The translations under genes and the position numbers were made by a program. Below are positions 1 through 27,921 of a DNA stretch of 27,921 bases, one piece after another. Where the stretch lies: the IMG/VR virus record IMGVR_UViG_3300027578_000029, positions 1-27,921 of that record, one strand, 5' to 3'. The DNA comes from a virus. The notes under the pieces are model-generated. The model searched no databases, was not told the DNA's origin, and was given only the letters and a program-made list of their open reading frames with translations. The number at the start of each line of letters is the position of its first letter. Within the stretch, counting starts at the first letter, position 1.

Positions 1-2189
1 CCTGATGTACCGCTTGTTGCGCCGCTTGTGCCAGCAGTTCCGTTAGAGCCGCTTGCCCCGCTTGTACCGCTCACACCGCTTGTGCCGCTCACACCAGTTG
101 TTCCGCTGGATGCACCGCTTGTGCCGCTAGTTCCATTTGAACCGCTTGCACCACTTGTACCGCTTGTTCCAGTTGTACCGCTTACGCCACTTGTGCCGCT
201 CGCACCAGTTGTACCACTAGATGCACCGCTAGTTCCACTAGTGCCATTAACACCACTTACACCACTAGTACCACTTGTTCCAGTTGTTCCGCTAGAATTT
301 CCACTTGTGCCAGAAGTTCCATTTGAACCGCTTGCGCCACTTGTTCCACTTGTTCCAGTTGTACCGCTTACGCCACTTGTGCCGCTCGCACCAGTTGTAC
401 CGCTAGATGCGCCGCTTGTACCACTAGATCCATTTGAACCACTTGCACCACTTGTACGACTTGTACCGCTTGTACCATCAGTGGCTCCATTAACTCCACT
501 AGTACCATTTGTGCCGCTTGTTCCACTGGTGCGGCTTGTACCTGATGTGCCGTCAGAAATGCCACTTGTTCCGCTAACACCATTTGTACCACTTGAACCA
601 CTAGTGCGGCTTATGCCTGATGTACCGCTTGTTGCGCCGCTTGTACCAGCAGTTCCGTTAGAGCCGCTTGCCCCGCTTGTACCGCTCACACCGCTTGTGC
701 CGCTCACACCAGTTGTTCCGCTAGATGCGCCGCTTGTGCCGCTAGTTCCATTTGAACCGCTTGCACCACTTGTACCGCTTGTTCCAGTTGTACCACTAAT
801 TGCGTTTGTACCGCTTGTACCATTAGAGCCGCTTGCGCCACTTGTGCCACTTGTTCCAGTTGTACCGCTGATGCCATTTGTGCCGCTTGTACCATTAGAG
901 CCACTTGCACCGCTTGTGCCACTTAAACCGCTAGTACCGCTCGCACCAGTTGTTCCGCTAGATGCTCCGCTTGTACCGCTAGTGCCATTAGCGCCGCTTA
1001 CACCGCTAGTGCCACTTGTGCCGGTTGTACCGCTAGAATTTCCACTTGTACCGCTTGTGCCATTAGAACCACTAGCGCCACTTGTTCCACTAGTTCCACC
1101 AGTACCACTAGTACCACTAACTGCATTAGTGCCATTTGTACCATTAGAACCACTTCCTCCACTTGTGCCACTTGTTCCAGTTGTGCCGCTTACGCCACTT
1201 GTGCCGCTCGCACCAGTTGTGCCGCTAGATGCGCCGCTTGTGCCGCTAGTTCCATTTGAACCGCTTGCACCACTTGTACCGCTTGTTCCAGTTGTTCCGC
1301 TAGAATTTCCACTTGTGCCAGAAGTTCCATTTGAACCGCTTGCGCCACTTGTTCCACTTGTACCAACTGTACCAGCTGTTCCACTAATTGCACTTGTACC
1401 GCTTGTACCATTAGAGCCGCTTGCGCCACTTGTGCCACTTGTTCCGGTTGTACCACTAATTGCATTTGTACCGCTTGTACCATTAGAACCACTAGCGCCA
1501 CTTGTACCGCTTGTTCCGGTTGTGCCACTAGAAGCTCCACTAGTACCGCTTGTTCCATTAGAGCCACTTATTCCACTTGTGGAACTAGCTCCGCTTGTAC
1601 CGCTTGCGCCTCCAGTTCCGCTTGTTCCATTGGAGCCACTTATTCCACTAGTACCACTTGCACCAGTTGTTCCGCTAGAATTGCCACTTGTACCACTTGT
1701 ACCATTAATTCCACTTATACCACTAGTTCCACTTGTGCCAGTTGTACCAGCTGTTCCACCTGTACCATTAGAGCCACTTACACCACTAGTACCACTTGTT
1801 CCAGTTGTACCGCTAATTCCATTTGTACCACTTGTACCATTAGAACCACTTGCGCCGCTTGTACCACTTGTTCCTGTTGTGCCACTAATTGCATTTGTAC
1901 CGCTTGTGCCATTAGAGCCGCTTGCACCACTTGTACCGCTTGTACCGCTTGTGCCATTTATACCGCTTACAGCACTTGTTCCACTTGTACCGTTAGAGCC
2001 GCTTGTGCCACTTGTACCGCTTGTACCACTTATACCGCTAACTGCATTTGTACCACTTGTGCCATTAGAGCCACTTGTACCGCTTGTACCATTCGTCCCA
2101 CTCGTTCCAGAAGTTCCATTTGTCCCAGAAGACCCGCTTAATCCAGAAGTACCACTTGTTCCACTAATTCCAGAAGTACCATTCAAACC
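1..2189 (-). repeat. Gly-X-Y collagen-like coding repeat with segmental duplications
   Basis: About 730 codons of nine-base units encoding mostly Gly-Thr-Ser-type triplets on the minus strand. There are larger duplications inside it: bases 1-179 match 616-794 with three mismatches, an in-frame offset of 615. A segment near 285-350 recurs near 1293-1358, offset 1008. About eleven four-residue breaks of the form GASS, GNSS or similar are always followed by GTTG. Several other units have Ala or Arg in place of Gly (for example GTNAIS and GTSRTS). Confidence 0.9.
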
Positions 2190-3368
2190 GCTTAAAGCAA
2201 CGATATTCCAAGTGGTTCCATCGCTAGCTAAAGTAACAGAAGTATATTGTGGTAAATAATAATTATTTAATCCATCAATCTGACCAAGAGAAGTTCCATC
2301 AATTATAACTTGTCCACTGCCTTTGTTTTTAATTACAAATTGTCTACCAGCATTAGAAGAAGCAGCGATAAGAGTAACTGTTGACGAAGATGAAGAATTT
2401 ATAACAACAACATCATCGTCAGTTGTAATTTGATAATTTGTTGTTTCTATTGAAACGTTTCTTACGATAGCTTCTGCGGATAATGTTGCCCCAACATTAA
2501 AAGAACCAGAAACGTAATGCTGACCAGTTCCGTTTAATTCAAGAAGGTCAGTATTGTGCCAAACTCCAGATCCAGTATGATAAGCGAGAATTGAATTATC
2601 AGTTGGTGCAATTATCTTAACGTCATGAAGCTCTTCTAGCTCATAACCGTTTTGAACTCTTACATAGAGTTGGCCATTTCCATTGTTAGCTTTTTCAACA
2701 ACACCAATGAACACCATATGATATGGCGCTTGCGGTTTTGTTACAGTTAGTGAACCAGGTGTTGTTCCTAGCCAAAGAATATCGCCATCATTATAAGCTG
2801 CAAGACTTAATCCGTCTACAACGCCAACGCTTTTTACATAACCAAGTTGTCCAGCAGCGATATTTTCAATTACAACACCAAGAGTTTTTGACGAAGTTGC
2901 GTCAGAAAGATTTGAAGCTAATTTTACTGTGGCCTTATCGCCTTGCGCACCAAACAAGTAAACAACTTCGCCTTTAGAAATTACTCCCGTTTCAGCATTT
3001 CTGACATAAGCTACTAAATCTTGCCCTAAATTAGTTGTGGCTCCCCCAAGTAAACCTAATTCTAAAGAAGCTTGATCATCATTCCATAAAAGCTGGGCGG
3101 GATTAGAAACAAGCCCTAATCCAGTATTAAAAGTTATTGAATTAAAAACTCCACTGTTTCCCGTAACAATTCCAGTAAAAGCGCCAGTAATATTATTAGC
3201 GTTTAAATAATACGAGCCATCAAAACCGTCTAATTTATCAGAATCGGCTGCTTTGCCAGTTGTACTTAAGTACAAGCCACTTAAATTAAGATCATTTATA
3301 ACCCCAGTAGCATCAACTACTTGGAAGTTAATCTGAGAAGTGCCTGTGCCTAAATAGTACTTGCCCAT
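1..3368 (-). CDS. Collagen-like tail fibre protein, partial (3' end off the left edge)
   Basis: The frame is open from ATG 3366-3368 to the left edge, giving at least 1122 codons with no stop. It opens with MGKYYLGTGTSQINFQ. Residues 1 to about 393 are a non-repetitive structural region that ends in a fibre-type segment (SVTLASDGTTWNIV). From Gly394 onward nearly everything is Gly-X-Y triplets of the kinds GTS, GTN, GTT, GAS and GSN. I saw no proline in the repeat. It is the last late gene in the window, 33 bases after the 517-residue fibre gene, and AAAAGGA lies just before the ATG. By family knowledge, Gly-X-Y domains in phage fibres make trimeric shafts. A receptor-binding tip would lie beyond the edge, but this is inferred. 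The long opposite-strand proline-rich frame is only a shadow of these repeats. Confidence 0.85.
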   Translation of the reverse strand, partial: MGKYYLGTGTSQINFQVVDATGVINDLNLSGLYLSTTGKAADSDKLDGFDGSYYLNANNITGAFTGIVTGNSGVFNSITFNTGLGLVSNPAQLLWNDDQASLELGLLGGATTNLGQDLVAYVRNAETGVISKGEVVYLFGAQGDKATVKLASNLSDATSSKTLGVVIENIAAGQLGYVKSVGVVDGLSLAAYNDGDILWLGTTPGSLTVTKPQAPYHMVFIGVVEKANNGNGQLYVRVQNGYELEELHDVKIIAPTDNSILAYHTGSGVWHNTDLLELNGTGQHYVSGSFNVGATLSAEAIVRNVSIETTNYQITTDDDVVVINSSSSSTVTLIAASSNAGRQFVIKNKGSGQVIIDGTSLGQIDGLNNYYLPQYTSVTLASDGTTWNIVALSGLNGTSGISGTSGTSGLSGSSGTNGTSGTSGTNGTSGTSGSNGTSGTNAVSGISGTSGTSGTSGSNGTSGTSAVSGINGTSGTSGTSGASGSNGTSGTNAISGTTGTSGTSGASGSNGTSGTNGISGTTGTSGTSGVSGSNGTGGTAGTTGTSGTSGISGINGTSGTSGNSSGTTGASGTSGISGSNGTSGTGGASGTSGASSTSGISGSNGTSGTSGASSGTTGTSGTSGASGSNGTSGTNAISGTTGTSGTSGASGSNGTSGTSAISGTAGTVGTSGTSGASGSNGTSGTSGNSSGTTGTSGTSGASGSNGTSGTSGASSGTTGASGTSGVSGTTGTSGTSGGSGSNGTNGTNAVSGTSGTGGTSGTSGASGSNGTSGTSGNSSGTTGTSGTSGVSGANGTSGTSGASSGTTGASGTSGLSGTSGASGSNGTSGTNGISGTTGTSGTSGASGSNGTSGTNAISGTTGTSGTSGASGSNGTSGTSGASSGTTGVSGTSGVSGTSGASGSNGTAGTSGATSGTSGISRTSGSSGTNGVSGTSGISDGTSGTSRTSGTSGTNGTSGVNGATDGTSGTSRTSGASGSNGSSGTSGASSGTTGASGTSGVSGTTGTSGTSGASGSNGTSGTSGNSSGTTGTSGTSGVSGVNGTSGTSGASSGTTGASGTSGVSGTTGTSGTSGASGSNGTSGTSGASSGTTGVSGTSGVSGTSGASGSNGTAGTSGATSGTS

Positions 3369-3401
3369 ATTCCTTTTATGTTAATTTTAATTTGCTAAAT
3401 A

Positions 3402-4955
3402 TTAAGAAACAACTGAGCTTATTACACTCGCTGTCCACTTAATATTCGCTGCATTTTCTCCTTTAACCTGCAATTTTAACGAATCATTGGTGTTGTCTCC
3501 ATCAACAAAAACTTCCCAAACACCATTTGAATCGTCGCCTAATTTTATAACGTGAGCCGCGCCAACTAAAGCAGTGTTTCCTGCTTTATTAGCGACGAGA
3601 CAGTTATAAGACCAAGAAGCCGCTTTCGCATTAGCTGAATCAAAAGCTGTAATATTTCCTTTAAATGCAACAGCACTGTTGCTGGCCAAAGTTATTCTAC
3701 CATTTGTTCCGTTTAAGAACATCTCGGTTGTTGTAGAATTTGAAGTATTGCAATAGACCACAAAATGATCAGACTTTGCTTGAGCGGCTCCAGAAACCGT
3801 AATTCCACCAACTACAATATCATTTGATGTTGACGCTCCATTTGTCGTGGTCGCATCCAAAGTTAATTCCGATGTAACTGGTATGTTATAATAAGTTGAA
3901 CCATCGTTGGTGAATGTCCAACGATCTGTCCCCTCATTCCAAATCAATAATGTGTTGGTTTGAGTTCCACGCTCAACTTCAATACCTGCGTTTTCACTTG
4001 GAGCAGATCCAGTAAAATCTCCATTGAGGAGAACAATGCTATCTCCGACAGAAACAATGTTGCTTTCAATTGTTGTTGTTGTACCTTGAACTGTAAGATT
4101 ACCTGTAATTACCAATCCACCATCAAGTCTTAAAACATTTGCGTCTGATTTATAGAGAGAAACTTTTCCAGTATCATTTGGACCAAACACAAGACCATCA
4201 GAACCAGTAACTGCATTTACTAAAACAACCGGACCAGCATTTATAGTAACTGTATCAGAAGAATCACTACCTAAAGTAACATCACCACTTACAATAAGAT
4301 CTTTTCCGATTATGATTCCATTTGTTGTTCCGCTTCCGCTATTTGTTACGCTTTGTAGATCTCTCTCAAGAGCTTGATTAATGAGAGGTCTCAGCATTCC
4401 AGAGAGATTGTGAACAGCAGCTTCACTAGGAGCAGTAGTTGTTACTCCGCTTTGAATTTGATCGCGAACAATAACAGCTGTTGTACCAGTTGCACTTAAA
4501 ACGTGGCCAAAAGTATCATAGGTAAAACTAATTCCAGTAATTGCAGATCCAGCAGCAGCATTAACGGAAAGATCAGCTACGCTAGAAGTATCTGTATGAG
4601 ATAAAACAATCGCATCACTTGAAACAGAAAGATCTAATCCTTCTCCACCAGAAATTGTGACGCTATCTACGAAAGAAAGTCCACTAACTCTGCCTGTTAA
4701 ATTGATAGCTGCAATATCAGTCCCAGTTGATAAAGCTGACAACTGATAAAGGCCACCGGCATTTGTATACAAATACCCTGATAATCCAGTACCAAAATCA
4801 AAAACGGCTTTATTGCTTGGAGTAGTACCTGTTGTATTACCAGTTACGCTCTGTTCTATAAAGTGCTGCTTTACGTCAGCTGCTACTGTTGAAGCGTCAC
4901 CAGTTCTGAAATCGATCTGGTTACCGTTGGTTACTCCTGTATAATATATTGCCAT
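3402..4955 (-). CDS. Tail fibre-like structural protein, 517 aa
   Basis: A Thr/Ser/Gly/Val-rich beta-type sequence typical of phage fibres, with no catalytic motif seen. The N-terminus (MAIYYTGVTNGNQIDFRTGDA) resembles that of the collagen-like fibre downstream. The middle has repeated short strands such as GDVTLGS and GNLTVQGTTT, followed by SVGDSIVLLNGDF and GIEVERG. This is a pattern I know from fibre proteins that carry reference-coordinate-like beta repeats. The last 100 residues or so (from FKGNITAFD to IKWTASV) resemble the C-terminus of the 228-residue protein just upstream. A GTGTAAAT box lies 23 bases before the ATG, and GGGAGA lies about 10 bases before it. The role as fibre or adhesin is inferred from composition and position. 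Confidence 0.75.
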   Translation of the reverse strand: MAIYYTGVTNGNQIDFRTGDASTVAADVKQHFIEQSVTGNTTGTTPSNKAVFDFGTGLSGYLYTNAGGLYQLSALSTGTDIAAINLTGRVSGLSFVDSVTISGGEGLDLSVSSDAIVLSHTDTSSVADLSVNAAAGSAITGISFTYDTFGHVLSATGTTAVIVRDQIQSGVTTTAPSEAAVHNLSGMLRPLINQALERDLQSVTNSGSGTTNGIIIGKDLIVSGDVTLGSDSSDTVTINAGPVVLVNAVTGSDGLVFGPNDTGKVSLYKSDANVLRLDGGLVITGNLTVQGTTTTIESNIVSVGDSIVLLNGDFTGSAPSENAGIEVERGTQTNTLLIWNEGTDRWTFTNDGSTYYNIPVTSELTLDATTTNGASTSNDIVVGGITVSGAAQAKSDHFVVYCNTSNSTTTEMFLNGTNGRITLASNSAVAFKGNITAFDSANAKAASWSYNCLVANKAGNTALVGAAHVIKLGDDSNGVWEVFVDGDNTNDSLKLQVKGENAANIKWTASVISSVVS

Positions 4956-4978
4956 TTTTAAATTCTCCCGTTATAATA

Positions 4979-4986
4979 ATTTACAC
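4979..4986 (-). promoter_or_regulatory. GTGTAAAT box, candidate phage late promoter
   Basis: Reads GTGTAAAT on the minus strand, 23 bases before the 517-residue fibre gene, and is preceded by AAAATAGAAAATC. The same octamer occurs at 6045-6052 and 6984-6991 in equivalent positions. Promoter function is inferred. Confidence 0.4.
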
Positions 4987-4992
4987 GATTTT

Positions 4993-5679
4993 CTATTTTA
5001 CCTCTACTAAATTTAGATAGCCAACCCAATGAATTGTTGTTGCGGCTTTTCCTACGACATCTACCTGTAGATATCCATATGAAGTGTTTGCTGAAACTGA
5101 AACGCCTCCAGTGCCTATTTCGTCTACAATATTTAAAACAGTGCATTTACCAACGATTTGCGTAAAACCTGCACTAGCGCCTTTTTTAATTGCACCATCA
5201 ATATTAAATATTGCTGTATTATTTGAAGTATCTTTTGCTATCACCCTTAACTTAAAGTACCAAGAAGTATTGTCTGGTAATGAAAGTTTTTTTGATGTAT
5301 TTGTAAACTGCAATTCGTATGTTGAAGCATCTGTAGTTTCTCTTTTTAAGATATACTCTGAAAATTGAGCGTCACCATTCGTTGAAAAATTTCCATCAGA
5401 AATTACTCTTAATCCAGTTAAATAATTATTGTATCCAGTTCCTTGTAAAACTGTTCCACTTACATGTACATTTTTTTCGAAATAAACATCGTTACTCGGA
5501 TCAAAATTATTTTCAATAAGTCCACTAATATTAGCATACTGTCCACTTGTTAAGTGATAATATTGTCCACTTGCTCCACCTTGTAAGTCAATAGAAGAAT
5601 TATGAAGCAGGAAATCAGTTTCTACTACTTCTATAACTCCTGTTTGACTGCTAACTTCTACCACTACAATTTCAGACAT
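4993..5679 (-). CDS. Putative virion/tail structural protein, 228 aa
   Basis: The N-terminal third contains the fibre-type segment GGASGQYYHLTSGQYANISG (about residues 34-53), common in phage tail appendage proteins. Short beta repeats follow (NVHVSGTVLQG, RVISDGNFSTNGDAQF). The C-terminal half (from about residue 135, SLPDNTSWYFKLRVIAKDTS, to TTIHWVGYLNLV) resembles the C-terminus of the 517-residue fibre protein, suggesting a shared terminal domain. The start lies 4 bases after the stop of the preceding 112-residue gene, so the two are probably translated together. No enzyme motif is visible. The exact place in the virion is unknown. Confidence 0.7.
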   Translation of the reverse strand: MSEIVVVEVSSQTGVIEVVETDFLLHNSSIDLQGGASGQYYHLTSGQYANISGLIENNFDPSNDVYFEKNVHVSGTVLQGTGYNNYLTGLRVISDGNFSTNGDAQFSEYILKRETTDASTYELQFTNTSKKLSLPDNTSWYFKLRVIAKDTSNNTAIFNIDGAIKKGASAGFTQIVGKCTVLNIVDEIGTGGVSVSANTSYGYLQVDVVGKAATTIHWVGYLNLVEVK

Positions 5680-5683
5680 GGTG

Positions 5684-6022
5684 TTATAGAGTTGTAATGT
5701 TTTCTTCTACTGAGACAGTACCCTTTAAAATTTTTTGTATAACTCCATTTGAATACTGCGCAAAAACGTCATACTTCAACGTACCAACGTGCAAATTAGC
5801 AGTTTGATTCGCCGTTAAAGAAAGTTTGATAATTCCAGAGGCTGGGGTAATTTTAGTTACCGTAAATGAAATAATAGCAGGGAAGTAATAATCTTGTTTT
5901 ATCTCAGCGTCTATAGTCGCATTGGTAACATCAATAGCTGTTCCATTGCCGTCTTTTAACGCCAAACTAACATCAAAAGTGGCGTTCCTTTCTATAGAAA
6001 TATTATAAGTTGCTGCGGACAT
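5684..6022 (-). CDS. Small Ig-like/BppU-N-like virion protein, 112 aa
   Basis: All-beta small protein. It has an N-terminal strand (YNISIERNATFDVSLALKDG), an Ala/Thr-rich middle, then LSLTANQTANLHVGTLKYDV and a C-terminal LKGTVSVEENIT. This layout (ERNATF, then G-x-Y-x-Y-D, then G-x-V-x-V) matches the small Ig-like N-terminal domain of phage baseplate upper proteins and related tail proteins. That is a recalled resemblance, not an alignment. It lies between connector-like and fibre genes and has its own GTGTAAAT box 22 bases upstream. A tail or baseplate accessory role is inferred. Confidence 0.65.
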   Translation of the reverse strand: MSAATYNISIERNATFDVSLALKDGNGTAIDVTNATIDAEIKQDYYFPAIISFTVTKITPASGIIKLSLTANQTANLHVGTLKYDVFAQYSNGVIQKILKGTVSVEENITTL

Positions 6023-6044
6023 AGTTGCGCCTTTTCCCTTTTAA

Positions 6045-6052
6045 ATTTACAC
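6045..6052 (-). promoter_or_regulatory. GTGTAAAT box, candidate phage late promoter
   Basis: Minus-strand GTGTAAAT in the 78-base gap before the 112-residue gene, 22 bases from its ATG, with AAAAGGGAAAAGG between them as a possible ribosome site. One of three identical octamers in this block. Confidence 0.4.
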
Positions 6053-6100
6053 AAAACTATGCCTTAAAGATAAAGTAAAAAAATAATTATTATCTATTTC

Positions 6101-6577
6101 TTATGCGCCTGTTCCAGTAAGAGTTAAAACATCACTAACCATTGTTTTAGCTACAACTTGAGTTGGAGCAGCTTTATAAAAATTATATGCATAAACTAAT
6201 TTATTCATCTCTTCTAAATGATCTTTAGATAAAGCTCTAAATTGTTTGCTAACTTCGTTGCTATTTATAAATGTGACAGAAGAATCTTCGTCTGAAACTG
6301 AAACGATATTTCCTGATGGAGATGTGCTTCCAATTGTTTTTATCGCATTTCTAGACTTCTTTTTATAAAAATGAGAAAGATAGAGATGCTTAAAAATATC
6401 AATTTCTTCTGTACTTAAATCAATTCCAGTGCCGCTATGAGAAGTATAAATTAAATTATTTAATTCTCCTATATTGGCCTGTAGCCAACCAGATATGACG
6501 CTTATATTAGTTTGAGACGTATCCGCATCAAACTCATAAAAGAATATACCACTAGCTATTTGTCCGATGTTAGCCAT
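6101..6577 (-). CDS. Putative head-tail connector/neck protein, 158 aa
   Basis: Not recognised by motif. It begins MANIGQIASGIFFYEFDADT and has a mixed alpha/beta look, with helical stretches IDIFKHLYLSHFYKKKSRNA (about residues 60-80) and KDHLEEMNKLVYAYNFYKAA (about 118-137). Its start overlaps the stop of the upstream 131-residue gene by 8 bases, so the two probably form a translated pair. Its position between major capsid and tail genes is where head-completion or neck proteins usually sit; that is the only basis for the call. Confidence 0.6.
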   Translation of the reverse strand: MANIGQIASGIFFYEFDADTSQTNISVISGWLQANIGELNNLIYTSHSGTGIDLSTEEIDIFKHLYLSHFYKKKSRNAIKTIGSTSPSGNIVSVSDEDSSVTFINSNEVSKQFRALSKDHLEEMNKLVYAYNFYKAAPTQVVAKTMVSDVLTLTGTGA

Positions 6578-6965
6578 TTAAAACTTTCATCATTTTTTCT
6601 TTTTGTTCTTTTGTGAACAGTTCTTTAGTCTGCGGTTGGGGAGAAAAGTAACCTCTAGATTGTACGTTCTGAGTATCAAATTGACGCAAAAGACGGGTTT
6701 TGATAGCCGCCATGCTACCTGATGTATCTACTTTAAGTTTACGGGCAAAATCTTGAAGTTGTAACTGGGTCATAGCGTCGAGATTTTCTTCAAAAATTTT
6801 ACGATTAGCTGTGCCAAAAACATTAACTTCTTTAATACCTAAGATAATTTCTAATTCTTTGACTTTTGATCGATATTCTGGCGAATTTTTATCATTGATA
6901 GTATTAAGCTCTTCTAATAAGCTCGCTTTGCCAACTTCAGTAGATTGTCCAGTTGAGATTTCCAT
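6570..6965 (-). CDS. Small late protein with SAP-like helical segment, 131 aa
   Basis: Helical and charged. Residues 64-97 (AMTQLQLQDFARKLKV, then a Gly, then AAIKTRLLRQF) have the spacing of a SAP or HeH-type helix-extension-helix nucleic-acid-binding motif. The remainder has no recognisable domain, and the last 20 residues are rich in Lys and Glu. It is the first gene after the capsid terminator and is preceded by a GTGTAAAT box 18 bases before ATG. It could be a connector-associated or DNA-packaging accessory protein, but the function is unknown. Confidence 0.6.
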   Translation of the reverse strand: MEISTGQSTEVGKASLLEELNTINDKNSPEYRSKVKELEIILGIKEVNVFGTANRKIFEENLDAMTQLQLQDFARKLKVDTSGSMAAIKTRLLRQFDTQNVQSRGYFSPQPQTKELFTKEQKEKMMKVLNG

Positions 6966-6983
6966 AGTAAATACTATCGTAAC

Positions 6984-6991
6984 ATTTACAC
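6984..6991 (-). promoter_or_regulatory. GTGTAAAT box, candidate late promoter after capsid terminator
   Basis: Minus-strand GTGTAAAT preceded by TATAAAATAGAAAA, just past the strong terminator and 18 bases before the next ATG. A terminator followed at once by further same-strand genes calls for a new promoter here, which makes this the best-supported copy of the motif. Confidence 0.45.
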
Positions 6992-7013
6992 TTTTCTATT
7001 TTATAAATGAAAT

Positions 7014-7041
7014 AAAAAACCCGCCTCTTTCGAGGCGGGTT
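7014..7041 (-). terminator. Rho-independent terminator after major capsid gene
   Basis: Perfect 10-base-pair stem AACCCGCCTC/GAGGCGGGTT with a four-base loop. On the minus strand it runs directly into TTTTTTA. It sits 19 bases beyond the capsid stop codon. Confidence 0.9.
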
Positions 7042-7059
7042 CTTTAGAAGGTTTTAACC

Positions 7060-8205
7060 TTAGACGATCTTGCCTACGAGGGCGCGAACGTCGAGAACTA
7101 CACGGCCTTCCTCAAGGGAGCCGAAGTAACCGATCTTGTTCTGACGGATGCTGTATTGATCATCAGCAACCAGATTGAACTCAGAGTTCGAATCTGGATC
7201 TGTTGCTACGACGCGGAGCAGTGAGTCACGGCTGCGGTCGATACCAACAAGAATTTCTGTTGTAGAACCGTTGAACTGAGCGGAGCCACTTCCAGCAGCT
7301 GTTGTATAGTTTGTTGACGCAGCAGCTGTGTCGAAGATGGTGTTGAACTTCTGACCAATACCGAGTTCATTGAACTCAAGGATATTAACACCGTAGAAGC
7401 TGGGGATACCAGCGCTATTGTAGATAGCTGTGCGCATTTCATCAGTAGCGGCGATACCGTTCTCGCTTCCGTTACCGGCGGTGCCAGCTACGGAGGGAGA
7501 GCCTTTGGTATTAATTGGGTTATAAGCCATAGCACGAATCTGCTCGGTGACCTCTGGGGAAACCAGAAGGTCAGTCAGGCCAGCGCGTGAACCAGAGGCA
7601 GGTGTTCCCTTGGCCCATGATGTGTTGATGCGCTTTGCCAGAGTGAGGAGTTCGTTAAGGTCAGCGAGAAGGAAACGGCCAGCAACGTTAGCGCGCTGAA
7701 CGTGTTTCTTGCTGTTTGTCTCTGCGTTAGCGAGAGCAGTCATGGCCAATGTGGCAGAAGTACGCTCCTGCTTGAGCAGGATTTCCTGTGCCATACGGGT
7801 GAATGTCTTAGCTACAACGTCCATGCGATGCTTTGCAGCATAACGACGGTCGAAGGAGAGGGCGCTGTCCAGTGTGTAGGTGGTCAGCTTCATCTCGGAG
7901 ACTGTGGGGAGAACCTGATTGGTGGGAAGACCACCAGCTACGGACTGTGAGTATACAGTGATGTAGTCCTCGTCAGTTACGTCGTAGTACAGGTCGAGAG
8001 GAATGCTGGGATTATCATCAGCGTTGTATGAGAGGCTGGTGAACAAATTGCTCAGTGTAGGAGCATTGTTAATAACCTCTGCAAGAACGGGTCCGATGAA
8101 CTCAGCGAGTGCGACTTGAGCATCATAAGCAACAGTGCGATTGCGACTAGCCATTGCTTTGATAAGCTCAATCTGTTCTGGGGTGCGCTTTAATGTGATT
8201 TTCAT
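7060..8205 (-). CDS. Major capsid protein (HK97-fold type), 381 aa
   Basis: Called from length, composition and position: after the decoration-like gene, closed by a strong terminator, and in the protease-scaffold-decoration-capsid order. The N-terminus is helical (MKITLKRTPEQIELIKAMAS). The middle has a segment like an HK97 E-loop and spine helix region (SALSFDRRYAAKHRMDVVAK, then a long helix through about residue 165). Ser/Gly-rich loops follow at about 205-250 and 290-315. The end is FGSLEEGRVVLDVRALVGKIV. A ribosome site (AAAGGAAA) lies about 10 bases before the ATG. Its codons are visibly richer in G+C than flanking genes, as expected for a very highly expressed product. No cleavage site was identified. 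Confidence 0.85.
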   Translation of the reverse strand: MKITLKRTPEQIELIKAMASRNRTVAYDAQVALAEFIGPVLAEVINNAPTLSNLFTSLSYNADDNPSIPLDLYYDVTDEDYITVYSQSVAGGLPTNQVLPTVSEMKLTTYTLDSALSFDRRYAAKHRMDVVAKTFTRMAQEILLKQERTSATLAMTALANAETNSKKHVQRANVAGRFLLADLNELLTLAKRINTSWAKGTPASGSRAGLTDLLVSPEVTEQIRAMAYNPINTKGSPSVAGTAGNGSENGIAATDEMRTAIYNSAGIPSFYGVNILEFNELGIGQKFNTIFDTAAASTNYTTAAGSGSAQFNGSTTEILVGIDRSRDSLLRVVATDPDSNSEFNLVADDQYSIRQNKIGYFGSLEEGRVVLDVRALVGKIV

Positions 8206-8225
8206 TTAAGTAGTTTCCTTTCTTA

Positions 8226-8846
8226 TTACATGCGCAGACCGATTACTGCGAAGTTACCTGCATAAGCGTCAGTAACGCTTGTGAGCGAGGTGCGTGAACC
8301 TGTGCCGAGAACGATGCCGAGTTTACCGTCATCAGTGTGGGCGCAGCCAGTGATCTTGCCGCCGTTTTCGGAAAGCTTGAAGCCCGAACCGACAGTAAGA
8401 GTTCCGTCAATCGCATTAGCAGAGAGGGTGAAGATACCGCGAGTAGCGACTGGAACGGCTTGGCCGGGCAGTACGCACATAAGCTCTTCAGCCTTCTGGC
8501 GATAATAGAGAAGTTTTTCACCGTTCTCGTCAAACTTTGCAGTTTGACGGAGTGTGAGTCCAAGGCAGTTAGTCAAGTCGCCAGAGGCGGCTGGAGTAAC
8601 TTTAAGATTTACCTTGGGGTATTGATTAACACCGACATGAGGGAAGTCGGTCTTGCCGAGATAAGAGTCGGAAGCGTATGAAACAGGGTCAAGGTCAAAG
8701 TTGCCAGCGGAAACTTTAACGAAGACTCCTGCGTCACCAGTTCCAACGCCGGTTACGTTTTCGTTGACAGCTGCGTCAACGAGAGCGTACATATTTACCA
8801 CATCATTGTCGTCGTATTGACGGAATGGTAGGAGACGATTTGCCAT
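8226..8846 (-). CDS. Putative capsid decoration/head-stabilising protein, 206 aa
   Basis: A Gly/Ala/Thr/Val-rich beta-type protein starting MANRLLPFRQYDDNDVVNMY. Segments such as NENVTGVGTGDAGVFVKV and VPVATRGIFTLSANAIDG resemble the capsid-decoration fold, in which a short barrel repeats a Gly-rich turn. It lies between scaffold and major capsid, exactly where lambda-type phages place their decoration gene, and it shares the G+C-richer composition of the capsid gene. AAAGGA precedes the start by about 12 bases. A weaker TGTAAC box lies 22 bases upstream (8869-8875). Function is inferred mostly from position. Confidence 0.65.
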   Translation of the reverse strand: MANRLLPFRQYDDNDVVNMYALVDAAVNENVTGVGTGDAGVFVKVSAGNFDLDPVSYASDSYLGKTDFPHVGVNQYPKVNLKVTPAASGDLTNCLGLTLRQTAKFDENGEKLLYYRQKAEELMCVLPGQAVPVATRGIFTLSANAIDGTLTVGSGFKLSENGGKITGCAHTDDGKLGIVLGTGSRTSLTSVTDAYAGNFAVIGLRM

Positions 8847-8885
8847 ATTAGTTGTCCTTTAATTGTTTGTTACAGTTAATTTTTA

Positions 8886-9593
8886 TTATTTAGAATAGCT
8901 TACGCTAATATTTTCGCGAGAGAAAGCTTTTGCGAACTTCTCACGGAAAGACTGCTCGACAGCGATTTTGCTATCGGGGGCCTTATTGGTGGCTGTAGCA
9001 TTATCTAATGCGGCAGCGACATCAGCCTTTTTCTCTTCCTCTACCTTTACTTCGGCAGTGGCAGAAGCTTTGCTGACTTCTTTAAGACGAGCCTCAACTT
9101 GCTCAGAGATTTTCTTTTCAATCTCGGCGGCTTGGGCTTTGATAAACTCTTTATTCTTGTGCTTCCATACGGTAGCGAACTTCTCTTTGTAAGAAGCAAA
9201 AGCCTCTTCTGTCGCCTCAAGAGCTTGAACTTCGCCAATGATAAGTTTACGGTCGTCATCGTTGAGTTCATAAGCGGCGTCGAGTTCACCAACACGGGCA
9301 TTAAGACGAGCTACAGCCTCTTCTTGCGCTTGGGCTTCTTTAATTTTATTAAGCTCTTCTTGTGTTTTGGCAAGTTCTGCCTTCATTGATTCTACTGAAG
9401 CGACTGTCTCATTGTAAAGCTTCTCGGCTTTGTCTTTAGCGGCCTTCTCAGCTGCAATGGAGTCGCGATACTCTGCGTCCTTCTGTTTGATAGCTTCAGC
9501 GAAATGGCTGGTCATTGAAGCGACAGCCTCTTCGCCAAATTTCTTTTCAAGAAGAGCAGACTTTAACTCTGTGATAAGTTTTTCTAAGTCCAT
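8886..9593 (-). CDS. Nested scaffolding protein, internal in-frame start, 235 aa
   Basis: ATG at 9591-9593 (Met294 of the long product) begins MDLEKLITELKSALLEKKFG and continues as a coiled coil to the shared stop, about the right size for a scaffold. Lambda C/Nu3 is the known precedent for a scaffold nested in frame at the end of a protease gene. Upstream is A-rich (TGTAAAAACAATAAACCAT) with no clear Shine-Dalgarno but with a TGTAAA box at 9607-9612, 13 bases before the ATG. From roughly this point down, composition becomes G+C-richer, as in the abundant capsid genes. Independent expression is inferred. Confidence 0.5.
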   Translation of the reverse strand: MDLEKLITELKSALLEKKFGEEAVASMTSHFAEAIKQKDAEYRDSIAAEKAAKDKAEKLYNETVASVESMKAELAKTQEELNKIKEAQAQEEAVARLNARVGELDAAYELNDDDRKLIIGEVQALEATEEAFASYKEKFATVWKHKNKEFIKAQAAEIEKKISEQVEARLKEVSKASATAEVKVEEEKKADVAAALDNATATNKAPDSKIAVEQSFREKFAKAFSRENISVSYSK

Positions 9594-10472
9594 ATGGTTT
9601 ATTGTTTTTACATTTTTTATCTGTAAAATGGAATTTGATTTTTTATTCGTTAAAAATGCACTGACTTCTTCGATGCAATTTTCATTAGCTTCAACCTCTT
9701 CATTTTTCTTTTCGTCCTCTTGAACAGAAAATGACGGAGCATCTTCAAATGCTACAACACCATTGACTTGCGCGGCTGGATTAGTTGTGAAACCCCCGCC
9801 TAAAGGATAAATCTCTCCAACTATTAATCTGTAAACCGGAGTTCCATCTTTTAATTTACCGGCTCCACCTTTTGCTTTTAAAAATTGAGAAAATTCTTGA
9901 ATTTGTTTTGGATCTGTGATAATATCAGCCTCTTTTAAAGACTGACTTCCAACTGCTAAATAATAATTACTAAAACCAATTTCCCAACTCGCAGAAATAG
10001 AATTGTAAAAAGAATCTTTTGGATCAGAATTTCTTAGCATTAACGATGTAAATTTTTTGTCAACAGTTTTATAAATAACACCGGCAACTGATAGATAAAC
10101 AGGATCAAGAGTTTTACCAACTTCCTCTTCTGTTAAAAATTTATTATCTCCAATTCTATTGAAAGAATAATTTGTAATGTGTCCGATTACACGTTCTTTG
10201 TTGTGTTCAATATTAAGATACTTATTCATGAAACGCTTTGCAATCTTTGATGCAGTAGCGCCAGAAATACCATCGCCGTTGTTATTGATCATGTTTGGAA
10301 CGGCGAGATTAAAAGAAACCCCGAGAAGATCAGGATTATCTTCAAAATCTATTTTTGGAGAAAGTTTTTTTAATTCATCCAAAGAAGCTTTGGAGATTTT
10401 AAAACGTTCGTCCGAAATACCATAACAAGCGACAGCAACATTGTCCAAAATCGTGCTATACTTGAATGCCAT
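8886..10472 (-). CDS. Prohead protease fused to scaffold region, 528 aa
   Basis: Two-part protein. Residues 1-250 look like a prohead serine protease: NIEHNKERVIGHI (His90 or His98), then SISASWEIGF (Ser158/Ser160), then EIYPLGGGFTTNP and GVVAFE. This is the usual His...Ser order of phage maturation proteases. An acidic linker follows (about 250-293). Residues 294-528 are a Lys/Glu/Ala-rich coiled coil typical of scaffolding proteins. The downstream part can also start independently at Met294. It is four bases from the portal stop and upstream of the decoration and capsid genes. The protease would clear the scaffold during head maturation. The exact catalytic residues are not certain. Confidence 0.8.
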   Translation of the reverse strand: MAFKYSTILDNVAVACYGISDERFKISKASLDELKKLSPKIDFEDNPDLLGVSFNLAVPNMINNNGDGISGATASKIAKRFMNKYLNIEHNKERVIGHITNYSFNRIGDNKFLTEEEVGKTLDPVYLSVAGVIYKTVDKKFTSLMLRNSDPKDSFYNSISASWEIGFSNYYLAVGSQSLKEADIITDPKQIQEFSQFLKAKGGAGKLKDGTPVYRLIVGEIYPLGGGFTTNPAAQVNGVVAFEDAPSFSVQEDEKKNEEVEANENCIEEVSAFLTNKKSNSILQIKNVKTINHMDLEKLITELKSALLEKKFGEEAVASMTSHFAEAIKQKDAEYRDSIAAEKAAKDKAEKLYNETVASVESMKAELAKTQEELNKIKEAQAQEEAVARLNARVGELDAAYELNDDDRKLIIGEVQALEATEEAFASYKEKFATVWKHKNKEFIKAQAAEIEKKISEQVEARLKEVSKASATAEVKVEEEKKADVAAALDNATATNKAPDSKIAVEQSFREKFAKAFSRENISVSYSK

Positions 10473-10475
10473 ATT

Positions 10476-12410
10476 TTATTTTACAGCAGAATGATGCAAA
10501 ATGGCCGCAGAATATTCATCGAGTAAAAATTCGTCAGCTGTATCAAGAACAGATTTCATTGGTTGCAATCTTTCAATTTCATCAAGATTAGCCATGCACT
10601 TTTGAACATTTGTTACCCAATCTTGTCTTGAACTTGATGCAATAACCTTCTTGCATAAATTTACTATATTTGATTTTTGCTCTTCGCTTAAAGAAGCTAC
10701 GGCAAATTTTTTAGCAGCGAAATCCTCTGCTGCTTTCATAAAAGCATCTATCTCGTAAATTGTTGTTTGAATATCTTTTCTTGATGCTGTAGCCCCTAAA
10801 GGTCTTCCTGCTCCAGATTGTGTCGGAGCAGCAGTTGGAGCAGCCGCTGTAGGATCAGAAGATTCTGATTGAATCATTGGAACTCCACCAACAATTGGAT
10901 TGTAATATCCTTTTTCTCTATCCGAGACGAACTTTTGCTGCGCGGGCGCGAGGTCAGTTGGGTCTGGAAGTTTGCCGTTATTAATTGATTCGATACCTTG
11001 TTCTGGAGTAAGAACACCAATCTCCATTAAACGACTGATTGTTCTCATGTATTGAGTTTCATCCTTCAAATCAATTTCAGTAAATTTGGCAGTTGGCCAA
11101 GAACGAAAGCCTAAATCTTTTGATATGCGAATAATTTCTGGCTGAAGAACATCGTTAAGAAATGCATTTCTAACTTCTTTTAAACGCTCCATGAAAAAGC
11201 TAATTTTCGCACTTTGACCATTATACTTTTCGTTTCCGAGCATAACGTTCATCAAACCTTCTTTAATATCTTCGTTTAGAATTTCGTATTTTTCTCTACC
11301 TACAACTTTTTTCAAATCAGGGATAACAAAGTCCGCTCTAGTTGTATAATCTGAAACAAGAACGCGACCGACGCTTTCATTCATAAATAAGTTTTGCATG
11401 GCAGTCATATTCGCGGGATTAATACCGCCTTTATCTGGCTCCGCTCCCATCGTAATCAAAAGAATTACATTCTCTACAGTGCGGGCAATTGCTTGATCAA
11501 TGCGTTTTAGTTCAATCTTTGCGTTAATATCTTCAAGAACAGGATAAGCAAAAGGAACTGCAAATGGCTCGTAATCTTGTTTTTTGTAAAAAGAATAAAG
11601 CAAATACTTTGGATCAAGTTTCATTTTCAAACCATCTCTAAAATATTGCTTACCTTTAATTTGTTTTTGAATTTCTGGATCAAATCCATTAAGAAGCTCA
11701 ACATCCGCATCATCTTTAGGATTTTTTAAACGCTCAAGCTCGTATTCAGAAAGAATTTTTTCGTAAACGGCCTCTGCAAATGAGCTAGATATTTTAGCAA
11801 CAATATCATATGGATTAATTAAAATATAACGAAGAGGGACTTTATTATTCTTAATTCCATTTTCGCTCAAACCAGAAAGTAGCTTAAAATCTTCTGCATT
11901 AAACTTACCGTCAATTCGATAAAGAAAAATATTTCCACTGCGATAATACTCGCGAAAATACTGATCTTTTAATTTCCAAAGTTTGATTTTATCAAACCAT
12001 TTTTGAAAAAATTCTCTACTTCTTTCAGTCCCACCTTCAAGATAAACATCCGTATTAGCAAACTCAGTAGCTATATCTATAGTATTTCTAACTATCGCGA
12101 CATTAGCATAAGCTTTTTGGCAAAGCATAATTGCGTCTCTTATATCTACTCCGTCTTTTGTATATTCATATGGCAGAATGCCTTGGCTCAGTAAAGAATA
12201 GCGACCGACATGAATATCTGTTCCGTTTCTGGGAATTCTTGTTTTTGTAGGCGAATCTGTTTGCGTTGACCTAACAGAAGCATTTGAAACCTCTTTGTAA
12301 AAAGGCTCACCCATAAGTTTTGGCTCATAAGAGGCTTGCGAAACTTGAACTGGCTGAATTTTATTAAACCTTGTCCAATAATCAGACTTTTTGTTATATT
12401 GACGAGCCAT
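10476..12410 (-). CDS. Portal protein, 644 aa
   Basis: Length and position between terminase and prohead protease fit a portal. The N-terminal part includes AYANVAIVRNTIDIATEFAN (about residues 100-119), the typical start of the clip/wing helices. The middle has YILINPYDIV, KYLLYSFYKK and the stem-like helix segment INAKIELKRIDQAIARTVEN. Then come the long helices EILNEDIKEGLMNVMLG and FFMERLKEVRNAFLNDVLQP. A Pro/Ala/Thr linker (about 530-550) leads into a C-terminal helical tail. The portal would form the dodecameric DNA channel at one capsid vertex. The start is close to a GTGTAAC box 15 bases upstream. No unusual truncation was seen. Confidence 0.85.
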   Translation of the reverse strand: MARQYNKKSDYWTRFNKIQPVQVSQASYEPKLMGEPFYKEVSNASVRSTQTDSPTKTRIPRNGTDIHVGRYSLLSQGILPYEYTKDGVDIRDAIMLCQKAYANVAIVRNTIDIATEFANTDVYLEGGTERSREFFQKWFDKIKLWKLKDQYFREYYRSGNIFLYRIDGKFNAEDFKLLSGLSENGIKNNKVPLRYILINPYDIVAKISSSFAEAVYEKILSEYELERLKNPKDDADVELLNGFDPEIQKQIKGKQYFRDGLKMKLDPKYLLYSFYKKQDYEPFAVPFAYPVLEDINAKIELKRIDQAIARTVENVILLITMGAEPDKGGINPANMTAMQNLFMNESVGRVLVSDYTTRADFVIPDLKKVVGREKYEILNEDIKEGLMNVMLGNEKYNGQSAKISFFMERLKEVRNAFLNDVLQPEIIRISKDLGFRSWPTAKFTEIDLKDETQYMRTISRLMEIGVLTPEQGIESINNGKLPDPTDLAPAQQKFVSDREKGYYNPIVGGVPMIQSESSDPTAAAPTAAPTQSGAGRPLGATASRKDIQTTIYEIDAFMKAAEDFAAKKFAVASLSEEQKSNIVNLCKKVIASSSRQDWVTNVQKCMANLDEIERLQPMKSVLDTADEFLLDEYSAAILHHSAVK

Positions 12411-12425
12411 TTTCTTATATTAAAA

Positions 12426-12432
12426 GTTACAC
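12426..12432 (-). promoter_or_regulatory. GTGTAAC box, weaker candidate late promoter before portal
   Basis: Minus-strand GTGTAAC 15 bases before the portal ATG, one base different from the GTGTAAAT octamers. Lies in a 41-base gap after the glycosyltransferase-like gene. Confidence 0.3.
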
Positions 12433-12451
12433 CAAAAGTCTCAAAAGTACT

Positions 12452-13450
12452 TTAATTTTCTATAGCTAGAATGTCATCGTCCGAACAATATTTGACTTCT
12501 TTACATATCATTCGCCCATTTTGATCGGTTATTTCGAATTTAACTATATCGTTAATCGCCAGTGAACTTCCAGTTAGCCAAACATCTTTTTGAGTTAAAA
12601 AAGAATTATCTAATTTAGAATTTAAATAAATCTTAACGTTCAAAACTAAAGATTTAGAAAAATTGTAAAAAAATGGCTGAATAATACCATTTTTTCTTTT
12701 TAGTATGAGAGCGTATTGATTTGCAATAAAATTTATATCATCGTATCTAAAATTTAAACAATCTTGATCAACAACGTTTTCAAAATAATCAACTGGAATC
12801 AAATGAACAAATTCCTCAAACTGTTTTAAATAAAAGCCAAAACAATATTCATATGGCATCCAAGGAAAAATTGTTTTGCATATCTGAGGATCATATAAAT
12901 CTTTTTCATTCGAAGGGTAAGAAAATGTTTGATTAAAAAATTTAATATTAGCAAAATAATGATTTGTGTATCTAAATGTATTGTCTTTTTGAGATCCAAC
13001 AGCACAAAACTTTATTTTAGAATTATTTAATATATTTAAATTTTCTACATAATAATTGATATTTGGAACAATAACATCGTCCTCTGTATAAAGAGCAGTT
13101 TCAAAACCCAATTTTTCTGCAAGTCCAAATAATAATTTTGTATTTCTGCTTATTGTCGGATCAACATTACCAACGAATATAAGAATGCCATTATTTGGAG
13201 GCAAAGCTGTTAAAGAAACATGGTCTTTACCTTCAAGCTGACACTTTTTGTGATACAGTGCAGATTTTACTATTTTTTCTTTGTTCAAAAAAAAGTAATC
13301 AACTGAATTAATAATATCGCTATTAACTTCGCATCCAGAACACAATATGATAGGACAACCAATCTCTTTTAGTTTAGAGATTTGTTTTTTTAATGTTAAA
13401 ATTTTTTTTTCTGAATTAGGAAAAGAATTTATTAAAACTACATTTTTCAT
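12452..13450 (-). CDS. Glycosyltransferase-like protein (GT-A type), 332 aa
   Basis: The N-terminus resembles nucleotide-sugar glycosyltransferases: alternating strand and helix (VVLINSFPNSEKKILTLKKQ, then CPIILCSGCEV, then VDYFFLNKEK). Residues 119-128 (ALYTEDDVIV) carry an acidic EDD at 123-125, in the place of the metal-binding DXD of GT-A enzymes. The C-terminal 80 residues look like a beta-rich accessory region. The start overlaps the terminase stop as ATGA, so translation is probably coupled. A glycosyltransferase here is not part of the core packaging set. Substrates could be the fibre, the capsid or host glycans. The family assignment is by motif and pattern only. Confidence 0.6.
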   Translation of the reverse strand: MKNVVLINSFPNSEKKILTLKKQISKLKEIGCPIILCSGCEVNSDIINSVDYFFLNKEKIVKSALYHKKCQLEGKDHVSLTALPPNNGILIFVGNVDPTISRNTKLLFGLAEKLGFETALYTEDDVIVPNINYYVENLNILNNSKIKFCAVGSQKDNTFRYTNHYFANIKFFNQTFSYPSNEKDLYDPQICKTIFPWMPYEYCFGFYLKQFEEFVHLIPVDYFENVVDQDCLNFRYDDINFIANQYALILKRKNGIIQPFFYNFSKSLVLNVKIYLNSKLDNSFLTQKDVWLTGSSLAINDIVKFEITDQNGRMICKEVKYCSDDDILAIEN

Positions 13451-15315
13451 CTGGCAAAAAATGGAACAAAAGTTGCGGAATTTTTTTCCGCTTTTATGTC
13501 CATCATGTCATAATATATTTTAGTCATCCAATTTCCAAGCACCAAACAAGCATAAGAGTCTTTTCTAGTTTTCTCCGCGCCGCTTTGTTTTTTTAATTCT
13601 GGAGGCAGATCAAAACTTTGATGACCGTTTGCGGTCGTTGTTGGGATAATCAGCGAACATTGAGCTTTAACCAATTCAATCATGTCTGCCTGATGATCAA
13701 CAAAATCAACCATCTTAGCTTCGATACTTTGAGTATCTTCATGGTCACGAATAAATTTTAAATTTTTGATTGGAATAGTTTTACTTTTTTGCGATGTAAA
13801 ATCGTCGTCTACGGCTTCAGCAGCAAATAATATCTTTCTATGATCAAAATTTGATTGAAGCAATTCATTCGCATATCTTATCCAGCCACTAGTAGGTATT
13901 CGAAGATAACAAATTCTACCAGAGCTTTTGCTGTAAACATTTCTTGCTTTTCTTAATTCATCTTGATAAGTTTCTGGAGTATCAAAATCTGCTTCAAATG
14001 TTTTAACTTCTATTTTGCTATTCTTAAACAGTTCACTTTCATTTGCAGCATTTATAAATTGCAATCCTCCGTTATAGTCACCGCACATAGCGACAATATT
14101 AAAGCTAGTCAACAAATAATGAAGATACTCAATATGTTTTCTTAAATTAGTTCCAGACAAAGCGTAGTTATGCACGACAATTCCTTTACGATTTGTTTTG
14201 TCGAGCTTAATAACGTTCATGGCAAAATCGTCAGACGATTCGTTTTCTGCCCAAGACGGGTCAAAACTTAATATATATTCTGCATTTTTTTCTCCAGCAA
14301 CTTCAATTGCTTGCCCTTCTCCAGCTTTAATTGTGCATTCATGCATTTTACTCAGTTTAAAATACCCAGACGAATCATCAACAAATTGAGATCCAAATTC
14401 TCTTTTGAATTGAGATTCTGACATGGTTGCTTTTGCTTGAGTTAACAAACTTTCATCATACAGGCCATGAGGAGCCACATCGTAAGAAAAATGCAAGATA
14501 GCTCTTGTAGCTCCTCCTTTAGCATTTCTTTCTGGCGTAATGATTAAGTCTTCATATTGCTTATAAAGTTTATACATGTACTCAAACTGATAAGACGCAG
14601 AAGAAAGAACAATAATTTTATTATTAGGCCAAACAAATCGATCCTCTTCTTTCATTTCGCCACGCTTAATAAGCTCCGTTTCCAAGTCGTAAACTTGTTT
14701 TCTTTCAGTTGGGTTTTGTACAACAGAAAGGAAGGGGATAATAACTTCGTTAAAAATGCGATCTGGCATAAGCAAAAACTCATCAATCATCATACGGTGA
14801 AAGCGAAAACCACGGAGTTTTTCACCGTCGCCAAGAGGCAAACAAGTAATCTTACTGCGTCCAAATTCCATTGTCCATTCGTCTGAACTTTTAGAAACCT
14901 TAGTTATACATTGTTTTAAAAATACGGCATTAGGCTTTTCTGCAATTTCTTCTATCTTGCGGAAAATCATCTTTGCCTGACGAAATGTTTTACTAACAAT
15001 ACCAATATGTACCCCTTGATTCAATATTGCATCAAGAGATGCAAACACTGCACAAGTGAAACTTTTTGAAAGTCCACGGCTCCACACCATCATAGAGTAA
15101 TCTGTTTCAAACATGGTTTTGATCGCCATATGTTGAAATGGAAATAGCTTAACGCCGCAAATAATTTCCGAAGAAAACGAAATATTTGAACGCAAAAATT
15201 TATAGAGAAGAATTTTAGCGTCTCTTTCTTCCAAGAACCCTTGTTTACTAAGGATTTCTTGGTTTACGTTACGGAATAAGCTTTTTCTTTTTTGGTTTCC
15301 TTCGATCCAAGCCAT
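13447..15315 (-). CDS. terL: Terminase large subunit, 622 aa
   Basis: The DNA-packaging motor ATPase and nuclease. Residues 58-69 hold a Q-motif-like FPFQHMAIKTMF. The Walker A is atypical (WSRGLSKSF, 78-86), as in many phage terminases. Walker B is MMIDE (175-179), with a coupling motif SSA at 238-240. The C-terminal RNase H-like nuclease shows Asp352 (SFDPSWAE) and Asp413 (CGDYNGG); a third acidic residue probably lies in the VDDDF stretch or in VDFVDHQAD. The start is supported by AAGGA about 8 bases before ATG 15313-15315, although this makes a 52-base overlap with the upstream nuclease gene. It ends with an ATGA overlap into the glycosyltransferase-like gene. Confidence 0.93.
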   Translation of the reverse strand: MAWIEGNQKRKSLFRNVNQEILSKQGFLEERDAKILLYKFLRSNISFSSEIICGVKLFPFQHMAIKTMFETDYSMMVWSRGLSKSFTCAVFASLDAILNQGVHIGIVSKTFRQAKMIFRKIEEIAEKPNAVFLKQCITKVSKSSDEWTMEFGRSKITCLPLGDGEKLRGFRFHRMMIDEFLLMPDRIFNEVIIPFLSVVQNPTERKQVYDLETELIKRGEMKEEDRFVWPNNKIIVLSSASYQFEYMYKLYKQYEDLIITPERNAKGGATRAILHFSYDVAPHGLYDESLLTQAKATMSESQFKREFGSQFVDDSSGYFKLSKMHECTIKAGEGQAIEVAGEKNAEYILSFDPSWAENESSDDFAMNVIKLDKTNRKGIVVHNYALSGTNLRKHIEYLHYLLTSFNIVAMCGDYNGGLQFINAANESELFKNSKIEVKTFEADFDTPETYQDELRKARNVYSKSSGRICYLRIPTSGWIRYANELLQSNFDHRKILFAAEAVDDDFTSQKSKTIPIKNLKFIRDHEDTQSIEAKMVDFVDHQADMIELVKAQCSLIIPTTTANGHQSFDLPPELKKQSGAEKTRKDSYACLVLGNWMTKIYYDMMDIKAEKNSATFVPFFAR

Positions 15316-16244
15316 GATTTATCCTTATCTAAAAAATATTGAACATCAACATCCCAAAGAACACTGCCAATTGCAGTTAATTTCGGTATAAGAATTTCAC
15401 TGTTAGTTCTATTGCCAGAAAATATAAATTGACAGTACCCCGCAAACTCATGCTGCAACAATCGCATATTATGATATATAAATTTTAAATTCGCCTTATG
15501 AGGAGTAAAATCATTGTTACTACTTATACGTTCTAAAGTTGATTCTACAACAACGAATAGATAACACTCCATGTCTTTGCATCTTTGCAGTTCGCGCCTA
15601 AATCTATCTAAATTTTCACCAACTAAAGTTCCTTTAAAATCGGATTCAGATTTTCTGTCTACAAATGTTTTTGTATAATTTGAACCACTAGCAGTATAGT
15701 CGCCAAAGTCTAGTTTGACTTTTCTTTCTTTTTGAAAAGAAAGAGGCTGCTGTTCTCTTGTATCTACAAATATCTCTACATTTGAGAAGTCTTCGTAAAA
15801 CTTTCTAGGTAAACTGCGCCTAAACATAGGTTCTATCCCAACTTCGTCGCAAACTTTAGAATAAGTACCAAAATGTTTTTTATAAATATCTATGCTCGGC
15901 ATTTCACTTGTTTCCAATTCTAAATGACAAGGAGCATATTTTAAATCTTTAGCTTTGATTCTGTAAGCTAACATTTTTTTGATTTGCTGTTTTACAGTTT
16001 CGGAAGATTCTATTTCGCACCATCTTAATAACTGACTTCTGTTTTCGAAATCTTTTTCGAAATAAGAATCTTTGTCTTTGAAAGGCAAATAAGTTCCTGT
16101 TAAAAGGTTTTTTCTAGGATAATGAGTGAGATAATATTCATTAAGGCCAATCTTATGCTTTTTTAAATGTGCATGGAGGCTCCTCTCAGAAAGAAAGGAA
16201 CTGTGGCATATTTTGCAACAGTTGGTATTATCAGACTGCATCAT
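15264..16244 (-). CDS. C2H2 zinc finger plus ERCC4-type nuclease, 326 aa
   Basis: The N-terminus has a complete C2H2 finger: Cys10, Cys13, His26, His30. Residues 157-235 match an ERCC4/XPF-type nuclease: VEIFVDTREQQPLSF (Asp161), LDFGDYT (Asp182), then FVDRKSESDF (Asp196-Arg-Lys, Asp202). That is the GD...(E/D)RKxxxD signature with Asp in place of the usual Glu. A helical stretch LDRFRRELQRCKDM and strand CYLFVVVES follow, as in that fold. It lies between the double-HTH protein (14-base overlap) and the large terminase (52-base overlap). It may cleave branched or end DNA during packaging or recombination; the role is inferred from position. Confidence 0.8.
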   Translation of the reverse strand: MMQSDNTNCCKICHSSFLSERSLHAHLKKHKIGLNEYYLTHYPRKNLLTGTYLPFKDKDSYFEKDFENRSQLLRWCEIESSETVKQQIKKMLAYRIKAKDLKYAPCHLELETSEMPSIDIYKKHFGTYSKVCDEVGIEPMFRRSLPRKFYEDFSNVEIFVDTREQQPLSFQKERKVKLDFGDYTASGSNYTKTFVDRKSESDFKGTLVGENLDRFRRELQRCKDMECYLFVVVESTLERISSNNDFTPHKANLKFIYHNMRLLQHEFAGYCQFIFSGNRTNSEILIPKLTAIGSVLWDVDVQYFLDKDKSWLGSKETKKEKAYSVT

Positions 16245-17295
16245 CTAATGATATTCCTAATATGCGCGCCTTCCATTCTACCATACTTTCCATTTTTTTT
16301 GCTTCTTCTGCAACGAGAGATTTTTGCATTTCGGCAATTTTAATCATATTGGCTCGCTCTTCTTCATCTTGGAAAAGTTGCACAATAGAAAGAATAGAAG
16401 CATTCTCTTTATGTTTAGAAGATATTCTTTCTCTTCTGTCTCCTTGTAATTTTTTAATTAAGCTTTCTACTCTGCCTTCGCACTGATGATATTCGCTGCT
16501 TTTAGCTTTAATAATTTCGGCTAAACGAATACTCATTTCATTTTGCTCTTGAGTTTCCTCAAACATTTTGTTTAATTTGTCCAAATGGCGAGAAGTAGTT
16601 TCTAAATTAATAATTTCTTTGCAAACATTCATATACAAATTAACTTCATCCGCTGTCAAATCTGGTTTATCCCAAGTCATGCGGATGAATTCTTGTTCAA
16701 AAATATTTCTATCCTCTTCTGAAGTGTAACAGTTTATAATTTTTTGAAAACGAGAATTTAGTAAATTAATTGCGAGTTTTTCTGCACAAACCTTTTGCTG
16801 TCTTGTTAACCGATCTTTATCAATTTTTTCTCCAGTGGCTTCGTTGATTCGATTAATCACACGTTCTATTGAACGTGGAGTTTGATATTTAACAAACATC
16901 GCATCATCTGATGTGGCGTTATTTTCACAACCAGAATTTCTGATGTAAGAGCCAACAGTTCTATGTTCAAGACCCATTGCTGATATCGGCCTATCTGGAA
17001 AAAGAAGCTCCGCTATTCTCAGAGCCGAAATACCATTTTTTGCTTGATCTTCAATAAATTGTTCTTGTTCTGGAGTCAGTGGTAAATCACCTACTTTTTC
17101 GTATTTTGATGTTTTATATTGAATTTTATTTGAGGCCAATAAAGATCTGATAGCAATTCCTTGCCTCGTTCTTCCATCAAGAGCTTCATCATTAAAAAAT
17201 TTTCGAGTTATAGTATTTAGATCAGGAAATTCTTTCGCAAGTTCGATAATTTTTTGACGATCCTCTTCACTAAAGCTAATTTTATTATTTGCCAC
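16231..17295 (-). CDS. Double-HTH DNA-binding protein, candidate small terminase, 354 aa
   Basis: The first 125 residues contain two similar helix-turn-helix-like units. One is SFSEEDRQKIIELAKEFPDL followed by TITRKFF (about 8-34). The other is PLTPEQEQFIEDQAKNGISA followed by LRIAELLFPDR (about 72-102). Both have the form acid-rich helix, turn, recognition helix. A long Lys/Glu-rich helical region fills 150-340. It directly precedes the nuclease and large terminase, where the small terminase subunit normally lies, and no other small-terminase candidate is present. At 354 residues it is longer than most small subunits, so a transcription regulator is an alternative. Confidence 0.5.
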   Translation of the reverse strand: MANNKISFSEEDRQKIIELAKEFPDLNTITRKFFNDEALDGRTRQGIAIRSLLASNKIQYKTSKYEKVGDLPLTPEQEQFIEDQAKNGISALRIAELLFPDRPISAMGLEHRTVGSYIRNSGCENNATSDDAMFVKYQTPRSIERVINRINEATGEKIDKDRLTRQQKVCAEKLAINLLNSRFQKIINCYTSEEDRNIFEQEFIRMTWDKPDLTADEVNLYMNVCKEIINLETTSRHLDKLNKMFEETQEQNEMSIRLAEIIKAKSSEYHQCEGRVESLIKKLQGDRRERISSKHKENASILSIVQLFQDEEERANMIKIAEMQKSLVAEEAKKMESMVEWKARILGISLDDAV

Positions 17296-17992
17296 CTAAT
17301 ATGTCCTCGTTTTGAAGAATTTTAGTCGCTACTTGTTTAAAGAGCTTTTTTAGATTTTTGATTTGTTTGTACCCTGCCTTTTTGCCTTTTTCGTTTGTTC
17401 TATATCCCATTTCCGCTGCTACTTTTTCTTCATCTGCTCCATCAATATACAATCTAGAGTAAACTTTATATTGTTTGGGGGCCAAACGATGTTTCATTTC
17501 TTCGTGAAGTCTAGCTGCGCTAGCAAGGATATTGAAACTTATATCTTTCATTTCCCTAACTGATTCAGCATGATTTTCTATAGAGACAGAAAGCTTTACG
17601 TCATATGCTGATTTTTTTGTCTTCTCCCATTTTCTATAAAGCGGACATTCGTTGCATTGTCTACCACTTGCAGTTATAGAACACGCTGGAGGCTCATTAC
17701 CTAAATTATATTTGCACCCCAAACATGGTCGAACATAATTTGAATAATTATTTCTTAGTATGTTTTTGATCTGATTGACGGTAATTCTAGCAATCCAAGG
17801 CTCTAACGGCCTATCTTGTTTCCATAGTTTCCATTTCTTAGAAATATGGAATCTAATTATTTGGGCGACATCTTCATAATCCATCCAAGCAATCGCCTTA
17901 AGCTGCCAGATATATCTGTGCTTCTCTATTATCTTATCTATAACATCCTGCTTGTCTTCGTATTTAATCTTCTCTCGCTTTGGAGCTTCCAT
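17285..17992 (-). CDS. Sigma-like factor with Cys-rich insertion, 235 aa
   Basis: Residues 36-80 (WMDYEDVAQIIRFHISKKWK, then LEPWIARITVNQIKNILR) match sigma-70 region 2: an acidic DYEDVAQ helix and a Trp-containing -10-recognition helix. Residues 90-116 hold Cys90, Cys93, Cys104, Cys113 and Cys116, suggesting a zinc-binding insertion. Residues 170-225 (LAPKQYKVYSRLYIDGADEE and following KVAAEMGYR) resemble a region-4 HTH. It has no region 1 or 3 and is near the length of T4 gp55-like late sigma factors. It would direct RNA polymerase to phage late promoters; this is inferred. It overlaps the zinc-ribbon gene by 29 bases and the HTH gene by 11. Confidence 0.72.
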   Translation of the reverse strand: MEAPKREKIKYEDKQDVIDKIIEKHRYIWQLKAIAWMDYEDVAQIIRFHISKKWKLWKQDRPLEPWIARITVNQIKNILRNNYSNYVRPCLGCKYNLGNEPPACSITASGRQCNECPLYRKWEKTKKSAYDVKLSVSIENHAESVREMKDISFNILASAARLHEEMKHRLAPKQYKVYSRLYIDGADEEKVAAEMGYRTNEKGKKAGYKQIKNLKKLFKQVATKILQNEDILGGK

Positions 17993-18335
17993 ATTTGGTG
18001 GGAGATAAGCTGTCTATCCCACCAACTCTTTTAGGAGCAAATTTTCTTGGTCCGCTTTGAGGGTTACGCGATAGTTCTTCTAAATTAAAAGTTTTAAACC
18101 CACCTTCAATTTCAATTTCCACATCAAGCTTATCTATGTCAGGAAGTTCATCGATATTTGTATTATCTTCAGACTCCTCTTCAATATCTTCTTGATTTAC
18201 ATTTCTGCTTGGTTTTTTTTGCGTTTGTGGCGAAGCTTTGCCGTTCATAGGAGAACCGCATTTTGAGCAAAAATTAGGAGCAAAGCCACTGTATTCGTGT
18301 TTAGCCCCGCAATTTGTACAGAAAACGCTTGCCAT
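17964..18335 (-). CDS. Zinc-ribbon protein, 123 aa
   Basis: The N-terminal ribbon is FCTNCGAKHEYSGFAPNFCS followed by KCGSPM, two CxxC knuckles 16 residues apart (residues 6-27), a classic zinc ribbon. The rest is an acidic linker (Glu/Asp-rich, about 48-85) and a basic C-terminus (FAPKRVGG). The last 29 bases overlap the sigma-like gene. Such small ribbon proteins often bind nucleic acid or RNA polymerase. Its pairing with a sigma-like factor makes a transcription accessory role plausible but unproven. The upstream sequence contains TATAAATTA about 13 bases before ATG, close to the T4 late consensus. Confidence 0.7.
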   Translation of the reverse strand: MASVFCTNCGAKHEYSGFAPNFCSKCGSPMNGKASPQTQKKPSRNVNQEDIEEESEDNTNIDELPDIDKLDVEIEIEGGFKTFNLEELSRNPQSGPRKFAPKRVGGIDSLSPTKYGSSKARED

Positions 18336-18411
18336 ATTAATTTATAAGTTTATCACTGAGATTTTCTAGCTTTACCAATATTGTAGCCGCATATCTTTGA
18401 ATTTCAATTGA

Positions 18412-19182
18412 TTAATTTGATTGTTCAAATGGAAAACTCTTACGCCGCACATCTTCTTGATTATTAATACCTCTAATCTTTCTGACAATAAATTTTAAAA
18501 TTTCACTGCGCTTTATATCTTCTTCTGTAAATTCAAACGAGAAAACACCATGTTGTTGGGAATCTTCATCTGAAAATAAATTGTAAAAGTCGATAAATCC
18601 ATTTTTACCTTTGATGTCTGATTGCATAAAATCGCCGCATAAGAAAATTTTACTCCCATCCCCGATTCTAGTAAGTAGGGTTGTGATTTCCTTGAATGTA
18701 AAATTTTGCACTTCATCTGCGATTACGATTTTATCTGTTAAAGTGCTACCTCTAAGGAAGTTAATGGGAGTTGCAGAAATTCTACCTTCGTCTTTTAAAC
18801 GATGAGCGTCAGTAGGTTCAATTATTTCTTGAACTTTGTCTTCAAGAGGGAGCAGATATGGCTGAAACTTTTCGCCAACTGTTCCTGGCAGCGAGCCAAG
18901 AGATTTTTCGCCGCTTTCAGCGATTGTTCTAATATAGATAATATCTTTTTCATTGTGGTTGATAAGGTTAAGTGCCGCGTAAACTGCCATAAAAGTCTTT
19001 GAAGTTCCCGCTGGTCCAGCGATAAAGACTATTTTGGTCTCGTCTCCTAAAAGGATCTTTAATAATTGTTGTTGTTTTTCGGTGAATTTGAATTTGCGTT
19101 CTTTGAATTTTATTTCTGTTTTCATCTGCGGAATAATTACTTCCGTAGATGCCGATTTTGTTTTCTTGGGCTTTTTTGCCAT
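18412..19182 (-). CDS. phoH: PhoH-like P-loop ATPase, 256 aa
   Basis: Walker A GPAGTSKT (residues 56-63), Walker B IVIADEVQNF with Asp156-Glu157, and a sensor-like IFLCGDFMQSD (about 179-189) are the PhoH/RecD-type P-loop set. The segment GEKSLGSLPGTVGEKFQPYL (91-110) is typical of the family. Common in phages of many hosts; the physiological role there is debated (RNA or phosphate metabolism). The first 30 residues are basic and Lys-rich. Its start is five bases after the stop of the 269-residue virion-like gene, in the same leftward transcription unit. Confidence 0.9.
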   Translation of the reverse strand: MAKKPKKTKSASTEVIIPQMKTEIKFKERKFKFTEKQQQLLKILLGDETKIVFIAGPAGTSKTFMAVYAALNLINHNEKDIIYIRTIAESGEKSLGSLPGTVGEKFQPYLLPLEDKVQEIIEPTDAHRLKDEGRISATPINFLRGSTLTDKIVIADEVQNFTFKEITTLLTRIGDGSKIFLCGDFMQSDIKGKNGFIDFYNLFSDEDSQQHGVFSFEFTEEDIKRSEILKFIVRKIRGINNQEDVRRKSFPFEQSN

Positions 19183-19187
19183 AAATA

Positions 19188-19997
19188 CTAAACCATCTCT
19201 TCGATTATCTGTAGCCCTCCTTTTGCTACACCATTACTATCAATCGAAACTGCCTGCGAATTTAAGACTCCAGACATGTAAAATGAATTTCCATCTGGCA
19301 TTGTTATTGAACCAGAAACTGTTGTATTTGGTTGATAATCAGAAAGCCAATCAATATTTGATATTCCATTTATCTGCAACGACTTTGTTATCTTGCTGAC
19401 ACTTACTTTTGTTGGGTAAATGCTTCCTATTTCAAAATTAGGCGCTCTATCAATTTCAATACTGAAATTTAAATTTTCGTATTCATTAATTTGCTGAGTA
19501 AAATTAATTCCAGATAAATTAATAGTCATGTTTCTCAATGGCGAAATTATTCCTGTTTCAGCGCTCTGACCATCATATACATATATACCGCTACCTGTTG
19601 CAAGACCATAAGAATCAAACTGCATTTCCAAAAACATTGGTTTCCAAGGCTCCAACGAAAAACTCATACTTTTCAAAAAACATTTATCAAATCTATACGA
19701 TGGAACGTGAATAAAAGATCCGCTTGTAAAATCCCCAGTGAGTGCAAGAAATCCTGTAAATTGATTAACTCCCGCGCCAGTTACAGGTAATACCGTTGTG
19801 GATATTGAGGCGCTTTTGGGGCCAGTTTGAATATAATAATCTAACTCTTGACCAATTCTTTTTACTCTTTTTAATTGAGTTGCATTGCTTGCGTTAAAAT
19901 TGGATGCGTACAGTACATTACAAACCCCTGTATTTGTGGTTTGCTCATCTCCATTTGACAAAAATGCACGAACAGTACTGTATGAAACGTAAGACAT
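19188..19997 (-). CDS. Putative tail tube/virion structural protein, 269 aa
   Basis: A beta-rich protein with no catalytic motif. Segments LKRVKRIGQELDYYIQTGPK (about 43-62) and FTSGSFIHVPSYRFDKCFLK (about 90-109) followed by SMSFSLEPWKPMFLEMQF look like tail tube or tube-initiator strands. The C-terminal half contains repeated short beta runs (MTINLSGINFTQQINEYENL; KSLQINGISNIDW; TVSGSITMPDG). It is 11 bases after the mini-MscS-like gene. It lies upstream of PhoH and the packaging genes rather than with the fibres, so a tail role is only moderately supported. Confidence 0.55.
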   Translation of the reverse strand: MSYVSYSTVRAFLSNGDEQTTNTGVCNVLYASNFNASNATQLKRVKRIGQELDYYIQTGPKSASISTTVLPVTGAGVNQFTGFLALTGDFTSGSFIHVPSYRFDKCFLKSMSFSLEPWKPMFLEMQFDSYGLATGSGIYVYDGQSAETGIISPLRNMTINLSGINFTQQINEYENLNFSIEIDRAPNFEIGSIYPTKVSVSKITKSLQINGISNIDWLSDYQPNTTVSGSITMPDGNSFYMSGVLNSQAVSIDSNGVAKGGLQIIEEMV

Positions 19998-20008
19998 TAG
20001 AGCTTATT

Positions 20009-20368
20009 TTAATTTTTTTTAGACATTTTCAAATCATCCTCTTCAATTTTAGATAATCTCTTTAATAATTTTACACTTTCAAGTTTACAGTTTGGCATTG
20101 TAATGCGATGACCTCCGGTTATTATCCCATTAGGATCAACTTCATATAAAAATAAAGTTGTTGACATCCAGCCCATTCTAACTATCCTTGCTGGACTTTT
20201 TGTTCCGTCCCAAAAAACCAACACATCATCCTCCTTGAAACCCGAAGTTATTCTAAATAAAAGGCTTTTAACTATATTGATTATAAACTCTTTAAATAAT
20301 AAAGAGGCTACTCCTGCTGCTAAAAGAACAGAGTATTCGGAAATAAAACCATTAAATTCTTTTTCCAC
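20009..20368 (-). CDS. Mini-MscS-like membrane protein, 119 aa
   Basis: Starts at GTG 20366-20368. Residues 13-38 (VLLAAGVASLLFKEFIINIV and following) form one hydrophobic helix like the pore helix of MscS. It runs straight into a beta domain: GFKEDDVLVF (43-52), ARIVRMGWMSTTLFL (60-74) and HRITMPNCKLESV (87-99). The order (G-F-x-x-x-D, then a V-x-x-x-G-x-x-x-T strand, then a P-N) is that of the MscS beta domain. MscS itself has three transmembrane helices and a large cytoplasmic domain; this has only the helix and beta domain. It might gate or anchor something in the host envelope. The alternative is an unrelated SH3-like fold. Confidence 0.6.
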   Translation of the reverse strand: MEKEFNGFISEYSVLLAAGVASLLFKEFIINIVKSLLFRITSGFKEDDVLVFWDGTKSPARIVRMGWMSTTLFLYEVDPNGIITGGHRITMPNCKLESVKLLKRLSKIEEDDLKMSKKN

Positions 20369-20375
20369 TTAAATA

Positions 20376-20382
20376 ATTACAC
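20376..20382 (-). promoter_or_regulatory. GTGTAAT box, weaker candidate late promoter
   Basis: Minus-strand GTGTAAT seven bases before the GTG start of the mini-MscS-like gene, preceded by GGTATAAAA. First gene of the leftward block, so some promoter is required here. Confidence 0.35.
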
Positions 20383-20399
20383 TTTTATACCAAAAACCA

Positions 20400-20427
20400 T
20401 TGACAAATGAATCGTTTGAGGTAAGAT
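20400..20427 (+). promoter_or_regulatory. Sigma70-type promoter for the rightward operon, leaderless layout
   Basis: TTGACA (20400-20405), a 16-base spacer, then TAAGAT (20422-20427). Only seven bases separate this box from ATG 20435, so transcription would start at or next to the start codon. No Shine-Dalgarno is present. Confidence 0.6.
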
Positions 20428-20434
20428 ATTTTTT

Positions 20435-21124
20435 ATGACTAGATTAGTCGTAATGTCAGATACTCATGGTCAGCATCATGGAGTTCAAGTTCCAGATGGC
20501 GATGTTTTAATCCATTGTGGAGATTTCTGTTCGCATGGCCAATATCTTGATGCGCTTAAATTTGTAAATTGGTTTGGGACGCATCCACACAAACACAAAA
20601 TTTTCATAGCTGGCAATCATGACCTGTATTTTGAGCAGGGCAATCCTGCTGACATAGACTCTTTTTTAAGAACTATGCCTGATGGGGTTCATTATCTTCA
20701 AGATTCTGGGATCGAATTAGAAGGCTTAAAGTTTTGGGGCAGTCCTGTGCAACCAACTTTTTTTAACTGGGCTTTTAACCGTGATCGCGGCGAATCTATT
20801 AAAAAACATTGGGACATGATTCCCAAAGGAACTGATGTTTTAATTACTCACGGACCACCACACAAAATTTGTGATGTTGCTCCCGGCGGCAAAGGCTTTT
20901 ATAAACATGTCGGTTGCGCTGATTTATTTGAAGCAACATTAAAAATTCAACCAAAGCTTCATGTGTTTGGACATATCCACTTTTCTGGTGGAAATAGTTT
21001 TCTTATGCCCAAAACAATCTACGCAAATGCTTCTCTTTGCGACGAAGGATACATGATCAACAACAAACCTTTCGTAATTGACGTTGACAAAGACAAAAAA
21101 TTCTCTATAGTAGCCGTAACATGA
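20435..21124 (+). CDS. Calcineurin-like metallophosphoesterase, 229 aa
   Basis: A complete metallophosphoesterase motif set: SDTHGQH (Asp9, His11), CGDFCSHG (Asp30), GNHDLYFE (Asn61, His62), ITHGPP (His139) and GHIHFSGG (His180, His182). These are the two-metal ligands of the family, which hydrolyses phosphomono- or diesters, so it is probably active. It is the first gene of the rightward operon and shares ATGA with the next gene. The promoter just upstream gives a leaderless arrangement. The substrate is unknown; nucleotides, cyclic nucleotides or phosphoproteins are all possible. Confidence 0.88.
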   Translation: MTRLVVMSDTHGQHHGVQVPDGDVLIHCGDFCSHGQYLDALKFVNWFGTHPHKHKIFIAGNHDLYFEQGNPADIDSFLRTMPDGVHYLQDSGIELEGLKFWGSPVQPTFFNWAFNRDRGESIKKHWDMIPKGTDVLITHGPPHKICDVAPGGKGFYKHVGCADLFEATLKIQPKLHVFGHIHFSGGNSFLMPKTIYANASLCDEGYMINNKPFVIDVDKDKKFSIVAVT

Positions 21125-21321
21125 AATCATCCGAAAATCTAAAAATTAGCCGCGAAATTTACATGGAAGACCTTGAGTTTATCCATAATAGAGTTTTTGA
21201 AGAACTGCAAAAACGTGACATTTGGTTCGATTCTGTCACTGATGATAATAAATTTAGCGATGATTTAATGCAGTTTTTGGAAAAAGCTTTTGATTATCCG
21301 CGTCATAGGAATTATAATTAA
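21121..21321 (+). CDS. Small protein of unknown function, 66 aa
   Basis: Starts within the preceding stop (ATGA), so translation is coupled. Acidic and helical (KISREIYMEDLEFIHNRVFE, about 8-27, then SDDLMQFLEKAF), with no recognisable domain or membrane segment. Supported by its tight place between two convincing genes and by coding-like composition. Confidence 0.6.
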   Translation: MKSSENLKISREIYMEDLEFIHNRVFEELQKRDIWFDSVTDDNKFSDDLMQFLEKAFDYPRHRNYN

Positions 21322-21323
21322 TT

Positions 21324-21557
21324 ATGAACGGTAAAGGATCAAAGCCTAGACCACTTTCTGTTTCCCAAGAAGAGTTCCAAAAAAACTGGGACGAAATTTT
21401 TGCTAAAAAAGCTATTGTTCCAATAAAAACTCTTGACAACGGCGATCAATTCATTGAGCTTCCTCAAGTCTTATTAGATGGTTTGGATTGGGAAGTTGGA
21501 GATGAAATCATTTGGACAGAACAATCTGATGGGACATTCAAATTAACCAAAAAATAA
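21324..21557 (+). CDS. AbrB-like small protein with phage 'GKGSKPRP' N-terminus, 77 aa
   Basis: Residues 2-28 begin NGKGSKPRPLSVSQEEFQKN and continue WDEIFAKK, a short module I recall from many phage and prophage small proteins. Residues 31-77 (VPIKTLDNGDQFIELPQVLL, then DWEVGDEIIW, then GTFKLTKK) have the layout of an AbrB/MazE-type DNA-binding beta unit: a strand, the P-x-x-L helix turn, a G-D-E-I strand. It could be a small transcription regulator. No toxin gene is next to it. Confidence 0.65.
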   Translation: MNGKGSKPRPLSVSQEEFQKNWDEIFAKKAIVPIKTLDNGDQFIELPQVLLDGLDWEVGDEIIWTEQSDGTFKLTKK

Positions 21558-21558
21558 T

Positions 21559-22134
21559 ATGGGCATGTTCGACACTATCTCTATTTCTGGTGATCTTCCT
21601 TTCTCGCAGGAAATGATTGACCTTGGTATAAATAAAAACAATTTGTCATTCCAGACTAAAGATTTGGATTGTACTATGTCTCATTATTTTATTCAAAACG
21701 GTGAACTATTTGAAGAAAAATATAAAACAGAAGAATGGATCGAAGGAGATAAAAATGCCAAAAGCGTCATGGATAGAATTGGACACATGGAAAGAACAGA
21801 TCCATATCTTGAAAAAGTAAATTTCCACGGAGAGATTCATTTTTATGAATTTCTAATGAATGTTCAAGACAAGTGGGATTGCTGGGTAGAGTTCAAAGCA
21901 GTTTTCACCGAAAGCAAACTACAAAAGATTGAACTCTTTAAATTTGATAAGACTGATAATGCAGAAAGAAAACAAAGAAACATAGAATGGGAAAAGCAAT
22001 TAGAACGGGAAGACAATTTGTGGTACAATAAATATTTTTTTAGAACTAAACCATATTTTTGGTTTTATAGAAAAATCTTTATTAAATTTTTAGATTTAAT
22101 TATTAATTTTCTTAAAAAAATAAGAGGGTATTAA
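21559..22134 (+). CDS. Phage protein of unknown function, 191 aa
   Basis: Begins MGMFDTISISGDLPFSQEMI, a start I recall from unnamed phage proteins of this size. It is rich in acidic residues through the middle. The last 45 residues are aromatic and basic (WYNKYFFRTKPYFWFYRKIF and following), perhaps a membrane-surface segment. It begins one base after the AbrB-like gene and stops one base before the cupin start codon. The true start could be Met3 (MFDTIS). Confidence 0.6.
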   Translation: MGMFDTISISGDLPFSQEMIDLGINKNNLSFQTKDLDCTMSHYFIQNGELFEEKYKTEEWIEGDKNAKSVMDRIGHMERTDPYLEKVNFHGEIHFYEFLMNVQDKWDCWVEFKAVFTESKLQKIELFKFDKTDNAERKQRNIEWEKQLEREDNLWYNKYFFRTKPYFWFYRKIFIKFLDLIINFLKKIRGY

Positions 22135-22135
22135 A

Positions 22136-22513
22136 TTGAACGCTATTTCTTTTTCGGAAGTATCTCACCATCCCAAAGGCTGGGGCGAAGAAGTTTGGGT
22201 TATTAATTGCCCACAATATTGTTTAAAGTTCCTACTTTTCAAGGCTGGAAGTAAAGGCTCGCTACATTTCCACGAAAAAAAGCAAGAAACTTGGTACATT
22301 GAAAGTGGAAAGCTTGATCTAGAAATGATTGATACTACAAGTGGATTATCAAGAACCGTTAATCTTTTTCCTGGAGATGTAGTGCATATCCCACAATTTT
22401 GTCCTCATAGAGTGTCCGCTGTAACAGACGTAAAAATTATTGAAGTTTCTACGCAGCACTTCGAAGACGATTCATTCAGAATTAAACCAGGAGACTCTCA
22501 AAATGCCGTTTGA
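22136..22513 (+). CDS. Cupin domain protein, 125 aa
   Basis: Starts at TTG with AGAGGG about 7 bases upstream. It shows the cupin motifs: GSLHFHEKKQETWYIESG (His44, His46, Glu51) and GDVVHIPQFCPHRV (His91), giving the usual 3-His/1-Glu metal site. The tail (IIEVSTQHFEDDSFRI, about 101-116) resembles the cupin end of type II mannose-6-phosphate isomerase/GDP-mannose pyrophosphorylase proteins. It could bind or isomerise a sugar phosphate, which would fit the carbamoyltransferase and nucleotidyltransferase nearby. Function beyond the fold is inferred. Its last 11 bases overlap the next gene. Confidence 0.75.
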   Translation: MNAISFSEVSHHPKGWGEEVWVINCPQYCLKFLLFKAGSKGSLHFHEKKQETWYIESGKLDLEMIDTTSGLSRTVNLFPGDVVHIPQFCPHRVSAVTDVKIIEVSTQHFEDDSFRIKPGDSQNAV

Positions 22514-23108
22514 ACCACTTCCTCTTAAATACGAAAAGAGATGGTATATCCCTTTTCAATTTTATTCGACGCCGTTCGCTCTTTCTCTAGAGGATTGGAA
22601 AAAATTTGACAACGAGGTAAAATCGAAACACCCAATACAATATTTTTTTAGAGATACGTTGTGTACGCAATATTGGATATACAGAACAAGGTTTAACAAT
22701 TTTTTTTGGAAGATAAGAAATTTTGTTAAAAACCCAAGAAAAGAAATGAGAAAAGCGGTTTTTCCTAGTGAATACCGAGATTTACCAGAAATTATTCTTG
22801 AATTTAATATTCAAGTCATAAAAGAAATTTATGAACGAGAAAAGTATTTTGAAAGTTTTGAAACCGAGCCAGTTTTCAATAAAACTGAAAGAGCTAAATT
22901 TCAAAAAGGTTTAAAAAAATATTATCGATATATTACTATAGACAGAGAAGAGATGCTAAAAAAAGCAGACACTATGCTTGATGAGGATTACAAACTCACT
23001 CCTAAAAAAAGAAATAAAAAATGGATCATTCAAACTCAAAAGGTTGAAAAAATGGATAGAGAGATGTGTATCTGGGTAGCTTCTTATAAAGATTATTTTT
23101 GGACATAA
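22503..23108 (+). CDS. Phage protein of unknown function, 201 aa
   Basis: ATG 22503 is preferred over an upstream in-frame ATG at 22440 because GGAGA lies about 8 bases before it and the protein then begins MPFEPLPLKYEKRWYIPFQF. It is very rich in aromatic and basic residues (IQYFFRDTLCTQYWIYRTRF, about 48-67), helical and Lys-rich to the end. No domain was recognised. It overlaps the cupin by 11 bases and stops one base before the carbamoyltransferase ATG, so it belongs to the same operon. Confidence 0.6.
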   Translation: MPFEPLPLKYEKRWYIPFQFYSTPFALSLEDWKKFDNEVKSKHPIQYFFRDTLCTQYWIYRTRFNNFFWKIRNFVKNPRKEMRKAVFPSEYRDLPEIILEFNIQVIKEIYEREKYFESFETEPVFNKTERAKFQKGLKKYYRYITIDREEMLKKADTMLDEDYKLTPKKRNKKWIIQTQKVEKMDREMCIWVASYKDYFWT

Positions 23109-23109
23109 C

Positions 23110-24726
23110 ATGAATATATTAGGAATAACATTTGGTAGCCATAGCTGTGGATTATCTTTACTTAAAGATGGGCAAGTTATTTTCGCCGTTGAAGAGGAAA
23201 GATTTGTAAGAGTAAAGGCATTTAAAGATTTTGAAAGAGATGTCATACGCTATCCTGGTTTGTGCGTTGCTTGGGCCAAGAAAAATTTTGCAAAAGAAAT
23301 GGAAAATATTGATGTTGTCACCAGCTTCTTTTCGAAGAAGGATATTGACGTATGTTTAGACGCTTGCCATTTGAGCGATTTAAAAGAAAAAACTTATATT
23401 AAAACAAGCCATCATGAATCGCATTGTAATCTCGCTTACTATCTAAGCAATTTCCAAGAAGATGCGCTTGTAATATCTATTGATGCTAGTGGAACGCAGC
23501 ATAGCGCTAAATTTTACATTGGTCAAAACGGCGATCTTAAATATATAGACGGCATAGATATAAATCACAAGTCTCTTGGCCACTACTATGCAATGTTAAC
23601 AGAGCTTTTAGGGTGGAGAAGATTAAAAGACGAAGGTAAAGTAGTTGGCATGTCTTCTCATGGAAGATTTGACAAAAAATACTTTGAAGCTTTTGACAAA
23701 AGCATCACGATTAATGGTCTTAAAACAGACGAAGACAAGAGTTGCGATACTATTTTAGGTGGCGTTTATAAAGATTTTTATAATAATTTCTTTAAGACTA
23801 ATGGAAGCATTTTCTTTTTTCACAGAAAAGCTGATCTTGCTTTTAACGGACAACTTGTTTTTGAAAATAAAATTCTCCAGCTTATAGATAATCTACATAA
23901 TTTATATCCAAATGTGAAAAATCTTGCGCTTGCTGGTGGAGTTTTCGCAAACGTAAAATTAAATAAAAGAATTAACGATTTACCTTGGGTCAAAGAAGTT
24001 TTTATTGCTCCTCCTATGGGCGACGAAGGTTTGCCTTTAGGGTGCTGCTTGACAACCTATAAACAATTTAATCCAGACTTCAGACCGTTTAGAATAAACG
24101 ACATGTTTTTAGGTGCAAGTTTTTCGGATCAAGATACAGAGCAGCTTTTTTGGGATAAGTCAAAATTTGATAGAGAGCCTTATAGCGACGATAAAGTTGC
24201 TGAAGAATTGGCTAACGGTAAAATTGTTGGCCTTGTTTGGGGAAGGTTTGAGCATGGCCCAAGAGCATTATGTAATAGAAGTATCATTGCCAATCCTAGT
24301 ATTCCCGGTACTTATGACAGAATAAATAAGAAATTGCAACGCAATGACTTTATGCCATTTGCTCCAGTTGTCATTGACATGTTCGCTGATGAAGTTTTTG
24401 ATGTAAAAAAATCACGTTATACTGCCGAGTTTATGACGATGCTTTATGACACTAGAAAAAATTGGATTTGCAAAATACCGGCGGTTGTTCATCCAATTGA
24501 CCATACAGCTAGAATTCAAATTGTTACTCCACAAAGTAATCCAAGATTCTATAACTTAATCACTAAATTTGATCAAAAAACTTCTATCCCAGTTTTGCTA
24601 AATACCTCTTTTAATATTCACGAAGAGCCTATTATCTGCTCTCCAAAAGAAGGTTTTGTTCATCTTGGAAATGATGTTGTTGATTTATTGGTGGTAGATA
24701 ACTTTGTTTACAAAAAGAAACAATGA
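23110..24726 (+). CDS. NodU/CmcH-family carbamoyltransferase, 538 aa
   Basis: The N-terminal Kae1-like domain starts MNILGITFGSHSCGLSLLKD and carries the metal-binding set TSHHESHCNL (His101, His102, His105) and SIDASGTQ. The middle has LALAGGVFANVKLNKRI and FIAPPMGDEGLPLGC. The C-terminal part has GPRALCNRSI, MPFAPVV and VLLNTSFNIHEEPI, typical of NodU/TobZ O-carbamoyltransferases. These use carbamoyl phosphate and ATP to carbamoylate a hydroxyl, usually on a sugar, and the essential residues look intact. ATGA overlap with the next gene. In a phage, likely acceptors are modified DNA bases, sugars on the virion or host surface polysaccharides, and the sequence cannot tell which. Confidence 0.9.
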   Translation: MNILGITFGSHSCGLSLLKDGQVIFAVEEERFVRVKAFKDFERDVIRYPGLCVAWAKKNFAKEMENIDVVTSFFSKKDIDVCLDACHLSDLKEKTYIKTSHHESHCNLAYYLSNFQEDALVISIDASGTQHSAKFYIGQNGDLKYIDGIDINHKSLGHYYAMLTELLGWRRLKDEGKVVGMSSHGRFDKKYFEAFDKSITINGLKTDEDKSCDTILGGVYKDFYNNFFKTNGSIFFFHRKADLAFNGQLVFENKILQLIDNLHNLYPNVKNLALAGGVFANVKLNKRINDLPWVKEVFIAPPMGDEGLPLGCCLTTYKQFNPDFRPFRINDMFLGASFSDQDTEQLFWDKSKFDREPYSDDKVAEELANGKIVGLVWGRFEHGPRALCNRSIIANPSIPGTYDRINKKLQRNDFMPFAPVVIDMFADEVFDVKKSRYTAEFMTMLYDTRKNWICKIPAVVHPIDHTARIQIVTPQSNPRFYNLITKFDQKTSIPVLLNTSFNIHEEPIICSPKEGFVHLGNDVVDLLVVDNFVYKKKQ

Positions 24727-24914
24727 CCTCTAAAACTGTAGGTAAGATACTTTTTGCGCCATTTAGATTTTTGATTTGTATCCCACTCTTTTTTCTTGCT
24801 TCGTTTGTTTTTTTGATTGGACTTTGTTTTTATCAAGGAGCTTTGAAAGATTATTCTGAATCATTAAAATCTTTGTGGATATTTGCGTCGAAAGGTGGAG
24901 AATATTACAGCTAA
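24723..24914 (+). CDS. Small single-pass membrane protein, 63 aa
   Basis: Overlaps the carbamoyltransferase stop as ATGA. Residues 11-40 (FAPFRFLICIPLFFLASFVF, then LIGLCFYQG) are a strongly hydrophobic helix or hairpin, followed by a polar tail. No signal-peptide cleavage motif is evident. It may hold the modification enzymes at the membrane, which is inference only. It stops on the A of the next ATG (TAATG). Confidence 0.6.
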   Translation: MTSKTVGKILFAPFRFLICIPLFFLASFVFLIGLCFYQGALKDYSESLKSLWIFASKGGEYYS

Positions 24915-25462
24915 TGAAACCATATATATTCGTTGATTTGGACGAGACATTAATTCACACTTATGATTTTCACGAAATGCCGTGCAAATGTGCGGTGCCA
25001 GTGACGGTTGAAGAGGTTCAATTTAAAACATCCCTGAGACCCGGCGCAAAGGAATTTCTCGCTAAACTGCGTGAGATTGGAGAGGTTCGTATGTTGACCA
25101 TCGCCACTTACGATTATGCAATAGAAATGAATCGGCTCTTTGATTTGGGTTTTGTTGAAAAGGATATTTATGCTCGTCACCATATTCAAGCCCCCACTAT
25201 TGATTTAAAACCAGCAGAGTTTGTTTATTTATTTGATAATTTGCCGCTTAGAGAGAATCGCCGTAAGATTGAATTTTTGCGCTGCGTAACCATAAATAAA
25301 ATTCCTAGCTACATTCAAGTTAAGGAATATCGTGGGGGTCAGCGCTTTCCTTTTGACAAAGAAGAAATTGACCGCTTAACTAAAGCTTTATATGAATCAA
25401 ATGGAACTACTACAGAGGATACCGAAAGAGCATTATACCACTCACGAAGGGAAACAGATTAA
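24914..25462 (+). CDS. HAD-superfamily (FCP1/NIF-like) phosphatase, 182 aa
   Basis: Begins MKPYIFVDLDETLIHTYDFH, with the HAD nucleophile motif DLDET (Asp8, Asp10). Motif II lies near MLTIATYDYA and a later acidic motif at YLFDNLPL (Asp108). The lack of a large cap resembles FCP1/NIF-type phosphatases. The start at 24914 is chosen because the motif begins at once and GGTGGAG lies 13 bases upstream; an upstream in-frame ATG (24875) would add 13 residues with no homology signal. It could dephosphorylate a sugar phosphate or nucleotide intermediate for the neighbouring enzymes, but the substrate is unknown. Confidence 0.78.
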   Translation: MKPYIFVDLDETLIHTYDFHEMPCKCAVPVTVEEVQFKTSLRPGAKEFLAKLREIGEVRMLTIATYDYAIEMNRLFDLGFVEKDIYARHHIQAPTIDLKPAEFVYLFDNLPLRENRRKIEFLRCVTINKIPSYIQVKEYRGGQRFPFDKEEIDRLTKALYESNGTTTEDTERALYHSRRETD

Positions 25463-25610
25463 AGTAGGAGAACTGCTTGCAATTTTAAATGAAAAAAATA
25501 CTAGTAATGGGTCTTCCCGGCGCGGGCAAGACAACCCTATCAACAGAACTGGCAAAGCTTCTAAACGCAGTTCACTTCAACGCAGACGAAATAAGAAAAG
25601 AAATAAATAA
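25392..25610 (+). CDS. Possible small overlapping ORF, 72 aa
   Basis: The first 35 codons (MELLQRIPKEHYTTHEGKQI, then KVGELLAILNEK) read like real protein, while the rest is a shadow of the kinase gene in another frame and is Arg/Ser-rich. It overlaps the HAD gene by 71 bases and the next gene by 122. It may be an independent small gene, or a remnant cut by a length change in the A7 run at 25492-25498. Without that run a short peptide would remain. Low confidence. Confidence 0.25.
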   Translation: MNQMELLQRIPKEHYTTHEGKQIKVGELLAILNEKNTSNGSSRRGQDNPINRTGKASKRSSLQRRRNKKRNK

Positions 25611-26259
25611 AAATCTTGGCTTTTCTCCAGAGGATCGTATAGAACACGCCAAAAGAATGGGTGTTTTATGTGACATTGTGACTCGCTCTGGTCAATATGC
25701 AATTGCGGATTTTATTTGCCCCACACCAGAAGCTAGAGAAGCTTTTGGGCTAGAGAATACATTTGTTGTGTTTGTAAACAGAAAGCCAATTAGAGACTTT
25801 GCTGACACGACCAAAATGTTTGTGGCTCCAAACAAAACCCATGTTGTGGTAACTGACGATGGATCGCCGCTTTATTGGGCAACCAAAATCAAACAATTAT
25901 TAATTCCAACGTTTAACAGCAAAGCGCCAACTGCTTTTATGTTAGGGAGATATCAGCCATTTCACGATGGTCATAAAAAATTAATCATTGAAGGAATCAA
26001 TAGAGTTGGGCAAGTTTGCATTGCGATCCGAGATACCCAAGGAATTGACGAGAAGAATCCCTTTAATTTTGAGCAAGTTGAGCAGAATATTCGCGCGGCT
26101 ATGCACGAATACGATGGCAAATACTCAATTGTTAGAGTGCCAAACATAACTAATATCTTTTACGGTAGAGACGTAGGGTATAAGATAGAAGAGATTGTGC
26201 TTGATGAAAGTACTCAAAATATATCAGCAACTAAGATAAGGTCAGAAATTTTAAAATAA
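25489..26259 (+). CDS. APS-kinase-like P-loop kinase fused to nucleotidyltransferase, 256 aa
   Basis: Residues 1-140: MKKILVMGLPGAGKTTLSTE contains the P-loop GLPGAGKT (8-15). NADEIRKEINKNLGFSPEDR (31-50) and YAIADFICPTPEAREAF match APS kinase (CysC) rather than a plain nucleotide kinase. Residues 145-256 are a cytidylyltransferase-type domain with QPFHDGH (His159, His162) and the ISATKIR ending (245-251). The fusion order is kinase then transferase, the reverse of NadR. It probably activates a small molecule by phosphorylation and nucleotidyl transfer. Candidates are PAPS-like, NMN or sugar phosphate. It closes the enzymatic part of the operon. Confidence 0.78.
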   Translation: MKKILVMGLPGAGKTTLSTELAKLLNAVHFNADEIRKEINKNLGFSPEDRIEHAKRMGVLCDIVTRSGQYAIADFICPTPEAREAFGLENTFVVFVNRKPIRDFADTTKMFVAPNKTHVVVTDDGSPLYWATKIKQLLIPTFNSKAPTAFMLGRYQPFHDGHKKLIIEGINRVGQVCIAIRDTQGIDEKNPFNFEQVEQNIRAAMHEYDGKYSIVRVPNITNIFYGRDVGYKIEEIVLDESTQNISATKIRSEILK

Positions 26260-26263
26260 AAAA

Positions 26264-26365
26264 ATGAAACTAGATACTAAAAGTGAACGTTTACAGTTTG
26301 CACTAATGATCTTAGCAATCATTGCGGATGTTGCATTAATAATTAATATCATTCACCATTGGTAA
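26264..26365 (+). CDS. Tiny membrane protein, 33 aa
   Basis: ATG 26264 is four bases after the kinase fusion stop. A charged N-terminus (MKLDTKSERLQ) leads into a hydrophobic helix (FALMILAIIADVALIINII), ending HHW. Size, position in the operon and the hydrophobic run with a charged flank support a real small protein. Function is unknown. Confidence 0.5.
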   Translation: MKLDTKSERLQFALMILAIIADVALIINIIHHW

Positions 26366-26369
26366 AATA

Positions 26370-26449
26370 ACCTCCCCCGGTTTCCCGGTTCTCTCAACCA
26401 AAGAGAATTGGGGAATTTTCCCCATTTTCTATAAATGGGGGTGGGGGGT
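26370..26449 (+). other. Structured leader between two tiny membrane-protein genes
   Basis: Contains GGGGAATTTTCCCC (26410-26423) and CCCCATTT/AAATGGGG (26420-26427 and 26433-26440, 5-base loop), which share the CCCC at 26420-26423 and so cannot form together. TTCTCT/AGAGAA lies just before, and CCTCCCCC (26371-26378) can pair with the G-run 26437-26448. Reads like an attenuator or switch, but no known class was recognised. Confidence 0.4.
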
Positions 26450-26461
26450 GTAAATACCACT

Positions 26462-26554
26462 GTGAAGAATAATAACGATCTAGAAACAGATTGGTTAATT
26501 ATTTTTCTTATACTGTGCCTTACTTTAGCTTTCCTTGCTATAGCCAAGAAGTAA
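26462..26554 (+). CDS. Tiny membrane protein, 30 aa, GTG start
   Basis: Opens at GTG 26462-26464 after GTGTAAATACCACT. Polar N-terminus (MKNNNDLETDW), then one hydrophobic helix (LIIFLILCLTLAFLAIA) and a KK end. It is the last rightward gene, upstream of the terminator at 26726. The structured leader just before may control it. The start codon is inferred from the hydrophobic layout. Confidence 0.45.
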   Translation: MKNNNDLETDWLIIFLILCLTLAFLAIAKK

Positions 26555-26725
26555 CGTCTCATACATTGCGCATTAACCCCCGATATTGTTCTATATATAG
26601 CACTTCTCTGTGCATTATTAAGACAAGATCGAATAATTATTAAGATATATAAGAATAAAGAGAGAGAAGAAGCATTTTAGGATAGGGAAAATTGAAGTAG
26701 AGCGGATTAAATACCACCCCCCCCG
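26555..26725. other. Intergenic gap without a gene
   Basis: A-rich stretch with CTATATATAG (26592-26601) and repeats of ATTAA/AAATACCACC type. No ORF, tRNA or clear signal was found, apart from its being the junction before the convergent terminators. Confidence 0.6.
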
Positions 26726-26756
26726 CGCGCCCGCAGGAAACGCGGGTCGCGTTTTT
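26726..26756 (+). terminator. Rho-independent terminator closing the rightward operon
   Basis: CGCGCCCGC / GCGGG-T-CGCG stem (one bulge) with a seven-base loop (AGGAAAC), followed directly by TTTTT. Ends the rightward transcript. Confidence 0.8.
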
Positions 26757-26785
26757 AAAAAATGGGGGAGGGTCTCGCGACCCTC
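26757..26785 (-). terminator. Terminator of the G+C-richer leftward cassette
   Basis: Perfect stem GAGGGTC/GACCCTC with loop TCGC; on the minus strand the sequence after it is CCCCATTTTTT. It faces the rightward terminator, so the two units are insulated. Confidence 0.7.
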
Positions 26786-26790
26786 GCGCA

Positions 26791-27036
26791 TCACTTGCTC
26801 GGATAGTGTCCGAACTTGTCCTTGAAAGTCCAGAGCGCATCGCCCCAGAAGTCTTCGTCATAAGAGAGCAACCAAGTGGTTGCTTTCTTTGCTCGCTTTG
26901 CATCGCCGCCGCAATCGGCAAGGCGAATCGCGAACACGTTTGCAGCGACTTGCTGCGAAAATTCCGCATCGGTTGATTGGGCGTTAAGGCCCGCAATCAC
27001 TTGGTTCCAGAAGTTGTTTTCTTTGTTGTTTTTCAT
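26791..27036 (-). CDS. Protein of unknown function, 81 aa
   Basis: The start is chosen at ATG 27034-27036 (MKNNKENNFWNQVIAGLNAQ) rather than the in-frame ATG at 27060, because a TATCTT box ends six bases before 27036. The sequence has AANVFAIRLADCGGDAKRAK and ends WTFKDKFGHYP; Lys, Ala and Trp are frequent. No domain was recognised. Composition is G+C-richer than in the neighbouring rightward operon, like the other two genes of this cassette. Terminated 6 bases past its stop. Confidence 0.6.
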   Translation of the reverse strand: MKNNKENNFWNQVIAGLNAQSTDAEFSQQVAANVFAIRLADCGGDAKRAKKATTWLLSYDEDFWGDALWTFKDKFGHYPSK

Positions 27037-27042
27037 GCTGCT

Positions 27043-27070
27043 AAGATAGCACACGCGCACCGCATTGCAA
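27043..27070 (-). promoter_or_regulatory. Promoter with TTGCAA/TATCTT, leaderless layout
   Basis: TTGCAA (27065-27070), 16-base spacer, TATCTT (27043-27048) with extended TGC, six bases before ATG 27036 on the minus strand. Transcription would start at the start codon. Confidence 0.5.
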
Positions 27071-27078
27071 GGAATTTT

Positions 27079-27159
27079 TTATCTTTTCTTTCGCCCTTGC
27101 GTAAGTAACGCAATGGCAAGGATTAAGAAAAAAACTAGAGGGAAAAGCTCGGCGGTCAT
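27079..27159 (-). CDS. Tiny membrane protein, 26 aa, coupled to upstream gene
   Basis: ATG 27157-27159 overlaps the TGA of the 232-residue gene (ATGA). Short N-terminus (MTAE), hydrophobic helix (LFPLVFFLILAIALL), then TQGRKKR. The positive C-terminus suggests N-out, C-in insertion. Similar in form to the tiny membrane proteins at 26264-26554 on the other strand, though not the same sequence. Confidence 0.5.
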   Translation of the reverse strand: MTAELFPLVFFLILAIALLTQGRKKR

Positions 27160-27854
27160 AGGGTTGCCACCACCACAAACCCCGTTGCATCTTTTTTGCC
27201 TGCACCCTTTGCCTTGAGGCCAACCACCACGTTGCGCTTGTCAAGGAAACGCAAGTCACTTTCGTCACCGTTCACCACAGGAAACCCTTGCCACGTTGGG
27301 GGAAGGTAGTTCGCGAACACTACCGCAACGTTTCCACCTGCGCGCAATACGTCAACGGCTTGCGCTTCGTTGCTTTCGCTGCGCGAGAAAGTCAAATGGT
27401 AGTTCGAAGGCATTGCGCCCTTAGCAAATTGCAAAGCACGAATAGGTGACTTCGAATAGTCATAGAACTGCACAGAGGGAAACGCAGCGAACACGCCCAG
27501 CCGCTCCCATGCAATGTCACTTGTTCCGTTCAAGCGAACACAAGCCTTCATTCCCTGCTTTTCACAGTTTGCAACGAATGCGCGAATGTCAGCGAAGAGA
27601 AGAGCCTTGAAGGTAGCGAAGTCATCGAAAAATAATTGTGTGCGCCGAATGCGCGCTTGCTGCACGTTGCTCATCTTGCCACGCCCAGCCGTGTAAAGGC
27701 ACGCGAGGGTGCATCCGACAGAGCGATGCGTGCAAACCTCGCCACGCCCAGCTTGGCGCGCTGGCGCAAGGTACAGAATCGCCGTGAGCCATCCGAAAGC
27801 CTCGCCCTTGCTAGTCTTAGCGTCCGCGCCAACCGATAGGAGATTTAATTTCAT
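27156..27854 (-). CDS. Cys-motif phage protein of unknown function, 232 aa
   Basis: MKLNLLSVGADAKTSKGEAF then WLTAILYLAPA starts a pattern I recall from a widespread phage family of unknown function. The segment VCTHRSVGCTLACLYTAGRG carries Cys-x6-Cys-x3-Cys (about residues 41-53), which may bind metal. Later ACVRLNGTSDIAWERLG and FYDYSKSPI are also in my recalled pattern. Length is near that family. The nearly identical base run GCTGGGCGTGGC encodes AGRG twice (before the Cys motif and after it). G+C-richer than the rest of the window. A TAAGGT box ends six bases before the ATG. Function is unknown. Confidence 0.65.
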   Translation of the reverse strand: MKLNLLSVGADAKTSKGEAFGWLTAILYLAPARQAGRGEVCTHRSVGCTLACLYTAGRGKMSNVQQARIRRTQLFFDDFATFKALLFADIRAFVANCEKQGMKACVRLNGTSDIAWERLGVFAAFPSVQFYDYSKSPIRALQFAKGAMPSNYHLTFSRSESNEAQAVDVLRAGGNVAVVFANYLPPTWQGFPVVNGDESDLRFLDKRNVVVGLKAKGAGKKDATGFVVVATL

Positions 27855-27860
27855 GCGAAT

Positions 27861-27869
27861 ACCTTAGCA
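27861..27869 (-). promoter_or_regulatory. Extended -10 box, leaderless layout
   Basis: TGC-TAAGGT on the minus strand, with six bases between the box and ATG 27854. No good -35; a T-run lies at the expected distance. No Shine-Dalgarno before the ATG. Confidence 0.35.
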
Positions 27870-27921
27870 CGCCCACGCAAAAAAAAAAGAAAAAAAAATC
27901 GCATTTAAAAATAAAAATCGC

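Follow-up and report, generated by a model that had tools for sequence, protein, structure and literature searches.

A short MscS-core-like protein gene opening the virion-gene strand in a group of uncultured phages

Several reduced or virus-encoded proteins of the MscS type have been described. MscS2 of the microsporidian Nematocida displodere is very short, has no parts beyond a TM3-like helix and an MscS beta domain, and was reported to form heptamers (PMC11262690), and TcMscS of Trypanosoma cruzi (165 aa, no C-terminal vestibule) forms a mechanosensitive heptamer that conducts (PMC12334622). In large DNA viruses, MscS- and MscL-type genes of unproven function have been reported; the MscS-type protein of Aureococcus anophagefferens virus comprises 261 aa and three helices, while the other large-virus proteins are of the MscL type (PMC6163359). 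MscL was also reported in marine Caudoviricetes (PMC13288924). A phage protein restricted to TM3 and the beta domain was not found in the open-access full texts searched. The gene analysed here, termed msc, encodes a protein which we describe as MscS-core-like, i.e. its relation to MscS is treated as a resemblance and not as demonstrated homology.

The gene is located on a 27.9-kb virus record, the whole of which is referred to as the window. Its reading frame is open on the minus strand (Table 1), and translation from the GTG start yields a protein of 119 aa beginning with MEKEFNGFISEYSVLLAAGVASLLFKEFIINIVKSLLFRITSGFKEDDVLVFWDG. Relatives with 67-99% identity were found at 41 IMG/VR loci, one additional locus (L059) was recovered through synteny, and the location of the gene is conserved among them. 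A comparison of msc in the window with that of L020 showed 24, 15 and 69 differences at codon positions 1, 2 and 3, respectively, and the dN/dS, given only where dS could be estimated, amounted to 0.03-0.09. Based on the 41 relatives, the preference for third positions and the low dN/dS, msc is a genuine conserved phage gene under strong purifying selection. Its carriers are a group of uncultured phages. No relatives were found in 50,697 phage records, a tblastn search of plasmids gave only one chance-level match (E = 4) and thus nothing usable, and a pattern-based scan of the genome-contig collection, which is blind to distant relatives, gave none.

Table 1. Location of msc, its parts and the adjacent elements (positions refer to the window unless a locus is named).
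Feature	Position	Strand	Basis or remark
msc, gene of the 119-aa MscS-core-like protein	20009..20368	minus	GTG start; stop included
Predicted long helix, residues 2-42 (TM3a/TM3b-like)	20243..20365	minus	AlphaFold (low confidence) and hydropathy
FKEFIINIVKSLL, residues 25-37, aligned to the MscS TM3b motif (N31 = N117 of E. coli MscS)	20258..20296	minus	alignment
Beta-domain-like part, residues 44-104, longer hairpin before N93	20057..20239	minus	AlphaFold and profile alignment
Following gene, encoding a conserved protein of 269 aa (possibly tail; no family match)	19188..19997	minus	directly after the motif in msc-less phages
AAGTGTAATT, motif copy of the kind preceding late genes	20375..20384	minus	motif comparison
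Sigma-70-type promoter TTGACA-16-TAAGAT of the divergent strand	20400..20427	plus	read from sequence; reverse complement partly conserved
AAAGTGTAAAT-like motif copies	window 6984-6993 (-), 20375-20384 (-); L238 5565, 5934; L240 3275; L242 12146, 14149		
Apparent msc deletion scar	L049 3900-4001		last msc bases and spacer seem kept; late motif kept upstream

Within this phage lineage, msc is accessory and dispensable. L049 and L052 carry no msc, while their 269-aa protein is 92% identical to that of the window, and two further clades (L060-type and L074/L075) are likewise devoid of the gene. No copy was detected elsewhere in the msc-less records searched, which are fragments. In a tree calculated from the 269-aa protein and PhoH, the msc-less groups appear in three places; L049/L052 are sister to the clade of the window with a support of 0.999, and the deeper nodes are weak. 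In both L049 and L052, the sequence ahead of the 269-aa gene (...TTTAAAATATCAAAAAAAAATTAGAATAAATTCTAATG) still resembles the end of msc plus the spacer (...TTGAAAATGTCTAAAAAAAATTAAAATAAGCTCTAATG), which would fit a deletion scar. Since the region is AT-rich, this reading is only suggestive. A role of msc as an essential virion component is ruled out, because sister phages do without it.

The gene is the first one of the co-oriented virion-gene strand. It is followed by the genes for the 269-aa conserved protein, PhoH, a 123-aa CxxC-containing protein, a sigma-region-2-like protein, an ERCC4-type nuclease and the terminase large subunit, and then by probable portal and capsid-region genes. On the divergent plus strand, which presumably carries the early genes, the sigma-70-type promoter is followed by a metallophosphoesterase gene and further small genes. 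Directly upstream of msc, the inspected phages possessing the gene show a AAAGTGTAAAT-like motif, which also occurs upstream of the head-region gene p131 (window and L242) and, in related contigs, upstream of an ORF of 676 aa and of a tape-measure-like one of 2229 aa. In the msc-less phages the motif precedes the 269-aa gene, and in the L020 clade a second copy, which precedes this same gene, is overlapped by the terminal msc codons (...KKSVK). The distance from the motif to the start of the late or structural gene is 9-32 bases. Three copies were counted in the window compared to 0.56 expected by chance, a number reached by 2 of 100 shuffles; the argument is based on the recurring position ahead of gene starts. 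From this position we infer that the motif is a candidate late promoter of the phage and that expression of msc probably falls late in infection. As the start codon often follows only about 10 bases after the motif, mRNAs from the candidate promoter would be nearly leaderless. The sigma-region-2-like protein of 235 aa (17285-17992, minus strand; weak match to sigma-70 region 2, E 3e-4) is highly conserved in the phage group and is a candidate for the late sigma factor acting on this motif.

The position of msc also bears on the idea that its product is a superinfection-exclusion protein in the host membrane, an idea suggested by the small size, accessory nature and patchy distribution of this membrane protein. 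Superinfection-exclusion proteins block the entry of related phages, and most are early products or stem from a prophage. Since msc opens the virion-gene strand behind a late-type motif, whereas exclusion would call for early expression, this explanation is highly improbable, and the motif, if correctly interpreted, makes a late role more plausible than an early block.

Apart from msc, a number of other genes were observed. In the L020 clade, L238 contains a gene (7488-7829, plus strand) for a 113-aa one-helix coiled-coil protein with a weak DUF2730 match between PhoH and the CxxC protein, which is missing at the corresponding place in the window and represents another accessory membrane gene and a possible lysis candidate. 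At the edge of the window, a tail-fibre-like ORF with a very long GTSG/GASG-type repeat region (3-3368, minus strand) runs off the contig; its antisense shadow is seen as an ORF of 743 aa on the plus strand (28-2259). The presumed early strand carries genes for a cupin protein (22136-22513, plus) and a carbamoyltransferase with Carbam_trans_N and _C (23110-24726, plus), with HAD-like and metallophosphoesterase genes nearby. A fusion-type protein (25489-26259, plus) combines a P-loop kinase (APS-kinase-like) domain with a subsequent cytidylyltransferase-like domain, which is suggestive of nucleotide or NAD metabolism.

The msc protein comprises one hydrophobic segment and no further domain. Its N-terminal helix reaches a best 19-residue Kyte-Doolittle mean of 1.89 (2.13 for TM3 of E. 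coli MscS), whereas the TM1-TM2 sensor paddle and the C-terminal vestibule are both missing, in agreement with the preliminary description, according to which the rest of MscS is absent. Due to the missing paddle and vestibule the protein is named MscS-core-like and not MscS. Both parts are absent from accepted minimal MscS members, too. According to residue equivalences inferred from alignment, FKEFIINIVKSLL corresponds to LQGSLSNLAAGVL of E. coli TM3 and is closer to other MscS proteins, for example LKDILSNFISGLL (L107), than to E. coli TM3. Furthermore, G43-F44-K-E-D-D-V-L aligns with P129-F-R-A-G-E-Y-V and A60-R-I-V-R-M-G-W-M-S-T-T with G143-T-V-L-S-V-Q-I-F-S-T-T of E. coli MscS. Two conserved MscS positions are kept (N117 as N31 and N167 as N93), while G113, G121 and G143 are replaced by E27, S35 and A60, and P129 corresponds to G43. 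P166 is retained only in the clade of the window and is Q in the other msc clades, and the hairpin preceding N93 is about 9 residues longer than in MscS. The helix further carries K26 and K34. Together with E27 and S35 in place of G113 and G121, these lysines imply that any gating must differ from that of MscS; since the kink glycines are replaced and the tension-sensor helices are missing, it is uncertain whether MscS-like gating occurs. The positive C-terminal side of the helix favours a location of the C-terminus inside, as in MscS, and the predicted orientation is accordingly N-terminus out and C-terminus in.

For the comparison with MscS, a profile of the TM3 and beta segments of 16 diverse MscS proteins was used. 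With hhalign, the msc family aligned to this profile over 78 columns with P 5.5e-4, the register being kept all the way from TM3 through the final strands. Of 2000 column shuffles, 1000 of them full and 1000 segment-wise, not one attained the observed score (best 24.2 vs 25.3), while a score of 15.9 was obtained with the reversed profile. In an unfiltered search of 1430 distinct ORFs of the phage group with the MscS HMM, all 16 distinct family ORFs ranked first, with E-values of 0.012-0.45 compared to 0.65 for the best non-family ORF. Single-sequence hhalign placed family members at ranks 1-11 (window protein 22.4, best of 326 other ORFs 19.0), while five weaker members ranked among the decoys. 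Alternative MscS sets gave the same register with P of 0.0012, 0.0021, 0.0076, 0.03 and 0.09, and a 100-sequence profile rich in gammaproteobacteria lost most of the signal (P 0.059, 31 beta-domain columns only). The test was not fully blind, as the MscS idea came from an earlier look at the same sequence. Altogether, the similarity to TM3 and the beta domain of MscS appears weak but above chance, with a strength that depends on the MscS set.

Curated resources gave no corresponding match. None of 15 family members matched Pfam even at E 10, the beta-domain model PF00924 gave no match above the cut-off for the family and none within five related contigs, and searches of NCBIfam and of PDB sequences with the msc protein were empty. 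Weak matches to PHROGs 24501 and 35490, both of unknown function, provided nothing usable. The comparison of the family with the single E. coli MscS by hhalign was uninformative, patterns derived from E. coli MscS gave no match in the viral contigs, and a profile of MscS proper detected seven full-length MscS loci, none of them relatives of msc. AlphaFold monomer models of the window protein and of the member scoring best against MscS both showed, at low confidence, a helix at residues 2-42 followed by strands at 49-53, 59-65, 71-77 and 83-90; with a pLDDT of about 56 they cannot decide on the fold. Foldseek gave no meaningful match for these models, and its top matches (lectin, PCNA and others) were regarded as noise.

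These empty searches, the PHROG matches and the sensitivity of the P-value to the choice of the MscS set would be accounted for if msc encoded a membrane protein that combines a single helix with a small beta barrel not related to MscS, such as a membrane or assembly factor of the phage, and if its similarity to MscS had arisen by convergence or chance. However, a single register runs through the helix and the beta part of the match, whose score exceeds those of shuffles and decoy ORFs. This makes the explanation rather unlikely, and the msc protein is probably a true MscS-type core. It is not filed under MscS, since both a curated-model match and the paddle and vestibule are lacking. With regard to the minimal MscS-like phage protein proposed in the preliminary description, the origin from a phage is borne out by the terminase and PhoH context and the likeness to MscS by the helix-to-beta order and the colinear similarity, whereas curated models give no match and the low-confidence structure predictions do not decide on it; of the pore-like helix and MscS beta domain claimed for the 119 residues, the hydrophobic helix is present, while the beta domain is indicated by weak but above-chance profile evidence and not by a curated model. 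The roles in envelope tension, superinfection or lysis suggested there are putative.

As an MscS-type core, the msc product would be a small inner-membrane protein with one pore-type helix (TM3a/TM3b) and a beta domain below, which may assemble as a ring, a heptamer if MscS-like. Late in infection, before the endolysin of the phage lyses the cell, this ring could act as a leak or tension-relief valve and thereby adjust the turgor and permeability of its host. Since minimal MscS proteins can form heptamers and conduct, a late leaky or turgor-relieving ring or a modifier of host MscS is the best-supported reading of the putative function. We tentatively regard the late inner-membrane ring serving as such a valve as the best explanation overall, with a chance somewhat below even. 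That the phage lineage cut MscS down to the pore helix and beta ring for use as a late accessory valve or host-MscS modifier is conceivable, though doubtful.

Taken separately, the modifier would be an MscS-type core without a channel of its own that co-assembles with or binds host MscS and alters its gating in a dominant manner, for example for stopping solute loss or shifting the time of lysis. The ring-packing core is kept without sensor paddle and vestibule, and a host partner is likely, as PF00924 proteins occurred in 16/16 cellular genomes and in the 14 control genomes searched. Nonetheless, the interaction is putative and msc is distant in sequence from every host MscS, so that this possibility is unlikely.

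A further candidate function is that of a holin or another lysis-timing protein causing inner-membrane lesions at the end of infection. Holins are late membrane proteins required for lysis, normally alongside an endolysin, and most of them have no folded beta domain of the size found in msc, which counts against this assignment. The single predicted membrane helix and the late-type motif would agree with it, as would the fact that the phage group has an endolysin with no holin identified. Since close sister phages do without msc and, in contig G001, about 8 kb separate it from the gene of the endolysin, a holin is nevertheless very unlikely. A place of msc in a lysis cassette is not supported.

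If msc encodes a true MscS core, these phages would manage host turgor late in infection, and the protein would be a natural minimal construct for the parts of MscS needed for ring formation and tension sensing, a phage-made device for turgor control among the smallest MscS-type proteins outside microsporidia. A natural comparison is offered by sister phages that differ in the presence of msc, their virion genes being otherwise conserved. Even if msc is not related to MscS, the AAAGTGTAAAT motif and the history of gain and loss aid the annotation of this group of uncultured phages. New in this analysis is the position of msc as the head of the virion-gene strand behind the recurring AAAGTGTAAAT motif.

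Compared to the known systems, the msc protein resembles N. displodere MscS2 in layout, since both are very short and comprise only a TM3-like helix and a (in msc predicted) beta part. In contrast to this protein of a eukaryotic parasite with a recognisable MscS beta-domain sequence, msc matches no curated model and belongs to a late block of phage genes. With TcMscS it shares the minimal size and the absence of the C-terminal vestibule, but it has one helix in 119 residues instead of an N helix, TM2 and TM3, and unlike the three-helix protein of 261 aa from Aureococcus anophagefferens virus it is confined to TM3 and the beta part. Among the PF00924 matches in the 16 genomes, the shortest ORF comprised 204 aa. 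As in bacterial MscS (E. coli, PF00924), the TM3b motif, F/L-K-x-x-D, S-T-T and the N positions are colinear in msc, whereas the TM1/TM2 paddle, the vestibule and G113/G121 are absent, the hairpin is longer and the similarity lies below Pfam detection.
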